From Agathobacter sp. (GTDB lineage Bacteria; Bacillota; Clostridia; Lachnospirales; Lachnospiraceae), in assembly GCA_017409825.1 (NCBI GenBank), contig JAFQRZ010000002.1, positions 1 through 64,000 of the forward strand: a stretch of 64,000 bases of DNA. Reading direction: 5' to 3'. This document shows positions 1 to 64,000 of the stretch, piece by piece; positions within the stretch are counted from its first letter, which is position 1, and every line of letters starts with the position of its first letter. The translations under genes and the position numbers were made by a program. Under the pieces are notes generated by a model. The model was not told the origin of the DNA and did no database searches. It was given only the letters and a program-made list of their open reading frames with translations.

Positions 1-159
1 AAACAGTCGAGTATGCACATGACATTATATAAATCTGCCGTACTAAGAGATGCACGAAAAGTCTGTAAGGGTGTCTTGTCCCACACGGATATACTTTCGC
101 AGATTGTAAAATTTTTGAAAGACATAATAAATCACAAGAGCAGTAATTGTGTTTCTTAG
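1..159 (+). CDS. possible 3' end of a gene cut by the window edge
   Basis: Frame 1 is open from the first base to a TAG stop at 157-159, giving 52 residues with no internal stop and a mixed composition (it includes VLSHTDILSQIVKFLKDI). I do not recognise the family. In AT-rich DNA an open stretch of this length can arise by chance, so this is only a candidate for the C-terminus of a protein that begins left of the window. There is no convincing hairpin terminator after it before the mutS2 promoter. Confidence 0.3.
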   Translation, partial: KQSSMHMTLYKSAVLRDARKVCKGVLSHTDILSQIVKFLKDIINHKSSNCVS

Positions 160-375
160 AAATAAAGCGTTTTTCTTAACTGTGAGGAAATGCATCCACG
201 ATACATAGAAAAATATATTTCAAAGCATGAAGAAAAGGCATCGGCAAATCGGAATTTGTATCCCACAGTCATGCGAATGAAATGTTAGCATTTTTACCTT
301 TTCCAAATGTCCATAATAGGCTATAATATATGTATATGTGTTTCTATGCATATACTTATGGAGATAGAGGTTATT
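160..375. other. intergenic region before mutS2
   Basis: No open frame is supported here. It holds AT-rich DNA with scattered short repeats (TCCCACA at about 78 and 260), the candidate mutS2 promoter near 322 and the mutS2 ribosome binding site GAGG at 367-370. Nothing else was seen. Confidence 0.5.
299..327 (+). promoter_or_regulatory. candidate mutS2 promoter
   Basis: A consensus -10 box TATAAT lies at 322-327. A weak -35 (TTTTCC, 299-304) sits 17 bp upstream. The -10 is 48 bp before the chosen mutS2 start, so it is well placed to drive mutS2 and the two-component genes behind it. The -35 match is poor. Confidence 0.4.
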
Positions 376-2751
376 ATGAATCAGAAAGTTTTTAAAACAT
401 TAGAGTATTATAAAATTTTAGAGCAGCTGGCAGGCTTTGCCTCAGCTGCAGAAACCAAGAAACGCATTGAGGAACTTGTGCCATCTACGGACCTCGAAGA
501 AATCAAGCATTTACAGGAAACCACTGCAGATGCGTTAAGCCGCATTTACAAGAGTCAGCGCCTTTCTTTTGCAGGGCTGCACAATATCAACGGCTCTTTG
601 AAACGTCTTGCTATCGGTGGTTCGCTGAATACCGTAGAATTGCTACAGATTAGTTCTCTTTTAGAGGTAGCGAAACGTGCCAAAGCGTATGACCGTTCGG
701 AACGAGCAGAAGAAAAAACCGATTCTTTAAGTGAACTCTTCGCTCAGGTAGAACCACTGACTCCTCTCCACGAAGAAATCAAACGTTGCATCTTAGGGGA
801 AGAGGAAATTGCAGATGATGCCAGCCCTACACTGTCGAAAATCCGCAAATCCATCCGTGGAATGAATGACCGTATCCACGCACAGCTTTCTTCTCTTATG
901 AACAATACAACAACCAGAGAGTATTTACAGGATGCTGTTGTTACGATGCGTGACGGTCGCTACTGCCTTCCGGTAAAGGCTGGCAACAAAGCCGCCATTC
1001 CTGGTATGGTACACGACCAGTCTTCCTCTGGCTCTACTGTTTTCATTGAGCCAATGGCAGTTGTAAATTTGAATAACGAATTAAAAGAACTTTTCATCAA
1101 AGAAAAAGATGAAATCAACGTGATTTTAGCGAAGCTGAGCGAGATGGTTGCCAATTATGAAATGGCACTTGCCAACAACTGGACGGTTCTTTCTGAACTG
1201 GACTTTATCTTTGCAAAAGCTTCTTTGGCAAAGTCCTACAACGGAATCGCACCTAGCTTTAACGAACGCGGATATATCAATATCCGCAAAGGTCGACATC
1301 CTTTATTAGACCCGAAAAAAGTCGTACCGATTGATGTATATTTAGGTGATGGTTTTAAACAACTAATCGTAACGGGTCCAAATACGGGTGGTAAAACGGT
1401 CAGCCTAAAGACTGTTGGTTTGCTTACACTTATGGGACAAGCAGGTTTACACATTCCTGCTGGTGATCGTTCGGAACTGGCAATTTTCGAAGAAGTATTT
1501 GCCGACATCGGGGACGAACAGAGTATTGAGCAAAGTCTTAGTACCTTTTCTTCTCACATGGTAAATATCGTGAACATTTTGGAGAAGGCAGATGACAGAA
1601 GTCTCGTTCTTTTTGATGAGCTATGTGCTGGAACTGACCCAACGGAAGGTGCCGCTTTGGCGATTTCTATTTTACACAAGCTGCACTTGTATGGTGCCAC
1701 CACCATGGCCACTACGCATTACAGCGAGTTGAAGGTTTATGCACTGACTACCGAAGGTATTGAAAACGCTTCTTGTGAATTTGACGTTGAGACCTTGAGT
1801 CCAACTTACCGACTTCTGATTGGTATTCCAGGAAAAAGTAATGCTTTTGCCATTTCTTCCAAACTAGGGCTAGATGATTCCATAATCGAAGACGCCAAGA
1901 CACGTCTTACAAAAAAAGATGTTGAATTTGAAGATGTCCTTTCCAACTTGGAAGCAAGCCGTATTACAATTGAGAAAGAACAATTGGAAATCAATCAGTA
2001 TAAAACCGAAATAGAACAATTAAAGAAACAATTAGAAAGCAAACACGAACGTTTAGACCAATCAAAAGAAAAAATTTTACGTGAAGCAAACGAAGAAGCA
2101 CTTAAGATTATCAAAGAAGCAAAAGACTTAGCCGATGAAACCATCCGCAACTTCAACAAGTACGGACAGGGGCTTGGCGATATGAGTCAGATGGAAAAAG
2201 AACGTACCAATCTTCGTAACAAGATGTCGGAGAAGGAAAAGAAACTGACCAGCATCAAGAAGCAGGAAGTCAACCACAAGGCACCGAAAAAACTGCGCAT
2301 TGGTGACACCGTGAAGGTGCTTTCTATGAATTTGAAAGGTACGGTACACACTCTGCCCGATGCCAAAGGAAATCTTTTCGTACAGATGGGTATTTTACGT
2401 TCTCAGGTAAATATCAGCGACTTAATCCTGATGGATGAAGATGTCCTTGCACCTACCAAGAAATACGGCGGCAGTGCAAGCAAGCTCAAGATGAGCAAGG
2501 CTGCAACTGCTTCTACGGAAATCAAATTAATCGGTATGCGTGCAGACGAAGCCATTGCAAAACTGGATAAATATTTAGACGATGCTTACATCGCGCACCT
2601 GCCTTCTGTGCGTATTGTACACGGAAAAGGAACCGGTGCCCTTCGCGATGCCGTACATCAGCATTTAAAACGTCAAAACTATATTAAAAGCTATAAGCTG
2701 GCTGAATTCGGAGAAGGTGATGCTGGCGTAACAATCGTAGAATTCAAATAA
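376..2751 (+). CDS. mutS2: endonuclease MutS2
   Basis: MutS2 is a MutS-like ATPase. It is known for anti-recombination activity at branched DNA and, in some Firmicutes, for rescuing collided ribosomes. The 791-residue product has the usual family length. It carries the Walker A motif TGPNTGGKT near residue 334, the Walker B stretch LVLFDELCAGTDP, a long charged coiled coil around 530-640, and a C-terminal Smr nuclease domain with HGKGTG near 748. The first Smr motif reads LIGMRADEA instead of the common LDLRG form. The start at 376 is chosen because GAGG lies 5 bp upstream; the longer frame from 307 would overlap the -10 box. A response regulator follows after 12 bp, so the three genes probably share a transcript. 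Confidence 0.95.
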   Translation: MNQKVFKTLEYYKILEQLAGFASAAETKKRIEELVPSTDLEEIKHLQETTADALSRIYKSQRLSFAGLHNINGSLKRLAIGGSLNTVELLQISSLLEVAKRAKAYDRSERAEEKTDSLSELFAQVEPLTPLHEEIKRCILGEEEIADDASPTLSKIRKSIRGMNDRIHAQLSSLMNNTTTREYLQDAVVTMRDGRYCLPVKAGNKAAIPGMVHDQSSSGSTVFIEPMAVVNLNNELKELFIKEKDEINVILAKLSEMVANYEMALANNWTVLSELDFIFAKASLAKSYNGIAPSFNERGYINIRKGRHPLLDPKKVVPIDVYLGDGFKQLIVTGPNTGGKTVSLKTVGLLTLMGQAGLHIPAGDRSELAIFEEVFADIGDEQSIEQSLSTFSSHMVNIVNILEKADDRSLVLFDELCAGTDPTEGAALAISILHKLHLYGATTMATTHYSELKVYALTTEGIENASCEFDVETLSPTYRLLIGIPGKSNAFAISSKLGLDDSIIEDAKTRLTKKDVEFEDVLSNLEASRITIEKEQLEINQYKTEIEQLKKQLESKHERLDQSKEKILREANEEALKIIKEAKDLADETIRNFNKYGQGLGDMSQMEKERTNLRNKMSEKEKKLTSIKKQEVNHKAPKKLRIGDTVKVLSMNLKGTVHTLPDAKGNLFVQMGILRSQVNISDLILMDEDVLAPTKKYGGSASKLKMSKAATASTEIKLIGMRADEAIAKLDKYLDDAYIAHLPSVRIVHGKGTGALRDAVHQHLKRQNYIKSYKLAEFGEGDAGVTIVEFK

Positions 2752-2763
2752 AGGAGGATTCTC

Positions 2764-3468
2764 ATGGCAACAAAAACCAAAATTCTCATTGTAGATGATG
2801 ACAACAACATTGCAGAGCTGATTTCTCTGTATTTAACAAAAGAATGCTATGACACACAAATTGTAAACGATGGAGAAGAAGCACTTGCAGCATTCGACTC
2901 CTACAATCCAAATATGATTTTGCTGGATTTGATGCTTCCTGGCATTGATGGCTATCAGGTTTGCCGTGAAATCCGCACCAAATCAAACGTGCCAATCATC
3001 ATGCTTTCTGCCAAAGGCGAAATCTTTGATAAGGTACTCGGTCTAGAACTTGGGGCGGATGACTACATCATGAAACCTTTTGACTCGAAAGAGCTTGTAG
3101 CACGTGTCAAAGCAGTACTTCGCAGATATCAGCCTGTGAAGTCCGTTGCTGCACCAATTCCTGCAACCAAATGTGTCGAATATCCAGACTTAACAATTAA
3201 TCTTTCGAACTACTCCGTTATTTATAACGGAAGTCAGATTGATATGCCGCCAAAGGAACTGGAGTTACTCTATTTCCTTGCAGCTTCACCAAACCAGGTA
3301 TTTACTCGTGAACAGCTTTTGGATCATATCTGGGGATATGAATATATTGGTGATACACGTACGGTTGACGTTCATGTAAAACGTCTCCGCGAAAAAATCA
3401 AAGACCATGAAAACTGGCAGATTTCTACCGTGTGGGGAATCGGATATAAATTTGAGGTTAAATCATGA
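2764..3468 (+). CDS. OmpR/PhoB-family response regulator
   Basis: This is a DNA-binding response regulator of 234 residues. The receiver domain (about 1-120) has the acidic pocket DDD at 11-13, the likely phosphorylated Asp55 in LLDLMLPG, and the conserved Lys in IMKPFD. The C-terminal winged helix (about 135-234) has the OmpR-type ending GIGYKF. AAAGGAGG lies directly upstream, 12 bp after the mutS2 stop. The stop overlaps the start of the kinase gene by 4 bp, so the pair is translationally coupled. The signal and regulon cannot be read from the sequence. Confidence 0.93.
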   Translation: MATKTKILIVDDDNNIAELISLYLTKECYDTQIVNDGEEALAAFDSYNPNMILLDLMLPGIDGYQVCREIRTKSNVPIIMLSAKGEIFDKVLGLELGADDYIMKPFDSKELVARVKAVLRRYQPVKSVAAPIPATKCVEYPDLTINLSNYSVIYNGSQIDMPPKELELLYFLAASPNQVFTREQLLDHIWGYEYIGDTRTVDVHVKRLREKIKDHENWQISTVWGIGYKFEVKS

Positions 3469-4898
3469 GACGAAAACTACATTTGAAGCTATTCGCTTGC
3501 TACCTAGCTTTTGCAGTCCTTGCCATTGCTTTGCTCAGTACCCTTACGCAAAATATGACCAATCAGTTTCTAAAAGAAAACGAAGCTCAGCAGATGTATC
3601 GGGAATCGACCTTAATGGCCTCGGATTTGAAAGAGGTATTTACAGAAGGATCTACCAGTTTAAAAGATATTCGCCAAAGCTTAGAGGCCTCTGCCAAATA
3701 CATGTCAGCAGAGATTTGGATTGTCGATGTGTATGGCAACTTATATTTTGACTCCAATACATCCTCTGTACATCTTTATGCAGAATTGGGTGAATACAAA
3801 GTATTAGAAGGATTCAACATTCAGGATTTTGGAAATAGCTTTTACCAAACAGGCACCTTTTATGACAGCTTCCAAGAAGATACCCTGACTGTATTTTCTA
3901 CCATTACAAACAATTATAAAGTGCAGGGCTATGTGCTAATTCACAAACCGATGACCGATGTGCTCGCACAATCCACAGGAATTGTAGATATCGCATTTCT
4001 TTCCGTAACCATCGTATTGATATGTGCCGCGATTCTTTTGGTGGTCTTCAACTTTATCGTTTATAAGCCAATCCAAAAAATCACGAATGCTGCAGAGCAA
4101 TACGCTCGAGGTGATTTCTCAAAGAAAATTGCCATCGATTCAAATGACGAAATCGGCTATCTAGCAAACACGTTAAACTACATGGCGACGGAACTCGATA
4201 CCTTTGAAGAAGAACAACGCAAGTTCATCTCCAACATTTCCCACGACTTCCGTTCTCCACTGACTTCTATCAAAGGTTACATAGAGGCTATGATTGATGG
4301 AACCATCCCAGTGGAAATGCAGGAAAAATATTTAAACATCATCTTGTTTGAGACAGAGCGTTTGAATAAACTGACACAGAATATTTTGGATTTGAATCAA
4401 TTCGGAAACCGTGGTATGTCTTTGGATATTACCGAATTCGACATTAATCAAATGATACGAACCACCACTATGACCTTCGAGGGTGTATGTAACAAAAAAG
4501 GCTTATCCTTCGACTTGCTTCTGACTGGTTCCGAATTATTTGTAAAAGGTGACATGGGCAAAATCCAGCAGGTGCTTTACAACCTTATTGACAATGCCAC
4601 CAAATTCTCGAATAACAATAGTGCTATCATCATCGAAACCAACATTCGAAATGAAAAAGTACTGATTTCCGTAAAGGATAAGGGAATCGGTATTCCAAGC
4701 GACAGTGTAAAGAAAGTCTGGGAGCGATTCTACAAGACCGACCAATCCCGTGGTAAAGACAAAAAAGGCAGTGGACTAGGTCTTGCCATTGTAAAAGAAA
4801 TCGTACAGGCCCACAACGAAAATATCAATGTAATCAGTACCGAAGGTGTAGGTACAGAGTTTATCTTTACCCTCCCTTTATCCGAGAAGGAAGTATAA
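3465..4898 (+). CDS. membrane sensor histidine kinase
   Basis: The 477-residue kinase is the partner of the regulator just upstream. It has an N-terminal membrane segment (about 9-27), an extracytoplasmic sensor region (about 30-170), a second membrane segment (about 172-195), a HAMP linker, a HisKA domain with SHDFRSPLTS (phospho-accepting His260), and a HATPase domain with N box NLIDNATKF and G boxes DKGIGIP and GSGLGLAI. It overlaps the response regulator by 4 bp. The stop codon runs straight into DNA that resembles the aspS 3' end in inverted orientation, followed by a strong bidirectional terminator. Confidence 0.93.
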   Translation: MRRKLHLKLFACYLAFAVLAIALLSTLTQNMTNQFLKENEAQQMYRESTLMASDLKEVFTEGSTSLKDIRQSLEASAKYMSAEIWIVDVYGNLYFDSNTSSVHLYAELGEYKVLEGFNIQDFGNSFYQTGTFYDSFQEDTLTVFSTITNNYKVQGYVLIHKPMTDVLAQSTGIVDIAFLSVTIVLICAAILLVVFNFIVYKPIQKITNAAEQYARGDFSKKIAIDSNDEIGYLANTLNYMATELDTFEEEQRKFISNISHDFRSPLTSIKGYIEAMIDGTIPVEMQEKYLNIILFETERLNKLTQNILDLNQFGNRGMSLDITEFDINQMIRTTTMTFEGVCNKKGLSFDLLLTGSELFVKGDMGKIQQVLYNLIDNATKFSNNNSAIIIETNIRNEKVLISVKDKGIGIPSDSVKKVWERFYKTDQSRGKDKKGSGLGLAIVKEIVQAHNENINVISTEGVGTEFIFTLPLSEKEV

Positions 4899-5069
4899 TT
4901 GTTGCACCACAGGTAGAAGACACTGAAATAATTAGAAAGAGTAAGAAAACCCCTATAAATAATCATTTTAGAAGCCTTACGCCAGTACAGCGATAAAATG
5001 ATTATTTATAGGGGTTTTCGTAGTTTTATTAAATATTATTCAGCGTCTTCTACCTGTGGTGCCACAATT
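4897..5069. repeat. inverted duplication of the aspS 3' end plus terminator
   Basis: Bases 4897-4927 match the reverse complement of 5039-5069 at 29 of 31 positions. The inner stem 4945-4970 pairs perfectly with 4994-5019. The left arm, read on the plus strand, still encodes IVAPQVEDTE, almost the same as the aspartyl-tRNA synthetase C-terminus IVAPQVEDAE. So the left arm is a nontranslated, inverted copy of the end of aspS and its downstream DNA, lying just after the kinase stop. Confidence 0.85.
4945..5019. terminator. bidirectional intrinsic terminator
   Basis: A perfect 26-bp stem (4945-4970 with 4994-5019) encloses a 23-nt loop. The stem ends in GGGGTTTTC on both strands, so each transcript reading through gets a GC core followed by U-rich sequence. 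It separates the convergent kinase gene and aspS. Confidence 0.85.
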
Positions 5070-6838
5070 GCGATACCAAGTTCTTCCAACTGCTTAGGAT
5101 CTACTTCACTTGGGCACTTAGACATCATACATGAAGCATCTTTTACCTTAGGGAATGCGATTACTTCACGGATGTTGTCAGTTCCTGTAAGGTGCATAAT
5201 CATACGGTCAACACCATACGCAAGGCCTGCATGTGGTGGAACACCATAAGAGAATGCGTCTAATAAGAAGCCAAACTGGTTGTGTGCACTTTCTTTCGTA
5301 AATCCAAGAAGCTCAAACATTTTTTCCTGAATGTCGCTCTGGTGGATACGGACAGAACCACCACCAAGCTCTGTACCGTTCAGTACACAGTCATAAGCTT
5401 TCGAACGAACTGCACCAAGGTCTGTATCAAGAAGATGTAAATCCTCTTCCATTGGCATAGTAAATGGATGGTGCATTGACATGAATCTGTTTTCTTCTTC
5501 GGACCACTCGAATAATGGGAATTCAGTTACCCATAAGAAGTTCCATTTATTTTCATCGATAAGACCAAGTTCTTTACCCATTTCCAAACGGATTGCACCG
5601 AGCACGTTATATACAAGAGATTTCTTGTCTGCTGCAAAAAGCAATAAGTCGCCTGGCTTACCATTCATAGCTGCTACTAAAGCGCTCATTTCTTCTTCTG
5701 TCATGAATTTTGCAAATGAAGATTTGTATGTGCCATCTTCGTTAATAGCAACATAAGCAAGACCTTTTGCACCATAACCTTTTGCGAATTCCACGAGCTT
5801 GTCGATTCTCTTACGAGGCATACCTGCCTGACCTTCTACGTTAAGACCACGAACAGTTCCGCCTGCTTCTAAAGCACCTTTGAATACTACGAATTCACAA
5901 TTTCTTACTACGTCAGATACATCTGTAAGTTCCATACCGAAACGTGTATCAGGCTTGTCAGAACCGAAACGATCCATTGCTTCATGGTAAGGCATTCTTG
6001 GGAATGGAGTAGGGATGTCTACGCCGATTGCTTCTTTCCATACATATTTCAAAAGTCTTTCGTTTACATCTAAAACATCTTCAATATCTACAAATGAAAG
6101 TTCCATATCTGCCTGTGTAAATTCTGGCTGACGATCTGCACGAAGGTCTTCGTCACGGAAGCATCGTGCAATCTGGAAGTAACGGTCATAACCAGATACC
6201 ATCAAAAGCTGCTTGAAAATCTGTGGAGACTGTGGTAACGCATAGAAGTTACCCTGGTGTACACGGCTTGGTACGAGGTAGTCTCTTGCACCTTCTGGTG
6301 TCGATTTACAAAGGATAGGTGTTTCGATTTCAAGGAAGCCCTCATTTGACATGAATGCTCTCATAAGACCAAGTACTTTACTCTTCATCATAAGTTTTGA
6401 CTGAATGTCTGGTCTTCTTAAATCTAAGTAACGATATTTGAGACGGATGTCTTCTTTTGTTAAGCTGTTTTCTTCGATTGCAAATGGTGGTGTCTGTGCT
6501 TCTGCCAAAACACGAAGACTTGTTGCGATAATTTCGATATCACCTGTCTTTAAGTTTTCATTTACTGCTGCAGTTCTCTTTGCAACAGTACCTTCTACTG
6601 CGATTACAAATTCGCTTCTTAATGTTTCTGCTTTTGCAAAGCCTTCTTCACCTACACTGTCTGTATCAAATACAATCTGCAAAAGACCGCTTCTGTCACG
6701 TAAGTCTACGAAGATTAAGCTTCCTAAGTTTCTTCTTTTCTGTACCCAGCCCATAACGGTAACGGTTTCACCGATGTTGGCGTTGGATACCTCTGTACAT
6801 CTGTGGCTTCTTTGTAAGCCTTTCATTGATTCTGCCAT
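5036..6838 (-). CDS. aspS: aspartate--tRNA ligase
   Basis: This class II synthetase charges tRNA-Asp. The 600-residue protein has the bacterial layout: N-terminal OB-fold anticodon domain (about 1-110, with MGWVQKRRNLGSLIF), a catalytic core split by the GAD insertion, class II motif 2 around IARCFRDEDLRADRQPEFTQ, and motif 3 with AYGVDRMIMHLTG near the C-terminus. The start is preceded by AAAGGAG. It is the last gene of the long minus-strand block MBL-hemZ-hisS-aspS and ends at a large bidirectional terminator. Its last codons are duplicated in inverted orientation beyond the terminator. The frame is full length and intact. Confidence 0.97.
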   Translation of the reverse strand: MAESMKGLQRSHRCTEVSNANIGETVTVMGWVQKRRNLGSLIFVDLRDRSGLLQIVFDTDSVGEEGFAKAETLRSEFVIAVEGTVAKRTAAVNENLKTGDIEIIATSLRVLAEAQTPPFAIEENSLTKEDIRLKYRYLDLRRPDIQSKLMMKSKVLGLMRAFMSNEGFLEIETPILCKSTPEGARDYLVPSRVHQGNFYALPQSPQIFKQLLMVSGYDRYFQIARCFRDEDLRADRQPEFTQADMELSFVDIEDVLDVNERLLKYVWKEAIGVDIPTPFPRMPYHEAMDRFGSDKPDTRFGMELTDVSDVVRNCEFVVFKGALEAGGTVRGLNVEGQAGMPRKRIDKLVEFAKGYGAKGLAYVAINEDGTYKSSFAKFMTEEEMSALVAAMNGKPGDLLLFAADKKSLVYNVLGAIRLEMGKELGLIDENKWNFLWVTEFPLFEWSEEENRFMSMHHPFTMPMEEDLHLLDTDLGAVRSKAYDCVLNGTELGGGSVRIHQSDIQEKMFELLGFTKESAHNQFGFLLDAFSYGVPPHAGLAYGVDRMIMHLTGTDNIREVIAFPKVKDASCMMSKCPSEVDPKQLEELGIAIVAPQVEDAE

Positions 6839-6904
6839 TTATGTTCTCCTTTTATTCTATGTTATCTCGAAGGGGGCAACTCGATTCTGCTGCGCTCCTT
6901 CTCG

Positions 6905-8164
6905 TTAGTTTGCGAAAAACTCAACGAATTCTTCATAACCTTCGTTCGTCAACTGTTCCTTCTGAAACTTTTTATTTTTGTTCATACGAACCACCAAAAT
7001 CTGCTGTCCGTTTTCTCTCGCTTCCTTCGCCTGTTTCATAACCTCTACAAGCTTGTCTGCTGGATAATTCTTTTCTACCAGGTATGCTACCTTCTTTGGA
7101 CTTTCTGGAATCTGGAATCCGCTTTCCATAAGTAAGAGGATAATTCTTTCGAAACCAATTGAGAAACCACAAGCTGGAACATCGTTGCCGGTGAACTTTC
7201 CTACCATCTTATCATAACGGCCACCACCGCCACAAGCACCACCGAATTCTGGCATCGCGATTTCGAAAATCGTTCCTGTGTAGTAGCTCATACCACGTAC
7301 TAAAGTAGGGTCAAATACGAGCTGGAAATCTGCTGCCTTTGTCGCATTAACTGCAGTAGCGATTTCTGTCATATTTTTTACTACGTCAGCATCTAAATAT
7401 TCACCCAATGTTTCTGCAAGGAAAGCCACACCTTCTGCTACATCTGTCTTTTCTTCTAAGAGTTTGAAAAGGCCTAAATATTTGTCGATGTTTTCTTTGC
7501 TATACCCATTGCGCTCTAACTCTTCCGCACAGCCATCCACACCAATCTTGTCCATTTTATCAAGCGTGATAAATACGCTGTCGTAATCTTCTTCTGCAAA
7601 TCCGCTGTATGCTGCCATCGCTTTTAAAATACGACGTTCATTGATACGGATTTCGAATTTTTTGAAACCAAGCTTTCCAAGCGTCGTGGTAGTCGCAGTA
7701 ATCAGCTCGATTTCTGCAAGGTTACTTGGTTCGCCTAAGATATCAATGTCGCACTGTGTGAACTGACGATAACGTCCACGCTGTGGTCTGTCTGCTCTCC
7801 ACACATTACCAATCTGAAGTGCCTTAAAAGGAGTTGGTAAATTGTTTGCATTGTTAGAATAGAAACGTGTCAAAGGTACGGTTAAGTCATATCGCATACC
7901 GAAGTCTACTACATCTGCTTCTTCTGTCGCAGCTTCAAGATTTAACTTTTCGCCACGTTTTAACACTTTGAAAATTAACTTTTCATTTTCCCCACCCTGC
8001 TTGTTGGAAAGGTTTGCAATGTTTTCCATACAAGGAGTTTCGATTGGGGTAAAACCAAAGCTTCGATAGGTTTCCTTGATTACGCTGGTTACGTAGTCAC
8101 GGATTTCCATCTCTGCTGGCAATATATCTTTCATGCCATTGACTGGCTTCTTGCTTAATGCCAT
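6905..8164 (-). CDS. hisS: histidine--tRNA ligase
   Basis: This class II synthetase charges tRNA-His. The 419-residue product has motif 1 near the N-terminus, motif 2 around VWRADRPQRGRYRQFTQCD, the histidine-binding stretch VRGMSYYTGTIFEI (family usually RGLDYYTG), the glycine-rich GGACGGGGRYD, and a C-terminal anticodon-binding domain. Motif 3 is intact (GFSIGFERI), which argues against the HisZ paralogue. The start ATG overlaps the end of hemZ by 10 bp and has GGAGG upstream inside hemZ. aspS follows after 66 bp, so the two synthetases are probably co-expressed. Confidence 0.96.
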   Translation of the reverse strand: MALSKKPVNGMKDILPAEMEIRDYVTSVIKETYRSFGFTPIETPCMENIANLSNKQGGENEKLIFKVLKRGEKLNLEAATEEADVVDFGMRYDLTVPLTRFYSNNANNLPTPFKALQIGNVWRADRPQRGRYRQFTQCDIDILGEPSNLAEIELITATTTTLGKLGFKKFEIRINERRILKAMAAYSGFAEEDYDSVFITLDKMDKIGVDGCAEELERNGYSKENIDKYLGLFKLLEEKTDVAEGVAFLAETLGEYLDADVVKNMTEIATAVNATKAADFQLVFDPTLVRGMSYYTGTIFEIAMPEFGGACGGGGRYDKMVGKFTGNDVPACGFSIGFERIILLLMESGFQIPESPKKVAYLVEKNYPADKLVEVMKQAKEARENGQQILVVRMNKNKKFQKEQLTNEGYEEFVEFFAN

Positions 8165-9708
8165 TTTATTTCCTCCATTTTTCGAATTTTTCTTTCTATC
8201 ATTTCATCTACACGTTCGAGATAATGTTTCACATCTTTTACGTTTTCCACACGTTCAATCCTCTGACTGCCATCTGGATTTGTCTCAGGTAACACAAACT
8301 TCGTCGTTGCACCTGCACCAAGTGCCATTATAGTCTGTTTTTCCTCCATAATCAAGATATTATATACGCCAGCCTTGCCTTTTTTTGCATACCCAACGTT
8401 TTCCATATTGCCAGCCATGCCTTTCTGACGATACAGGTAGTATGGCTCCAATCCCATCTCTTTACAGTAATCCGCACAAAGGTCCATGTGCTCCTGGGTA
8501 TTTACCATCTGCATATCCTTGTAATCGTCTTTGAACATATTTAATCTAGCCGCACGTTTGATTGCCAATGAGTGAATCGTGATATTATCTGGCTCCATTG
8601 CCTTCAACTCTTCCATCGTGTTTCGCACATCCTCGAAATCTTCCTCTGGAAGTCCCATGATAAGGTCCATATTGATATTATCAAATCCAACTTCTCTCGC
8701 CATTGCAAAGCTTTCTTTAATCTGTTCTACCGTATGATGTCTTCCGATTAAATCGAGCGTCGCCTGCTTCATGGTCTGTGGGTTAATCGAAATACGATCC
8801 ACGATTCCATGCTTTTTCAGCACCTCTAACTTGTCCTTCGTAATCGAATCCGGACGCCCCGCTTCTACTGTAAATTCGACACAGTGCTGTAAGTCAAAGC
8901 TACACTTGATTTTGCGGATAAGACGATCCAACTGCTGTGCATTTAAAGTAGTAGGTGTACCACCACCGATGTAAATCGAATTCAGTTTTTTATGCTGGAA
9001 TTTAACTGCCGTAAAATGAATTTCTTTTTCCAGTGCATCCAAATAATCATCTACTTTATTCTTCCACATACCCAAAGGATACGAGGTAAAGGAACAATAT
9101 AAACAAGTGCTTGGACAGAATGGAATGCCGATGTAAAGACTGTATCCATTTTCATAATCGATTTTTTCCAATAGCTTTCGTTCGCGTTTTGCAATATCGA
9201 TAGAAAGCTGAATTTTCTCGTCTGTTGCAAAATAGGTTTCTTTCATGTACTGGAAAATCTCATCATCCGACTTTCCTTCTTCCATAAGTTTCATCGGAAT
9301 CTTGGTTGGACGAATACCCGTCAAAGTCCCCCAAGGGAGCTCGCGACCTGTACCTTCTTTTAAAAGTGCATACAAATGCTGTTTGAGTGCATTCTTGGTT
9401 TCTTTTCTATCTGCAAAGTCCACTTCGAAATCGCGTGCAAAAAGCTTGTCGCCTCCAATAATCCACTTGATAGAGATTTTATTTTCCAAATAATCTACAT
9501 AGAAAACGTATTCGGCTTCTTCTAAGCGCTTTCTCGTTTCTTCGTCCTCGTTCGCAATCTCTCTATGTGTGCAAGCCACATTTTTGCCTTCTACCGCTTC
9601 TAACGGACAAGTGTAGTACATTTCTACGTCCTCTTTCGGCAAGTAGGCCTTTACCATAGAGTGCACATCATATTCAAATTCTGGTTTGTTAAAATTTATT
9701 ACTATCAT
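8155..9708 (-). CDS. hemZ: coproporphyrinogen dehydrogenase HemZ, radical SAM
   Basis: HemZ is an oxygen-independent coproporphyrinogen III oxidase-like radical SAM enzyme. The 517-residue protein has a clostridial-type N-terminal extension of about 160 residues, then the radical SAM cluster motif in GIPFCPSTCLYCSF (CxxxCxxC), the glycine motif IGGGTPTTL, and a HemN-like C-terminal part. The gene overlaps the MBL gene upstream by ATGA and hisS downstream by 10 bp, so expression is tightly coupled. Since no other heme genes are in the window, its actual substrate in this organism stays open. Confidence 0.92.
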   Translation of the reverse strand: MIVINFNKPEFEYDVHSMVKAYLPKEDVEMYYTCPLEAVEGKNVACTHREIANEDEETRKRLEEAEYVFYVDYLENKISIKWIIGGDKLFARDFEVDFADRKETKNALKQHLYALLKEGTGRELPWGTLTGIRPTKIPMKLMEEGKSDDEIFQYMKETYFATDEKIQLSIDIAKRERKLLEKIDYENGYSLYIGIPFCPSTCLYCSFTSYPLGMWKNKVDDYLDALEKEIHFTAVKFQHKKLNSIYIGGGTPTTLNAQQLDRLIRKIKCSFDLQHCVEFTVEAGRPDSITKDKLEVLKKHGIVDRISINPQTMKQATLDLIGRHHTVEQIKESFAMAREVGFDNINMDLIMGLPEEDFEDVRNTMEELKAMEPDNITIHSLAIKRAARLNMFKDDYKDMQMVNTQEHMDLCADYCKEMGLEPYYLYRQKGMAGNMENVGYAKKGKAGVYNILIMEEKQTIMALGAGATTKFVLPETNPDGSQRIERVENVKDVKHYLERVDEMIERKIRKMEEIKWH

Positions 9709-10352
9709 AGATAAGGGTTTTCCATCCTCTCTGTTTCAATCGTGGTTGGGTCATTGTGGCCTGGATAAACCATGATATCGGTTTCCAAATTTCCTGGCTC
9801 ATTTAATGTCATAAGCTTCTCCTGAATAGAACGCACAATCTGCGACATACTTCCACCAGGGAAATCCGTTCTACCTACGGACTGTGCAAATAAGGTATCA
9901 CCAGTAAAAACTACATTTTCTTCTGCCACATAGTAACAACATCCGCCCTCGGTATGCCCTGGCGTGTGAAGTACTTTGATTTCAAAGCCTGCTAATGAGA
10001 TGATTTCCTCATCTTTTAAAAACACATCTGCCTCATAGCTTTCCTTGCAATTTACCATCCAGCTTACATTTTTCTGAGGGTCGTGTAAAGTATCTGCCTC
10101 TGCTTCGTGTGCATAAACTTTAATGTCAAATTCCTTTGCCAAATCCTCTGCCGCAGCCACATGGTCAAAATGTCCATGGGTAAGAAGCACCGCTACTGGA
10201 ATTAAATTGTCTTGTTTTATTTTTTCTGCCAGCTGTTTTCCAGATGCACCTGGATCAATGATAAAACATTCTTTTGTAACGTCATTGATGACTATATAGC
10301 AGTTGGTCTGCACCATGCCTACCACATAGTGATTGATTTTCATTTTGCTCAT
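9705..10352 (-). CDS. MBL-fold metallo-hydrolase, glyoxalase II-like
   Basis: A 215-residue metallo-beta-lactamase fold hydrolase. It shows the zinc motif THGHFDH near residue 60, the later ligands in TPGHTEGG and VFTGDTLF, and the C-terminal YPGHNDPTT. This pattern is typical of small glyoxalase II-like hydrolases, but the substrate cannot be fixed. AGGAGAAAATT lies before the start; an internal ATG three codons later is also possible. It overlaps hemZ by 4 bp and follows the nucleotidyltransferase gene by 9 bp. The order MBL-hemZ-hisS-aspS is a conserved clostridial block. Confidence 0.93.
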   Translation of the reverse strand: MSKMKINHYVVGMVQTNCYIVINDVTKECFIIDPGASGKQLAEKIKQDNLIPVAVLLTHGHFDHVAAAEDLAKEFDIKVYAHEAEADTLHDPQKNVSWMVNCKESYEADVFLKDEEIISLAGFEIKVLHTPGHTEGGCCYYVAEENVVFTGDTLFAQSVGRTDFPGGSMSQIVRSIQEKLMTLNEPGNLETDIMVYPGHNDPTTIETERMENPYL

Positions 10353-10361
10353 AATTTTCTC

Positions 10362-10850
10362 CTAGAAATACTCGAATGTTTTTAAATGAGAAATCCAATT
10401 TTCTAAACTTTCCATACTAAAATCTTTCAGTGCTTTTTCATAGCAAACATACGAAGCTGGATAATTCTCTTTCATCCATTTTAGCGACTTTTTCGGGCCA
10501 AAATAAGGATGTCGTGTCATATCACAAAAGATTTCCAAACTATCTATCAACACCCAATGCCATCGAAACATTCCCTCCGCATCACATCTCTTTGCTCGCT
10601 CAAACATCTTCGTGCACCAATCAATGTTTGCTTGGATTTCTTCTTTCGATTTATATTGACGTTCTTCCAAATATGACAAAACTCGGTTTTGAAGTATTTT
10701 CCCTTTATCCTCATAGTCCGCAATGATTTTTCCATCAAAGATTTGTATAAAATCACTATTCAAATTATTTGTTCCATCCGCGTATGAGCCATATAAGATA
10801 ATAGAAAGCGGATGATATTGTTGTCTTATATATTCCATAATCTGTTCCAC
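10362..10850 (-). CDS. nucleotidyltransferase-domain protein, probably missing a catalytic segment
   Basis: The protein has the signature of DNA polymerase beta-like nucleotidyltransferases: YGSYADGTNNLNSDF. In active members SD is followed within two residues by another Asp (SDxD), and a third carboxylate comes about 30-40 residues later. Here the text runs from NSDF straight into IQIFDGKII, so the second Asp and the following strand are absent. The rest (EIQANIDWC, RWHWVLIDSLEIFCD) looks complete. I infer an internal in-frame loss, and enzymatic activity is doubtful. The start is taken as GTG at 10850 because GAGGTG lies 7 bp upstream; the frame could begin at TTG 10865. It belongs to the accessory run between rel and the MBL gene. 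Confidence 0.8.
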   Translation of the reverse strand: MEQIMEYIRQQYHPLSIILYGSYADGTNNLNSDFIQIFDGKIIADYEDKGKILQNRVLSYLEERQYKSKEEIQANIDWCTKMFERAKRCDAEGMFRWHWVLIDSLEIFCDMTRHPYFGPKKSLKWMKENYPASYVCYEKALKDFSMESLENWISHLKTFEYF

Positions 10851-10865
10851 AAAAATACACCTCAA

Positions 10866-11318
10866 TTACTTATGAATATACATTCTCGTCATATCTGGTT
10901 CGCCATCTCCCTGCACCATGCAAAGAAATTCCCAACCATATCTTTCGTAGAAACCAGTATGGTCTGTCACCAAATAAATTGGTGTAATGCCCTTGTCTTT
11001 CATGTCTTCTACCACCATATTTAACAGATTCCCAGCGATTCCTTGTCCTCGATATTCTTCTTCTGTGTACACGGCACATACATTTGGAAAAAGGTCTTTT
11101 CGGTCATGAAAATCATTTTCGATGACACCCATTCCCGCAACGATTTTGTCTCCATCAAGACACAAATACCAGCCGTACTCTGTCTCTTTATTTAAGTAAC
11201 TTTCCATACATTCAAGATATGCCTCTTCTGGCACACCCCATTTACTGTTAAACCAAGATGCTGCTACATCTTTTAACTCTGGATGTTCTCTTAATGTTAT
11301 ATATTTATATTCCTGCAT
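10866..11318 (-). CDS. GNAT-family N-acetyltransferase
   Basis: A 150-residue GNAT fold protein that should transfer an acyl group from acyl-CoA to an amine. The acetyl-CoA binding motif A reads EEEYRGQGIAGNLLN, matching the Q/RxxGxG/A pattern. A later FYERYGWEF stretch is the typical beta-bulge end of the fold. The substrate is unknown. It lies 26 bp after the alpha/beta hydrolase and 15 bp before the nucleotidyltransferase, all in one direction, so it probably shares a transcript with them. Confidence 0.87.
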   Translation of the reverse strand: MQEYKYITLREHPELKDVAASWFNSKWGVPEEAYLECMESYLNKETEYGWYLCLDGDKIVAGMGVIENDFHDRKDLFPNVCAVYTEEEYRGQGIAGNLLNMVVEDMKDKGITPIYLVTDHTGFYERYGWEFLCMVQGDGEPDMTRMYIHK

Positions 11319-11344
11319 TTTCTTAACTTTCTCCTCTTCTACAA

Positions 11345-12232
11345 TTATTTGATTGCTTTATGAAGGAAATCTTTTATCGCATTCTGGTACTGTTCCGTTT
11401 GCTTATACATACCATTTCCATGGTTGCAGCCTTCAAGGATAATAACATCCGTGCTACATGGATTGGTACCCTTTATTGTATCAAATAACTCTTCCATATT
11501 TTCCATACTTCCTGCCGATAATAGGATTGGATATTTGCTCTTTGATACGATATCCACACATTCAAAATCCTTGACATCTGCATTGAATTCTTTTTCGAAA
11601 CGTTCTATTGCACAAATTGCAACCTTTTCGTAACCTTTTTTGAACACATCTTTTGACACATTTTCAAAAAATTCTCGAATACTTACACTTGGTGCGTCTG
11701 CAATAATTCCCTTCACGTTTTTCATATCTTTATCAGCCAAATCCAAAGCAATTCCACCACCCATGCTTAATCCGTGGATGATGATAGCATCGTCTGGATT
11801 CATTTCGTTGATTTTGCTTACCCAATTCAACATATCTTTGTATTCCAATGCCCCGAAGGTAATGTATTTTCCTTCACTTAAGCCATGTGCTCTCTGATAT
11901 GGAATCAGCACACTATAGCCCTGAGACAAATAAAACAAACCTGGAAATGCCCACTCTCTTTCTGCATGACTTGTGTAGCCATGCACACAGATTACAGTAA
12001 CATTTTTGCTATTACTGTTTGGGTAATATACGCCTTTTAATTTCAGATTATCGTGACTGGTGATTTCCAGTAATTCATGAGGCTGTTCCTGAATCTCTTT
12101 CAGGGAATTATGTACTTTTGTTATGGTATCATACCATGCATCCGTTGGTGGCACCATTGCGTATGCTTTTTCGATATCTGGTCTTTTTAAAAGTTGTGTA
12201 AATAATATATCTGCTTTGAATTTATCAAACAT
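11345..12232 (-). CDS. alpha/beta hydrolase
   Basis: A 295-residue serine hydrolase of the alpha/beta fold. The strand and oxyanion region VICVHGYTSHAEREW and the nucleophile elbow HGLSMGGGIAL (GxSxG) are clear; a late CNHGNGMYK holds the likely catalytic His. It resembles BAAT/DLH-type esterases without a signal peptide, so it is probably cytoplasmic. The start at 12232 is chosen over the longer frame because GGAGAATAAAA lies directly before it and it then begins 2 bp after the NUDIX stop. Confidence 0.87.
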   Translation of the reverse strand: MFDKFKADILFTQLLKRPDIEKAYAMVPPTDAWYDTITKVHNSLKEIQEQPHELLEITSHDNLKLKGVYYPNSNSKNVTVICVHGYTSHAEREWAFPGLFYLSQGYSVLIPYQRAHGLSEGKYITFGALEYKDMLNWVSKINEMNPDDAIIIHGLSMGGGIALDLADKDMKNVKGIIADAPSVSIREFFENVSKDVFKKGYEKVAICAIERFEKEFNADVKDFECVDIVSKSKYPILLSAGSMENMEELFDTIKGTNPCSTDVIILEGCNHGNGMYKQTEQYQNAIKDFLHKAIK

Positions 12233-12234
12233 TT

Positions 12235-12756
12235 TTATTCTCCATCTAATATTTTTCTCGCCTGTCGTAGTATCGGTAACTCTCGATTTGCGACAAGTCT
12301 TCCTATTTTGGTACAAGCACATCTTTCGTACTCGTCAATTGCTTCCTCATATGCTAATTTTAAAGTCGACAAATGAAATTCTTCTATCTCATCCTGCATC
12401 AAGTTCTTTTCTCCAAAAGAAACTACTTTGCAAAGATAATAATTATTTATATTGTGTCTGTGAATCAAATTGTAGTAATCGTTTACCACACCGATTTTAC
12501 ACAAAACTTCAACACACACTCCCAGTTCTTCTTTCAATTCTCGCTTAATTGCTGTAAGCAAATCTTCTCCTTTTTCGACACCACCACCCGATGTCTCAAT
12601 CAAGGTAGCTTTTCCAAAATCATCATCTCGCTCTGCACGAACAAAGTAGAAAAATCCCTCATCATCGAAAACGATTGCTCGTACAATTTCTCTATCGTGG
12701 TCGGTATATGTGAATGTCCACTCTTCATCTTGAAGGCGAAGTGTTAACTCATTCAT
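12235..12756 (-). CDS. NUDIX hydrolase
   Basis: A 173-residue NUDIX hydrolase, a family that cleaves nucleoside diphosphates linked to another group. The full NUDIX box is present, beginning GGGVEKGEDL and ending RELKEELGV (Gx5Ex7REUxEExGU), near residues 65-88. GGAGAACGAAA lies before the start. The N-terminus is a short strand-rich region; no second domain is visible. It lies 15 bp behind the P-loop kinase and 2 bp ahead of the alpha/beta hydrolase. It is distinct from the NUDIX gene at 14941-15405. Confidence 0.9.
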   Translation of the reverse strand: MNELTLRLQDEEWTFTYTDHDREIVRAIVFDDEGFFYFVRAERDDDFGKATLIETSGGGVEKGEDLLTAIKRELKEELGVCVEVLCKIGVVNDYYNLIHRHNINNYYLCKVVSFGEKNLMQDEIEEFHLSTLKLAYEEAIDEYERCACTKIGRLVANRELPILRQARKILDGE

Positions 12757-12771
12757 TTTCGTTCTCCATCT

Positions 12772-13278
12772 CTATAAAATAATCTCATACTTATCATCAA
12801 TAAGTATATAGTCCACATCATGCTTTTTCGCCAGCTCTAACACCTGCGTATTATCCTTAATCAAGCCTTCTAAGGTACAATCATCTTCCAAGCGATTTTC
12901 AACTACATTCGCATACTTCTTAATATCCTCAAAATGAGTTCGTATGTAATCTTCACTCATCACCAGGCAGTAATAGCGGATGTGTTCCAAATAATCCTCA
13001 TCAAAATCCTTCTTCCAATCAAACGGAATATAGCACCCCTCTACGATCAAATTCTGGTCATTCTCTATCGCTGTCTTAATCATCTCACGCACGATAGGCC
13101 ACAAATAATTGGTAAGCTCTTTTGTGTCGCTCATCGGAGTGAGCTCTGTATTTCCACTTCGAATCAATCCCATTTTTAGATGGTCGATAGAAAGATAAGG
13201 ATAGTTGTATTTTTCGAGCAGTCTTTGCGCTAACGCGGTCTTGCCAGTGTGAGATGTACCAGTAATTATAATAATCAT
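12772..13278 (-). CDS. P-loop kinase-like AAA protein
   Basis: A 168-residue P-loop protein. Walker A is ITGTSHTGKTALA near residues 5-17, followed by YPYLSIDHLKMG, which places an Asp where small-molecule kinases bind their substrate. Length and layout fit the shikimate/gluconate-kinase-like or 2-phosphoglycerate-kinase-like group, but the substrate cannot be named. The end of the small upstream frame (stop 13283) is 4 bp before its start and carries the candidate Shine-Dalgarno GAAAGG. Confidence 0.8.
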   Translation of the reverse strand: MIIIITGTSHTGKTALAQRLLEKYNYPYLSIDHLKMGLIRSGNTELTPMSDTKELTNYLWPIVREMIKTAIENDQNLIVEGCYIPFDWKKDFDEDYLEHIRYYCLVMSEDYIRTHFEDIKKYANVVENRLEDDCTLEGLIKDNTQVLELAKKHDVDYILIDDKYEIIL

Positions 13279-13282
13279 TATT

Positions 13283-13441
13283 TTACCTTTCTAATTCATT
13301 TAATAACTTCGCTTTCATTTCTTCAGGCTCTGCATCTGTAGATCTATTATCGTCACTATACATTTTTTCCATAGGATACCACCAAACAGGTACCTTACCG
13401 TTGTTTCCATGATTTTCAATATCACCACTTATATCAAACAC
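13283..13441 (-). CDS. small 52-residue protein, GTG start, function unknown
   Basis: An open frame begins at GTG 13441, ten bases after AAGGAG, and ends at TAA 13283. It encodes 52 residues rich in charged and Trp/Tyr positions (VPVWWYPMEKMY, then EPEEMKAKLLNELER). It overlaps the last codons of the 350-residue gene in another frame and ends 4 bp before the P-loop gene. It fills what would otherwise be a 155-bp gap in a tightly packed operon. It could be a real small gene or a remnant of a longer protein. Confidence 0.5.
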   Translation of the reverse strand: MFDISGDIENHGNNGKVPVWWYPMEKMYSDDNRSTDAEPEEMKAKLLNELER

Positions 13442-14486
13442 ATATTTTGAGCTCCTTACAGTTTTTCAAAATAAGTAATGTTCTAAAAGTTCCCTCTACT
13501 ACCATTGCCTGTTTTTTTCTGCGATTTTCACCTAAACCCATATGATTGCCTAAAATCCAACAAGCATTTTTTTCTGTAAGATAGTTTTTCGGATAATGAT
13601 AAATCCCATCTACATCTATAAACTGCTTCATTACATTTAACGCTTGTGTAAACCATTTGGATTTTTGGACTATTGAGAAGTTACTCATCAACTCCATTTT
13701 CAGTAATAACGAAGTATCATAATACTCTTTCGCCACATTTGTTGGTTTTGGATCCCAACCCATCGCCCAATAATTTCGTTTATCCGAAAGCACACCATAG
13801 CCATCTTTGATTAACTGAAATCTTTCGTCTAAAATGTATGTAATGATTTCATTTATCTTATTTTGATAATCTTGTTCCAACTCAAATTGTATGCTTGCAA
13901 AAGCATATAAATCATATATCAACGGCAATCTTATTCTTCCTTTTTCATATAAACACGGACGAATAATTGGTCGATTTTGATAATTTTTAGGTATTCCTTT
14001 ATATTCTGTTATATCATCATAAATATCATATTCCTTATATTGTACAAAATCATATATGTCGTTAATTCTATTTTTTGCAAATTCAATCAACCACTCTTCT
14101 CGCACCCCAGCTCTCAGTAACGCTGAAACAACTACAATATGTGATAAATATCCTAGCACATGATTTTCATTGATACTTCTATTTTTAGCTTCTTCTTCAA
14201 TTGTTTTTACAATATCATCGAATTCAGAAAATCCTCGCCTATACTGAAGTCCCCTATCAACAAGCATATTAAGGGAATTTTCCACAGCATAAAGTGTTGC
14301 TCCATGATACTCTTTATGATTCTTCAAACACTCCAATAAATGAATTACTTTCTTTGACTGTGCTAATTCATTTTGTAATTTACTCAACTTCTTTGCATCT
14401 GTATGCTCGCACAAATCTCTTTTTATACGATATTGTATTGCTATATCTGATTTATCTAAAAGAAAATTGATTACTGTTTCATTCAT
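13434..14486 (-). CDS. protein of unknown function, helical-repeat type
   Basis: A 350-residue protein I cannot name with confidence. It begins MNETVINFLLDKSDIAIQYR and has repeated helical segments with Trp, Tyr and His motifs (NYWAMGWDPKP, HYPKNYLTEKNACWILGNH, GENRRKKQAMVVEGTF). The pattern suggests an all-helical, possibly alpha/alpha-toroid protein. Similar proteins are sometimes labelled NifH by automatic pipelines, but no P-loop or Fe-protein feature is present here. AAAAGGAAGAG precedes the start. It is AT-richer than the neighbouring housekeeping genes. It lies 29 bp after the VOC gene. Confidence 0.75.
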   Translation of the reverse strand: MNETVINFLLDKSDIAIQYRIKRDLCEHTDAKKLSKLQNELAQSKKVIHLLECLKNHKEYHGATLYAVENSLNMLVDRGLQYRRGFSEFDDIVKTIEEEAKNRSINENHVLGYLSHIVVVSALLRAGVREEWLIEFAKNRINDIYDFVQYKEYDIYDDITEYKGIPKNYQNRPIIRPCLYEKGRIRLPLIYDLYAFASIQFELEQDYQNKINEIITYILDERFQLIKDGYGVLSDKRNYWAMGWDPKPTNVAKEYYDTSLLLKMELMSNFSIVQKSKWFTQALNVMKQFIDVDGIYHYPKNYLTEKNACWILGNHMGLGENRRKKQAMVVEGTFRTLLILKNCKELKICV

Positions 14487-14515
14487 CTTTCTCTTCCTTT
14501 TGGGCTAAAGTCATA

Positions 14516-14920
14516 TTACTCAAATATATTGATAATATATCCGTCAATCGTTGTTAAACTACAAGTTTTACCACCCCAAGGCTGTGTCACAACCTCGGTG
14601 ATTTTATCCCATCCATTAGAAGTAATATATGCATGCAATTTTTCAATTCCTTTTACCTGCATAAATGAAATTACATGTGAATCTGGTGTTCCAGAAAACA
14701 TTTGAAATCCAGTAAATGGTGCTAATTGTGCAAGCTCGACTTCTGGTAACATATCAAACACCACACCATAACAACCATTTCCATTTTCATCTCTTTCTAC
14801 AATATTGCTATACCAACCTAATACCTCTTCAAACCATTTTGCAGTCGCATCCATATTATTGGTTATATATATAGGTGCATTTTCTTTTACAAAATATCCT
14901 TTTTCGCTAAATTTGCTCAT
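14516..14920 (-). CDS. VOC-family (glyoxalase-like) protein
   Basis: A 134-residue vicinal-oxygen-chelate fold protein. It has the paired beta-alpha-beta-beta-beta layout and pieces such as NMDATAKWFEEVLGW near the N-terminus and the end TIDGYIINIFE, where a metal-binding Glu is usual. Members include glyoxalases, bleomycin-binding proteins and many uncharacterised ones. The ATG at 14920 is preferred because GGAGG lies 8 bp before it; the longer frame starts inside that site. It lies 20 bp after a NUDIX gene in the accessory run. Confidence 0.82.
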   Translation of the reverse strand: MSKFSEKGYFVKENAPIYITNNMDATAKWFEEVLGWYSNIVERDENGNGCYGVVFDMLPEVELAQLAPFTGFQMFSGTPDSHVISFMQVKGIEKLHAYITSNGWDKITEVVTQPWGGKTCSLTTIDGYIINIFE

Positions 14921-14940
14921 AACAAGCACCTCCTCAATTT

Positions 14941-15405
14941 CTAATCTATCACCTCTGCATCCCCAATTTCCTCATTCCCCAAATAAACACGATGCTCTTT
15001 TCCTTCGTGTAAATTCATAATCTGCCGACGAAGCTTAGAAGGATAGAGCGGAGTCGTATTCAACGTCTTTATATCCAGCCAATCATATCCGACTTGATTG
15101 GTATCGCTCTGCAAAATTGCATTTTCGATTGTACCTTTATACTCACACAAAAACACGAGGTCTACACGATGAAAATTTTCTCCATGAACGCCTTCGATCA
15201 CAAATGCCAAATCTTTTACTTCTACTTTAAGACCTAATTCCTCTGCCACTTCTCTACATGCCGCCTCTGGAAGAAGTTCTTCTACCTCTTGTCCGCCGCC
15301 TGGCATAATGTACCATTCTTCTTTTCCATCATTGATTTTAATCGCCAGCATTTTGTCATCTTTTATAATTAATGCTTTCGCAGCATTTCTTATCGTTCGA
15401 TTCAT
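14941..15405 (-). CDS. NUDIX hydrolase
   Basis: A 154-residue NUDIX hydrolase with a complete box that starts GGGQEVEELLPEAA and ends CREVAEELGL. The start MNRTIRNAAKAL at 15405 has AAAGGG seven bases upstream; the alternative upstream ATG at 15447 would place the N-terminus inside the 15436-15773 foldback element and is less likely. It is the first gene of the accessory run that follows rel. The substrate is unknown. Confidence 0.88.
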   Translation of the reverse strand: MNRTIRNAAKALIIKDDKMLAIKINDGKEEWYIMPGGGQEVEELLPEAACREVAEELGLKVEVKDLAFVIEGVHGENFHRVDLVFLCEYKGTIENAILQSDTNQVGYDWLDIKTLNTTPLYPSKLRRQIMNLHEGKEHRVYLGNEEIGDAEVID

Positions 15406-15435
15406 GGCATTCCCTTTCTTTATATACCTACGGCT

Positions 15436-15773
15436 TTCTTGTTTCATATAGATTCTGTTTGATAAATTGCCTCTTAACTTATATTAATAAATTCTTTCTG
15501 CAAAATATACTTCCAGACGATTTATGCAGAACATACAGTTTTTCTTAGTGCTTTGTGGATGCACAGTAACTCGCTGACACGATGTCAGCGAGAGGATTCA
15601 CTGAGCCATGGAAGGCGAATTGAATCCGGTTACGTCACTTTGATAATATCTTGATTCAAAGCACTTAGAAAATCTTATGTTCAAATACTAGTCTGGAAGT
15701 ATATTTTGCAGAGAGAATTTGTTTAAGAAAACTAAATGCAATTTATCAAACAGCACCCAATTTGAAACAAGAA
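15436..15773. repeat. 338-bp foldback element with a branched centre
   Basis: Matching arms, outside to inside: 15436-15446 with 15763-15773 (11/11), 15455-15470 with 15738-15753 (16/16), 15489-15518 with 15691-15720 (29/30), and 15544-15555 with 15657-15668 (11/12). The centre forms a three-way junction: stem 15566-15570/15629-15633, hairpin 15570-15592 (10-bp stem, 3-nt loop) and hairpin 15594-15627 (GGATTCA/TGAATCC with an inner GCC/GGC pair). No open frame is inside. It fills almost the whole gap between rel and the first accessory gene. It could be a MITE-like element or a structured RNA; I do not recognise the family. Confidence 0.85.
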
Positions 15774-15792
15774 CCACCTAGCCGGTGGTTCT
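15770..15792 (-). terminator. terminator-like hairpin at the rel stop
   Basis: On the minus strand the stem AGAACCACC / GGTGGTTCT encloses the loop GGCTA and includes the last codons and the stop of rel. It is followed by TTGTTTC, a weak U-tract. It may act as an inefficient terminator, allowing readthrough into the downstream genes, or as an RNA-stabilising hairpin. Confidence 0.4.
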
Positions 15793-18114
15793 CTGAATCT
15801 CAATAATATTTTCAATTTGACGAAGTCGTTCAATCAAGCTGCTAATCTGCTGTCTTCCCTTCGTGTTGAAAGATACTTCGATGGTAGCCACGCCTTGCTT
15901 GCTGGAACGAGAATGAATACCGAGAATATTGATATCGCGCTCTGCAAACACTCTGGATACTTCCACCAAAATACCTGGCTTATCATTACAGAAAATTTTG
16001 ATTTCTGTATAGTATTCGCCAAGTTCTTCTTCGCCATCGGTCTGCCATTCTGCTTCGATAAGACGGACGCGTTCTGCATCGGTAAGATTGAGCATATTGA
16101 CACAGTCCGTTCTATGAATCGATACCCCGCGGCCTCTGGTTACGAAACCGATGATTTCGTCGCCTGGTACTGGGCTACAGCATTTCGAAAAATGCACTGC
16201 CATGTCATAGAGACCTTTGACTACGATACCACTCTTAGAATGATGTCTCTGTGGTGCAGCTTTGCTTTCAGCAACCGCATCTAGTACATCCTCATCTGTC
16301 ATCTGTACTGGATGATCTTTCTTGTACTCCTCGTACATACGGTTGACAATCTGACCTTCTTTGATGCCACCATGTCCAATGGTTGCCAGACAGTCTTCCC
16401 AGCTATGGAAGCCATATTTGCGCTGTACTTTTTCCTGATACTCTGGTTTATAAAAATCATGATAAGGGAAGCCTTTTGCCTTTGCATAGGCAATGATAAG
16501 TTCTTTCCCTCTCAAAATATTTTCATCCTTCAACTGGCTTCTAAACCACTGATTAATCTTGGTCTTTGCCTGTGCACTCTTAACGATACTTAACCAGTCA
16601 CGGCTAGGGCCTTTCGAGTTCTGGGACGTAATGATTTCGATACGGTCCCCATTCTGGATGACATAGTCGATATTTACTAGCTTGCCATTTACTCTGGCTC
16701 CGACCATTTTGTTACCAACAGCGGAGTGAATGCTGTATGCAAAGTCGATAGGCGTAGAGCCTGTTGGCAGGTTTTTTACTTCACCATTTGGTGTGAAACA
16801 AAATACTGCATCTGAGAACAAGTCTAGGTCACTCTTAAGAAGCGACATAAATTCTTTGTTGTCAGACATATCCTGTTGCCACTCTAAAATCTGCTTGAGC
16901 CAGCTTAATTTCTCTTCCTCGGACTGTGCCATGGAGGTTTCATTTCCGTTATTTGATTCTTTATATTTCCAATGTGCTGCGATACCATATTCTGCAGTAC
17001 GATGCATATCTTTGGTACGAATCTGGATTTCAAACGGTGTACCACTTGGTCCAATCAAAGTGGTATGCAATGACTGATACATATTCGCCTTCGGCATGGC
17101 AATATAATCCTTAAATCTGCCTGGCAATGGAATATATTTCTCATGCATAATGCCAAGAACGGCATAACAATCCTTTACCGAATCCACGATGACACGAATG
17201 GCAAACAAGTCATAAATCTGGTCGATGGTTTTATTTTGATTTACCATCTTTTTGTAAATACTGAAGAAATGTTTCGCACGGCCGGAGATTTCTGCTTCCA
17301 CGCCTGCTTCCACTACCTGCTCACGCACCATCTCTACCAAACTATTAATATACTCTTCACGAGTGTCTTTACGTACGGCTACTTTTTCTACCAAATCATA
17401 GTAGGCTTCTGGATTCAAATATTTCAACGACAAATCGTCTAATTCAATCTTGATTCGACTGATACCGAGACGCTGTGCAATCGGGCAGTAAATTTCCTGT
17501 GTTTCACGCGCGATACGCTGCTGACCTTCCTTGGACTGATGCTGCAAGGTACGCATATTGTGAAGTCTATCCGCCAGCTTAATCATGATTACGCGGATAT
17601 CCTTTGCCATCGCGAGAAACATCTTACGAAGGTTCTCTGCCTGCATTTCCAAACGATCTGCATTCTTATCCTTTGGATTCTTGATATTATCCGTGAAATG
17701 CAAATGCTGTAACTTGGTTACACCATCTACCAAAAGTACCACTTCTTTGCCGAACTGTTCTTCCATCTCCTGCTCGGTCATAATCGTATCTTCCAATACA
17801 TCATGTAAAAGCCCTGCTGCAATGGTCTCTTTATCTAATTCCAACTCCGCCAAAATAATCGCCACGCTCAATGGGTGAATGATATATGGCTCGCCGGATT
17901 TTCGCATCTGTCCTTCATGCGAATCATAGGCAACCCTGTATGCTTTTTCTACTAAAGAAATATCTGTGGATGGATGGTACTTACGAATACTCGCAATCAA
18001 CTCCTGATACAACTCATCTGGACTCGTGAATTCTTTGATATTTTTGATATTATTGCTTCCTACACGAAACTCTTTTTCCAGTCGCTCCAGTTCTTCCATT
18101 GTATAATCTGCCAC
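15778..18114 (-). CDS. rel: bifunctional (p)ppGpp synthetase/hydrolase
   Basis: This is a long RelA/SpoT homologue of 778 residues that makes and degrades the alarmone (p)ppGpp. Domain order: HD hydrolase (about 35-200, with GLLHDVLEDT), synthetase (about 220-370, with RFKDYIAMPK and YQSLHTTLIG), TGS (about 400-460), zinc-finger/helical region with HFSKCCSPVPGDEIIGF, and C-terminal ACT domain. An intact HD motif and the RFKD form of the synthetase motif fit a bifunctional enzyme. The start is taken as GTG 18114, eight bases after GGGAGG; a GTG nine bases upstream overlaps that site. Confidence 0.95.
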   Translation of the reverse strand: MADYTMEELERLEKEFRVGSNNIKNIKEFTSPDELYQELIASIRKYHPSTDISLVEKAYRVAYDSHEGQMRKSGEPYIIHPLSVAIILAELELDKETIAAGLLHDVLEDTIMTEQEMEEQFGKEVVLLVDGVTKLQHLHFTDNIKNPKDKNADRLEMQAENLRKMFLAMAKDIRVIMIKLADRLHNMRTLQHQSKEGQQRIARETQEIYCPIAQRLGISRIKIELDDLSLKYLNPEAYYDLVEKVAVRKDTREEYINSLVEMVREQVVEAGVEAEISGRAKHFFSIYKKMVNQNKTIDQIYDLFAIRVIVDSVKDCYAVLGIMHEKYIPLPGRFKDYIAMPKANMYQSLHTTLIGPSGTPFEIQIRTKDMHRTAEYGIAAHWKYKESNNGNETSMAQSEEEKLSWLKQILEWQQDMSDNKEFMSLLKSDLDLFSDAVFCFTPNGEVKNLPTGSTPIDFAYSIHSAVGNKMVGARVNGKLVNIDYVIQNGDRIEIITSQNSKGPSRDWLSIVKSAQAKTKINQWFRSQLKDENILRGKELIIAYAKAKGFPYHDFYKPEYQEKVQRKYGFHSWEDCLATIGHGGIKEGQIVNRMYEEYKKDHPVQMTDEDVLDAVAESKAAPQRHHSKSGIVVKGLYDMAVHFSKCCSPVPGDEIIGFVTRGRGVSIHRTDCVNMLNLTDAERVRLIEAEWQTDGEEELGEYYTEIKIFCNDKPGILVEVSRVFAERDINILGIHSRSSKQGVATIEVSFNTKGRQQISSLIERLRQIENIIEIQRTTG

Positions 18115-18153
18115 AGGATTCACCTCCCTTTTAGAATCATTTAATAATGTTTA

Positions 18154-18182
18154 ATTATATTTTATTTTCTGACAAATTGCAA
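18154..18182 (-). promoter_or_regulatory. candidate rel promoter
   Basis: On the minus strand a -35 TTGCAA (18177-18182) and a perfect -10 TATAAT (18154-18159) are 17 bp apart. The -10 lies 39 bp before the rel start, in the only gap between rel and the GNAT gene. Confidence 0.6.
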
Positions 18183-18214
18183 TATTTTGCGACATTATAA
18201 TTGGTGATTTTTGC

Positions 18215-19048
18215 CTAAAAATCAAGGTTTCTTATATATCTATGCATCGTCTTTCCGTCCAATTCGAAATCTTCTTCATGGACGAAACCTAATTTCTGAC
18301 TGAGTCGCTCTGATATTTCGTTTCCTTCTTCAATAAGCGTATTAATCCGCTCAAACCCAGTATGTTCCTTTGCATATTCCAAAATAGCTTTGCACACTTC
18401 TGTCGCATAGCCCTGTCCCTGATATGCCGTACCGATAATGTACCCAAGCTCTAGCTCGATTTCCTCATGATACTCACGATGCTCTAAACCAGCTCTACCT
18501 ATAAGCTTCCCTGTTTCTTTGGAAAAAACCAGCCACATCCCATATCCAAAGTATCGGTACATATTTTCAATATATGCACGTTGAAACTCTTTTTCTTCTT
18601 CGTACGGATAAAGTGGCTCCGTATACTTATCAATTTCACCATCTTCATACAACGCAAACAGCTCGTCCAAATCCTCTAAACAAAGTTCTCTTACGACACA
18701 TCTCTCCGTCTCCAAAATCGTCCATGGAATTCGGTGGTATCTCTGGTATACCCTCTCCAGAAAATCCACATCTACTTCTTCAAATCCTTCAACAATCATA
18801 TCCACACCACGATAGGTCTGGTTCAGCAATTCTGGATTCGCGTATGCCATAGTTGCGATACCACATTCTTTCCCATAGGCGATGGTAGAATCGGTGGCGG
18901 CGATGAGAAGAGAGGCGGCTCTGTCTTTGCAAATCGCTTGTTTTAGTCCTTCAAGGGATGGATACAAGGATACCTCTATCTCATTTGCATATTTATCTAT
19001 CTGTGTATTTAGTTCATTTTTAAGTGCTATGATTCCTTTAAACCTCAA
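18215..19048 (-). CDS. GNAT acetyltransferase with an extra N-terminal domain
   Basis: A 277-residue protein. Residues from about 110 on form a RimJ/RimL-type acetyltransferase: ERCVVRELCLEDLDELF, GKLIGRAGL, and the acetyl-CoA motif GTAYQGQGYATEV. The first 105 residues do not belong to that fold; the stretch LIAATDSTIAYGKECGIATM resembles the end of a HAD-type hydrolase, where a variant number is read out as an imported helix-loop. I infer a fusion or remnant. The start is TTG at 19048, supported by GAGG eight bases upstream and no usable ATG nearby. It lies upstream of rel on the same strand. Confidence 0.82.
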   Translation of the reverse strand: MRFKGIIALKNELNTQIDKYANEIEVSLYPSLEGLKQAICKDRAASLLIAATDSTIAYGKECGIATMAYANPELLNQTYRGVDMIVEGFEEVDVDFLERVYQRYHRIPWTILETERCVVRELCLEDLDELFALYEDGEIDKYTEPLYPYEEEKEFQRAYIENMYRYFGYGMWLVFSKETGKLIGRAGLEHREYHEEIELELGYIIGTAYQGQGYATEVCKAILEYAKEHTGFERINTLIEEGNEISERLSQKLGFVHEEDFELDGKTMHRYIRNLDF

Positions 19049-19124
19049 TTATTTTACCTCACAAAAATATGTAAAAGACTATACTCATAAGATACTCGCT
19101 TTATTGGTAAATTACAATAAAAAA

Positions 19125-19148
19125 GAGCGTGACTCTTAAGCCACGCTC
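19125..19148 (-). terminator. intrinsic terminator after the 61-residue gene
   Basis: Stem GAGCGTG / CACGCTC (19125-19131 with 19142-19148). Read on the minus strand it is followed by TTTTTTATTG, a good U-tract. It ends the small gene at 19161-19346. Confidence 0.85.
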
Positions 19149-19160
19149 ATCTTGCATTTC

Positions 19161-19346
19161 CTATAAGGTTATATCTTCTATGGACACACCCAATGAAGAT
19201 AATTTCGCTACAGCGACTTTAATTTGATAATCCAGCTCATAGTTCTCTGCATCCCCATTCGCTCTTTTAATGCGCTGTAAGTCGATATACTTATCAATAG
19301 TAATGCTTATTAATTCTTCTTTTGTCATTTCGTTTCCTACCTCCAT
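19161..19346 (-). CDS. small acidic protein, 61 residues, unknown
   Basis: The frame encodes a mostly helical 61-residue protein starting MEVGNEMTKEELIS and ending SLGVSIEDITL. No family is recognised. The start at 19346 is chosen for GGAGG eight bases upstream; a longer frame begins at 19370. It has its own strong promoter (19384-19412) and its own terminator (19125-19148), which argues that it is a real, independently transcribed gene. Confidence 0.75.
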   Translation of the reverse strand: MEVGNEMTKEELISITIDKYIDLQRIKRANGDAENYELDYQIKVAVAKLSSLGVSIEDITL

Positions 19347-19383
19347 TATGGGCACCTCCTTCATAAACATTTTTTATGCTTAT

Positions 19384-19412
19384 ATTATAGGCGGTAAAAT
19401 ATTTTGTGTAAA
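19384..19412 (-). promoter_or_regulatory. promoter of the 61-residue gene
   Basis: Minus strand: -35 TTTACA (19407-19412), 17-bp spacer, -10 TATAAT (19384-19389). Together with the downstream terminator it defines a monocistronic unit. Confidence 0.65.
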
Positions 19413-19452
19413 GTCTAATTGAAAGATTTTACTGGAGAGGAAATATATGTTT

Positions 19453-19983
19453 CTATCTATTATTATTTGTTTTTGGTTCTGGATACTCTACTCCGAAAGT
19501 TTCAACCGTAACCTTCTTCATCTTCTGCTCTTCCAAAGGTCTGTCACTGTAATCTGTTACAGTTTCTGCGATGGCATTTACAACGTCCATGCCTTCGATA
19601 ACCTTACCAAATGCAGCATACGCACCATCCAAATGAGGTGATGTTTTGTGCATTACGAAGAACTGGCTGCCTGCTGAGTTTGGCATCATAGAACGTGCCA
19701 TAGAAAGAACACCTTCGGTATGCTTCAAATCATTTACAAAGCCATTCTGATAAAATTCTCCATCAATGCCGTAGCCTGGGCCACCCATACCTGTTCCTGT
19801 TGGGTCACCGCCCTGAATCATAAAACCACGAATAACGCGATGGAAAATGATTCCATCATAGAAGTTTTTGTTTACTAAGCTGATAAAGTTGTTTACTGTA
19901 TTTGGAGCTATTTCTGGATAAAGTTCTGCTTTGAAAACGCCGCCGTTTTCCATTTCAAATGTTACTACTGGATTCTGTGCCAT
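19453..19983 (-). CDS. peptidyl-prolyl cis-trans isomerase, cyclophilin type
   Basis: A 176-residue single-domain cyclophilin that speeds cis-trans isomerisation of Xaa-Pro bonds. Active-site stretches are FHRVIRGFMIQGGDPTG (with the catalytic Arg), SAGSQFFVMHK and AAFGKVIEGMDVV. No signal peptide or lipobox is seen, so it should be cytoplasmic. AGAGG lies before the start. It is 54 bp downstream of murF on the same strand; a separate promoter was not clear. Confidence 0.95.
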   Translation of the reverse strand: MAQNPVVTFEMENGGVFKAELYPEIAPNTVNNFISLVNKNFYDGIIFHRVIRGFMIQGGDPTGTGMGGPGYGIDGEFYQNGFVNDLKHTEGVLSMARSMMPNSAGSQFFVMHKTSPHLDGAYAAFGKVIEGMDVVNAIAETVTDYSDRPLEEQKMKKVTVETFGVEYPEPKTNNNR

Positions 19984-20037
19984 TTTTAAATTCCTCTTTT
20001 CTTATATTTCTAACACTTGCCAAGCAAATGCTTTTTA

Positions 20038-21453
20038 CTATTTTGTTAATGCCTCTACTACTTTCGGAAAATCCATAAAGTGTGATGCTTTGATTAAAAT
20101 ATTGTCCCCTTCTTTGACATAAGAAAGCAACTCCGTAATCATATCATCTTTATTTTCAAAGTAGAACACTTTACAATCATTTTCTACAGATTCTACACCT
20201 GCTTTGTACTCTGCCGCTAAGACCCCTGCACAAAACAGAGTATGAATCTTCTTTTCTGCTACGCATACACCTACCCCAAAGTGAAGTGCTTTTTCATCTT
20301 CTCCAAGCTCTCCCATATCTCCAAGAACTGCAATCGTACGTCCCTTTGCATGAGATAAAACATCCATCGCAGCAGCCATAGATACTGGATTCGCATTGTA
20401 GCAGTCATCAATGACATTATAACCATTTGCCTTTAATAAATTGGTTCTGCCTGCAATCGTTTTCGCTTCTTCAATTCCCTTTTGGATTTCTTCCAAGGTA
20501 AGACCAAGCTCTAAACCGACTGCTGTCGCTGCCAATGCGTTATATACATTGTGTTCACCTGGAATGGTAATATTCGCTTCAAACGCTCCTTGTGGAGTAT
20601 GAATCTTCGCCTGCATACCTTCAAATCCAAGATTTACAACATCTGTCGCATAGATAGATTTGGTCGCCATCGGATTGCCATTTTCATCTGTCTTTGCATC
20701 CGCCTCTATGCCATAGAAAACAGTATCTCTGCCATTGACATTTTTCTTGGTGGAAAGCTTGTCATCATCCCCATTCAAAATGGCAAGACCGCCATCTTTC
20801 ATATGCTCGAAGCATTCCGTCTTTGCCTTCAAAACACCATCTCTGGTTCCTAAATTTTCCAAATGACACAATCCCACATTTGTGATAACACAGATGTCTG
20901 GATTGGCCACGGTAGACAAACGATGCATTTCATCAAAATCTGAAATTCCCATTTCCAAAATGGCAACTTCATGTTCAGCCCGAATGCCAAATACCGTAAG
21001 TGGAAGCCCGATTTCGTTATTGAAATTACCAGCGGTTTTATGCACCTGATACTTCTGTGCAAGGACAGACGCAATCATTTCCTTGGTACTTGTTTTTCCA
21101 ACACTGCCTGTAATCCCTACTACCTTAATCGGCAAACTTTGACGATAGAATGCAGCAATCTTTTTCAATGCTTCTTCTGTAGATGCTACGCGGATATATG
21201 GTCCTGCAGGATTTTCCAATTCGATTTCTGAAAGAACACAACACGCACCTTTTTCAAATACCTGTGGAATGAATTTGTGTCCGTCTACGCGCTCCCCTTT
21301 GATTGGAATGAAAAGATAATCCTCTTCCACCAATCGGCTATCAATCACTGCACCACAAATCACTTTTTCTTCGCATTCTTTTGCACCAACGTATGTACCT
21401 TCACATGCCACAGCAATATTTTTTAAACTCATGTTCGGCATTTCTCTACTCAT
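20038..21453 (-). CDS. murF: UDP-MurNAc-tripeptide--D-Ala-D-Ala ligase
   Basis: MurF adds D-Ala-D-Ala to the UDP-MurNAc tripeptide, the last cytoplasmic step in building the peptidoglycan stem. The 471-residue protein has the N-terminal substrate domain, the ATP-binding P-loop VVGITGSVGKTSTKEM near residue 113, the central motif EMGISDFDEM, and the C-terminal ligase domain with DDCYNANPVSM and VLGDMGELG. GGAGG precedes the ATG. It lies 33 bp after ddl, which makes its dipeptide substrate, so the two form a natural operon. Confidence 0.95.
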   Translation of the reverse strand: MSREMPNMSLKNIAVACEGTYVGAKECEEKVICGAVIDSRLVEEDYLFIPIKGERVDGHKFIPQVFEKGACCVLSEIELENPAGPYIRVASTEEALKKIAAFYRQSLPIKVVGITGSVGKTSTKEMIASVLAQKYQVHKTAGNFNNEIGLPLTVFGIRAEHEVAILEMGISDFDEMHRLSTVANPDICVITNVGLCHLENLGTRDGVLKAKTECFEHMKDGGLAILNGDDDKLSTKKNVNGRDTVFYGIEADAKTDENGNPMATKSIYATDVVNLGFEGMQAKIHTPQGAFEANITIPGEHNVYNALAATAVGLELGLTLEEIQKGIEEAKTIAGRTNLLKANGYNVIDDCYNANPVSMAAAMDVLSHAKGRTIAVLGDMGELGEDEKALHFGVGVCVAEKKIHTLFCAGVLAAEYKAGVESVENDCKVFYFENKDDMITELLSYVKEGDNILIKASHFMDFPKVVEALTK

Positions 21454-21486
21454 TTTGTTGCCTCCATATCATGATTATCTTATGCT

Positions 21487-22542
21487 TTATTTCTGATAAC
21501 GTTTCAACGAGATTTCGATAATCTTTTCGCATAATTGATTAAAATTCATTCCAACTGCTGCCGCTTCCTGTGGAAGCAAGCTGGTTGGTGTCATACCTGG
21601 AAGTGTATTTGCTTCTAAGCAGTAAATTTCTCCAGCATCGCTGATTAAGAAATCTGAACGAGAATAGGTATCCAAACCAATCACTTTTGCAACTGCTTCT
21701 GCATAACCTCTCATCTCGGCAGATACTTCCTCTGGCAAATCCGCTGGACAAGTTTCTACCGCACTACCTGCTTTATATTTATTTTTATAATCATAAAAAC
21801 CCTGAAGCGGAGCAATTTCAATCACTGGCAATGCTTTTCCTTCGATAACTCCACAAGAAAATTCTCTACCCTGTACAAACTCTTCAATAATAAGCTCATC
21901 TTCCCAATGGAAAGCTTCGTCTAATGCCGCTTTAAATTCTGCTTCGTCTCTTACGATGGTTACACCGATACTAGAACCACCACAGCATGGTTTTACAATA
22001 ACTGGGAGACGAAGACCAAGTGATGCCAAATCATCTGTTCTCTTTTCCTTGGTCATGGCAAGACCATTTGGAGTAGGGATTCCATTCGCACGGAAAAACT
22101 GCTTTGCAATCCCCTTATTCATAGCAATTGCACTGCTTAAATAGTCGCTGCCGGTATATTTAATTCCAAACAAATCCAATGCAGCCTGTACCTTACCATT
22201 TTCCCCGTTTTCACCATGAAGTGCCATAAACGCGATATCTGCCATCTGACACAAGCGAAGTACGTTTGGTCCAAAGAAGCAATCAGACTGGTCTTTTCTA
22301 GAAGCTTTTACCTTTGCCAAATCAGGTGCTACTTCCGAAATTTCAGAAATTTGCACGCTCATCTCTTCTGCACGTTCAAAGGCTCCTGTTAAATCCTCTT
22401 CTTTGTCACTATATCCCATGAAAACGTCAACCATAATAACGCGATGACCATTTTCTCGTAATGCTTTTGTTACCATGCTTCCTGATTTAAAAGAAACATC
22501 TCTCTCTGTACTTAATCCACCTGCTAATACTACGATATCCAT
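21487..22542 (-). CDS. ddl: D-alanine--D-alanine ligase
   Basis: Ddl joins two D-Ala molecules with ATP; the product is used by MurF, encoded just downstream. The 351-residue ATP-grasp enzyme shows FMALHGENGENG, the grasp elements PVIVKPCCGGSSIGV and EEFVQGREFSCGV, and the C-terminal metal-binding region FLISDAGEIYCLEANTLPGM. Length fits the family. GGAG precedes the ATG. The promoter lies 42 bp upstream and overlaps the end of the preceding small gene. Confidence 0.95.
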   Translation of the reverse strand: MDIVVLAGGLSTERDVSFKSGSMVTKALRENGHRVIMVDVFMGYSDKEEDLTGAFERAEEMSVQISEISEVAPDLAKVKASRKDQSDCFFGPNVLRLCQMADIAFMALHGENGENGKVQAALDLFGIKYTGSDYLSSAIAMNKGIAKQFFRANGIPTPNGLAMTKEKRTDDLASLGLRLPVIVKPCCGGSSIGVTIVRDEAEFKAALDEAFHWEDELIIEEFVQGREFSCGVIEGKALPVIEIAPLQGFYDYKNKYKAGSAVETCPADLPEEVSAEMRGYAEAVAKVIGLDTYSRSDFLISDAGEIYCLEANTLPGMTPTSLLPQEAAAVGMNFNQLCEKIIEISLKRYQK

Positions 22543-22584
22543 ACGATACTATCTCCTTTATTCGCAAAGTTCCACATATAGATA

Positions 22585-22613
22585 ATAGTACCACACTTCT
22601 TACTTTATAACAA
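22585..22613 (-). promoter_or_regulatory. promoter of ddl-murF
   Basis: Minus strand: -35 TTGTTA (22608-22613), 17-bp spacer, -10 TACTAT (22585-22590). The -10 lies 42 bp before the ddl ATG and the -35 overlaps the last codons of the 87-residue gene. Confidence 0.5.
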
Positions 22614-22863
22614 GATTAAGGAATGATACCAACCAGACAAAAATATCCCGATGCAGATAATCCGTTTCTTTTATTTGACTTCCGTATGCGTATATTCTCG
22701 CCTCTAGCAATGCGCGGTTTCGCACATCCGTTTCAAACAAAATTTCCCAAAGCTGCCATAGCTTCGTCTCTTTGCACTCCTCCATCCAAGCCTCCTTTTC
22801 CTCTGCATAGCATTCATCCATTAAAACACGACGCATTTGTTTAAATACACTAATTTGAAACAT
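22600..22863 (-). CDS. small protein, 87 residues, unknown
   Basis: I do not recognise this 87-residue protein. It is rich in Glu, Trp and Cys (EEKEAWMEECKETKLWQLWE) with a hydrophobic end (DIFVWLVSFLNLVIK). GGAGG lies seven bases before the ATG, which supports translation. It sits between a terminator downstream of hpf and the ddl promoter on the same strand. Confidence 0.65.
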   Translation of the reverse strand: MFQISVFKQMRRVLMDECYAEEKEAWMEECKETKLWQLWEILFETDVRNRALLEARIYAYGSQIKETDYLHRDIFVWLVSFLNLVIK

Positions 22864-22929
22864 ACGATTTCCTCCGTTGCAAAAATTCTTTTCACAACCA
22901 CTATAGAGGTGTCATGTAACAAAAAACAA

Positions 22930-22959
22930 GTCGCGAAATGCGACTATGCATTTCGCGAC
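22930..22959. terminator. bidirectional terminator after hpf
   Basis: A 12-bp perfect stem (GTCGCGAAATGC with GCATTTCGCGAC) and a 6-nt loop, followed by CTTTTT on the plus strand and by TTGTTTTTTG on the minus strand. On the minus strand it ends hpf. A related palindrome is at 36238-36268. Confidence 0.85.
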
Positions 22960-23002
22960 CTTTTTCACACAAACTTGATTTTTTATGTTATAATACGAGA
23001 TT

Positions 23003-23533
23003 CTATTCTGGTTCTATAATACCGTAGGTATTTCCTTTTCTCTTGTAAACTACATTCACCTCATCGGTTTCTGCATTTACAAATACGAAGAAATCGTGTC
23101 CGAGAAGTTCCATCTGGATACATGCATCTTCTGGATACATTGGTTTCATATCATATCTCTTCGAACGTACAATTTTGATTTCTTCTTCGTCTTCCTCTAC
23201 CTGTTCTTCTAAATACTCTGCCTTGAAGCTTGCAGCCGCATTCATTTTCTTAGAAATGATTTTCGTTCTATATTTAATTAGCTGTCTTTCTAATGTCTCC
23301 TCTACTAAATCAATCGATACATACATATCATTGCTGATTTCTTCTGCTCGAATTGTATGTCCTTTGGTTGGAATCGTTACTTCGATTTTCTGACGATCCT
23401 TTTCTACACTCAATGTAACATTTACATCGGTGTCTGGTTTAAAGTATTTTTCTAACTTACTTAACTTGTCCTCCACTGCTTCTTTGATTCCTGGTGTTAA
23501 TTCGATGTTTCTACCTGTGATAGTAATTCTCAT
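23003..23533 (-). CDS. hpf: ribosome hibernation-promoting factor, long form
   Basis: Long HPF binds the 30S subunit and pairs ribosomes into inactive 100S dimers in stationary phase. The 176-residue protein has an N-terminal S30AE domain (MRITITGRNIELTPGIKEAV, DKLSKLEKYF) and a C-terminal dimerisation domain with MKPMYPEDACIQMELLGHDFFVF. The start at 23533 is chosen because a GGGGG site lies eight bases before it; the longer frame runs through a palindrome and promoter. It has its own promoter (23601-23629) and terminator. Confidence 0.93.
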   Translation of the reverse strand: MRITITGRNIELTPGIKEAVEDKLSKLEKYFKPDTDVNVTLSVEKDRQKIEVTIPTKGHTIRAEEISNDMYVSIDLVEETLERQLIKYRTKIISKKMNAAASFKAEYLEEQVEEDEEEIKIVRSKRYDMKPMYPEDACIQMELLGHDFFVFVNAETDEVNVVYKRKGNTYGIIEPE

Positions 23534-23567
23534 GCTGTCTACCCCCTGGAGTATTATTTGATAAAAA

Positions 23568-23603
23568 AATATAACCATGACATTTCTTTATCATGGTTAT
23601 ATT
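23568..23603. terminator. palindrome downstream of the ABC-F gene, overlapping the hpf -10
   Basis: A 13-bp stem (23568-23580 with 23591-23603) and 10-nt loop, followed on the minus strand by TTTTTTTATC. It can terminate the ABC-F transcript. It also overlaps the -10 of the hpf promoter and the expected start of the hpf transcript, so it may instead be an operator. Confidence 0.65.
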
Positions 23604-23629
23604 ATAAACAATTTCTTTTGAATCGTAAA
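23601..23629 (-). promoter_or_regulatory. promoter of hpf
   Basis: Minus strand: -35 TTTACG (23624-23629), 17-bp spacer, -10 TATAAT (23601-23606). The -10 overlaps the outer arm of the palindrome at 23568-23603. Confidence 0.55.
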
Positions 23630-23679
23630 GCAGTTTATTCAATTTTAATTATTTTTATTTATTTTCTGACAATTTAAAT

Positions 23680-25662
23680 CTATTTATTTGCATTTTCCTC
23701 TTCCAACAGTTCTTCGAGTTGTGTAGAGAGTGCTTCCCATTCTTCCATGGCAACCATAATTTCCTCTTCCATGGCATCTATCTGGCCTTGGATTTCGGTC
23801 AGCTTCGAATAGCTTGACTGGAATTCCGGACGAAGCAATTCCGCCTTTAATTCTTCTAGCTTTTCTTCCTTTAATGCCAGTTCCTCTTCCGCACGTTTTA
23901 CCTTTTTTTCCACCTTGGAACGCTCTTTTCCAATGTTGATATTTGGTTTCTTTGCAGGCATTTCTGTGGAAGCACCAGCTGAGATAGCAACACCCTTATT
24001 GCTAATCAAACCGCCCAAATCCATAGTTGGCTTATAAGAACCATCCTCTTTTTCTGCATCACGAGCCAATTTCTCCTGATACTCCTCATAGCCGAACTTG
24101 TATAAATTGGTCGTACCATCTTCGAAAACCAAAAGCTGTGTCGCAACCTGTTTTACAAAATAACGGTCATGGGAAACGAAAATCAGCGTACCCTTGAACT
24201 CTTTGAGCATATTTTCCAGAGTTTCTTTTCCAATGATATCCATGTGGTTCGTTGGCTCGTCGAGAATCAGTACATTTGGTCTTCGCTTTAAAATCTTACA
24301 AAGTGCCAGTCGTACCTTCTCTCCTCCCGAAAGCATACTGATATTTTTAAATACGTCCTCTCCAGTAAAAAGGAACGCACCCAAGGCATTTCGCACCTCG
24401 GTTTCGGTCAGATTCGGGAACTCATCCCAGTAATCATCCAATACCGTTTTCTTGCTCTGGTACATCGCCATCTGCTGGTCGAAGTAACCAATCTGAACAT
24501 TCACACCATATTTATACTCGCCAGAAAGTGCTGGAATTCTATCTACGATAGTTTTCAAAAAAGTAGATTTCCCAAGACCATTTCCACCTAAAATACCCAG
24601 TTTTTCTCCTCGTTTCAAATCTACGGTTACCGTAGAAAGTGGCTGCTCATAGCCGATTTCCAAATCGCTGACAAAGAGCACATCATTTCCCGTCTCTACC
24701 TGTGGCTGGAAATTCGCATGAAACGTCTTATTATCGTAGCGGTCTGGTGCTTCGATAATTTCCATATGCTCAATCGCCTTCTGCTTTGAGCGTGCCATGG
24801 AAACCTTGGTTGGCTTTCCTTTAAACCGGTCTACCATTCTCTGCAAACGTTCGATTTCTTTTTGCTGTGCGATATGATCCTTTAACTGCTTTTCGTAATT
24901 TTCTTTTTTACGAGCCATGAATTGCGTGTAATTTCCTGGATAACGTTTTGCTGTACCATACTCAATTTCATACACCACATCTACGATATTGTCCAAAAAC
25001 ATACGGTCATGGGAAACCAAAACCACAGCCTTTGGATAATTCTTCAAATACCCCTCTAACCACTCAATCGTCGTCACATCCAAATGGTTGGTCGGTTCGT
25101 CCAAAAGCAAAATATCTGGCTTACTCAAAAGAAGCTTAATAAAAGCAATTTTGGTCTGCTGTCCACCTGAAAAATCACGAAGTGGTTTCTTACGTTCTTC
25201 TTCCGAAAAACCGAACTTACGAATCAGTACTTCATATTCTTTTTCGAAATAATATCCACCCAAATCACGAAACTTTTCTTCTAAGGTTGTATATGCTTTT
25301 ACCTTTTCATCCGAGTGATCGGTTTCTAATTCCTTCGCCAAGGTTTCTACCTCTGCCTTCATGGCAAGCATCGGAGCAAACACTTTACGGATTTCTTTTT
25401 CTAAAGTTACCGTTGGGTCATCAAATGCAATCTGCTTCAAATACCCAATCTGTAGTCTTCCTGCCATGGCAATGGAACCCTCTTCTCCATCCTCATGGTA
25501 CATTTCCACTTCACCGGAAATCAGCTTCAAAAGTGTGGTTTTTCCACAGCCATTTCGGCCAACTACCGCAATTTTTTCGGTATTTCGTATTTCAAAATTT
25601 ATGTCATGCAAAATGACGTCATCGCCAAATACAACGGCACCATTGTTAATCTGATATAACAT
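23680..25662 (-). CDS. ABC-F family ATPase
   Basis: A soluble protein of 660 residues with two ABC cassettes and no membrane segments, the hallmark of ABC-F factors that act on the ribosome. Cassette 1: Walker A GRNGCGKTTL, signature FSGGQQTKIA, Walker B LLLDEPTNHLD. Cassette 2: GGNGLGKSTF, LSGGEKVRLA and LILDEPTNHMD. The linker is of moderate length (PtIM region with QRMVDRFKGKPTKVSMA) and the C-terminus is a coiled coil (about 585-655), as in Uup-like members. The start at 25662 follows GAGGAGGAT. A hairpin lies between it and the DUF815 gene. Confidence 0.93.
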   Translation of the reverse strand: MLYQINNGAVVFGDDVILHDINFEIRNTEKIAVVGRNGCGKTTLLKLISGEVEMYHEDGEEGSIAMAGRLQIGYLKQIAFDDPTVTLEKEIRKVFAPMLAMKAEVETLAKELETDHSDEKVKAYTTLEEKFRDLGGYYFEKEYEVLIRKFGFSEEERKKPLRDFSGGQQTKIAFIKLLLSKPDILLLDEPTNHLDVTTIEWLEGYLKNYPKAVVLVSHDRMFLDNIVDVVYEIEYGTAKRYPGNYTQFMARKKENYEKQLKDHIAQQKEIERLQRMVDRFKGKPTKVSMARSKQKAIEHMEIIEAPDRYDNKTFHANFQPQVETGNDVLFVSDLEIGYEQPLSTVTVDLKRGEKLGILGGNGLGKSTFLKTIVDRIPALSGEYKYGVNVQIGYFDQQMAMYQSKKTVLDDYWDEFPNLTETEVRNALGAFLFTGEDVFKNISMLSGGEKVRLALCKILKRRPNVLILDEPTNHMDIIGKETLENMLKEFKGTLIFVSHDRYFVKQVATQLLVFEDGTTNLYKFGYEEYQEKLARDAEKEDGSYKPTMDLGGLISNKGVAISAGASTEMPAKKPNINIGKERSKVEKKVKRAEEELALKEEKLEELKAELLRPEFQSSYSKLTEIQGQIDAMEEEIMVAMEEWEALSTQLEELLEEENANK

Positions 25663-25678
25663 TCTTATCCTCCTCATA

Positions 25679-25734
25679 TGTTTAGGCATGCAAGCATGAC
25701 GTGTCTGACTTTACGTTTGCTGCATGCCTAAACA
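25679..25734 (-). promoter_or_regulatory. long hairpin in front of the ABC-F gene
   Basis: TGTTTAGGCATGC at 25679-25691 pairs with GCATGCCTAAACA at 25722-25734. It overlaps the last codons of the DUF815 gene and ends only a few bases before the ABC-F ribosome binding site. There is no clear U-tract on the minus strand, so attenuation or control of translation is as likely as termination. Confidence 0.5.
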
Positions 25735-27021
25735 GTGATTTACAAACTGCTGTGCAGTTCTTCCAGACAAACCACCATGGGCAAGTTCCCATTTATTTGC
25801 CTCTGCCTTTAACTCTTCATCCGACATCGTAATGCCTTCGCGTCTTGCCAAACCAATCACTATTTCGAAGAACTCCTTCTGGCTTGGTTTCGAGAAGCTG
25901 ATGGTTACACCGAAACGGTTTACCAAGGAAAGCTTTTCTTCCACCGTATCCGAATGATGTCTGTCGATTGCTGTATTTACATCATTTCTGTCATTCCATG
26001 TCTCTTTAATCAAATGGCGTCTATTCGAGGTCGCATAAATTAAAATATTGTCTGGTCGTGTTTCTACACCACCCTCGATAACGGCCTTCAAATATTTATA
26101 CTCGATTTCAAATTCTTCAAAAGACAAATCATCCATGTAAATGATAAATTTGTAATTTCGATTCTTGATTTCGGAAATAACTGCAGACAGATATTTAAAC
26201 TGGTGCTTATAAATCTCAATCATTCGCAAGCCATCATCATAATACTGATTTACGATGGCTTTGATGCTGGTAGATTTACCTGTACCACTGTCACCAAACA
26301 ACAGTGCATTATTCGCTTTCTTTCCATCCACAAAAGCCTGTGTATTATCTACCAATTTCTTCTTCTGGATTTCGTAACCAATCAAATCATCCAGCATCAC
26401 ACTGTCCATATTGTTAATCGCCTTGAAACAGATTCCACCCTCTGGCTTCTCCTCAATACGAAAAGCCTTGTTCATACCGAACATACCTACACCGTAGTCC
26501 TTATAGAAATCTGTCATCACCTGGAAAAATTCTTTTTCATCTTTGGTCTCTTCCAGCTTCTTGCTAAGTGCTCGCACCTTCTCGCTTACATTTTTGTTGT
26601 ACATAAGCTCCTTTTTCACAATCGCCTTATAGTTCGAGATGCTGGTGAAGCAAGAAATCTCTAATGCCTCTTCAATGCGAGAAAAATCATAGTCAAACAA
26701 TTTCTTAAACAACGCAAAATCCTGTTCTACCAACGCGTTTACACTGCCTTTTCCTGCGCCTACTTTCTCGCAGGTCATGCTGAATGGATTCTCGTTCATC
26801 ATTAAATAAAACGTCAAATAATTGTGCCAAAGATTATCATCAAATCCATAATCCGTTGCCACTTTTAAAATACGTTTGACCTGAGTATTGATATCTCTCA
26901 CCAATTCCATTTTCTCATATCCACCTTTTTCAAAACGGGCAAAAAGCTGTCCCATCTGATAAAGGATTTCATTTTCGTCGATATCTCCATACATAAGAAG
27001 CTGTGAAATTTCCTGATACAT
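25711..27021 (-). CDS. DUF815-family AAA ATPase
   Basis: A 436-residue ATP-binding protein of the DUF815 type, whose role is not established. Walker A is LLFGDSGTGKSTSIKA near residue 240; the Walker B stretch is FIIYMDDLSFEEFE; sensor and arginine-finger-like positions follow in ATSNRRHLI and AIDRHHSDTVEEK. The N-terminal 200 residues are helical. No membrane segment is seen. GGAGAAT precedes the start. It follows the phosphate kinase terminator and precedes the ABC-F gene on the same strand. Confidence 0.88.
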   Translation of the reverse strand: MYQEISQLLMYGDIDENEILYQMGQLFARFEKGGYEKMELVRDINTQVKRILKVATDYGFDDNLWHNYLTFYLMMNENPFSMTCEKVGAGKGSVNALVEQDFALFKKLFDYDFSRIEEALEISCFTSISNYKAIVKKELMYNKNVSEKVRALSKKLEETKDEKEFFQVMTDFYKDYGVGMFGMNKAFRIEEKPEGGICFKAINNMDSVMLDDLIGYEIQKKKLVDNTQAFVDGKKANNALLFGDSGTGKSTSIKAIVNQYYDDGLRMIEIYKHQFKYLSAVISEIKNRNYKFIIYMDDLSFEEFEIEYKYLKAVIEGGVETRPDNILIYATSNRRHLIKETWNDRNDVNTAIDRHHSDTVEEKLSLVNRFGVTISFSKPSQKEFFEIVIGLARREGITMSDEELKAEANKWELAHGGLSGRTAQQFVNHCLGMQQT

Positions 27022-27081
27022 AGCATTCTCCTTTTCTATCTAAAACCATACTCCTTTGTTTTATCACATTTTTGCCCATAA

Positions 27082-27103
27082 AAAAAGACCTAACGGTCTT
27101 TTT
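27082..27103. terminator. terminator after the phoR-like gene
   Basis: Stem AAAAAGACC / GGTCTTTTT with a 4-nt loop. On the minus strand it is followed by more T, ending the phosphate operon. Confidence 0.85.
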
Positions 27104-27112
27104 CTACTCTTT

Positions 27113-28438
27113 TTAAAATTTTACAGTGATTGTGGTCCCCTGATTGACCTCACTTACCAGTTTTATTTCCGCCGAATGAATCGCTACAATATGCTTTACA
27201 ATCGCAAGTCCTAAGCCCGTTCCTCCCGTTGCCTTAGAACGACTCTTATCTACACGATAAAAACGCTCAAACACTCTCTCCTGGTGTTTCTCTGGAATTC
27301 CAATCCCATTATCTTCTACCATAAGAACGGCTCGTCCATTTCCCTCAGCTACTGTTACGTGAACAAATCCACCCTCATTATTATACCGAATTGCATTCTC
27401 GCAAAGATTTTCTATCAGCTCACATAACATGTGCCGATTTCCAGTCACCATACAAGACTGTCCCTGCAAAACAAAATCGACGCCTCGCCGCTTCGCATTC
27501 ACCTGTATATTTTGTGAACATTCTTTTGCCAACGCATACAAATCAAGGCTCTCAAAATCCGTACCGATTTCCGTATGATCTAGCTCAGATAATCGAATAA
27601 TATCGTTGATAAGTGTCAGAAGGCGATTTGAATTTTTCCGAATCTCTCCTGCAAAAATGATATTCTGCTCTTCGGTTGACATCTTATTTTCAATTAATTC
27701 TGCATAACCGGATATCGCAGTCAATGGTGTCTTCAATTCATGTGTAATACTTGCAGTAAAGTCCTGTCGCATCTTTGCTGCCGACAAAATATTTTCATGC
27801 TGCATACGAATGGTTTGCACAAATGGTTCTAATTCTTTATAGACCTCTGTGGTAGCATTCCCACCCTCAACATCATCCAAACGATTCGCAATAGAGGCAA
27901 TTGGATTAATCAACTGCTTGGTCAAATAATCCGCCAGCACAACACATAAAACAGTAACCAATATCGTAATCACCAATACAATTGGCATCGCATTCATGAA
28001 AATACTTGCACCACTACTCGCATTTCTTGCAACACGCACGACACTACCATCATCAATACGAAGTGCATAATAATAGGTATTCATTTTCATCGTATCTGAA
28101 GTTCGTATACTATCGCCAGTCCCATGTTCAAATGCCGCCTGTACCTCTGGTCGTTCCATATGATTTTCCATGCTTTGCACATCATTCCAGTTATCATATA
28201 AAACCGTTCCGTCTTTATCCACCCAAGTCACACGTACTTCCTGCGACTCAAAAGACAGCTCTTCTATTTTTCCTTTTTCAAATACGCCGGAATCCACTAG
28301 AGTTTCTGCTAAAACATGCAAGTCCTTTCGCACCTGATTTTCAAACAGATAATAATAAATACTAGTCACTCCAATCAGAGTGACTAGTATTGCAATTAGT
28401 GCGATTCCGATTAACCTGATGTTAATCTTTTTTCTCAT
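27113..28438 (-). CDS. phoR: PhoR-like phosphate sensor histidine kinase
   Basis: A 441-residue membrane kinase that should phosphorylate the PhoB-like regulator 11 bp upstream. Layout: membrane segment about 9-30, extracytoplasmic region about 31-145, second membrane segment about 150-172, HAMP, HisKA with SITHELKTPLTAISGY, and HATPase with ENLCENAIRYN, DNGIGIP and GGTGLGLAI. The name rests on its place at the end of the pst-phoU cluster. Family knowledge says such kinases sense phosphate through the Pst system and PhoU. The symbol is by context. Confidence 0.88.
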   Translation of the reverse strand: MRKKINIRLIGIALIAILVTLIGVTSIYYYLFENQVRKDLHVLAETLVDSGVFEKGKIEELSFESQEVRVTWVDKDGTVLYDNWNDVQSMENHMERPEVQAAFEHGTGDSIRTSDTMKMNTYYYALRIDDGSVVRVARNASSGASIFMNAMPIVLVITILVTVLCVVLADYLTKQLINPIASIANRLDDVEGGNATTEVYKELEPFVQTIRMQHENILSAAKMRQDFTASITHELKTPLTAISGYAELIENKMSTEEQNIIFAGEIRKNSNRLLTLINDIIRLSELDHTEIGTDFESLDLYALAKECSQNIQVNAKRRGVDFVLQGQSCMVTGNRHMLCELIENLCENAIRYNNEGGFVHVTVAEGNGRAVLMVEDNGIGIPEKHQERVFERFYRVDKSRSKATGGTGLGLAIVKHIVAIHSAEIKLVSEVNQGTTITVKF

Positions 28439-28449
28439 ACCACACCTTC

Positions 28450-29118
28450 TTATTCAATCACATAGCCAACATTTCGCACCGTCTTAATACGTGCTCCCAT
28501 GTCACCTAATTTTTGTCGAAGCGTTTTGATATGCATGTCCACCGTACGGGATTCTCCTTCAAAGTCAGTTCCCCATACATGAATCATGATATTCTCTCTC
28601 GACATCACAACTCCAACGTTTGCAACGAGAAGTCGTAACAATTCATATTCTTTAAACGTTAGCTCCACTAACTTCTCACCTACATAAACGGTATGACGTT
28701 CATGGTAAATCCGAAGCTCATCCAAAACCAAAAGCTTGTTTTCCTCTGACTCTGTACGTCGCAAAAGCGCCTTCACTCGGCTGATAAGCTCCATAATGGA
28801 AAATGGTTTTTTGATATAATCATCCGCACCATCATCCAAACCTTTAATCATATCAATCTCCTGTGTCTTAGCCGTTACCATAATCACAGGAAGTTTCTTG
28901 GTCGTAGGTGTTTTACGAATTTTTTTCACGATATCATATCCACTTTCATCTGGAAGCATCACATCAAGTAGCACCAAATCAGGAACACGTTCTTCCACCT
29001 TACGGTAAAACTCTTTCGCAGTCTCAAATGCCTGCACCTGATATCCACTATTTTTTAATGCGATTGTCTCAATTTCGCGAATATTACTATCGTCTTCTAC
29101 AATATAAATAATACTCAT
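28450..29118 (-). CDS. phoB: PhoB-like response regulator
   Basis: A 222-residue OmpR-family regulator. The receiver domain has EDD at the acidic pocket, the phosphorylated Asp in LVLLDVMLPDESG (about residue 52) and the Lys in IKKPFS; the winged helix ends NVGYVIE. It lies 6 bp after the Na/Pi cotransporter stop and 11 bp before the kinase. It is the natural candidate to bind the TTTACA-type repeats found before pstS and before the cotransporter gene. Confidence 0.9.
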   Translation of the reverse strand: MSIIYIVEDDSNIREIETIALKNSGYQVQAFETAKEFYRKVEERVPDLVLLDVMLPDESGYDIVKKIRKTPTTKKLPVIMVTAKTQEIDMIKGLDDGADDYIKKPFSIMELISRVKALLRRTESEENKLLVLDELRIYHERHTVYVGEKLVELTFKEYELLRLLVANVGVVMSRENIMIHVWGTDFEGESRTVDMHIKTLRQKLGDMGARIKTVRNVGYVIE

Positions 29119-29124
29119 CTAAAT

Positions 29125-30954
29125 CTATGAATCCTTTTCTTCTTTCTCTTCCACAGAAACGACAGATTCTTCTTCATCGATTACATTTTCTGGCAATGCA
29201 AATTTATCTCTGTAAACATAAATTGCATGCTTAAACCATTTGAAATTGTTTTCTTTCAAATCTTCTAAATAACTATGTGTATCAAATTCATCATCTTCTA
29301 CTTCAATCATACAGATTGCAATATTCGAACAATGGTCAGATACACGTTCAATATTGGTTAAGAGATCCTGCAATACCCAGCCAAGCTCGATGGTACATTT
29401 GCCTTTACGAAGACGTTTGATATGACGCTGCTTCATTTCAGCATTCAAACCATTGATAACCTGCTCCAATGGTTCTACCATCTTAGCATTTTCTAAATCG
29501 TTTTCTGCATACGCATGTACTGCCATGTGAACGATTTTGTGAACGGCCGCTGAGAACACTTCAAATTCCTTCATGGCATTCTTGGAGAAACTTAACTTCT
29601 TATCATGCATTTCTTTTGCTGATTCGATAATGTTTACTGCGTGATCTGAAATACGTTCAAAGTCATTGATACAGTGAAGAATTACAGATACGGAACGGCT
29701 GTCTCTTGGAGATAAATCTTTGTTATTTAACTTCACAAGGTAGGAACCTAACGCATCTTCGTATCTGTCAACTTCCGCTTCCATCTCCTGAACACGAAGG
29801 AAATCTTCTTCCTTATAGTTTCCAATATTATCTAATGCCAAATAGATAGCTTCTTTTGCAACTTCTGCCATCTTGATTGCTTCTTTTCTACAAAGCTCCA
29901 TAGCAAATGCTGGCTGTTCCAAGAAACGTTCATCGAGAATCGCAAATTCAGCTTTAACTTCTACTTCATTTGCTTTATCTGGAATCGTAATCTCAGCAAG
30001 TTTTACTAAGAAGTTCGCAAATGGGAACCAGCAAACCGTACATACAATATTAAACACACTATGTACTACCGCAATACCTGTTGCAGATGCAGGACCATTC
30101 AAAAATTCAAAATGCACAAATGCATTGATGACATAGAACACTATCAAGAATACTATTGTACCGATTAAGTTAAAGTACAAATGAATCATAGATGCACGTT
30201 TTGCATTTTTGCTTGCACCCATACCAGACATAACTGCAGTAACACAAGTACCGATATTCTGTCCCATGATAATAGGGAGCGCTGATCCAAAATTCATCGC
30301 ACCAGTTGCACAGAGTGCCTGCAAAATACCGACAGAAGCAGAGGAACTCTGAATAACCGCAGTCAAAATAGCACCTGCAATTACTCCTAAAATTGGGTTA
30401 CTAAACATAGTTAAAATTCCTGTAAAGTTTGGATCATTTGCAAGTGGTTTTACTGCACCACTCATGGTATCCATACCAAACATCAAAATTGCAAATCCCA
30501 CTAAGATATTACCAATATCTTTTTTCTTAGTTCCATCATCCTTGGAGGTCATAATCATAATCATACCAATGAGAGCAAGAATTGGCGAGAAGGAAGTTGG
30601 TTTCAACATCTGCATAAAGAAGTTGGTTCCTTCTACTTCAACCAAAGACAGTAACCAAGAGGTCATGGTTGTACCAATATTAGCACCCATGATAATACCA
30701 ACAGCCTGAGAAAGTTTCATAATACCTGAGTTTACGAAACCAACGACCATAACCGTTGTAGCTGAAGATGACTGAATAACCGCAGTTACACCAGCACCCA
30801 AAAGAACTGCCATCAAACGATTCGAAGTAAGCTTTTCTAAAATACTTTCTAATTTTCCACCTGATAATTTGGATAAGCTGTCACCCATTGCTTCCATTCC
30901 GTATAGGAACATCGCCAGGCCGCCCACCATGGTAAATACGCTAAATATATCCAT
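29125..30954 (-). CDS. Na/Pi cotransporter with PhoU-like C-terminus
   Basis: A 609-residue NptA/YjbB-type phosphate transporter. Two repeated halves of the membrane domain carry the hallmark QSSSA motifs (AVIQSSSATTVMV and AVIQSSSASVGIL). After about eight or nine membrane segments (to about residue 315) a cytoplasmic PhoU-like helical domain follows (about 345-560), then an acidic tail. It sits between phoU and phoB but has its own promoter with a candidate Pho box (31031-31047). It would give the cell a second route of phosphate movement besides the Pst ABC transporter. Confidence 0.93.
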   Translation of the reverse strand: MDIFSVFTMVGGLAMFLYGMEAMGDSLSKLSGGKLESILEKLTSNRLMAVLLGAGVTAVIQSSSATTVMVVGFVNSGIMKLSQAVGIIMGANIGTTMTSWLLSLVEVEGTNFFMQMLKPTSFSPILALIGMIMIMTSKDDGTKKKDIGNILVGFAILMFGMDTMSGAVKPLANDPNFTGILTMFSNPILGVIAGAILTAVIQSSSASVGILQALCATGAMNFGSALPIIMGQNIGTCVTAVMSGMGASKNAKRASMIHLYFNLIGTIVFLIVFYVINAFVHFEFLNGPASATGIAVVHSVFNIVCTVCWFPFANFLVKLAEITIPDKANEVEVKAEFAILDERFLEQPAFAMELCRKEAIKMAEVAKEAIYLALDNIGNYKEEDFLRVQEMEAEVDRYEDALGSYLVKLNNKDLSPRDSRSVSVILHCINDFERISDHAVNIIESAKEMHDKKLSFSKNAMKEFEVFSAAVHKIVHMAVHAYAENDLENAKMVEPLEQVINGLNAEMKQRHIKRLRKGKCTIELGWVLQDLLTNIERVSDHCSNIAICMIEVEDDEFDTHSYLEDLKENNFKWFKHAIYVYRDKFALPENVIDEEESVVSVEEKEEKDS

Positions 30955-31007
30955 ATTTGGCTCCTTTTCTTTCTGTTTTCTTACGAAAATTTTACTAATA
31001 CATGGTA

Positions 31008-31047
31008 ATTATTGCATACAATTTTCGTTTTGTAAACTTTCAGTAAA
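31008..31047 (-). promoter_or_regulatory. Pho box and promoter of the Na/Pi cotransporter
   Basis: Minus strand: two direct repeats TTTACT (31042-31047) and TTTACA (31031-31036), 11 bp apart, matching the spacing of Firmicute PhoP/PhoB half-sites. TTTACA also serves as a -35 with a 17-bp spacer to TGCAATAAT, an extended -10 (hexamer 31008-31013). Confidence 0.55.
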
Positions 31048-31079
31048 GCCAAATGTGGATTTTTTACAAAGATTTTACA

Positions 31080-31724
31080 TTACCCTCTTGGTCGTTTGTC
31101 GATTGAGAAGATGCACCATTCAGCAAGGTTTGTGGCATGGTCACCAATACGTTCAAAATATTTCGCTACCATAAGCAAATCGGTTGCTTGCTCGCCATTG
31201 TTTTTATCCTGATGAATCAACTCAATCAGCTCTCTTTTGGTATCTGCAAAAAGTTCATCCACAATATCATCATGGGCAATCACACCAGAAGCCTTTCTCG
31301 TATCCTTTTCTACATAAGCTTCGATACTCTGAATAAGCATCCACGTCGTTTCCGTTGCCATTTGACGAATGTGGTCAAGATTTTTGATATATGGTTCATG
31401 CGCCAAGTGTAAGGTCATTTCCGAAATATCTGCCGCATGGTCTCCGATGCGTTCCATATCTGTCACCATCTTAAGTGCTGCAGAAATCACACGCAAATCC
31501 GATGCCACCGGTTGCTGCTGCATCAAAAGTGTAAAACAGATACTTTCTATTTCTTTCTGCTTCTGGTCCACCAAAGCATCTGCCTCCATAACTAATTGAG
31601 CCAATGTTTCATCCTGTTTCAACAGGGCTTCAATCGCTTTTTGGATGGAATCCTCTACCATCCGTCCCATTTCCTGCATTTCTTGATTTAATTCCTCAAG
31701 CTGCTCGTCGAATCTCTTTCTCAT
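31080..31724 (-). CDS. phoU: phosphate signalling protein PhoU
   Basis: A 214-residue all-helical protein made of two PhoU repeats, each with the metal-cluster motif: MERIGDHAADI near residue 90 and FERIGDHATNLAEW near 190. PhoU links the Pst transporter to the PhoR kinase and represses the regulon when phosphate is ample. It starts 1 bp from the pstB stop, as expected for the end of the pst operon. After it comes a 125-bp gap with the promoter of the cotransporter. Confidence 0.95.
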   Translation of the reverse strand: MRKRFDEQLEELNQEMQEMGRMVEDSIQKAIEALLKQDETLAQLVMEADALVDQKQKEIESICFTLLMQQQPVASDLRVISAALKMVTDMERIGDHAADISEMTLHLAHEPYIKNLDHIRQMATETTWMLIQSIEAYVEKDTRKASGVIAHDDIVDELFADTKRELIELIHQDKNNGEQATDLLMVAKYFERIGDHATNLAEWCIFSIDKRPRG

Positions 31725-32485
31725 TATCCAAACCTCCCTGTAATATAATCTTCGGTTCTCTTATCTCCTGGATAAGAAAACATCGTATTTGTATCATTAA
31801 ACTCTACCATTTCTCCTACGAGGAAAAATGCGGTGTCATCTGACACACGTGCAGCCTGCTGCATATTATGTGTAACTACCACAACCGTGTATTTCTTTTT
31901 CAAATCTTCCATCAATTCTTCAATCTTGAGTGTCGAAATCGGGTCAAGTGCCGATGTCGGCTCATCCATCAAAAGAATCTCAGGTTCCACAGCTAATGCT
32001 CGTGCAATACAAATTCGCTGCTGCTGTCCACCCGAAAGTCCCAAAGCAGACTTCTTCAAACGATCCTTTACCTCGTCAAAAATCGCTGCATCACGGAGAC
32101 TTTCTTCCACAATCCGATCCAAAGTAGCCTTATCCTTGATTCCATGTACTCTGGGCCCATACGCGATATTGTCATAGATACTCATTGGAAACGGATTCGG
32201 CTGCTGGAATACCATGCCCACCTTTTTGCGAAGAATCGTTGTGTCTACATCTCTTCCATAAATATCTTCTCCATCAATTAATACACTTCCTTCGATTCTT
32301 ACACCATCCACTAAATCATTCATTCGATTCAAGGTTTTTAAAAATGTGGATTTTCCACAACCCGATGGTCCAATAAACGCAGTTACACTATTCTCTTTTA
32401 TGTCCATACTTACATTCTTTAGCGCATGATTTTCCCCATACCAGAGGTTCAAATCACGTACTTGGATCTTTGTCTTTTTCTCCAT
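31724..32485 (-). CDS. pstB: phosphate ABC transporter ATP-binding protein
   Basis: The ATPase of the Pst system, 253 residues. Motifs: Walker [14 protein letters not shown]-loop [12 protein letters not shown] typical of PstB, signature [15 protein letters not shown], Walker [14 protein letters not shown] and the H-loop VVTHNMQQA. It begins 12 bp after pstA and its stop overlaps the phoU start region by one base. It works with PstA and PstC in the membrane. Confidence 0.97.
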
Positions 32486-32497
32486 ATATTTCTCCTG

Positions 32498-33367
32498 TTA
32501 TTTCAACCTATTTACATCAAACTTCTTTGCTAAAAATTTAGTTGCCATGTTAATCGCTAAAACAATCACTAGCAGTACTAATGCAATACCAAATGCGACA
32601 TCAAATTCTCCATCCTGTGCACTTAAGTAAAGCTGAATCGTAAGTGTGCCGCCCGGCTGTAGAATTTTGTCCAAATATGCTTGTGCAGTTGCTGGCAGCA
32701 AATCACTACTACCCGCAGTATAAAGAAGTGCCGCAGATTCCCCTACGATTCGTCCTACTGCCAAAATCGCACCTGTGATAATCCCTGGCATAGCAGATGG
32801 CAGCAATATGGTACGAATGGTATACCACTTACCGGCTCCAAGTCCCACCGCCCCATGGCGATAGCTATTCGGTACTGTCTTTAAGGCTTCCTGTGTATTT
32901 CTTGTAATAAGTGGAAGTACCATAAGTGTCAGTGTCAAAGTACCTGTCAAAATAGAATACTTAAGGCCCAAGGTTGTACCAAAAAACATCATACCAAACA
33001 TACCAAAGATAATAGATGGAATGCCTGCCAAGGTCTCTGTCGCCAATTCAATCATCCTTACCAATCGTCCCGGTTTTGCATATTCATTCAGATATATGGC
33101 TGCCCCAACACCAATAGGAGTCGCTAAGAGCATGGTAAGTACAATAATATAAAGTGTATTTAAAATATTGCCCGCAATACCAACGGTACCCTTTAATACA
33201 CTTGTTGTTGTTGTGAGGAATTCCCAGCTAATCTGCGAAAAACCTTTCGCAAACACATAAATGATAATCCCTGCAATCAGGAGTACAGATATGCCAGCAC
33301 AAAGATAAATAAGCCCATACATAACCGCATCCGAAATACGCACCCTTTTCTTTGTAATACTATTCAT
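32498..33367 (-). CDS. pstA: phosphate ABC transporter permease PstA
   Basis: A 289-residue inner-membrane permease with about six membrane segments and the cytoplasmic loop that docks PstB (EALKTVPNSYRHGAVGLGAGKW, quoted here as EALKTVPNSYRHGAVGLGA). It pairs with PstC. The start overlaps the pstC stop by one base and the pstB gene follows after 12 bp. Confidence 0.95.
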   Translation of the reverse strand: MNSITKKRVRISDAVMYGLIYLCAGISVLLIAGIIIYVFAKGFSQISWEFLTTTTSVLKGTVGIAGNILNTLYIIVLTMLLATPIGVGAAIYLNEYAKPGRLVRMIELATETLAGIPSIIFGMFGMMFFGTTLGLKYSILTGTLTLTLMVLPLITRNTQEALKTVPNSYRHGAVGLGAGKWYTIRTILLPSAMPGIITGAILAVGRIVGESAALLYTAGSSDLLPATAQAYLDKILQPGGTLTIQLYLSAQDGEFDVAFGIALVLLVIVLAINMATKFLAKKFDVNRLK

Positions 33368-34263
33368 TACTCTGCTTCTCCTTTCTTAATGATTCGAGTA
33401 AGGAAAATGTTTACAAAAAGAATAAATACGAACAATACCAAACCGATTGTAAACAACGCCTCTCTATGAAGTCCGGAGGAATAGCTCATTTCCCCTACAA
33501 TTAAAGTAGTAAGGAATCGTACAGAATTAAATGGCAATGGCAGATTTACGGCTCCACCTGCCACCATAGCGATTGCCATTGCTTCTCCTAACGCCCTGCC
33601 CATTCCTAATACCACGGCAGTCATGATGCCCGACTTTGCTGCCGGTAAAACAACTTTAAAAATTGTCTGTATTTTCGTTGCACCTAAAGCCAAGGAAGCC
33701 GATTTGATAGAAGGCTGTACTGCACGAATCGATGAAGCACTGATATTGATTACGGTCGGCAAAATCATAATTGCTAACACCAAAATTGCAGATATGAAAT
33801 TTGCCCCACCAGTAAATTGATGCTCTGGAGCATCTTTATAAATCATAAGCTCCAACTGATACATAAATGGTTTCAAAATCATAATACCCAGTAAACCGTA
33901 AATTACCGATGGCACTGCTGCCAAAAGCTCCACGGCTGGCTGTACGATATTTACCAATTTTTTATTTCCTACCTCTGCTAAAAATACTGCAGTCAGCAAG
34001 CCAACTGGCACACCAATCAAAAGTGCCATAACAGTTCCTGCAATAGAGGTCAGAATAACGTAAAAAATTCCAAACACAGGCTCCCCTGCTGTTGGTTTCC
34101 ATTCCGTCCCAAATAACAGGTCTATAACCCCGACCTCTAAGAGTGCCGGGGTACCAAGACGAATCATATATACTGTTATGGAACATACTGCTACAATTGC
34201 TACAATTGCAAATATCGTAAAGACAACTTTTGCAATTGTTTCACTCATATATTTTTTGCCCAT
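33367..34263 (-). CDS. pstC: phosphate ABC transporter permease PstC
   Basis: A 298-residue permease with about six membrane segments. The coupling loop reads SIKSASLALGATKIQTI, and GMGRALGEAMAIAMVAGG is the typical late segment of PstC. It forms the channel with PstA. It begins 22 bp after pstS; AAAGGTG lies before the ATG. Confidence 0.95.
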   Translation of the reverse strand: MGKKYMSETIAKVVFTIFAIVAIVAVCSITVYMIRLGTPALLEVGVIDLLFGTEWKPTAGEPVFGIFYVILTSIAGTVMALLIGVPVGLLTAVFLAEVGNKKLVNIVQPAVELLAAVPSVIYGLLGIMILKPFMYQLELMIYKDAPEHQFTGGANFISAILVLAIMILPTVINISASSIRAVQPSIKSASLALGATKIQTIFKVVLPAAKSGIMTAVVLGMGRALGEAMAIAMVAGGAVNLPLPFNSVRFLTTLIVGEMSYSSGLHREALFTIGLVLFVFILFVNIFLTRIIKKGEAE

Positions 34264-34285
34264 AATTGTTCACCTTTATTACTGA

Positions 34286-35134
34286 TTATTCTGGAAGGAT
34301 AAGACCTACCTGCTTAATAATAGACTGACCTTCTTCCGATTCGATGTATGCAAAAAATGCCTGCACCAATTCGTTTTGCTCTGAAATAGCACCTTTTGTA
34401 GCCATTACAAATGGTCTTGAAAGCATATAGTCACCTGCAACGATCGTTTCTTCCGAAGCAACCACACCATCAATTGCCATAATTGTCACAGAGTCATCAA
34501 TTACATCAAGTGAAATATATCCAATTGCGCCACCCGTATTTGCTACCGTAGAAAGCACACCACCTGTCGAATCAATTTCCTGTGCGTAGTCACACCAATC
34601 CTCTACTTCCAACAATTCTTCGAACGCACCTCTTGTACCGGAACCCGATTCGCGACCAACGACAACGATTGGTTCATCCTTGCCTCCAAGTTCACTCCAG
34701 TTTTTGATTTCGCCCTTGTAAATCTTAGCCAGTTCTTCTGAAGTTACATCTACAACTGTAACACCTTTATTTACAATTACTGCGATACCATCGATAGCAA
34801 CGATATTCTCAACCAAGCCAGCCTGAATCTCTTCCTCTTTTAATGCTCGTGAAGAATTACCAATATCCGTTGTTCCATCAATTGCTGCCTGAATTCCAGT
34901 ACCCGAACCAGTAAATTCAACGTTTACTGTCACACCTGGATTTGCTGTCATAAAGCCTTCTCTTAATGCATTTGCTAACTTGTTCATGGAAGTACTACCA
35001 TTTAAGGTGATATTTCCATTTAACTGGCTATTTCCACCTTCTGAATCACCGCCGCCACATGCAACAAAACCATTTACGATAACGAAAAGTCCCGCTAAAA
35101 TTACCAATGCCTTTTTCATCTTTTCTTTCATCAT
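34286..35134 (-). CDS. pstS: phosphate-binding lipoprotein PstS
   Basis: The extracellular phosphate-binding subunit, 282 residues. The signal peptide (about 1-25) ends in a lipobox-like FVAC, so it should be anchored as a lipoprotein. The binding pocket motifs are present: LNGSTSMNKLA, EFTGSGTGIQAAIDGTTDIG, and VVGRESGSGTRGAFEE. GGAG precedes the ATG. It is the first gene of the pst operon and has a candidate Pho box 85-100 bp upstream. Confidence 0.95.
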   Translation of the reverse strand: MMKEKMKKALVILAGLFVIVNGFVACGGGDSEGGNSQLNGNITLNGSTSMNKLANALREGFMTANPGVTVNVEFTGSGTGIQAAIDGTTDIGNSSRALKEEEIQAGLVENIVAIDGIAVIVNKGVTVVDVTSEELAKIYKGEIKNWSELGGKDEPIVVVGRESGSGTRGAFEELLEVEDWCDYAQEIDSTGGVLSTVANTGGAIGYISLDVIDDSVTIMAIDGVVASEETIVAGDYMLSRPFVMATKGAISEQNELVQAFFAYIESEEGQSIIKQVGLILPE

Positions 35135-35180
35135 TCATATTCTCCTTCTGAAAATAAAAACATTTTTTGTTTACCTCTTT

Positions 35181-35235
35181 ACTATATTTCCCAAAAGTAA
35201 AGTCCACTATCGCACTCTCGTAAAGAAAATGTAAA
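35181..35235 (-). promoter_or_regulatory. Pho box and promoter of the pst operon
   Basis: Minus strand: TTTACA (35230-35235) and TTTACG (35219-35224) are direct repeats 11 bp apart; a third, TTTACT (35196-35201), lies 23 bp further. A -10 TATAGT (35181-35186) follows with no good -35, as expected for an activator-dependent promoter. The layout fits PhoB binding at about -40 to -55. Confidence 0.6.
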
Positions 35236-35264
35236 AAGTATGTATATGGTTTTATAAAATAATG

Positions 35265-35273
35265 TGCTATAAT
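35265..35273 (+). promoter_or_regulatory. extended -10 promoter of the hemerythrin gene
   Basis: TGCTATAAT is a full extended -10 (hexamer 35268-35273). It lies 17 bp before the GGAGGGAT ribosome binding site and shares the 168-bp gap with the divergent pst promoter. Confidence 0.55.
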
Positions 35274-35302
35274 ATCCCTATAATGGATTTGGAGGGATAA
35301 CT

Positions 35303-36103
35303 ATGTTTACATTTACAAAAGATTGTCTTATCGGTGTTCCAGAAATCGATGACGAACACAAACGACTTTTTGAATTGATTGCCGAAGTGGATACAGCTGT
35401 AAAAGCAGACGATAATTCTGTCACAACCGCTATGGCGTTACTAAATGAATTGAAACAATATGCAGTTACACATTTCACACATGAAGAAGCCTATATGGCA
35501 AGTATTCACGACCCTGAATTAGAACGTCAGCAGAAGGAACATCAAGCATTTGTGGACAAGGTAAACTCTTATCGTTTTTCAGATATCAACGATGAAACAG
35601 CGAAAGAGCTTATTTTAGAATTGTTAGAATATCTTTCAAAATGGCTCATGGGACATATTTTAGGAAGCGACATACTCATCGGACAATTCGAACCTAGCAA
35701 TAAGCCAACGATACCTGTTTTCACAGAAAAATATAAAACTGGAATCGCAATGATTGACGAGGAACACAAAACTCTATTTGACATCATCGGAAAGATACAT
35801 AAAGCGATTGATGTAGAGTTAGTACATGACAAGTTTGACCTTATCCTCGATATTTTAGACGAGCTGAAAGAATACACCAGCGTTCACTTTGCAGATGAAG
35901 AAAACTATATGAAAGAAATTGGATATGATGGATTGGTACAGCAACAGCTTTTGCATCAGAAATTTATTGAAACTTTAGAAGAATTGAATTTGGATGAAGT
36001 CGATGAGAATCAGGAAGCTTATCTCTATGAATTTTTGAATTTCTTGCAGAATTGGTTAATCAATCATATTTTGAAGGTAGATAAACTTATTCCTGTGAAA
36101 TAA
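35303..36103 (+). CDS. double-domain hemerythrin protein
   Basis: A 266-residue protein of two bacteriohemerythrin domains in tandem (about 1-130 and 138-266). Such domains bind O2 or sense oxygen and iron through a di-iron site. Each domain shows the first His (IDDEH; IDEEH), HFTHEE or HFADEE (HxxxE), and the end HILGSD or HILKVD (HxxxxD). In the usual HxxxH motif the first His is Gln in both domains (QQKEH; QQLLH). The change is the same twice, which suggests a conserved variant rather than decay. It has a strong promoter and site GGAGGG, and is divergent from pstS. Confidence 0.9.
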   Translation: MFTFTKDCLIGVPEIDDEHKRLFELIAEVDTAVKADDNSVTTAMALLNELKQYAVTHFTHEEAYMASIHDPELERQQKEHQAFVDKVNSYRFSDINDETAKELILELLEYLSKWLMGHILGSDILIGQFEPSNKPTIPVFTEKYKTGIAMIDEEHKTLFDIIGKIHKAIDVELVHDKFDLILDILDELKEYTSVHFADEENYMKEIGYDGLVQQQLLHQKFIETLEELNLDEVDENQEAYLYEFLNFLQNWLINHILKVDKLIPVK

Positions 36104-36144
36104 AAAATCCTCGATATTCCATAATCAGATTTCTAATACAAGTA

Positions 36145-36180
36145 ACCTATAGATTAAAGGAAACACCTTGGTATATAGGT
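36145..36180 (+). terminator. terminator after the hemerythrin gene
   Basis: ACCTATA (36145-36151) pairs with TATAGGT (36174-36180), with an inner AAGG/CCTT pair, then CAAAGTTTTTTC. It is 41 bp past the stop. Confidence 0.6.
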
Positions 36181-36237
36181 CAAAGTTTTTTCATAAATTT
36201 TGATTATAACACATTATTTCTCTTTTGTCTTAAAAAG

Positions 36238-36268
36238 GTCGCGAATTGCCTAGGTCGCATTTCGCGGC
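36238..36268. terminator. second terminator, GTCGCG-type palindrome
   Basis: GTCGCGAA pairs with TTTCGCGGC (one G-T pair) and is followed by TTGTTTTTTT on the plus strand. The sequence is nearly the same as the reverse complement of the palindrome at 22930-22959. It lies inside the longer frame of the Rpn gene and argues for the downstream GTG start of that gene. Confidence 0.65.
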
Positions 36269-36344
36269 TTGTTTTTTTCCACTATATGGCAGTAAAATCA
36301 ATTTGCCTATAGGACAACTTGATGATAAAATAAAGGAGAAACAG

Positions 36345-37148
36345 GTGAACAAAAAGTATGAAGAACTTGATTTTACAGATGATTTTTTCTTCTGTAAAAT
36401 ACTGATAAAAAATCAAACATTGTGCAAGGAACTGCTGGAACTGATACTGCAGGTGAAAATCGCCAAAATCATATTTACGGCAAAACAGAATCCGATTGAA
36501 ATAAAAGCAGATGCGAAAGGCATTCGTTTAGATGTATACGTGGAGGATGCAGAAAATACAGTATATGACATTGAAATGCAACCGACCGCAAAGAAAAATC
36601 TTCCAAAACGTAGTCGCTATTATCAAGGGATGATAGACCTGAATCTAATCGAACGAGGTGCCGATTATAAAGAGCTAAAGAAAAGTTTTGTCATCTTTAT
36701 CTGCCTATCGGACCCATTTGATAAAGGACTGCATCTCTATACGTTCGAAAACCAGTGCCATGAGTGTCCCGAACTATTGCTGGGCGATGAAACCACCAAA
36801 GTATTCATCAACGCGGCTGGAACGGCAGATGATGTCTCACAAGATATGAAAGATTTTCTGGATTATCTGCAAGGCAAAGGAACGAAAAACGAATTCACCC
36901 AACGCATAGATGATGAAGTATCCAAAGCTCGTGCACATGAAGAATGGAGGTTGGAGTATATGTCATTATTTTTGAGAGACCAAGAAATGCGTGAAGAAGG
37001 GCGCGAGGAAGAACGCCGTGCACTAGTAATGAATATGCTTGAGGAAAATGAATCTGTAGAGAAAATTTGTCTTTATTTAAAATGTGATAAGTCCTTTGTG
37101 GAAGAAATAAAAAACAGTGTGCAAATAGATAAATTTTCATTATTTTAA
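36345..37148 (+). CDS. Rpn-family PD-(D/E)XK nuclease/transposase-like protein
   Basis: A 267-residue member of the Rpn/YhgA-like recombination-promoting nuclease family. The PD-(D/E)XK active-site pattern is visible as IRLDVYVEDAENTVYDIEMQ (Asp, then ExQ) around residues 60-80. The C-terminus is charged and helical with MREEGREEERRALVMNM, the usual Rpn tail. The GTG at 36345 is chosen since AAAGGAG lies 7 bp upstream; the longer ATG frame starts inside a terminator. It stands alone between terminators, typical of this accessory, often multicopy family. Confidence 0.85.
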   Translation: MNKKYEELDFTDDFFFCKILIKNQTLCKELLELILQVKIAKIIFTAKQNPIEIKADAKGIRLDVYVEDAENTVYDIEMQPTAKKNLPKRSRYYQGMIDLNLIERGADYKELKKSFVIFICLSDPFDKGLHLYTFENQCHECPELLLGDETTKVFINAAGTADDVSQDMKDFLDYLQGKGTKNEFTQRIDDEVSKARAHEEWRLEYMSLFLRDQEMREEGREEERRALVMNMLEENESVEKICLYLKCDKSFVEEIKNSVQIDKFSLF

Positions 37149-37154
37149 AACTAA

Positions 37155-37178
37155 AAGGGGCTTTTTCAAAAGCCCCTT
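37155..37178. terminator. bidirectional terminator, Rpn gene / HIT gene
   Basis: Stem AAGGGGCTTTT / AAAAGCCCCTT with a 2-nt gap, flanked by A-rich and T-rich runs on opposite sides, between convergent genes. Confidence 0.85.
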
Positions 37179-37184
37179 CTTATT

Positions 37185-37607
37185 TTATAAATTATCTTTG
37201 ATTTTCTGAATCATTTCTGCATATTCTTCTTCGGTTAAATATTTACGATCAGGATTCATCGCGAATACGCCACCCCATTCAAATGGATCGTCTTCATATT
37301 TTGGTACAAGATGCATATGTAAATGACAGCCTGTATCTCCATAAGCACCATAGTTTACTTTCTTTGGATGGAATGCTGCGTGAAGTGCTTTCGCTGCACG
37401 TGTAACGTCTGCCATAAATAAATTACGTTCTTCGTCTGTAATATTTACAATTTCACTAATGTGATCTTTATAAGCTACGATAACTCGTCCAGGATGACTC
37501 TGTTCTTTAAAAAGAATCAACTGGCTTACTTCTAAGTCACAAATTTTGATGCCGAACTTATCTAAAAGTTCACCACCCATACAATATCCACAATTACAAT
37601 CTTTCAT
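37185..37607 (-). CDS. HIT-family protein
   Basis: A 140-residue histidine-triad protein, a family of nucleotide hydrolases and transferases. The triad is CHLHMHLVPKY (HxHxH) near residue 103. The N-terminus has a Cys cluster (CNCGYC) that may bind zinc. The start at 37607 has GGAGGG seven bases upstream; five codons more are possible. The natural substrate is unknown. Confidence 0.9.
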   Translation of the reverse strand: MKDCNCGYCMGGELLDKFGIKICDLEVSQLILFKEQSHPGRVIVAYKDHISEIVNITDEERNLFMADVTRAAKALHAAFHPKKVNYGAYGDTGCHLHMHLVPKYEDDPFEWGGVFAMNPDRKYLTEEEYAEMIQKIKDNL

Positions 37608-37650
37608 GTTAAAACCCTCCAATATATTTGTATGTATTGATATTTACATC

Positions 37651-37860
37651 TTACTCCTTTTCCTGCAGATTTTCAATCATTGTCTGCCGTTGATCCGTTA
37701 AAATTTGTACTACAACCTCATAAATTTTTTGTTCAGTTTCTGTATCTGCTTTTTCTTTGAGTTCTATATATCGTTCTATAATTGTATTAATTTTCTCACC
37801 AGAATTCAATTCTGATTGAATCTTACCTAATTCTCCTGCAATACGAATATTTTCTTTCAT
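37651..37860 (-). CDS. small helical protein, 69 residues, unknown
   Basis: An all-helical, charged protein (IQSELNSGEKINTIIERY, KADTETEQKIYEVVVQILTD) with coiled-coil character. No family is recognised. AGGGG lies about 10 bp before the ATG, after a -10 TATAAT at 37879-37884. It is divergent from an XRE regulator and its promoter contains a palindrome, so the two may form a regulated pair. Confidence 0.75.
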   Translation of the reverse strand: MKENIRIAGELGKIQSELNSGEKINTIIERYIELKEKADTETEQKIYEVVVQILTDQRQTMIENLQEKE

Positions 37861-37878
37861 AAATAGACACCCCTATAC

Positions 37879-37900
37879 ATTATAGTGCAACTACTTGCAC
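37879..37900. promoter_or_regulatory. palindromic operator next to a -10 box
   Basis: GTGCAA (37885-37890) and TTGCAC (37895-37900) form a perfect inverted repeat with a 4-bp centre. It directly abuts the minus-strand -10 TATAAT (37879-37884) of the 69-residue gene, thus lying in its spacer. A bound repressor here would block that promoter. The divergent XRE protein is the obvious candidate. Confidence 0.5.
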
Positions 37901-37920
37901 ATAACATCTTCAATCTTACA

Positions 37921-37949
37921 TTAGCATTGTAATTTGATACACTTAAAAT
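37921..37949 (+). promoter_or_regulatory. candidate promoter of the XRE gene
   Basis: -35 TTAGCA (37921-37926), 17-bp spacer, -10 TAAAAT (37944-37949), 26 bp before the start. The -35 is weak. Confidence 0.35.
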
Positions 37950-37975
37950 GTCAAATGAAAGAAGGCGGTATTCCT

Positions 37976-38203
37976 ATGGAAGATTATGGACATATAAAAA
38001 TTAAACTAAATACTCTTATAAAAGAACGTAACATAAGCAAAAACAAATTATGCCATTTAGCACAGATGGAACGCTCTCAAATCAATCGCTATTGCAATGG
38101 TACTGTAACCAGATTAGATACCGCTGTTCTATGTCGTATTTGTCATGTGTTAGATTGTAGCCTATCTGATTTAATCGAATATATACCATCTGAAAAGGAA
38201 TAA
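37976..38203 (+). CDS. XRE/Cro-type helix-turn-helix regulator
   Basis: A 75-residue single-domain HTH protein. The HTH runs about 14-60 with NKLCHLAQMERSQINRY as the helix-turn-helix and DLIEY near the end, the pattern of small Cro/XRE repressors. The start at 37976 follows AAGGCGG; the longer frame begins in the promoter. It is divergent from the 69-residue gene and ends at a strong shared terminator. Confidence 0.88.
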   Translation: MEDYGHIKIKLNTLIKERNISKNKLCHLAQMERSQINRYCNGTVTRLDTAVLCRICHVLDCSLSDLIEYIPSEKE

Positions 38204-38224
38204 AATAGTTATTTGTAATTTCTA

Positions 38225-38254
38225 AAAAGGTGTGGACTCGTATCCACACCTTTT
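38225..38254. terminator. bidirectional terminator, XRE gene / nagA
   Basis: A 12-bp perfect stem AAAAGGTGTGGA / TCCACACCTTTT with a 6-nt loop, between convergent genes. Confidence 0.9.
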
Positions 38255-38258
38255 CTTA

Positions 38259-39374
38259 TTATTCTACCACTTTCCCTGCCTTAATAATGAACTTAATTTC
38301 CAAATCCTCATCCAGCAGAACAACATCCGCCTGTTTGCCTACTGACAAACTACCATACTTGTCATAAATTCCTATTGCCTTGGCTGGATTCATAGTCGCA
38401 CATTTTATTGCACTTTCCAATGGAATACCCATTTCTTTTACTGCTTTTCGCATACAATTCATCAAATTTGTTACGGAACCGGCAATATTGCCAAGTTCTG
38501 TCAAAATTGCGAGGTTTCCCTTCACTGTTACTTCCTGGCCACCTAAGGAGTACTGTCCATCTTCCAAACCGCAAGCTTCCATGCTGTCACTAATCAAAAC
38601 GATTCTATCATCCCCAAACATTTTGAAGGTAGTACGAACCGTTGATGGATGGCTGTGAATACCATCGCATATCAATTCTACCATAACCTGTTCATTATCA
38701 CAGGCTGCTCCAATAACCCCTGGGGCTCTATGCGAATATGGTGGCATCGCATTGTATAAATGTGTCACATGTTTTGCACCTTTATGAATTGCCTCTGTCG
38801 CTACATCCCAATCTGCAGCAGTATGTGCCAGTGATACCGTCACCTTATCCGAAATTCGTTCGATGCACTCCATCGCTCCATCTACTTCTGGAGCAATATC
38901 GCAAAGCTTAATTAACCCATTCGCCGCCACCTGCAAGCGTTCAAACATATCCGCATCTGGTCGATGAATGTATTCCCCATTTTGTGCTCCCTTTTTCTCC
39001 ATCGAGATAAATGGACCTTCCATATTAATCCCAACCAAAGTAGCGCCTTTTTCACTCTTGTAATTTGCCGCATTAGCAAAAATATCCGTAAGCTGAGCTT
39101 CCGAAAACGTCATTGACGCAGGACAAATCGTCGTAATACCATTCGCTAATTCATATTCTGCCATCTTCTCCAAAGCTTCCTGTGTGCCATCACAAAAATC
39201 GTAGCCCACACATCCATGAAAATGAATATCCGTAAGTCCTGGAATTACATATAAACCAGTTGCATCTATTACTTCCCCGCTTTCTGCAGATGCAATCTTT
39301 TCTCCGTCTATATATAAATCCTTTTCAGTAAATATCCCTTCTTCTGTAAAAACCTTGCCGTTTTTAATAACCAT
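38259..39374 (-). CDS. nagA: N-acetylglucosamine-6-phosphate deacetylase
   Basis: NagA removes the acetyl group of GlcNAc-6-phosphate, feeding amino sugars into glycolysis or wall recycling. The 371-residue amidohydrolase has the metal-site start DIHFHGCVGYDF, the Glu ligand in NMEGPFIS, the His ligands in SLAHTAAD and HVTHLYNAM, the catalytic Asp in VLISDSMEACG and a C-terminal KQADVVLLDEDLE. The start at 39374 follows GGAGGGGG; the longer frame covers the promoter. nagB and a sugar transporter are not adjacent. Confidence 0.95.
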   Translation of the reverse strand: MVIKNGKVFTEEGIFTEKDLYIDGEKIASAESGEVIDATGLYVIPGLTDIHFHGCVGYDFCDGTQEALEKMAEYELANGITTICPASMTFSEAQLTDIFANAANYKSEKGATLVGINMEGPFISMEKKGAQNGEYIHRPDADMFERLQVAANGLIKLCDIAPEVDGAMECIERISDKVTVSLAHTAADWDVATEAIHKGAKHVTHLYNAMPPYSHRAPGVIGAACDNEQVMVELICDGIHSHPSTVRTTFKMFGDDRIVLISDSMEACGLEDGQYSLGGQEVTVKGNLAILTELGNIAGSVTNLMNCMRKAVKEMGIPLESAIKCATMNPAKAIGIYDKYGSLSVGKQADVVLLDEDLEIKFIIKAGKVVE

Positions 39375-39401
39375 ACGTCTCCCCCTCCTAGCATTTCTTT
39401 T

Positions 39402-39407
39402 ATTATA
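39402..39407 (-). promoter_or_regulatory. extended -10 of the nagA promoter
   Basis: Minus strand TGGTATAAT, an extended -10 with hexamer at 39402-39407, 27 bp before the nagA start. No clear -35 was seen. Confidence 0.45.
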
Positions 39408-39442
39408 CCACAAAGTTATTTCTTTTCCTATAGTCCAGATAA

Positions 39443-39451
39443 TGTTATAAT
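39443..39451 (+). promoter_or_regulatory. extended -10 of the SDR gene promoter
   Basis: TGTTATAAT, hexamer 39446-39451, 28 bp before the ATG and 20 bp before AAAAAGGAG. It is back-to-back with the nagA promoter. Confidence 0.5.
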
Positions 39452-39479
39452 AAACAAAATATCTCAAAAAGGAGTTCTT

Positions 39480-40211
39480 ATGAAACCGACGGTACTTATC
39501 ACAGGAGCCTCTCGAGGCATTGGCAAGGCTATCGCCCAGCGTTTTGCTCAGGAAGGCTACTCTCTCATTTTAAATTGTAGTAAATCCGCAGATGCTCTTT
39601 TCGCATTAAAGGAGGAGCTTATTGAAAACTATCACATCCCAGTTCTCGCTTCCGTTGGAAATGTGGGTGACTATACGTACATCCAACAGTTATTCGAGGA
39701 GATTCGAACTGAATTTGGTGGTGTGGATATTGTCATAAATAATGCTGGCATCTCTCATATCGGTCTCTTAAGCGATATGACCCCAGAAGAATGGCACAAT
39801 CTCATGGACATAAACCTTTCGTCTGCGTTCTATACCTCGAAGCTTGCGATTCCATATATGCTATCCAAACAACAGGGCAAAATCATCAATATATCTTCCG
39901 TATGGGGAAATATCGGTGCATCCTGTGAGGTTGCTTATTCTGCCAGCAAAGGAGGCTTAAATAGCTTCACCAAAGCTTTAGCCAAGGAATTAGCACCGAG
40001 CAATATTCAGGTAAACGCGATTGCCTGTGGTTGTATTGATACCGAAATGAACCAGTGTTTCTCGGTAGAAGAACGCCAAGCATTGATAGACGAAATTCCT
40101 TCTGGACGTTTTGGCACACCAGAAGAAGTTGCTGCTTTAGCTTTTACATTAGCCAATGAATCTAATTATTTGACTGGTCAAATCATTACACTTGATGGAG
40201 GATGGTGTTAA
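39480..40211 (+). CDS. SDR-family reductase, FabG/YmfI-like
   Basis: A 243-residue short-chain dehydrogenase. NAD(P) motif LITGASRGIGKAIA, NNAG at about 87, catalytic Ser in ISSVWG and YSASK (Tyr-xxx-Lys), end GQIITLDGGW. The stretch VWGNIGASCEVAYSASKG and CGCIDTEMNQ fit my memory of YmfI-type enzymes that reduce the 5-aminopentanone modification on elongation factor P, rather than the general FabG. No fatty-acid genes are adjacent. The assignment to YmfI is an inference; SDR membership is certain. Confidence 0.85.
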   Translation: MKPTVLITGASRGIGKAIAQRFAQEGYSLILNCSKSADALFALKEELIENYHIPVLASVGNVGDYTYIQQLFEEIRTEFGGVDIVINNAGISHIGLLSDMTPEEWHNLMDINLSSAFYTSKLAIPYMLSKQQGKIINISSVWGNIGASCEVAYSASKGGLNSFTKALAKELAPSNIQVNAIACGCIDTEMNQCFSVEERQALIDEIPSGRFGTPEEVAALAFTLANESNYLTGQIITLDGGWC

Positions 40212-40220
40212 ACACCATCC
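40200..40220 (+). terminator. terminator containing the SDR stop codon
   Basis: GGATGGTGT / ACACCATCC with the stop codon TAA (40209-40211) as the loop, then TTTTCTTG. The last codons of the gene are part of the stem. Confidence 0.8.
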
Positions 40221-40243
40221 TTTTCTTGTATTATAAGAAAAAA

Positions 40244-40258
40244 GTCGCGTATCGCGAC
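40244..40258. terminator. short GTCGCG palindrome
   Basis: GTCGCG TAT CGCGAC followed by CTTTTAAG, preceded by a run of A. Related in sequence to the palindromes at 22930 and 36238; may act as a back-up terminator. Confidence 0.5.
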
Positions 40259-40286
40259 CTTTTAAGATTTTTACATTTTTTTCCTT

Positions 40287-40292
40287 TACAAT
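40287..40292 (+). promoter_or_regulatory. -10 box touching the XRE start codon
   Basis: TACAAT lies at 40287-40292. Transcription would be expected to begin about seven bases after it, at 40299, which is exactly the second in-frame ATG of the downstream gene. No ribosome binding site is seen upstream, so a leaderless transcript is possible. The -35 region is poor. Confidence 0.35.
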
Positions 40293-40298
40293 ATGCCC

Positions 40299-40565
40299 AT
40301 GGGCAGATTAAGACAGGGAACATACCCACTCAAATTTTCTACAAAAGAATATCCCCAGTTTTCTGATCGTCTGAAAATAGCAATGCAACTACGGAATTGT
40401 ACCATTGACGAACTAGCGACCGACTCCTATTTAACGCACTCTGCGATTTGCGGATATCGCTCCGGGCAACGCAGTCCAAACGTGGATACACTACGTATTA
40501 TTGCACAAAATCTCGACGTTAGTGCTGATTTTCTAATAGGCTTGCAGGAATACATTTACGTATAA
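40299..40565 (+). CDS. XRE-type helix-turn-helix protein, possibly leaderless
   Basis: An 88-residue HTH protein (or 90 from ATG 40293). The HTH spans about 28-70 with LATDSYLTHSAICGYRSGQRSPNVDTLR and ends DVSADFLIGLQEY (motif quoted here in part: THSAICGYRSGQRSP, DVSADFLIGL), typical of Cro/C1 repressors. No Shine-Dalgarno is visible before either ATG, while a -10 lies just upstream. It is followed by 130 bp without a gene. Confidence 0.8.
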   Translation: MGRLRQGTYPLKFSTKEYPQFSDRLKIAMQLRNCTIDELATDSYLTHSAICGYRSGQRSPNVDTLRIIAQNLDVSADFLIGLQEYIYV

Positions 40566-40646
40566 AAAACGAAGCCTTTTCTGTTCATGCAACATACTAA
40601 CATTCATAAAACATACTTTCCCATTTTATATAATGGCACAACAAAA

Positions 40647-40688
40647 AGAACTACCATATATGGCATTTCTGTCAAATACAGTAGTTCT
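40647..40688 (-). terminator. terminator after glgX
   Basis: Minus strand: AGAACTAC (40681-40688) pairs with GTAGTTCT (40647-40654), followed by TTTTTGTTG. It is 9 bp past the glgX stop. Confidence 0.65.
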
Positions 40689-40697
40689 ATAAAGCCC

Positions 40698-42875
40698 TTA
40701 TTCTGCTACAAATACAATTGTTGTTCTTGCTGGAACACGAATCGTATTTGGTCCGAATTTTTCTGTCATATAGTCGAAATCTGCATTATCGCTATATTCA
40801 CAGTTTGTATTTACTTTTACTTTCCATTCCATACTGTTCGTTAGGGATGGCAGCTGCAATGTAAGCGGTTCCCAGTAGGAATTCATACAGTAAAATACTA
40901 AATCGTCCTTTGTATCCTCTTCGTTTCGGCCTGCAAACATGATACCAATCATGTGTGTATTGTATTCTGTCACACTATTGTATGGATAACCATTGTGTAC
41001 ACTAATTGGTGGCAACTGACAAACTGCACCTTTCGTCTGCTTGCGAAGAATTGGATGATCCTTTCTGAACTGAATCATATATCTTACAAAATCATGAATT
41101 TCTTTGTACTCCTCTAGTCGATTCCAGTCCAGCCATGAAATGATATTGTCCTGACAATAAGCATTATTATTTCCATATTGAGTATTACAGAACTCATCGC
41201 CGGCAAAGAACATTGCTGCACCACGGCTACATAAAAGAGCTGCAAAAGCATTTTTTACCAGACGTCGGCGAAGATTATTGATGACTGGGTCATCGGTTTC
41301 TCCTTCATGCCCACAATTCCAGCTTCTACCATTATTATCACCGTCGGTATTATCCCAACCATTCATTTCATTGTGCTTTTCATTGTACGAATACAAATCA
41401 TACATAGTAAAACCATCATGGCAGGTAATAAAGTTGATGGAGGCTCCATGACCTCTTCCTTCTGGACTATATAAGTCTCTTGAACCAGTGATACGTGTAA
41501 TCGCAGCACCTGCTGCACCATTATCTCCTTTCAAGAAGCCTCTCATATCATCACGATATTTACCATTCCATTCTGCCCATCGGTTCCATGATGGGAAGCT
41601 TCCTACCTGATATAAACCACCCGCATCCCATGCTTCCGCAATTAACTTCGTTTTGCTTAATGAAGAATCAAATGCAAGTGTTTCCAAAATTGGTGGATTC
41701 GCCATAGGTGCACCATTTTGGTCACGTCCCAAAATAGAGGCAAGGTCAAAACGGAAACCATCTACTCGATACTCTGTTACCCAATGACGAAGACAGTCTA
41801 AAATGAAGTTTCGCACAATTGGGTGGTTACAATTCATTACATTGCCACAACCACTAAAGTTATAATACTTTCCATCTGGAGTAAGCATGTAATAAATATT
41901 ATTATCAATTCCTTTGAATGAGAAGCATGGACCGGCTTCATTTCCTTCTGCCGTGTGGTTAAATACAACGTCCAGAATAACCTCGATTCCATTCTTTTTC
42001 AAATCGTAAATTAGTCGTTTCAATTCTTTTCCTTCTACGTTATGCTCTTCACTAGAAGCATATCCGGTATTCGGTGCAAAGAAAGAAACTGTATTATAGC
42101 CCCAGTAGTTATAAAGCTGCACGCCATCCACTACACGGGCACTTTCCATTTCGTCAAACTCGAAAATAGGCATAAGTTCAACGGCATTAATACCTAAATC
42201 TTTTAAGTAAGGAATCTTTTCTCTCAATCCCTGGAAGGTACCTTTCGCATCCACCTTTGAGGAATTATCCTTTGTATATCCACGTACATGGGTTTCATAA
42301 ATCACCAAATCTTCAATCGGAATATTCAACTGACCGACCTCTCCCCAGTCGAACTCACTCTTTACAACACGGGCATGATATTCGAAATCTTTGCCATCCT
42401 TTGGTTTTTCGCCCCAATGACGTTGCCCTGTTACTGCTCTGGCGTATGGATCTAAAATAACATTTTCTTTGTTAAAAGAGATGCCTTTTTCTGGCTTGTT
42501 TGGCCCATCAAAACGATATGCATACTCAAAATCCTGAATTTTAATATCATATACCAGAATCGAATAGGTATCTCCAATTCGGTACGACTCCGGAATCGGA
42601 ATGATTACCTTAGGTTCTTTTCCATGTGGTTCATATAATAACAGTTCTGCACTCGTTGCCCCATGAGAACTAACCGTAAAACTTACGCCATTTTTCGTTT
42701 CAAAGGCACCTTTCATACGATAAAATCCCGGTCTTACCAAATATCCATTGATTTCCTGCAATGGACAAAGAACTGCGCCCTGCAAACCATCGGATTCTCC
42801 CAGCTGCTTTTTGCTAGTAATCTCGCTGCTATTTATATTCACTTTTTCCGGTTTATTATTAATTCGCCATTTCAT
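40698..42875 (-). CDS. glgX: glycogen debranching enzyme GlgX / isoamylase
   Basis: A 725-residue GH13 enzyme that cleaves alpha-1,6 branches of glycogen or similar glucans. An N-terminal CBM48 domain (about 45-150) precedes the barrel. Catalytic regions: DVVFNHTAEGN, DGFRFDLASILGR with the nucleophile Asp, IAEAWDAGG with the acid-base Glu, and FITCHDGFTM with the transition-state Asp. Length fits GlgX. No other glycogen genes are near. GAAGGAAAT lies before the ATG. Confidence 0.93.
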   Translation of the reverse strand: MKWRINNKPEKVNINSSEITSKKQLGESDGLQGAVLCPLQEINGYLVRPGFYRMKGAFETKNGVSFTVSSHGATSAELLLYEPHGKEPKVIIPIPESYRIGDTYSILVYDIKIQDFEYAYRFDGPNKPEKGISFNKENVILDPYARAVTGQRHWGEKPKDGKDFEYHARVVKSEFDWGEVGQLNIPIEDLVIYETHVRGYTKDNSSKVDAKGTFQGLREKIPYLKDLGINAVELMPIFEFDEMESARVVDGVQLYNYWGYNTVSFFAPNTGYASSEEHNVEGKELKRLIYDLKKNGIEVILDVVFNHTAEGNEAGPCFSFKGIDNNIYYMLTPDGKYYNFSGCGNVMNCNHPIVRNFILDCLRHWVTEYRVDGFRFDLASILGRDQNGAPMANPPILETLAFDSSLSKTKLIAEAWDAGGLYQVGSFPSWNRWAEWNGKYRDDMRGFLKGDNGAAGAAITRITGSRDLYSPEGRGHGASINFITCHDGFTMYDLYSYNEKHNEMNGWDNTDGDNNGRSWNCGHEGETDDPVINNLRRRLVKNAFAALLCSRGAAMFFAGDEFCNTQYGNNNAYCQDNIISWLDWNRLEEYKEIHDFVRYMIQFRKDHPILRKQTKGAVCQLPPISVHNGYPYNSVTEYNTHMIGIMFAGRNEEDTKDDLVFYCMNSYWEPLTLQLPSLTNSMEWKVKVNTNCEYSDNADFDYMTEKFGPNTIRVPARTTIVFVAE

Positions 42876-42911
42876 CTATATCTAATTTCCTTCAAGTCTT
42901 TATTTTCTAGT

Positions 42912-44045
42912 CTATTCTGCAGTCTTAATTAATAGATTTCCCTGCTCATCAAAATATACGCCACCATACGGAGCTGAATACACATTCAAGTTATTAATAA
43001 TTACGCTTGCCTGTTCCTCATTTGCGATGATTGGCTGGAAATTATTATAGTTGTTATATCCACTCACTCTGGCTGGTATCATCTTTGCTGTAATATCACT
43101 CTGGAGCTCTCCATCTACAAAGGTAAACGTCTGCTGATATACCGCAGTATCTTTGATACTTGGATTACGATTCGCTCCAAATGAGAAATTTGCAAGGCTA
43201 TAGCAGATAATCTTTCCTTTGTATTGCTCTACTCCCTGTAAACAATGAGAATGATTTCCAATAATTAAATCTGCGCCTGCATCAATGAGGTCATGCCCCC
43301 ATTTTCTCTGATAGTCATTGGCATAATTATCACCCTCTGTTCCCCAATGGCAAGCAACAATCACCAAATCTGCACCATTCTCTTTTGCTGACTGTATACC
43401 ACTCACCAAATATTTCTCATTTACGCCTCCAGAACTTGCGATAATACTTGCGGATACAATGGCCACTTTTACGCCTTCATCCGTGGTATAATAACCAACA
43501 ATATCATTATAGGCATAAGTTAAATTCGCTTCCTGCAAAGCACTTATCGTATCCTCTAATCCTTTTTTTCCATAATCGTAGGTATGATTATTTCCCAAAG
43601 AACAAGCCTCTACCGAACTGCTGGTCATAATACCTGTATATTTCTGAGGCCCTTTGATATTAAATTCTTTTTCCACAATATCCATTGAGTCTGTTAAAGA
43701 AGCTTCCAGATTAATCAGTGTTAAATCATCATTTTCAAAAATCTCTTTGAATTTTTCAAAGAAATAAGCTTCTCCATTGCTATCATAGTAACTGTGAAAA
43801 GAGCCTTGATAGCCATGCGTTTCTAACACACCCAAAGCACAGTCGCCTGTTGCAGTAATAGTAACCGTCGTTACAACCGGTTCCGGCTCTTTCTCGGTTT
43901 CTTCCATGCTTTGTGAATCATCTTCTGTCCCTACCTGTGCATTCTGTTCTACATCAGGTTCTGTTTCTCCACCAGCTTTACCACACCCTACTAACATAAA
44001 TGCTATAAGTAATAAAGCGATTCCCTTATAAAGATTTTTTCTCAT
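42912..44045 (-). CDS. CapA-family lipoprotein
   Basis: A 377-residue PGA_cap/CapA-like metallophosphatase-fold protein. The signal peptide ends in the lipobox LVGC near residue 21, and an acidic linker follows. Conserved blocks are ATGDCALG, INLEASLTDS, LGNNHTYDYG, VIVACHWGTEGDNY and IIGNHSHCLQGVE. Its role may lie in surface polymer handling, but no capsule genes are adjacent. GAGGAG precedes the ATG. It follows the methyltransferase on the same strand by 16 bp. Confidence 0.9.
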   Translation of the reverse strand: MRKNLYKGIALLLIAFMLVGCGKAGGETEPDVEQNAQVGTEDDSQSMEETEKEPEPVVTTVTITATGDCALGVLETHGYQGSFHSYYDSNGEAYFFEKFKEIFENDDLTLINLEASLTDSMDIVEKEFNIKGPQKYTGIMTSSSVEACSLGNNHTYDYGKKGLEDTISALQEANLTYAYNDIVGYYTTDEGVKVAIVSASIIASSGGVNEKYLVSGIQSAKENGADLVIVACHWGTEGDNYANDYQRKWGHDLIDAGADLIIGNHSHCLQGVEQYKGKIICYSLANFSFGANRNPSIKDTAVYQQTFTFVDGELQSDITAKMIPARVSGYNNYNNFQPIIANEEQASVIINNLNVYSAPYGGVYFDEQGNLLIKTAE

Positions 44046-44061
44046 AAGTTTCTCCTCATCT

Positions 44062-44850
44062 TTATTTTTGTAATATATCTACTAAATGTCCACTTGCGCC
44101 TAACAAATCCGCTCTCTCACAAGTAGCCAAATGGTACTGAATAAAATACTGGAATTCTTCTTCAGTCAAAGCATTTAAATATGGACGAATATAATTTGCC
44201 GCTCCATCTGCTGCAATAATCTCCAATCGTTCTAAGCCAACCTCTCGGTTTAACTCTGCAATGTCTTCTGTACGCACAAAGCTATATAACTCATTCGCTT
44301 TCTTGGTACAGTGGAAGCTTTCATCCAACATACCCGTTTCTACACCTTCTTTGATATGGCGTTCCTTGATGGCATACGTAATCACACTATATTCATTCAT
44401 AATATAAGCCACCAGAATTTTGCCACCTGGCTTCACAACACGCTTCGCCTCGGAAAGTGCTTTCCGCTTTTCTTCCTTCTCGTGTAGGTGGTACATCGGT
44501 CCAAACACGAGTACCACATCAACGCTATCATCCTCGAAACGTTTTAATTTCATCGCATTTCCCTGATAAGCTTTTACCGCGCTGCCTTTCGCTTTCAAAC
44601 GCGCCAAATTGTGCTTTACCAATTCCACGGCCGTCACATCATAGCCTTCTTCTGCCAGCGGCACGCTGTAACGCCCTGTCGCTGCTCCCACATCCAAAAT
44701 CTTAATTTCTGATTTCGGCATGGTCTGCTCAAGCTGTGCAAGATATTTGTGCAGATACTTCATGGAAGTGATAAACTCCACCTGTCCGTGTCTTGAATCC
44801 AAACGCTTCTCTTCATTAAATTTGTTGTAATACAATTCTAATTCTGTCAA
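44062..44850 (-). CDS. class I SAM-dependent methyltransferase
   Basis: A 262-residue Rossmann methyltransferase. The SAM motif I is ILDVGAATGRYSVPLAEEG, followed by VTAVELVKHNL and DDSVDVVLVFGPMYHL. The substrate is unknown. The start is TTG at 44850, supported by AAGGA six bases upstream and by its overlap with the stop of the diguanylate cyclase (TTGA), so translation is coupled. Confidence 0.88.
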   Translation of the reverse strand: MTELELYYNKFNEEKRLDSRHGQVEFITSMKYLHKYLAQLEQTMPKSEIKILDVGAATGRYSVPLAEEGYDVTAVELVKHNLARLKAKGSAVKAYQGNAMKLKRFEDDSVDVVLVFGPMYHLHEKEEKRKALSEAKRVVKPGGKILVAYIMNEYSVITYAIKERHIKEGVETGMLDESFHCTKKANELYSFVRTEDIAELNREVGLERLEIIAADGAANYIRPYLNALTEEEFQYFIQYHLATCERADLLGASGHLVDILQK

Positions 44851-46442
44851 TTTGATTCCTTAATTTCCTTTTTATTTCTATACATGGATAAGTCCGCACG
44901 ATGACGGATATCTTCAATCGTTTCGTCTAACTCTGCATCATAGCCTGCATAACCACATGCAATTCCAAATCCACTATCCGGATGATCTAAAAGATAATGA
45001 CGAATCGCAAGCTGCAATGCATCACGTTTTTTCGAAAACTGAGTTTCTGACACCCCTTTTGTAATAATACAAAATTCGTCTCCACCCATACGATATACTT
45101 TTCCCATACCAGAGAACACCTTTGTAATCATTGTTGCCGAGTCCGAAATATATTTATCGCCAGCTTTATGTCCCTTGGTATCATTACATTTCTTCAAATC
45201 ATTCAAATCGAACGTAATCAACTGCACGCCTGTTAAAGATGCCAATTCACTAATATCTTCGGAATATGCATTTCGATTGAAGCAGCCAGTCAGCATATCC
45301 TTCATTGCCATTTCCTTAAGCAACTCCATCTTCTGCTCTTCCTGTAATTTTTCGCGTGCCACACGTGTGGTTTCCAAGCCTAAAATAATGGCGTATATTA
45401 AGAAACCAACCTTCGCAATCTTTTCTGCCTTCATAACATTGATATAATATGAACTCATATCAATCACTGTCGTTATTACAAGAATTAAAAGTCCTACAAC
45501 GTTAATCGCAACCTTTTTGATATTTTTTCGCTCGATAATACCCTTGATAATGGCATACAGCAGATACACCAAAATCAAAACAATGCTTACCATCGTATAG
45601 TTCGCAGTTTGCTTTACTCCCGCAATTCCTGTCAAATGAAGCACCTGACATACAATGGTTTCCAAAACAATATATCCACTAATCAATTTATAAATGATTT
45701 TGTCTTCAACTTCTAAAAATTCTTTAAAGAAAAGAATCGCTGGTAAACACATCGTCATCAGACAGGTGAATGCAAGATATGAGAAAAATGCTCGATTCTC
45801 AAACAAAAACACGGCAAAGCGGGTCTCACCTACATTCCAAACCCCAAAAATAATCGCAAATAATCCTAAATACAAAACAGCTCTCTGCTGATTCGTTTTC
45901 CAAAAAACAATTAACCAGTACATCGACAAAGCAATACCGATTACCACAATGGCACCAGACATAATGATTTCTACTGCAGCACCACCAACAACATCACGAT
46001 AAATATTGTTCGTATTGCCCAACTCAAACTGTGGCACCTGTTTACTAAGCTCTGGATACACCTGCGAAACCGTAACCTCTACCTCCGTTACCTCCAAAGG
46101 AAGGGTTATCATATTCCACATCGCGCCTGGCGTGTGTCCAAATATAGAATCTGCACACTCTAACGAATATACCATTTCACCATCTATATGTACGAAAACC
46201 TCCTGATGGTTGGTATAAAACAAAAGTGTGTTATGATTCACATCTAAATCAAAAAAGCTTAAGTGATACACCTCGCTTCCTGCATCAATCTTTTCTACTT
46301 TATACGGCTGTATCTCCTGATTTTTCACCTCATAAGCTGGATTATACATATTATCAGAAGTTACATGAAAAGCAATTACACAAAGAACAGCAAATAAAAT
46401 CAAAAATGCTGAAGTCCATGTTTCCTTACGGAAAAATCTCAT
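44847..46442 (-). CDS. membrane diguanylate cyclase (GGDEF)
   Basis: A 531-residue protein that should make cyclic di-GMP. Layout: membrane segment about 13-29, extracytoplasmic beta-rich domain about 30-150, seven or eight membrane segments about 155-355, short coiled coil, then GGDEF domain (about 375-531) with DMLTGCFNRNAY and intact RMGGDEF. The RxxD inhibition site before GGDEF is not present (SGMGKVYRMGGDEF), so product feedback may be weak. The layout is like 7TM-DISM receptors. A -10 TATAAT is at 46485-46490. Confidence 0.9.
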   Translation of the reverse strand: MRFFRKETWTSAFLILFAVLCVIAFHVTSDNMYNPAYEVKNQEIQPYKVEKIDAGSEVYHLSFFDLDVNHNTLLFYTNHQEVFVHIDGEMVYSLECADSIFGHTPGAMWNMITLPLEVTEVEVTVSQVYPELSKQVPQFELGNTNNIYRDVVGGAAVEIIMSGAIVVIGIALSMYWLIVFWKTNQQRAVLYLGLFAIIFGVWNVGETRFAVFLFENRAFFSYLAFTCLMTMCLPAILFFKEFLEVEDKIIYKLISGYIVLETIVCQVLHLTGIAGVKQTANYTMVSIVLILVYLLYAIIKGIIERKNIKKVAINVVGLLILVITTVIDMSSYYINVMKAEKIAKVGFLIYAIILGLETTRVAREKLQEEQKMELLKEMAMKDMLTGCFNRNAYSEDISELASLTGVQLITFDLNDLKKCNDTKGHKAGDKYISDSATMITKVFSGMGKVYRMGGDEFCIITKGVSETQFSKKRDALQLAIRHYLLDHPDSGFGIACGYAGYDAELDETIEDIRHRADLSMYRNKKEIKESN

Positions 46443-46484
46443 ATTTTACCTCTTTTCTATCAGAACCCAAAATATACCAACTTT

Positions 46485-46490
46485 ATTATA
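46485..46490 (-). promoter_or_regulatory. candidate -10 of the diguanylate cyclase operon
   Basis: Minus strand TATAAT, 42 bp before the GGDEF gene start; the -35 (TTCCAT, 17 bp upstream) is weak. Confidence 0.35.
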
Positions 46491-46522
46491 GTATAAAATG
46501 AGATATAATGGAACGATAAAGA

Positions 46523-46551
46523 TTGTTTTTTTTGCAATACTTACTTATAAT
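46523..46551 (+). promoter_or_regulatory. promoter of pepF
   Basis: -35 TTGTTT (46523-46528), 17-bp spacer, -10 TATAAT (46546-46551), 36 bp before the ATG. AAAGGA lies between them and the start. Confidence 0.6.
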
Positions 46552-46587
46552 GGATAAATATTAGGAATTTAGAAAGGACATACAAAA

Positions 46588-48348
46588 ATGTACGACAAAT
46601 GGTCATTAGATGTACTCTATTCTGGCTTTGAAGACCCAAAATTCCAGAATGAGTTCGAACAATTGGATGAATTTGTAGAAAAATTCAAACACACAGCAGA
46701 AACGCTTGCTGAAAAAGAAGCAAGAGTTGCAACAAAAGAAGCACTTACATTAATTGAAGATTTTCAAAAGGTATTCTTCCGTCTCGTAAATTATTGTTCT
46801 CTTCGTCAGAACGCCAATACCAACGACAGCGAAAGTGTATCTTACCTTGGTAGAATGATTCAGAAGCAGAATGATATCACACCTTATTCAACCGCAATTG
46901 AGAAGTATCTCTCTACACTTCCAAATTTAGATGAAGTTATCGGTGATGATGAAATGCTTCAGGATTACTCTTACTATCTCCATGAACTTCAGAAATCTGC
47001 CAAATATCTTTTGAGCGAAGAGGTAGAAACCGCTCTTGGTGCAATGGATATGAGTGGCGGCAATGCATGGAGCGATTTACAGGGATATCTTACTTCTTCT
47101 GTGAAAGTAGACTACAAAGGTGAAACTACAACACTTTCTGCCATTCGTAATATGGCGTACGATGCAGATCCAGAAGTACGTAAGAGTGCTTATGAAGCAG
47201 AAATTGCAGCTTATGAAAAAATCAAGGATGCCATCTGTTTCTCCTTAAACAGCATCAAAATGCAGGACTTAACCGAATGCAAGCTACGTGGACATGCATC
47301 TCCATTGGATAAAGTATTATTCAATTCCAAAATGCAGCGTGCTACCCTAGATGCTTTATTAGAGGCCATGAAGGAATATATGCCAAACTTCCACAGCTAT
47401 TTACGTGCGAAAGCCGAAGCACTCGGTCACGAAAACGGACTCCCTTGGTATGACTTATTTGCACCAATGGGTAAGAGCGACAAGAAATATACTGTAGAAG
47501 AAGCAAAAGCTTACCTTATGAACATTTTCGAAAAGGAAAATCCACGCCTTGCAGAAATCGTTGACCGTGCATTTGAAGAAAACTGGATTGACTTCTTTCC
47601 TCGCGAAGGAAAAGTCGGCGGAGCCTTCTGTGCTGGTTTGGAATCCGAAAAAGAATTCCGTGTACTCACAAACTACGACGGTTCTATGAGTGATATCGTA
47701 ACGCTTGCACATGAATTAGGACATGGCTATCACGACTTTATGATTTTTGACAACAGACCTTTGAACACGAGCTACTCTATGCCGGTTGCAGAAACCGCAT
47801 CTACATTTAATGAAAACATCGTCGTAAACTACGCAATCAAACATGCAGCAAATGACGAAGAAAAGCTCGCTTTATTAGAGGGACAGCTCAGTGATGTAAC
47901 ACAGATTATCTGCGACATCTACTCTCGCTTCCTTTTCGAATCAAAGGTAGTCAACAACCGTTCTGAAAACTTTATGTTTGCAGACGAGCTTTGCAGCATT
48001 ATGTTAGACGCACAGAAAGAAGCGTATGGCGATGGCTTAGACCACGATGTCCTCCATCCATATATGTGGGTATGCAAAGGCCACTACTATAGCGCCGGCC
48101 TTGGCTTCTACAACTTCCCTTATGCATTCGGCGGCTTATTTGCGCGCGGGCTTTATGCAAAGTTCCAGCAGGAAGGACCAGCTTTCCTTGAAAAATACAA
48201 CTATATGTTAAAGGAAACTCCTGTAAGAAGCGTTGAAGATGTAGCTAAGATTTGTGACATCGACTTAACCAGCAAAGAGTTCTGGCTCATGAGTTTACAC
48301 TCATACGATGAAGCGATTGCTCAGTATAAAGAGTTAGTTAAAAAATAG
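46588..48348 (+). CDS. pepF: oligoendopeptidase F, M3 family
   Basis: A cytoplasmic zinc metallopeptidase that degrades oligopeptides. The 586-residue frame has the zinc motif TLAHELGHGYHDF (HExxH) near residue 375 and the third ligand in PVAETASTFNE. Length and layout match PepF/M3B peptidases. It stands alone with its own promoter and terminator. No signal peptide is seen. Confidence 0.95.
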   Translation: MYDKWSLDVLYSGFEDPKFQNEFEQLDEFVEKFKHTAETLAEKEARVATKEALTLIEDFQKVFFRLVNYCSLRQNANTNDSESVSYLGRMIQKQNDITPYSTAIEKYLSTLPNLDEVIGDDEMLQDYSYYLHELQKSAKYLLSEEVETALGAMDMSGGNAWSDLQGYLTSSVKVDYKGETTTLSAIRNMAYDADPEVRKSAYEAEIAAYEKIKDAICFSLNSIKMQDLTECKLRGHASPLDKVLFNSKMQRATLDALLEAMKEYMPNFHSYLRAKAEALGHENGLPWYDLFAPMGKSDKKYTVEEAKAYLMNIFEKENPRLAEIVDRAFEENWIDFFPREGKVGGAFCAGLESEKEFRVLTNYDGSMSDIVTLAHELGHGYHDFMIFDNRPLNTSYSMPVAETASTFNENIVVNYAIKHAANDEEKLALLEGQLSDVTQIICDIYSRFLFESKVVNNRSENFMFADELCSIMLDAQKEAYGDGLDHDVLHPYMWVCKGHYYSAGLGFYNFPYAFGGLFARGLYAKFQQEGPAFLEKYNYMLKETPVRSVEDVAKICDIDLTSKEFWLMSLHSYDEAIAQYKELVKK

Positions 48349-48361
48349 TGTTTTCTACGAA

Positions 48362-48388
48362 AAGGGCTCAGCAAAATGCTGAGCCCTT
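48362..48388. terminator. bidirectional terminator, pepF / DUF2804 gene
   Basis: A 12-bp stem AAGGGCTCAGCA / TGCTGAGCCCTT with AAA as the loop between convergent genes; T-rich on the minus strand (TTTTCG). Confidence 0.85.
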
Positions 48389-48395
48389 ACTTCAT

Positions 48396-49487
48396 TTAGA
48401 AGATGACGGATTTATCTTCACCCATCGCTGGGACATGTTTAAATTCGTACTTATTGCCTTCCTCATCGCGTACATATCCATTGAATTCACCAAAGACGAT
48501 AAAGTATTCAATATTAATTACTGGTAATGCATGCGTCACCATATCAAAGACCTGGAATAGGTCAAAGTCAAGATTTACCATATCATGTTCATCCTGAATA
48601 TGCCACCGCGCATGCCCGTCGAAATCAATGGTTGGCTTATCCTTGGTAAATCTGGCTGGTGGTAAAATACTAATTTCGTTTTCGAACCAAATCAGATTTT
48701 CATTATAGTCCTCTGGGTCCACAGTTTGATTTTCCGTCAGGTTTAATGCGAAGAAAATTTCTTTTCCATCCTTCATCATTTTTCCCATAAAGGTCGCCCA
48801 GTCATAATGCATTTCACGAGGATAGTAACCACGATGGTCATCAATAATTGCAGTACTATCATCGGTAGTTTCATAGGTTTTCCCATTAACCGTAACATAC
48901 CCCTTCGCCTGGAAGAAATCCTTTTGCGTATACAGTGGACGATGTCTTTCTTCTGGCTGCGCGAATGGAATCGATACTACACTTGGCTTGGAAAGACGTG
49001 TCAATTCAAAGCTATAATCAATCGTTCCATCTTTCCCTTCAAAAAAACCATCTACATCTGCTCTGCCATCTTGAAAATTGTTTACATAATGCACACGTAG
49101 TTTCTTACGCTGTGCATGCGTAACACTTCCATTGATTAAGTTTGGCGAAATCACAGCCTCATGTGCTGCCAGTTTTTCCTGCCAACGATATAATTTTCGC
49201 ATACGCTGGTCATAAAACAAGGTCAATGCAACACCAAACAATCCCATGTTACAAACTGCGGTCAGCATATAGCCTTCCTTCAAATGTACCTCTGTCGCTT
49301 CCCAAAGCGTCAGTCGAATTGGATTTAGGAAATCCGGTGCTTCGGTTGGATTTTTGATGCTCAAAAAATCCATCGTTTCAAATTCCTTATCAAATGTTCC
49401 GAATACACACTTTCCATCTTCAACCAAATGCTTCGGTGTTGGCACACTCCTACGTTTCTGTGAAATAAATTTACTAAACTCCCCCAT
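48396..49487 (-). CDS. DUF2804 domain protein
   Basis: A 363-residue protein that fits the DUF2804 family by length and by motifs such as IDDHRGYYPREMHYDWATF, followed by FFALNLTENQT. The family has no settled function; the strand-rich layout and lack of membrane segments suggest a lipid-binding or enzyme-like beta protein. The start at 49487 has GGGGG six bases before; ATG 49493 overlaps that site. It is the last gene of a five-gene operon. Confidence 0.82.
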   Translation of the reverse strand: MGEFSKFISQKRRSVPTPKHLVEDGKCVFGTFDKEFETMDFLSIKNPTEAPDFLNPIRLTLWEATEVHLKEGYMLTAVCNMGLFGVALTLFYDQRMRKLYRWQEKLAAHEAVISPNLINGSVTHAQRKKLRVHYVNNFQDGRADVDGFFEGKDGTIDYSFELTRLSKPSVVSIPFAQPEERHRPLYTQKDFFQAKGYVTVNGKTYETTDDSTAIIDDHRGYYPREMHYDWATFMGKMMKDGKEIFFALNLTENQTVDPEDYNENLIWFENEISILPPARFTKDKPTIDFDGHARWHIQDEHDMVNLDFDLFQVFDMVTHALPVINIEYFIVFGEFNGYVRDEEGNKYEFKHVPAMGEDKSVIF

Positions 49488-49509
49488 TTTCATCCCCCTT
49501 TTATAAATA

Positions 49510-51321
49510 TTATTTCATCTTATCTACAATTGCTTCCAGTTTCTCACATAACCCCTTTGCTGTTTCATAGTCATTTTCTTTCAAGCATTTCTCAATACGA
49601 GTTTCAATATCCTTTTTCAGCTGTTCCTGCTCTAAATAATCTTTTTCGAAATGTTTTTCATAAATCATCTTACGGAAGGAACGCGTACGCATTTTACGTA
49701 CAGATTTATCTTCTACAAAAAGAATATAGTCTACACAATTCGCTATCGTATAAAAATCATGGGAAACCATAAGTACGGTTCCCTTATACTCTGCTATCGC
49801 TTTTTCCAATGCGATTTGAGAATACGTATCCAAATGGCTGGTTGGTTCATCTAAGAGCAAAAGGTTTGCTTTTCCTGCTGCAATTTTCGCTAATTGCAAA
49901 AGATTTTTCTCCCCGCCAGATAACTGTTCAATTGGACTAGAAAGCATATCCACTTCAAAGTAATAATCCTTTAAATACTCTGCAATCTGTCCATGTGTTT
50001 CGAATCCAATTTCTTCAAACTCCTCATAAATTGTATTGGATTCCTTCAGCATCTCGCCATGAATCTGAGACAAAAATCCGATTTCCACATCCTCATCTAT
50101 GGAAATAAAAGAGCTATTATTTCTGTAAATATCACGGAGCAAGGTCGTCTTTCCTGTTCCGTTCGGTCCTACGATAGCAACCTTTTCTCCCTCTTTCAAT
50201 TCAAAACGTACGTTTTCTAAAATAGTATCTTCATACGCCACAGTATAATCTTCCACACGAAGCACCGTTTTCTTCTCTGCTGGTAATTCTTCACCTGGAT
50301 GCATCAAATCTTGAGAAACGTCTGTTACATGCTCCACCAAAACAGTCGTTTCTATCTCTGGCAGCTGAATCTTCGGCTGACGAATGTTGACAAATGGTGC
50401 CTTAATCCGCCTTGTCTCTAAGCGCTCCAAATAAGAAACTCTCGCATGTAATGCTTTTCCTCGTGAGGCACTCGTTACGCGGGTTGCATTCGCACGAAGC
50501 TTATCTACGATTTTCTGGTTTCGCTCAATCTCTGCCTGTTCCTTTGCAACCTGCTCCTGTAGTTCTACCTTCTTAGCAAGAAGCGTAAAATTATATTCGA
50601 CGAAGCTGCCCTCAAATTCCTGAATATCCGCATCTTCCAGATGCAGAATTTTATTAAAACAGTGATTTAATAAAAAACGATTGTGCGTAATCGCCAGTAT
50701 CGTACCTTTATAGGAATTAATCAGACTGCGTAATCCATTTAGATTTTCAAAATCCAAGAACACATCTGGCTCGTCCATAATCAAAAGACTTGGCATAAGA
50801 AGCATCTGCTTTACAACCTGTAACAGCTTATACTCCCCGCCACTGATTGCTGAAATTGGAAGCTGCTCTGTATGTGTAAGCCCGGCTGTCTTTAGCTGCT
50901 TTTTGATGTTACTCTCGTAATTATCACCATCAATCGCTGCAAACTCATCCAACAACCGCTGGAATTTATCCAAAAGAGCTTCCATGTCATCGAAATTCGT
51001 TTCCATCTCCTTACATACTGCTTCGTTTTCCTTCTGGATACGCACGAAGTCTTCTGCAAGGAAATCAAAAACCGTAATTTCTCGGTCCTTCTCTTCCTTT
51101 TCGTACTGGCTAACATACCCTACGCGACCTTCCATTTCACGAATAATTTTTCCGTCGTAAAGATATTTGTCATCATTCAATAAAATATCAACTAAGGTCG
51201 TTTTACCAGTACCATTGCTACCAATAAGTACTGCATGCTGCCCATCCTCAATCGTAAAGGACACCTCTTTATATAAATCTTTTTCTGGAAATGCGTAGGA
51301 TAGTTTTTCTACTTTAATCAT
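49510..51321 (-). CDS. ABC-F ATPase with a degenerate first cassette
   Basis: A 603-residue soluble protein with two ABC cassettes. Cassette 1 has a good Walker A (GSNGTGKTTL) but a changed signature, ISGGEYKLLQ, and MDEPDVFLD where ABC-F proteins have DEPTNHLD. Cassette 2 is canonical: GPNGTGKTTL, LSGGEKNLLQ and LLLDEPTSHLD. The linker contains TRVTSASRGKALHARV. The asymmetry marks it as an unusual ABC-F, not clearly any known resistance class. Its start overlaps the stop of the GNAT gene by 4 bp. Confidence 0.88.
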   Translation of the reverse strand: MIKVEKLSYAFPEKDLYKEVSFTIEDGQHAVLIGSNGTGKTTLVDILLNDDKYLYDGKIIREMEGRVGYVSQYEKEEKDREITVFDFLAEDFVRIQKENEAVCKEMETNFDDMEALLDKFQRLLDEFAAIDGDNYESNIKKQLKTAGLTHTEQLPISAISGGEYKLLQVVKQMLLMPSLLIMDEPDVFLDFENLNGLRSLINSYKGTILAITHNRFLLNHCFNKILHLEDADIQEFEGSFVEYNFTLLAKKVELQEQVAKEQAEIERNQKIVDKLRANATRVTSASRGKALHARVSYLERLETRRIKAPFVNIRQPKIQLPEIETTVLVEHVTDVSQDLMHPGEELPAEKKTVLRVEDYTVAYEDTILENVRFELKEGEKVAIVGPNGTGKTTLLRDIYRNNSSFISIDEDVEIGFLSQIHGEMLKESNTIYEEFEEIGFETHGQIAEYLKDYYFEVDMLSSPIEQLSGGEKNLLQLAKIAAGKANLLLLDEPTSHLDTYSQIALEKAIAEYKGTVLMVSHDFYTIANCVDYILFVEDKSVRKMRTRSFRKMIYEKHFEKDYLEQEQLKKDIETRIEKCLKENDYETAKGLCEKLEAIVDKMK

Positions 51322-51812
51322 TTCTTTTCTCCAATTTTCTGGAACCCAATGCGTGCCTCTCCATCCTCAAGATAAATCGTACCGCATGGGATAAATCCAC
51401 ATTTTTTCAACATATTCTGCATGACATAGTTATCTGCGTGAGTATCAATTTTCAAATTGCTACTCCGAGCACTTGCCCAATTCATACAAAAAGAGCCTGC
51501 TCCCTTTACCAAACCCGAAGAAGCGATACGATGTACAACTGCATAATCTTCCTCATTTAACCACGCACCATCGTAAATTTTCACATAAGTTGGGTCCGTT
51601 TCATGCGCATAATAAAACACCGCCGCAATCTGCTCATCCTCTACGCACACATAATGCTTTCCCGCAAGGATATCACTTTCAATTTGTTCTCTGGTCGGTT
51701 TATTATTTTTCCACTGGTTGGGATTATTATGCTCCGCCATAAATTTTCTAGCATGAGCATAAACCTCCATCACCATATCTAATTCTTCGATTTTCGTTTT
51801 TCTAATTTCCAT
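51318..51812 (-). CDS. GNAT-family N-acetyltransferase
   Basis: A 164-residue acetyltransferase-fold protein (MEIRKTKIEELDMV; late motif RSSNLKIDTHADN and MLKKCGFIPCGTIYL). The motif A region is short and less clear (SGLVKGAGSFCMNWA), so the acyl-CoA site is less typical. The start at 51812 lies inside the end of the transporter gene and is probably coupled to it; upstream ATGs are possible. It overlaps the ABC-F gene by 4 bp. Confidence 0.8.
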   Translation of the reverse strand: MEIRKTKIEELDMVMEVYAHARKFMAEHNNPNQWKNNKPTREQIESDILAGKHYVCVEDEQIAAVFYYAHETDPTYVKIYDGAWLNEEDYAVVHRIASSGLVKGAGSFCMNWASARSSNLKIDTHADNYVMQNMLKKCGFIPCGTIYLEDGEARIGFQKIGEKK

Positions 51813-53232
51813 TTTTCTGTTTTGCATTCCACTCATCAATAAATTTTACTACTTCTTTGTCCTGATACTGTGCATATACAAATACCGAAATCGCCAACAG
51901 AATCGCTGCAATAAGAGCAGTCATCTGTACACCAAACTTCGTTGGATAATCATCTGTCGCACCCAAATACATGGTATAGGATACAATCACCGTAACGCCA
52001 GCCTGTGCCACCTTGTTACAGAACTGACGGGAAGCTACGAACATACCCGTATGGTCCACACCTGTTTTGATACGGTCATACTGTGCCATATCTGCAAATG
52101 CAGATGGTGGCAGAATATTGGTACAAGCGATTGGGAATGCCACACCGATACCAATCAAAAATGCTGCCACTACAGAACCGAACTGAGCTCCTTCTCCTGC
52201 CAAGGATGCAATAAATCCTGGTCCGATTGGCTGTGTTCCGAAGAAGTTTGAAATTGGTTCGTAGAAATAAATACCCAAATAAATCACTACATAGCTGATA
52301 CATGCACCAAGAAGAAGAGGCTTCTTTCCTACTTTTCTTACTAACTTGTTTACCAATGGATAGGTCATAATACCTACCACAATACTGATTGCCAATACAA
52401 TCGTTGCAAAGCTTTCATTCAGACCAAGCAATGTATCTATGTAGAATAATAACGCGCCATTGAAGAATGCAAATCCTGCCTGCATGATTAAATAACCGAT
52501 TGTCATAATCACAAAGTGCTTATAAGAAAATGCTGCCTTAAAGCTTTCGAGCATTGGCACTTTCTTAGTAGTATAACTTTCAATATAATCTTCCTCTTTT
52601 ACGATAAAGGCTGGAATCACACAACACACTGCACCAATTACTGCAAATACTGCAAGTGCAATTCGCCAAGCTGTAATTGGCTCCATACCACTTCCCTTAA
52701 ATGCACTTACCATAACTGGAAGCACATAAATAACTGCACTACCAAGTACGAACATCAAAGAATTTAAAGTAAAGAAAAATACTCGTTTCTTTGTATCCGT
52801 AACAATTTCCTGCTGGAATGCATTAAATGGTACGTTGTAGAAAGTTGAGAATAAATAATATAAAAGAAGCATCGCTGCTACCCAAATAATATTTACTGTA
52901 CTTACTTCCCCTGATGGTGGGAAGAAAATCAAAAGGCAAACGAGTGCGTAAGGAACCGCTGACCATTTCATAAATGGAAGTCGACGACCACCTTTTGCCT
53001 TACAGTTATCACTAAGCCCCGCTACCCAAGGGTCAGTAATTGCATCAAAAAATACGCCAAATCCACGAAGTGTTCCCATCATACCTGCTGGAATAAGAAG
53101 TGGTAATCCGGAAGTTGGTGTTACATTAAAAAATTTCAAAGTATACGTTACAATAAGTCCGCTTAAAATCGCTCTCGCAAAGTCACCAAGACAGATGCCC
53201 AGCATTTGAGCGGTGGTTAATTCTTTTTTCAT
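51802..53232 (-). CDS. GPH/MFS-type sugar:cation symporter
   Basis: A 476-residue transporter with twelve predicted membrane segments. The loop DAITDPWVAGLSDN and the later FNAFQQEIVTD are typical of the glycoside-pentoside-hexuronide (MelB-like) branch. The cargo is unknown. The start at 53232 is chosen for GGAG six bases upstream. It overlaps the GNAT gene and lies 50 bp after the hydrolase. Confidence 0.9.
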   Translation of the reverse strand: MKKELTTAQMLGICLGDFARAILSGLIVTYTLKFFNVTPTSGLPLLIPAGMMGTLRGFGVFFDAITDPWVAGLSDNCKAKGGRRLPFMKWSAVPYALVCLLIFFPPSGEVSTVNIIWVAAMLLLYYLFSTFYNVPFNAFQQEIVTDTKKRVFFFTLNSLMFVLGSAVIYVLPVMVSAFKGSGMEPITAWRIALAVFAVIGAVCCVIPAFIVKEEDYIESYTTKKVPMLESFKAAFSYKHFVIMTIGYLIMQAGFAFFNGALLFYIDTLLGLNESFATIVLAISIVVGIMTYPLVNKLVRKVGKKPLLLGACISYVVIYLGIYFYEPISNFFGTQPIGPGFIASLAGEGAQFGSVVAAFLIGIGVAFPIACTNILPPSAFADMAQYDRIKTGVDHTGMFVASRQFCNKVAQAGVTVIVSYTMYLGATDDYPTKFGVQMTALIAAILLAISVFVYAQYQDKEVVKFIDEWNAKQKNGN

Positions 53233-53281
53233 CATTTTCTCCATTCTGCCACAAATCACATAACATTTTATTTCTTGTAAT

Positions 53282-54250
53282 TTACATATTTTCTGCTATC
53301 TTAAGAAATTTCTCACGTAGCAGTTTTTTATACAATTCTGGTTCTTCGCCCATTGGTCCATGTGCCGAATTTTCAAACCAGATTAAATCCTTATCTGGGG
53401 CCTGCACCTTATCGAAATAATCCTGAACCAAAGCACTTGGTGTATTATTATCATGTCTACCCTGGAAGATATAATAAGGCATTGGGAAATTGGTATCCTC
53501 CGCCATGAAATTACATTTACAGGTGGTAGGCCACATAAGAGTCAAACATCTCTTATATCCATTTGCAACACCAATCTTATCCATCCAAGTATATTCCTTA
53601 CTCTTGATAATTGGAAGTGCAGTATCAGTCCAATAGGTACCATTGCTCTTTAACGAATGACCACCATATTTCTTCATGATTTTACGCTGTGTCATCATGC
53701 CATCAAAAATTTCTCGGTAACAACCAGCCACTGGTCTTCCGATTCGTTCTAAGGTTTCAATATCCTCTTCATTTCCAGCTTCTTTGGCCTTTGCATAGGC
53801 GAAATCGTAGCTCAACTCTTCGTTTAACACACCATCTACGACCTGTCCACTTCCGATATATCCTGCAATACGTTCTGGGTGACGAATACAAAGATAGGTT
53901 CCAAGCTCTGTTCCCCAGCTTCCTCCTTGAATAAATATTTTCTCTTTATTTAAGGCCTCACAAAGATACTCTAATAATTCTGCTCCATCTTCGATTAGCT
54001 GATTCAAATTCAAAGACTCATCCTTTACTCCCCAGTAAGAACCACCCGTTCCACGCTGATCCCAGCATACAATCGTAAAGTCATCACATAAATCACTGTG
54101 TCTTGCCAGCACGCCATGACGATTCGTTACACCTGGTCCACCATGCAAAAACAAGAGCACTGGATTACTTTTCTTCTCTCCACGAATATGAATTTTCTGA
54201 TTTACTCCGCCTATTTTCACCTTACGGATTTCATCGATTTCGTAAGTCAT
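53282..54250 (-). CDS. alpha/beta hydrolase, proline iminopeptidase-like
   Basis: A 322-residue alpha/beta hydrolase. FLHGGPGVTNRHG (oxyanion HGGPG), nucleophile GGSWGTELG (GxSxG) and ENSAHGPMGEEP (His) match S33 proline iminopeptidases and related hydrolases. No signal peptide is seen. The start at 54250 follows AGAGGG; the longer frame would run into the upstream region. It is first in the operon that ends with the DUF2804 gene. Confidence 0.88.
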   Translation of the reverse strand: MTYEIDEIRKVKIGGVNQKIHIRGEKKSNPVLLFLHGGPGVTNRHGVLARHSDLCDDFTIVCWDQRGTGGSYWGVKDESLNLNQLIEDGAELLEYLCEALNKEKIFIQGGSWGTELGTYLCIRHPERIAGYIGSGQVVDGVLNEELSYDFAYAKAKEAGNEEDIETLERIGRPVAGCYREIFDGMMTQRKIMKKYGGHSLKSNGTYWTDTALPIIKSKEYTWMDKIGVANGYKRCLTLMWPTTCKCNFMAEDTNFPMPYYIFQGRHDNNTPSALVQDYFDKVQAPDKDLIWFENSAHGPMGEEPELYKKLLREKFLKIAENM

Positions 54251-54315
54251 ACATTCCCTCTTTTCTTTTCCATTTTTCACATTCTTATATTGTCTTTTTA
54301 TTATACCACAAAAAG

Positions 54316-54344
54316 AAGAGGCGTTCCACATAGAAACGCCTCTT
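54316..54344. terminator. terminator after the YccF gene
   Basis: A 10-bp stem AAGAGGCGTT / AACGCCTCTT; on the minus strand it is followed by CTTTTTGTGG. Confidence 0.8.
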
Positions 54345-54379
54345 TCTCATCTTTCCTGCTAAGGGGAGAAGGATATGAT

Positions 54380-54739
54380 TTATACGACCGCTGCACCAAA
54401 TGGCATAAGTGCAAGCTTTGCTATTTTCAAATGCTGAATACCAAAAGGAATTCCAACAATAGTGCAGCAAAGAACAACACCTGTCAGAGCATGCTCAATC
54501 GCCATTGGAACACCGGTAAGGATAATCCACAAGATGTTAAGTAGCAACGAGCCTGTGCTTGTTCCATATTGCACTTCTTTTCCAAATGGACAAGCGGAAA
54601 GCTTTGCAAATTTAAAACACTGGATTCCGTAAGGCATGCCCACAATTGTGATACACCATAATAATCCTAAAACCAACCAGGACAATCCAGTCCACCATCC
54701 ACCAAAAATAAACCAAATAATATTTGCTAAGAAACTCAT
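54380..54739 (-). CDS. YccF-domain membrane protein
   Basis: A 119-residue inner-membrane protein with two similar halves, each with a repeat of the YccF type (CITIVGMPYGIQCFKFAKL and CTIVGIPFGIQHLKIAKL), about four membrane segments in all. The function of YccF proteins is unknown. The start at 54739 follows GAGGAAAAG. It is followed by a terminator and has no same-strand partner. Confidence 0.9.
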   Translation of the reverse strand: MSFLANIIWFIFGGWWTGLSWLVLGLLWCITIVGMPYGIQCFKFAKLSACPFGKEVQYGTSTGSLLLNILWIILTGVPMAIEHALTGVVLCCTIVGIPFGIQHLKIAKLALMPFGAAVV

Positions 54740-54763
54740 TTCTTTTCCTCCTAATTTTCTCAT

Positions 54764-54930
54764 TTGTATCTATCTCTAAGCAGTTCTTATCTGCTGAAAT
54801 GAAGATAACAAATCCTCATCAGAGTTTCAATAGATTATGGCTAACAGGTAAATTCTCGAAATCAAGAAGTAAATTTTTCGCCATAAAAACATATACTACT
54901 AATAAATTCATTTTATCAAGGAGTAGTATT
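54764..54930. other. intergenic region, divergent promoters expected
   Basis: No gene is seen. The gap separates the YccF gene and the DUF6512-type gene. TATACT at about 54891 is a possible -10 for the plus-strand gene and AAGGAG lies at 54918-54923. Nothing else stands out. Confidence 0.4.
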
Positions 54931-55431
54931 ATGAATAATCGAACTCGAGTTATCCTTCGCTACCTCTTCGTTGTACTCTTAGGCGTCTTTCTACACTTCG
55001 CTTATGAACTATCTGGAGAAAACCCAATTGTGGGTTTGTTTGCATTGGTGAACGAATCTGTATGGGAGCATTTAAAGCTTCTCTTCTATCCAATGCTTGT
55101 ACTTACCCTTTGGGATTTGTTCACCACACAGAGGAATAATCTTTGTTTCCTTTCTGCTCGGACCATGGGAATCCTGGCAGGATTTGCCTTTATTGTAGTT
55201 GTCTTTTACACTGTAACAGGCATACTTGGCTTTAACGTAGCCTGGTTAAACATCCTAATTTACCTTCTCGGAGTCGCATTTGCATTCTGGGTTGAGAAAA
55301 AACGTTCTAATTATTGCAACAACATGAGTGTTAAATTAGCAATCGCAATCCTGATTCTGTTTGTCATTCTATTTAGCATTTTTACCATTGCACCACCTGC
55401 ACTAGGTATCTTCATCCCTATTGCAGCATAA
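54931..55431 (+). CDS. multi-pass membrane protein, DUF6512-like
   Basis: A 166-residue protein with about five membrane segments. It carries FAYELSGENPIVGLFALVNE and SVWEHLKLLFYPM, a motif I associate with the uncharacterised DUF6512 group of clostridia; this is from memory. The start at 54931 follows AAGGAGTAG; the longer frame has no site and spans a noncoding region. It ends at a strong terminator. Confidence 0.82.
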   Translation: MNNRTRVILRYLFVVLLGVFLHFAYELSGENPIVGLFALVNESVWEHLKLLFYPMLVLTLWDLFTTQRNNLCFLSARTMGILAGFAFIVVVFYTVTGILGFNVAWLNILIYLLGVAFAFWVEKKRSNYCNNMSVKLAIAILILFVILFSIFTIAPPALGIFIPIAA

Positions 55432-55432
55432 A

Positions 55433-55462
55433 AAAACTCCTCATCGCAAGATGAGGAGTTTT
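55433..55462. terminator. bidirectional terminator
   Basis: A 13-bp stem AAAACTCCTCATC / GATGAGGAGTTTT with a GCAA loop, ending the membrane gene on the plus strand and the short DUF975-like frame on the minus strand. Confidence 0.9.
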
Positions 55463-55472
55463 ACTTTTTCTA

Positions 55473-55595
55473 TTAAATCATATCTGCTTCTGCAACAAGA
55501 CTGATACCAAAGATAATTAAGTAGTATAAAAATAACATGCCAATATTACCTTTAATCTGTGCCTTTGCAGCTGCTTTTAATTCTGCTCTGTTCAT
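55473..55595 (-). CDS. short DUF975-like protein, probably truncated
   Basis: A 40-residue frame starting MNRAELKAAAKAQIKG, followed by one membrane segment (GMLFLYYLIIFGISLVA) and the end EADMI. GGAGG lies eight bases before the ATG, so it is likely translated. The beginning closely resembles the N-terminus of DUF975 membrane proteins, which are normally about 200 residues or more with several membrane segments. The frame stops after the first one, and a terminator follows at once. It may be a remnant or a new short membrane peptide. Confidence 0.65.
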   Translation of the reverse strand: MNRAELKAAAKAQIKGNIGMLFLYYLIIFGISLVAEADMI

Positions 55596-55658
55596 AAACT
55601 AAGCCTCCTTTGTAAATTTACGAAGGGATTATGCCACAATTGCATACAATTTGCCAAA

Positions 55659-56333
55659 TTATTGACAAACACCTAGCGAACACAAAAACAATTCCATTTC
55701 TTTTGTCCGTTTATCGAACTCCTGATAAAAATCATCTTCTGAATAAGCTGTTAAATAAAACAGTTGCAAGAACTTCATATTAATCGCTTTTAGAACCGCT
55801 TCTTCCTCCGCATGTTCTGCATAATATGACCGCAGCCTCTTGGTAAGTCCATGCCACTCCACAAGAAATTTTTCATAGGATTTTAAATTTGGGACGCCTA
55901 GCCATTTGCTAATTTTTACCTTTGATTTATTAGGTGCCGGGCACGCCTCTTTTAACACAAAGTAAGTAAGTTTCCCGTCTTCAAAATTTCTACCCAGTGG
56001 AAAAAGGCGACAAAGACCTGGACGAAATGCATGAATGCTGCATCTCCCTTCTTCGTTTAAAAAGCTACACTTTGGTTCTACTTCTGCCATTTTTATATTA
56101 GGTAAAATAAGCCCATCTTCCACATGAAACTCTACTTCTTTTGCGAGCAGCTCTTCCATCGTTTTACCAAAATTTCTTGTCAACTGAAATATATCATAAG
56201 GGTCCAGCCAAATCGATTCTCCCATATCTCTGCAACAAGAAGAACAACCTGCACAATCGTGACAGCTCACTTTTGCCATATCATTATTTCCATATAATTT
56301 TCCATCGGATATCTCTAGTAAATCTTTGTCCAT
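55659..56333 (-). CDS. YkgJ-family cysteine-cluster protein
   Basis: A 224-residue protein of the YkgJ type. The cluster CHDCAGCSSCCRDMG near residue 23, then RCSIHAFRPGLCRLFPLGR, give eight or so Cys that are likely to hold a metal or Fe-S centre. The role is unknown. The start at 56333 follows AAAGGAAAAAAGAG; the longer frame overlaps the upp promoter. It is divergent from upp. Confidence 0.88.
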   Translation of the reverse strand: MDKDLLEISDGKLYGNNDMAKVSCHDCAGCSSCCRDMGESIWLDPYDIFQLTRNFGKTMEELLAKEVEFHVEDGLILPNIKMAEVEPKCSFLNEEGRCSIHAFRPGLCRLFPLGRNFEDGKLTYFVLKEACPAPNKSKVKISKWLGVPNLKSYEKFLVEWHGLTKRLRSYYAEHAEEEAVLKAINMKFLQLFYLTAYSEDDFYQEFDKRTKEMELFLCSLGVCQ

Positions 56334-56370
56334 CTCTTTTTTCCTTTGCAATATATTGTGCTTGTGATAA

Positions 56371-56376
56371 TATAAT
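56371..56376 (+). promoter_or_regulatory. -10 of the upp promoter
   Basis: TATAAT at 56371-56376, 32 bp before the upp ATG. The best -35 candidate, TTGCAA at 56346-56351, has a long 19-bp spacer. Confidence 0.45.
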
Positions 56377-56408
56377 ACTAGATTAATCAAAGAAAGGAAA
56401 GCCTTACT

Positions 56409-57050
56409 ATGTACAATGGAAATGAAAACATCGTAATCTGTGATCACCCACTGGTGAAACACAAAATCACAATGCTTAGAAATAAAAACACCGGCACTAA
56501 CGAATTCCGTGCCATTGTGGAAGAAATCGCTATGTTGGTCGGATATGAAGCGCTCCGCGATTTAGAGTTAGACGAAATAGAAGTGGAAACTCCAATCGAA
56601 ACAGCTATGTGCCCAGTTATTGCTGGCAAAAAGCAAGCCATCGTTCCAATCCTCCGTGCAGGTCTTGGTATGGTAGGCGGTATGTTAAAGCTTATGCCTA
56701 CGGCAAAAGTTGGACATATTGGTATGTATCGTGACGAAGAAACCTTCGAACCACACGAATACTTCTGCAAACTCCCAGCACCTATCGAAGAAAGAAAAAT
56801 CTTCGTTGTAGACCCAATGCTTGCAACTGGTGGCTCTGCTATTGATGCTATCAATCTAATCAAAGGTCGCGGTGGCAAGGACATTACATTCCTTTGCATC
56901 ATTGCTGCTCCAGAAGGGTTAGAAAAACTCGCTGCCGCTCATCCAGACGTTAAAATCTTCGTTGGTAACTTGGATCGCGAATTAAATGCAAATGCTTACA
57001 TCTGCCCAGGCTTAGGCGATGCAGGCGACCGAATTTTCGGAACGAAGTAA
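56409..57050 (+). CDS. upp: uracil phosphoribosyltransferase
   Basis: Upp makes UMP from uracil and PRPP in pyrimidine salvage. The 213-residue protein shows the N-terminal [17 protein letters not shown], the PRPP loop [16 protein letters not shown] and the uracil-binding end [20 protein letters not shown] precedes the ATG. It stands alone. Confidence 0.96.
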
Positions 57051-57060
57051 ATATAGTAGA

Positions 57061-57093
57061 AGGGTGTCGCAAATACCATTTTGTCGACACCCT
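57061..57093. terminator. terminator-like hairpin after upp
   Basis: AGGGTGTCG (57061-57069) pairs with CGACACCCT (57085-57093). The T-tract is weak on both strands. It lies between convergent genes. Confidence 0.6.
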
Positions 57094-57099
57094 CTAATC

Positions 57100-57426
57100 T
57101 TACATCCCAGCTCTTATATACATTTCTGCCGCTTTCATACACATTTCTGTCACTGCCATTCCAATCGCAAAGAAAGTCATCACAAACATTAGCACAATCG
57201 CGCCTTTATCATAAACAATCTTCTTTTCCCAAATATTGGATAATAGCAATTCAATTCCAAGACCAATCAAAACAACTGGCCATAGCGAGAGGATTACTTG
57301 ATAATCCATAATATCGAATAACGAATGGCTTAATAGCATTCCTCCAAACACCATCATACTAATTCCCGCTGTAATAGATCCTACCCGATGTGTACGATAT
57401 GCAATTCCCCTATTTGTCGCTTCCAT
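57100..57426 (-). CDS. small membrane protein, LiaF-like N-terminal type
   Basis: A 108-residue protein with about three membrane segments. The region RVGSITAGISMMVFGGMLL to WPVVLIGLGIELLLS is like the membrane part of LiaI/LiaF or DUF5668 proteins, known in envelope-stress systems. It overlaps the next gene upstream by 17 bp and ends the ECF sigma operon. Confidence 0.75.
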   Translation of the reverse strand: MEATNRGIAYRTHRVGSITAGISMMVFGGMLLSHSLFDIMDYQVILSLWPVVLIGLGIELLLSNIWEKKIVYDKGAIVLMFVMTFFAIGMAVTEMCMKAAEMYIRAGM

Positions 57427-57943
57427 CTAGTTCCTCCTTTTTTCCTTTTATCATGCGCCAACCGATATAAATAATCAGAAGAGCAACCACAATCTCTGGT
57501 ATTGTTTGTAGAAATGGTGCTAATATATTCCAGTATTCATCTGGTATCATACGATATAACATACTAGAAATATTATCCCATAATAATATAACACCACCAA
57601 TGATTAAGCTCCATGAAATTCCTTTTCGAACCAACGGATTGGAAATCTGAATATTTTTTTCTCCCAAAAGAGATGACCAGATAAAATCATCCTCTAATCT
57701 CTGGAATTCTTCTTCCTCACAGGCACGAAGATTTCTTGCATGAAAGAAACTATAAAACCAAATCAATATTGCTCCAAAAATTAATAAACTTGTGTGCCCA
57801 TAGGTAAGTTGTATAGAAAGGACCAATAAAAATAATGCCATTAAGCTAAGTCCCTGCTTCATAAATCCCATATACATCTCTGCTGCACCTGGTACAAAAG
57901 AGAATAAAAATGTAAAAAACTTATTTTTCTTTTTCTGCTTCAT
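57410..57943 (-). CDS. membrane protein of the ECF operon
   Basis: A 177-residue protein with about four membrane segments. The start FTFLFSFVPGAAEMYMGFMK resembles a TM2-type hairpin with a Pro-Gly loop. Its cytoplasmic middle is acidic (NLRACEEEEFQRLEDDF). The function is unknown. It overlaps genes on both sides (23 and 17 bp), which implies translational coupling in the sigma factor operon. Confidence 0.75.
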   Translation of the reverse strand: MKQKKKNKFFTFLFSFVPGAAEMYMGFMKQGLSLMALFLLVLSIQLTYGHTSLLIFGAILIWFYSFFHARNLRACEEEEFQRLEDDFIWSSLLGEKNIQISNPLVRKGISWSLIIGGVILLWDNISSMLYRMIPDEYWNILAPFLQTIPEIVVALLIIYIGWRMIKGKKEELDGSDK

Positions 57944-58310
57944 TAAAAATTCCTCCCATTTCCTGATTTAAATTGCTCATTAACTTTGCGAAAAAAGTAC
58001 GATCATCCAATGCTTCTTCTCTGGTAATCGTTTTTCCAATTAACTCCTGTCTTGATGGTAATTCTTCAATTTCCTTTGGTTCTATATCCGGCATCCAGAA
58101 TAGTAAGGCTATCGCTGCAGCAACAGAACCAAGAACTCGAATACAATACCGTCGAAATTCGACTGTCTTCCTCTTTTCTTCTGCTTTCGTAATCTTTGCC
58201 ATTACATCTGACACAAACTCTGGAGGTGCTGAAACAAATTCCTTTTCTTCCACTTCCAGAATCAAGGCAGTTAGCGCTTCATCTGTCAAATATTTATTTT
58301 CCACACTCAT
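57921..58310 (-). CDS. probable anti-sigma factor
   Basis: A 129-residue protein with a cytoplasmic N-terminal part (about 1-55, TDEALTALILEVEEKEFV, PPEFVSDVMAKITKAEEKRK), one membrane segment (about 58-73, CIRVLGSVAAAIALLFW) and an extracytoplasmic C-terminus. No zinc anti-sigma HxxxCxxC is seen. Position directly behind the ECF gene (4-bp overlap) and topology suggest that it holds the sigma factor at the membrane. The role is inferred from context. Confidence 0.7.
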   Translation of the reverse strand: MSVENKYLTDEALTALILEVEEKEFVSAPPEFVSDVMAKITKAEEKRKTVEFRRYCIRVLGSVAAAIALLFWMPDIEPKEIEELPSRQELIGKTITREEALDDRTFFAKLMSNLNQEMGGIFNEAEKEK

Positions 58311-58831
58311 TCTTTCAGCAGCTCCTTTCGATAAGATTTCTTTAATTTCTCTTTGGCTCGGTAAATCTGCGTCTGCACCGTATGTACATTTGCACCTAAC
58401 TGCTCCGCGATTTCCTTTGCCGTTTTTCCTTCCAGAAAATACAAGTTCGCAATTTCATCATAAGGAGGAGAAAGTGCGTGGCAGCACACTCGTAATTCTT
58501 CCATCACCTCTTGATTTAAAATGCTTCGCAGTGGTTCATTTCGTTCTATCAAGTGCGCCTTCGGAAGCTCCTCTTCTAATGTCGGAACCATTCTTCTTGC
58601 CGCCGCCCTCTGATAGTCGATACATTTATTACTTGCAATTCGGCACAACCAAGCCTTTTCATTTTCCCCATCAAACTCACTTTTATGTTGATACGCAGCT
58701 AAAAATGTCTCTTGTGCCAAATCCTCCGCAGCAAAATAGTCTCCAGTCAACTTAAGGCAGATGGAAAAAACCAGATTCTGATACTGCTGCACAAATTTTA
58801 TAAAACTGTCTTTGGAATCTATATTTTCCAC
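58307..58831 (-). CDS. ECF-type RNA polymerase sigma factor
   Basis: A 174-residue group 4 sigma factor. Region 2: FSICLKLTGDYFAAEDLAQETFLAAYQ with the -10 contacting helix around CRIASNKCIDYQRAAAR (given here in short pieces: DLAQETFLAAYQ, RIASNKCIDY). Region 4: YFLEGKTAKEIAEQLG and VHTVQTQIYRAKEKLKK. AAAGGAGGTG precedes the ATG. It starts a four-gene overlapping operon. The upstream region has TATAGT and TATAAT boxes but no clear ECF-type AAC motif was identified. Confidence 0.93.
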   Translation of the reverse strand: MENIDSKDSFIKFVQQYQNLVFSICLKLTGDYFAAEDLAQETFLAAYQHKSEFDGENEKAWLCRIASNKCIDYQRAAARRMVPTLEEELPKAHLIERNEPLRSILNQEVMEELRVCCHALSPPYDEIANLYFLEGKTAKEIAEQLGANVHTVQTQIYRAKEKLKKSYRKELLKE

Positions 58832-58921
58832 CTCCTTTGTTACTTTTATATACTATAACGAATTATAATGGATTTTTTATTCAACTTTCCAAGAAAAAAT
58901 TTTAAGATTCTTTGAAAAAAC

Positions 58922-58950
58922 AAAGAGATGCTGCATTGCAACACCTCTTT
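58922..58950 (-). terminator. terminator after the 448-residue MerR gene
   Basis: Minus strand AAAGAGGTG / CATCTCTTT stem with G-T pairs inside, then GTTTTTTC. It is 9 bp past the stop. Confidence 0.7.
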
Positions 58951-58958
58951 CTGATCCA

Positions 58959-60305
58959 TTATTTATTTTCTATAATTCGAACAAATCTGTCAACATATTC
59001 CTGATCCATGGAAATATGTTCGCACCCTGTAGCATCTCCCTCTTTTGGTATCCCTATCTCTACTAGCTTCTGGTCGAATTCTTCAAACCATAGGTAGGTA
59101 TGCTCATTATAACGTTCAATCTTATCGTTTGTGGAAAAACCTGTTAAAAAGGTAATCGTTTTTCCATCCAGCTCTATTTGATAATAAAACTGACCTTTTC
59201 TCTCATGCTGGAAAAAGGTCACATCCTTTTGTCCAACCCCTGTGGTTATTTTCTCCACATCTGAATATTCATACGAAATTCCCAATGGACGGATTGGCGA
59301 ATGACAAATAATCGCATCTTCTGTCACAACCGTAAAATTTGTTACACAGCAATAACTCGCCAGAAACCATACCACTGCGACTATTATCTTCCCTTTGCCT
59401 AGTTTATTCCAAACCGAAATCAAACCATTGTCTAGTTCCATCTGCTTTTTACGTTCTGTCGAAATTTTACTAATCAGCAGACACCCGATAAAGAAAATCG
59501 TGAGTATGACAATCGTAATCATCCCTCTCTGTGCCCAATAAGGATAATTATAAAACAGAAAATCCTCTGGGATTAACAAACCTTGAACCAACGTATCCAC
59601 GCCAATAAAACACGCGAGCCCTAGCACAAGTGCCAGAATCATCATTGGAAAAATCCAAATATGTGCCTTATTTTTCTTCTTCACACGAGTTTTATTTCTG
59701 CTTCGCTGCACGAAATAGAAAATCCAAATCCCCGTAATCCAAGCAGTTCCGAAAATGGACGTTCCTGCCAAAAACATAAGATTCTCTATCATACCTTCGC
59801 TAATACTAATAAACAGCCACAGGATTGGCCCTAAAAAAATCAATGTTTGCAGAATTGTTACAGAGAGACTTGGAGCACCCAAATACTTCAATTCTTCTTC
59901 AATTTCTGCCAGTTCCTCGCTCTCAATATTTACCACAGCCTGATTATAATCCGAAATAATCTGATTTAGCTTTTCTTCGTCTTTCTTATAATCCTTTGCC
60001 AAACAGTGACACAACTCCTGTTTATCCAAACACCGGTCTCGCAAATTGGAAAAACTCTCCGCCTTCTGCTCTAATGCTTCCTCAACCTCTTTCGCATCCA
60101 TATCCAGCATAGCTTTTACTTCTTCCACGCTAAATTCCAAATATCGAAAAAGCTTGATTCTCTTCAAACGATTTACTTCTGCTTCGGAATAACTACGATA
60201 ATCATTTTCCTCATTACGTTCTACAGTAAGCAAGCCTTTGTCTTCGTAGTAGCGAATACTCTTTGCTGTTAATCCCGTCAATTTTTCTACATCTTTTATT
60301 GTCAT
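58959..60305 (-). CDS. MerR-family regulator with a membrane domain
   Basis: A 448-residue protein. The N-terminal MerR winged helix (about 1-70) reads IKDVEKLTGLTAKSIRYYED and YSEAEVNRLKRI; a coiled-coil helix follows (75-130). After that come about five membrane segments (150-330) and a C-terminal extracytoplasmic or cytoplasmic region with CEHISMDQEYVDRFVRI. A DNA-binding MerR domain joined to a membrane part is rare and suggests a one-component membrane sensor. The promoter upstream has the 19-bp spacer of MerR-controlled genes. GAGG precedes the ATG. Confidence 0.88.
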   Translation of the reverse strand: MTIKDVEKLTGLTAKSIRYYEDKGLLTVERNEENDYRSYSEAEVNRLKRIKLFRYLEFSVEEVKAMLDMDAKEVEEALEQKAESFSNLRDRCLDKQELCHCLAKDYKKDEEKLNQIISDYNQAVVNIESEELAEIEEELKYLGAPSLSVTILQTLIFLGPILWLFISISEGMIENLMFLAGTSIFGTAWITGIWIFYFVQRSRNKTRVKKKNKAHIWIFPMMILALVLGLACFIGVDTLVQGLLIPEDFLFYNYPYWAQRGMITIVILTIFFIGCLLISKISTERKKQMELDNGLISVWNKLGKGKIIVAVVWFLASYCCVTNFTVVTEDAIICHSPIRPLGISYEYSDVEKITTGVGQKDVTFFQHERKGQFYYQIELDGKTITFLTGFSTNDKIERYNEHTYLWFEEFDQKLVEIGIPKEGDATGCEHISMDQEYVDRFVRIIENK

Positions 60306-60337
60306 ACTCTGACCTCGTTTCTATGAATACATGGAAA

Positions 60338-60382
60338 TTCCCCTTGGTTATGTGGCTAACATACACCATAACCCAAGGGGAA
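60338..60382. repeat. inverted repeat over the MerR promoter
   Basis: TTCCCCTTGGTTATG (60338-60352) pairs with CATAACCCAAGGGGAA (60367-60382) with one bulged C. It overlaps the spacer and -10 of the promoter of the 448-residue MerR gene and the region just past the end of the second MerR gene, so it may be operator and transcript-end hairpin at once. Confidence 0.7.
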
Positions 60383-60388
60383 GGTCAA
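60358..60388 (-). promoter_or_regulatory. MerR-type promoter with 19-bp spacer
   Basis: Minus strand: -35 TTGACC (60383-60388), 19-bp spacer, -10 TATGTT (60358-60363). The spacer holds a partial dyad ACCTTCCCC...GGT. A 19-bp spacer is the known hallmark of promoters that MerR proteins activate by twisting the DNA. It lies 53 bp before the 448-residue MerR gene. Confidence 0.7.
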
Positions 60389-61149
60389 GAAGATTCTCCA
60401 AAAATCACTATCAAAACTAATAATGCAATTAAAATACATAAAATCAATGTCCCTATTTTTCGAATAAGCTTTGCCGCTTTAGGGGATTTCTTTGCAATGA
60501 AGAATAAAGGAATCTCCCAAATAGAATATGTACCTATTAGAATAGCAGGCTGCAAAAGTCCGATAAAGAAATATTCTATATCCCAATTTCCACTTAGGCC
60601 TTGGAGAACATACCATACAATGGCATATATCAAAAAAGCACTTACTACATTATAAACAATTTGTTTTCTATCTTTTATAAGATTTCCATTGCCATCTGCT
60701 ATCTGAAACCATTCCAAAAGGATATTCTTTTCTACTTTTATCGTATCATTTACGATTTCTAGGAACTTATTTCCATCCTGTTCCTGTTCTTTGATTTCTT
60801 CCCAATAAAAGTTCTCATTGAAGGTATCAAAATCTTCCTGTCTATTCTGCATCTTCTTGCAGATTTTGATGGCTCCATTTAACTCATTCATCTTCTCTTG
60901 CAATTCCAGAATGTTCTTTTCCAAAAGCTCCTGCAAAGGGACATTTTCTTCCAGAAAATCTCTTATCTCTGAAACCGAAAATCCCAACTTTCTGAAAATG
61001 ATAATCTTCTTAAGTACTGCAATATCATCCTCGCTATATTCGCGATAGGTATTTCCACTCCGTTGCGGTGCAAGTAGATTTTCTCTTTCATAAAATCGAA
61101 TGGTCGCCCTTGGCAATCCTAACTGTTCTTCCACTTCTTTTATCGTCAT
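60385..61149 (-). CDS. second MerR-family regulator with a membrane domain
   Basis: A 254-residue protein. MerR helix-turn-helix (about 1-68): IKEVEEQLGLPRATIRFYER and YSEDDIAVLKKI; coiled coil about 75-125; then about three or four membrane segments between 165 and 254, ending next to positively charged residues (FIAKKSPKAAKLIRKIG). The start at 61149 follows AAAGGAG; the longer frame covers the promoter. It is the upstream neighbour and shorter relative of the other membrane MerR. Confidence 0.87.
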   Translation of the reverse strand: MTIKEVEEQLGLPRATIRFYERENLLAPQRSGNTYREYSEDDIAVLKKIIIFRKLGFSVSEIRDFLEENVPLQELLEKNILELQEKMNELNGAIKICKKMQNRQEDFDTFNENFYWEEIKEQEQDGNKFLEIVNDTIKVEKNILLEWFQIADGNGNLIKDRKQIVYNVVSAFLIYAIVWYVLQGLSGNWDIEYFFIGLLQPAILIGTYSIWEIPLFFIAKKSPKAAKLIRKIGTLILCILIALLVLIVIFGESS

Positions 61150-61172
61150 AATTTTCTCTCCTTTACCCTTGC

Positions 61173-61203
61173 AGAATAAAGTATAAACAATGTTTACAGT
61201 CAA
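61173..61203 (-). promoter_or_regulatory. MerR-type promoter with 19-bp spacer
   Basis: Minus strand: -35 TTGACT (61198-61203), 19-bp spacer, -10 TATTCT (61173-61178). The spacer contains the near-perfect dyad GTAAAC ATT GTTTAT. It lies 3 bp after the methyltransferase stop and 24 bp before the MerR start. Confidence 0.7.
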
Positions 61204-61206
61204 GGA

Positions 61207-62367
61207 TTATTTTTCAATTCCAAGCAAATGATACAATGTTGGCTCATAACCAAACTCTTCCATTATTGCATGCACCTCTTTTAACATACCTTCCTTCACC
61301 TGCTTCGGCATAATTGGTCTACGCACCGCGCGAATCAAGATATTCTTAGGTGTATGTTCAAAATCGATAAACTCTAAAAGCTGTGTTTTATATCCACTAT
61401 ATTCCAAGAGGTTTGCACGAATCGCATCTGTTGCAAGAGCAGAAAAACGTTCTTTGATAATACCATAGCGTGACAAAATAGTTAAGTTCTCTGGTTTCAT
61501 CTGTTTGTTTAATTCATGCTGACAGCATGGCACAGAAAAAATCATTTTCGCCTTCCACTGAATCGCATTATAGAGTGCATAATCGGTAGCTGTGTCACAG
61601 GCATGTAACGTGATTACCATATCAACGTCAAATGGAGCTTTGAAACCGTTTACATCACCTACCTCAAATCTCAAGTTCGTGTAATGGTATTTTTCTGCTG
61701 CCTGATTACATTTTTTAATGACATCTTCTTTCAGATCAAGACCAATCATATTTACCTTAAGCTGCATAACTTCCGTTAGGTAATAATACACCACAAAGGT
61801 TAAATACGATTTACCACAGCCAAAGTCGATAACATTTAATTCTTCTACCTTTAATCTCGAAACTTCATCGTCGATGATTTCGAGAAAGCGGTTAATCTGT
61901 TTGTACTTATCGTACATGGTATTTACGACTTTACCATCCTTGGTAAATACCCCCATATCCACAAGAGGCGCGATATTCATATCCTCTCTAAGAATATAAT
62001 TTTTCTGTCGATTATGTCCCTGCTGCTTTGCAGAGAGCTTAACCACATCCGTCGCAGTCTTTTTTACCTTGTACGTGCAATTTCCTTTTTTCGAAACAAG
62101 GATAATGTGTTCTTCTGTGGCAGAAATTCCATTGATTTGTTTATAACGGTTTTCTACTAACGCCAAACAACGTTCAAACAGGCCTTCCTTTACGATATTT
62201 TCGTGGAAGACCTGCTTATCGGTGTATTTTGCAATCTGATAGGTTTTACCTTTATTCTCAATAATGATTTTTTTGTACTCTTCTGATTTACTAAAAGGAT
62301 TGCTGAAAACCAGTTTTTGCAACTCTTTTTCTAATACAATCTCTAAGTATTGTTGCAATTCGTTCAT
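61207..62367 (-). CDS. SAM-dependent methyltransferase, Methyltransf_32-like
   Basis: A 386-residue protein. The SAM site is VIDFGCGKSYLTFVVYYYL near residue 195; ITLHACDTATDYALY and FSVPCCQHELN follow. This set fits the Methyltransf_32 group, related to METTL25/GSTCD proteins. The N-terminal 170 residues are of a different, RNA-binding-like character. The substrate is unknown; an RNA target is a guess. It overlaps the upstream gene by 4 bp. Confidence 0.85.
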   Translation of the reverse strand: MNELQQYLEIVLEKELQKLVFSNPFSKSEEYKKIIIENKGKTYQIAKYTDKQVFHENIVKEGLFERCLALVENRYKQINGISATEEHIILVSKKGNCTYKVKKTATDVVKLSAKQQGHNRQKNYILREDMNIAPLVDMGVFTKDGKVVNTMYDKYKQINRFLEIIDDEVSRLKVEELNVIDFGCGKSYLTFVVYYYLTEVMQLKVNMIGLDLKEDVIKKCNQAAEKYHYTNLRFEVGDVNGFKAPFDVDMVITLHACDTATDYALYNAIQWKAKMIFSVPCCQHELNKQMKPENLTILSRYGIIKERFSALATDAIRANLLEYSGYKTQLLEFIDFEHTPKNILIRAVRRPIMPKQVKEGMLKEVHAIMEEFGYEPTLYHLLGIEK

Positions 62368-62759
62368 GTATCCTCTTCACTTTCCTCAACTGGAACCTCG
62401 AAGTTTTTGAGCGCAGCCTCCAAGTCTTCCACAAACAAGTCGCTCTCTTGATTCATTTCATCTATCTGTGCGGCCTGCATATCCTTGTCTCTTTTTATCG
62501 TATTGGTATACTGCGTTTTTACGCCAGCGCGTGGTTTTGTGTCCGAAAGAATCAGTTTTAATACCTGCTTTCGATTTACACTTGACCATCTTTTTGCAAA
62601 ATAAAGCAAACACTTTGTCTTGCTTTTGCAAACACTCATTCCTTCATCCACATAATATGGACACTGCTGTCCTGTTGCCTTGCATATATCATTATATGCA
62701 TCATGGTTGCTTGACCGTGAAATCGGGCAAGGCAATAACATTTCAAAGTTTCCCCTCAT
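62364..62759 (-). CDS. small cysteine-containing protein, unknown
   Basis: A 131-residue protein I cannot place. The first half has a Cys pattern (CPIS, CKATGQQCPYY, SVCKSKTKC) that could hold zinc; the second half is acidic (DLEAALKNFEVPVEESEED). The start is uncertain: ATG 62759 has GAGGA eight bases upstream; ATG 62741 has AGGGG ten bases upstream. It overlaps the methyltransferase gene, which suggests a functional link. Confidence 0.7.
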   Translation of the reverse strand: MRGNFEMLLPCPISRSSNHDAYNDICKATGQQCPYYVDEGMSVCKSKTKCLLYFAKRWSSVNRKQVLKLILSDTKPRAGVKTQYTNTIKRDKDMQAAQIDEMNQESDLFVEDLEAALKNFEVPVEESEEDT

Positions 62760-62774
62760 TTGTACATTCCTCAT

Positions 62775-63018
62775 TTTGGAGCTATTGCTTCACATACAAC
62801 TCCATAATTTTATTTATCAGTATTAATGTAACACAGAATTGGCAGAAAGCCAAGTATTATCTTAAATCTGCTTCACTTAATGTTATATCTGCGATGACTT
62901 CAAATATGCTCGAGAATCCTTATTTCAATAAGAATTACTGCGAATCCAAGAGCTGTCTCGACTACGCTACGCTTCGTCTCGACCATCTCTTGTCTTCCAA
63001 TGAAAAACAGTACAAAAA
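62775..63018. other. intergenic region between rpsI and the 131-residue gene
   Basis: No gene is supported. It holds a candidate promoter at 62825-62853, an AATCCTTATT/AATAAGAATT inverted repeat near 62916-62937, and two direct copies of GTCTCGAC at 62955-62962 and 62976-62983. Confidence 0.5.
62825..62853 (-). promoter_or_regulatory. candidate promoter of the methyltransferase operon
   Basis: Minus strand: -35 TTGGCT (62848-62853), 17-bp spacer, -10 TACATT (62825-62830). TTGGC and GCCAA form a small palindrome over the -35. Confidence 0.45.
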
Positions 63019-63049
63019 AAGAGTTCCTCGAATAAATTCGGGAACTCTT
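63019..63049 (-). terminator. terminator after rpsI
   Basis: A 9-bp outer stem AAGAGTTCC / GGAACTCTT with an inner CGAAT/ATTCG pair; on the minus strand followed by TTTTTGTAC. Ends the rplM-rpsI operon. Confidence 0.9.
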
Positions 63050-63075
63050 CTTTGCACTGCTTTTCGCAGTAATTC

Positions 63076-63468
63076 TTATCTCTTGCTGAACTGTGGTGCG
63101 CGACGAGCTGCTTTGAGACCGTATTTCTTACGTTCTTTCATACGTGGGTCACGTGTTAAGAAGCCAGCTGCTTTTAATACTGGACGGTATTCGCCATCTA
63201 CCTGAAGCAACGCACGAGCGATACCATGTCTGATAGCACCAGCCTGTCCTGTATATCCGCCACCTTTAACGTTTACTAATACGTCGAATTTATCAACTGT
63301 TTCAGTTGCAACTAATGGCTGACGAACAACTACTTTTAATGTTTCTAATCCTAAATATTCGTCAATATCTCTTTTATTGATTGTGATTTTACCTGTTCCT
63401 GGTACTAAGTATACTCTAGCAACAGATGATTTTCTTCTTCCAGTTCCGTAATACTTTGTAGTAGCCAC
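63076..63468 (-). CDS. rpsI: 30S ribosomal protein S9
   Basis: S9 is a small-subunit protein whose C-terminal tail reaches the decoding centre. The 130-residue frame has [13 protein letters not shown] at the start, [18 protein letters not shown] in the middle, and the basic end [17 protein letters not shown] with the final Lys-Arg. It follows rplM by 17 bp. Confidence 0.98.
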
Positions 63469-63485
63469 TGTAATTTACCTCCTAA

Positions 63486-63914
63486 TTAAAATGTTAATAC
63501 TTCTGGTTTCTGAGCTGCATGTTTGTGTTCAGGTCCAGCGTATACGAATAATTTTTTGTACATTTCACGTCCTAAAGGTCCTTTTGGAAGCATACCTTTT
63601 ACAGCGAATTCAATAACTCTTTCAGGATGTTTTGCTAACATTTCTTTTAATGTAGTTTCTTTCATACCACCTACATAGTCAGAGTGACGATAGTAGATTT
63701 TCTGTTCCATCTTCTTACCTGTAACTTTGATCTTTTCAGCGTTGATTACGATTACATAATCACCTGTGTCAATGTGTGGTGTAAAGATAGCTTTATTCTT
63801 TCCTCTTAATACTTTAGCAACTTCTGATGCTAAACGTCCTAATGTCTTACCTTCAGCGTCTACTACATACCATTTTCTTTCGATTGTAGCAGGACTAGCC
63901 ATAAATGTCTTCAT
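63486..63914 (-). CDS. rplM: 50S ribosomal protein L13
   Basis: L13 is an early-assembly protein of the large subunit. The 142-residue frame has [47 protein letters not shown] and [21 protein letters not shown] precedes the ATG. rpsI follows after 17 bp, the conserved two-gene operon. Confidence 0.98.
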
Positions 63915-64000
63915 TTGGTTTTCCTCCTAAGATAATTTAACAATAAATAACGTTGGGTTATTTGGAATCTCGTATGTCCGGACGCTATCCCTTTTTCACC
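63915..64000 (-). promoter_or_regulatory. leader of rplM, possible L13 leader RNA
   Basis: The minus strand upstream of rplM holds AAATAAC / GTTATTT around the loop CCAAC (63942-63960), and a GTCCGGAC palindrome just before it, then a purine-rich stretch to AGGAGG. Firmicute rplM genes often have an autoregulatory L13 leader at this place. The window ends before the structure is complete, so this is only a candidate. Confidence 0.35.

Follow-up and report, generated by a model that had tools for sequence, protein, structure and literature searches.

A TwoAYGGAY RNA motif beside rel in Agathobacter sp. as the core of a probable palindromic mobile element

The fold-back sequence beside rel is one copy of a known RNA family, TwoAYGGAY (RF01731). 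It lies in the rel–NUDIX gap of the window, the whole stretch of 64,000 nucleotides from Agathobacter sp. (contig JAFQRZ010000002.1) analysed here. The Rfam covariance model matches positions 15522–15689 of the plus strand with 116.8 bits against a cut-off of 43 (E 1.3e-21), and the match spans the full model, positions 1–168. An earlier note on this DNA had not recognised the feature as a known family, a point that the match supersedes. We consider it likely, with a probability of about 0.75, that we are dealing with a non-autonomous palindromic MITE centred on TwoAYGGAY, here in a diverged copy. Its parts are as follows, in window positions:

15436..15450, plus strand: imperfect mirror of the rel-side flank, outside the element (mirror score 10.0)
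15436–15449 / 15760–15773: outermost arm pair (14 nt, 93%)
15451..15758, plus strand: probable mobile element of about 308 bp, its ends placed by the GATTC on the left and the mirrored end on the right
15455..15470 / 15738..15753, plus strand: outer arm pair, terminal inverted repeat region (16 nt, 100%)
15486..15518 / 15691..15723, plus strand: long arm pair (33 nt, 94% complementary-arm match)
15522..15689, plus strand: TwoAYGGAY core, a three-way junction (RF01731, 116.8 bits)
15537–15555 / 15657–15675: inner arm pair (19 nt, 89%)
15570..15592, plus strand: core hairpin 1, loop ACGAT, without GGA in the window copy
15594..15627, plus strand: core hairpin 2, loop ATGGAA at 15608–15613, GGA retained
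15759..15773, minus strand: rel-proximal flank, TTCTTGTTTCAAATT on the minus strand, element-free in the relative G007
15772..15790, minus strand: terminator-like inverted repeat AACCACC...GGTGGTT (AACCACCGGCTAGGTGGTT), overlapping the rel stop codon, found by eye

Four nested arm pairs had been described as folding the whole rel–NUDIX gap around two central hairpins. All four pairs are present, as are the hairpins at 15570–15592 and 15594–15627. The outermost pair is not confined to the gap, because the NUDIX open reading frame (ORF), as given in a program-made ORF list, starts at 15447 on the minus strand, which puts 12 of its bases inside the outermost arm. To judge from the sequence, the true NUDIX start may be the ATG at 15405. 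Both strands of 15416–15790 are predicted to fold stably, with −152.5 kcal/mol (z −14.1) for the plus strand and −148.9 kcal/mol (z −12.6) for the minus strand, and in neither case was any of 100 shuffles as good. Set against an AYGGAY-type expectation, the loops of the window copy read ATGGAA in hairpin 2 and ACGAT in hairpin 1. The inverted repeat AACCACCGGCTAGGTGGTT at the rel stop resembles an intrinsic terminator, and similar ones occur around the stop in some relatives; the terminator scan has no entry for the inverted repeat at 15772–15790.

A search of the host genome and its relatives, which the earlier note had recommended, revealed further copies. By plain DNA similarity, the assembly contains the window copy and its own reverse, with no second copy. 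The covariance model located a second RF01731 copy at G000:C2:10793-10958 (101.9 bits), adjoining the end of what we take to be an ffh–rpsP–KH-protein cluster. This copy (L017) and one in G007 (L033) appear co-sited, and their arms continue through a mirrored terminator of the neighbouring cluster. RF01731 occurs in 25 of the 62 genomes of the genus, one of them with at least 37 copies; the copy numbers are lower bounds, with up to 37 candidates per genome scored under stricter filters. An order-wide sample yielded RF01731 in 34 of 392 genomes and 19 of 173 genera, above the curated cut-off in 32 of the 34 genomes; here copy numbers are lower bounds from up to seven candidates per genome under stricter filters. 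Copies are also found on a plasmid of Roseburia sp. 831b. The copies examined comprise 24 of at least 37 in G016, 23 of at least 33 in G014, 21 of at least 24 in G052, 15 of at least 22 in G054 and 9 of at least 15 in G050, plus both in the window's assembly. Some form divergent pairs (minus, then plus) a few hundred bases apart. Four such pairs in G052 (L222, L223, L226, L227) have similar outer ends and resemble one composite unit with no obvious gene. A G052 core (L327) has a TPP riboswitch as its same-strand neighbour, about 150 bases away.

The nearest named rel genes are those of Agathobacter sp. RGIG2208 (91%) and Roseburia faecis (79%). A scan of 17 rel loci in relatives, drawn from about 12 genomes, found RF01731 in none of them. 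G007, the closest relative by rel (96%), keeps the flank sequence after rel and lacks the element there. In several relatives rel is directly followed by the equivalent of the gene at 9705–10352, read as an MBL-fold hydrolase. In the window about 5.4 kb of extra genes (10353–15773) separate rel from that gene, and G007 has other genes at the junction. The position behind rel is perhaps an insertion hot spot.

Roseburia-type genomes (G052, G054 and G050) hold many palindromes bounded by GATTCGGGTGTCAAAAGG-like terminal inverted repeats (TIRs). Both ends, each scoring at least 12 of 18 at the expected position, were seen in 19 of 45 copies and were not both seen in the other 26; the two-ended elements are non-coding and mostly 311–315 bp long. 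The direct match between their 7-bp flanks is 49.6%, compared with 31.3 ± 3.8% when flanks of different copies were paired (0 of 1000 permutations as high). Three of the 19 copies match perfectly at 7 bp, and matches at 5, 6, 8 and 9 bp are close to background. The mirror-image match of the 7-bp flanks is raised in the same 19 copies (45.1% versus 31.3 ± 3.9%; 0 of 1000 as high), so that the flank signal is partly something other than a plain direct duplication. Searching with the TIR pattern, allowing up to three mismatches, gave 24 hits in G052, 48 in G054 and one in G016, and the reversed pattern gave none in these genomes. Thirteen further TIR-bounded elements (four in G052, nine in G054) were collected; seven have perfect 7-bp duplications, and three are full-length at 315 bp while ten are shorter, at 45 to 239 bp.

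The ends in G016 and G014 belong to another subfamily, and the 7-bp duplication is established for the G052/G054/G050 type. Terminal repeats vary among subfamilies while the core is conserved, which is unusual for a MITE. Of five G016/G014 sites without a full element, four are deletion footprints that keep end pieces and one is ambiguous. Clean insertion was therefore rejected as an explanation of these sites, and no clean gain was seen there. A non-exhaustive inspection of TIR-bearing loci, without a protein-family search, found no transposase partner beside them, and phage records contained no match to a G052-type element used as query.

By position, the ends of the window copy fall near 15451 and 15758, with weak resemblance to the Roseburia ends. 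A target-site duplication was sought here, as the earlier note had advised. The left flank TCATATA and the right flank, CAATTTG or AATTTGA, form no direct repeat; there is an imperfect mirror instead. The note's MITE-like foldback element accordingly fares differently at the two levels. For the family, dispersed copies, TIRs, near-fixed length, 7-bp target duplications and deletion derivatives are strong evidence for a mobile MITE. For the window copy, whose ends have diverged and show no target duplication, homology and architecture point to the same assignment.

In the copies examined, the core caps a longer stem whose arms are specific to the locus. Own-arm pairing outside the Rfam model scored 25–62 in the first 49 copies (from G016, G014 and the window's assembly, some of them mutual orthologues). 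In the same test 100 cross-pairs averaged 17.2, with ten above 22 and a maximum of 40 that tops many of the own-arm scores. Among 103 non-redundant copies the own-arm median was 39, against 8.0 for cross-pairs; 96 of them beat every cross-genome pair (maximum 21.5) and seven do not. The arms vary from locus to locus except in groups of close copies, for example three in G052 with near-identical arms and different flanks. We also considered that the arms might be inverted host sequence made at each insertion. This was ruled out by the conserved terminal repeats in G052, G054 and G050, which imply that most of the arm belongs to the element. Only five of 72 copies, from four sites, have mirrored flank outside the element above the control level; the window copy and the second copy of its assembly are among them. 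The 15 mirrored bases in the window, with their score of 10.0, are a modest case: 99% of cross-pairs score below 8.5 and the maximum is 12.0.

Orthologous loci allow the history of single insertions to be followed. At 19 locus pairs shared by G016 and G014, two of which are neighbours, the core has the same orientation in 14 and is inverted in five, the inverted cores being 97–99% identical; one of the 14 is really not callable, as the whole element differs inside identical flanks. L200 and L073 (G014:16:94699), two quite different versions of the element, each largely self-complementary, stand between near-identical flanks at one orthologous site, which reads as a replacement or an independent insertion. 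Comparison of the stems in 14 orthologous pairs shows one-sided changes at 126 base pairs, of which 43 were kept as G-U and 83 were broken. Both sides changed at a further 24, with 19 remaining paired and five not; the one non-callable locus contributes 11 of the 19.

The covariance check on homologues that had been proposed earlier found strong covariation in the hairpins, built up over long times. Across 34 sequences 89.3% of cells pair, and the covariation is 0.793 compared with 0.160 after shuffling (0 of 500 as high). Changes affect both sides in 168 cells and one side in three, and are almost only Watson–Crick. Two other hairpin measures do not rise above the shuffles (double-change pairs, 12 versus 10.9; further pair types, 39 versus 36.8).

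Such stems could be kept by selection on pairing, in RNA or in single-stranded DNA, and not by template switching, an explanation that we regard as somewhat doubtful. Between orthologues the core diverges more slowly (3.5–3.9%) than the arms (6.1–6.5%), in keeping with such selection; the flanks, however, vary from 3.6% on the downstream side to 7.5% on the upstream side, so that some of the surrounding sequence diverges as slowly as the core. The 83 broken pairs among 126 indicate that one-sided change is not strongly selected against. G-U pairs exceed A-C mismatches slightly in the core hairpins (17 to 6, p 0.035). The inner stem has no such excess (36 to 30), and the arms have an excess of A-C (216 to 266, p 0.026). 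This test is weak, since the contrast in a terminator control is itself small (44 to 34). A TPP riboswitch control worked, on its 15 consensus pairs. The G-U excess is weakly consistent with an RNA role, and in the core alone. Selection on pairing also leaves the inversion of the core unexplained.

Template switching between inverted repeats has been described in yeast as homogenising the arms and inverting the spacer (PMC8604942), and template switching is also described as a source of multi-base compensatory changes in RNA stems (PMC8794818). Taken together, the arms, the inversions and the mirrored flanks are in fair agreement with template switching during replication, which the almost wholly double changes in the hairpins also fit; the core could also invert by recombination between the arms. 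In the mechanism that we propose, a transposase acting in trans would move the element as DNA. Once inserted, the quasi-palindrome would be reworked by replication template switching, with one arm copied onto the other, so that the arms would stay complementary while diverging. Copying would sometimes overrun into the flank and leave mirrored host sequence. Template switching would also flip the core, and interior parts would be lost by deletion, the conserved part being the core with its two GGA hairpin loops.

Why the core is conserved is a separate matter, and CsrA offers a candidate answer. A link between TwoAYGGAY and CsrA was proposed in 2014 from motif matches (PMC4333381). The two hairpins were picked in all 132 copies, with GGA in loop 1 of 120 and in loop 2 of 112, by a picking rule that itself requires GA in the loop. 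CsrA (PF02599) is encoded in 225 of the 392 genomes of the order sample. It is present in 34 of 34 TwoAYGGAY genomes and in 191 of 358 others (Fisher p 3e-9, ignoring phylogeny; the two genome lists were matched by eye). The difference persists when the sample is limited to genomes of 90% completeness or more (34 of 34 carriers versus 149 of 265, again ignoring phylogeny) and by genus (19 of 19 carriers, 109 of 173 overall; p 8e-5, with the same disregard of phylogeny). We take this co-occurrence, a new claim for TwoAYGGAY, as suggestive. CsrA could instead be a lineage marker, for example of motile lineages. As a discriminator within the genus of the window it was ruled out: 58 of 62 genomes have CsrA, including 24 of 25 carriers, and the sole carrier without it, G022, is 68% complete. 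Promoter-like hits are near chance (4 versus 2.2 ± 1.6).

Binding of CsrA by the plus-strand RNA would be the most likely reason for conservation of the core, though we hold this tentatively and at somewhat less than even odds. More speculative, and rather unlikely as a whole, is a CsrA-dependent selfish element, in which a self-repairing, flipping palindrome would place paired predicted CsrA sites in transcripts. If it were true, dozens of insertions would act as CsrA decoys, by which the CsrA regulon of gut Lachnospiraceae (motility, flagellin) would be set or rewired, and inversion of the core would turn single decoys on or off with respect to the transcription around them.

The GGA loops, the published motif-based prediction and the presence of CsrA in every carrier of the order sample would equally suit a family of CsrA-sequestering sRNA genes (CsrB/RsmZ-like) that spread by ordinary duplication, the palindromic context being secondary. 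We find this unlikely. Terminal repeats with 7-bp duplications, together with deletion derivatives, are the hallmark of a transposable element; 5 of 19 orthologous loci have an inverted core, and there are many diverged copies. G-U pairs are, in addition, rare, at 74 of 3666 cells in 103 cores compared with 76 of 443 in 30 TPP riboswitches of the genus, a control that covers 15 consensus pairs and was made with RNAalifold, which favours G-U.

The Rfam type of the family, "Cis-reg", and the position in the rel–NUDIX gap would fit an RNA that regulates its neighbouring genes in cis, or a processing site within the rel operon, and the earlier note had suggested a structured RNA made by readthrough from rel. 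Strand and orientation make this very unlikely. The RF01731 core is on the plus strand and both rel and NUDIX are on the minus strand, so readthrough from rel would yield the strand opposite to the conserved one. A first count of neighbouring genes in 49 copies, which took in G014 and used a looser ORF rule, had the divergent arrangement rarest (++ 19, +- 13, -- 12, -+ 5). Over 69 copies, however, orientation is unbiased (++ 23, -- 23, -+ 12, +- 11), and the downstream gene is co-directional in 35 of the 69. The inverted orthologous cores and the 17 relative rel loci without RF01731 also speak against such a role, and Weinberg 2010 rates TwoAYGGAY as probably an RNA and probably not cis-regulatory (PMC2864571).

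A functionless inverted duplication, arisen locally or by chance, which the single copy found by plain DNA similarity and the outermost arm mirroring the rel-side flank might suggest, and which the earlier note had tied to a single copy without covariation, can practically be dismissed: there are two copies in this assembly and homologues in many genomes, with covarying hairpins and a repeated architecture.

With the mobile palindrome as the preferred reading, an Rfam family without an explained function and filed as cis-regulatory would turn out to be the centre of a mobile element, and its patchy occurrence in many copies would be accounted for. The stems of the family would offer a natural test of how much "covariation" stems from template switching in DNA and how much from selection on RNA; they are apt for this because changes are nearly all double and Watson–Crick and because the core inverts. 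The CsrA co-occurrence lends genome-scale support to the CsrA-binding proposal of 2014.

The feature is a known motif in a new setting, probably a MITE with a conserved, possibly CsrA-related core. It shares with the published TwoAYGGAY RNA (RF01731, PMC2864571) the motif itself, at full model length and 116.8 bits. Rfam describes TwoAYGGAY as a 168-nt Cis-reg RNA, whereas here it forms the tip of a longer palindrome without gene-orientation bias, to which relatives of the window copy add terminal repeats and target duplications. Rfam 15 reports an improved structure for the family (PMC11701678), and the unequal stability of its two hairpins has been pointed out (PMC11661157). The titles and abstract openings covered, in which subscription journals are thinly represented, contain no claim of a MITE or of CsrA co-occurrence for TwoAYGGAY. 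The Correia or NEMIS elements (CREE) of Neisseria are likewise dispersed MITEs with inverted repeats, a conserved core and long-stem transcripts (PMC2649163; PMC2229807). By description they are set apart by their host and by the length of about 313 bp, the 7-bp duplication and the three-way junction core with GGA hairpins found here. The sponge RNAs CsrB, CsrC and RsmX/Y/Z also present GGA in hairpin loops, the likeness behind the CsrA link proposed in PMC4333381, but TwoAYGGAY has two candidate sites per unit, many genomic copies and mobility. YPAL/RU-2 and the Rickettsia palindromic elements, likened here by description, are also small palindromic mobile repeats; YPAL targets span or adjoin a dyad symmetry, and its duplications measure 3–26 bp (PMC2229807), compared with 7 bp in the family described here.
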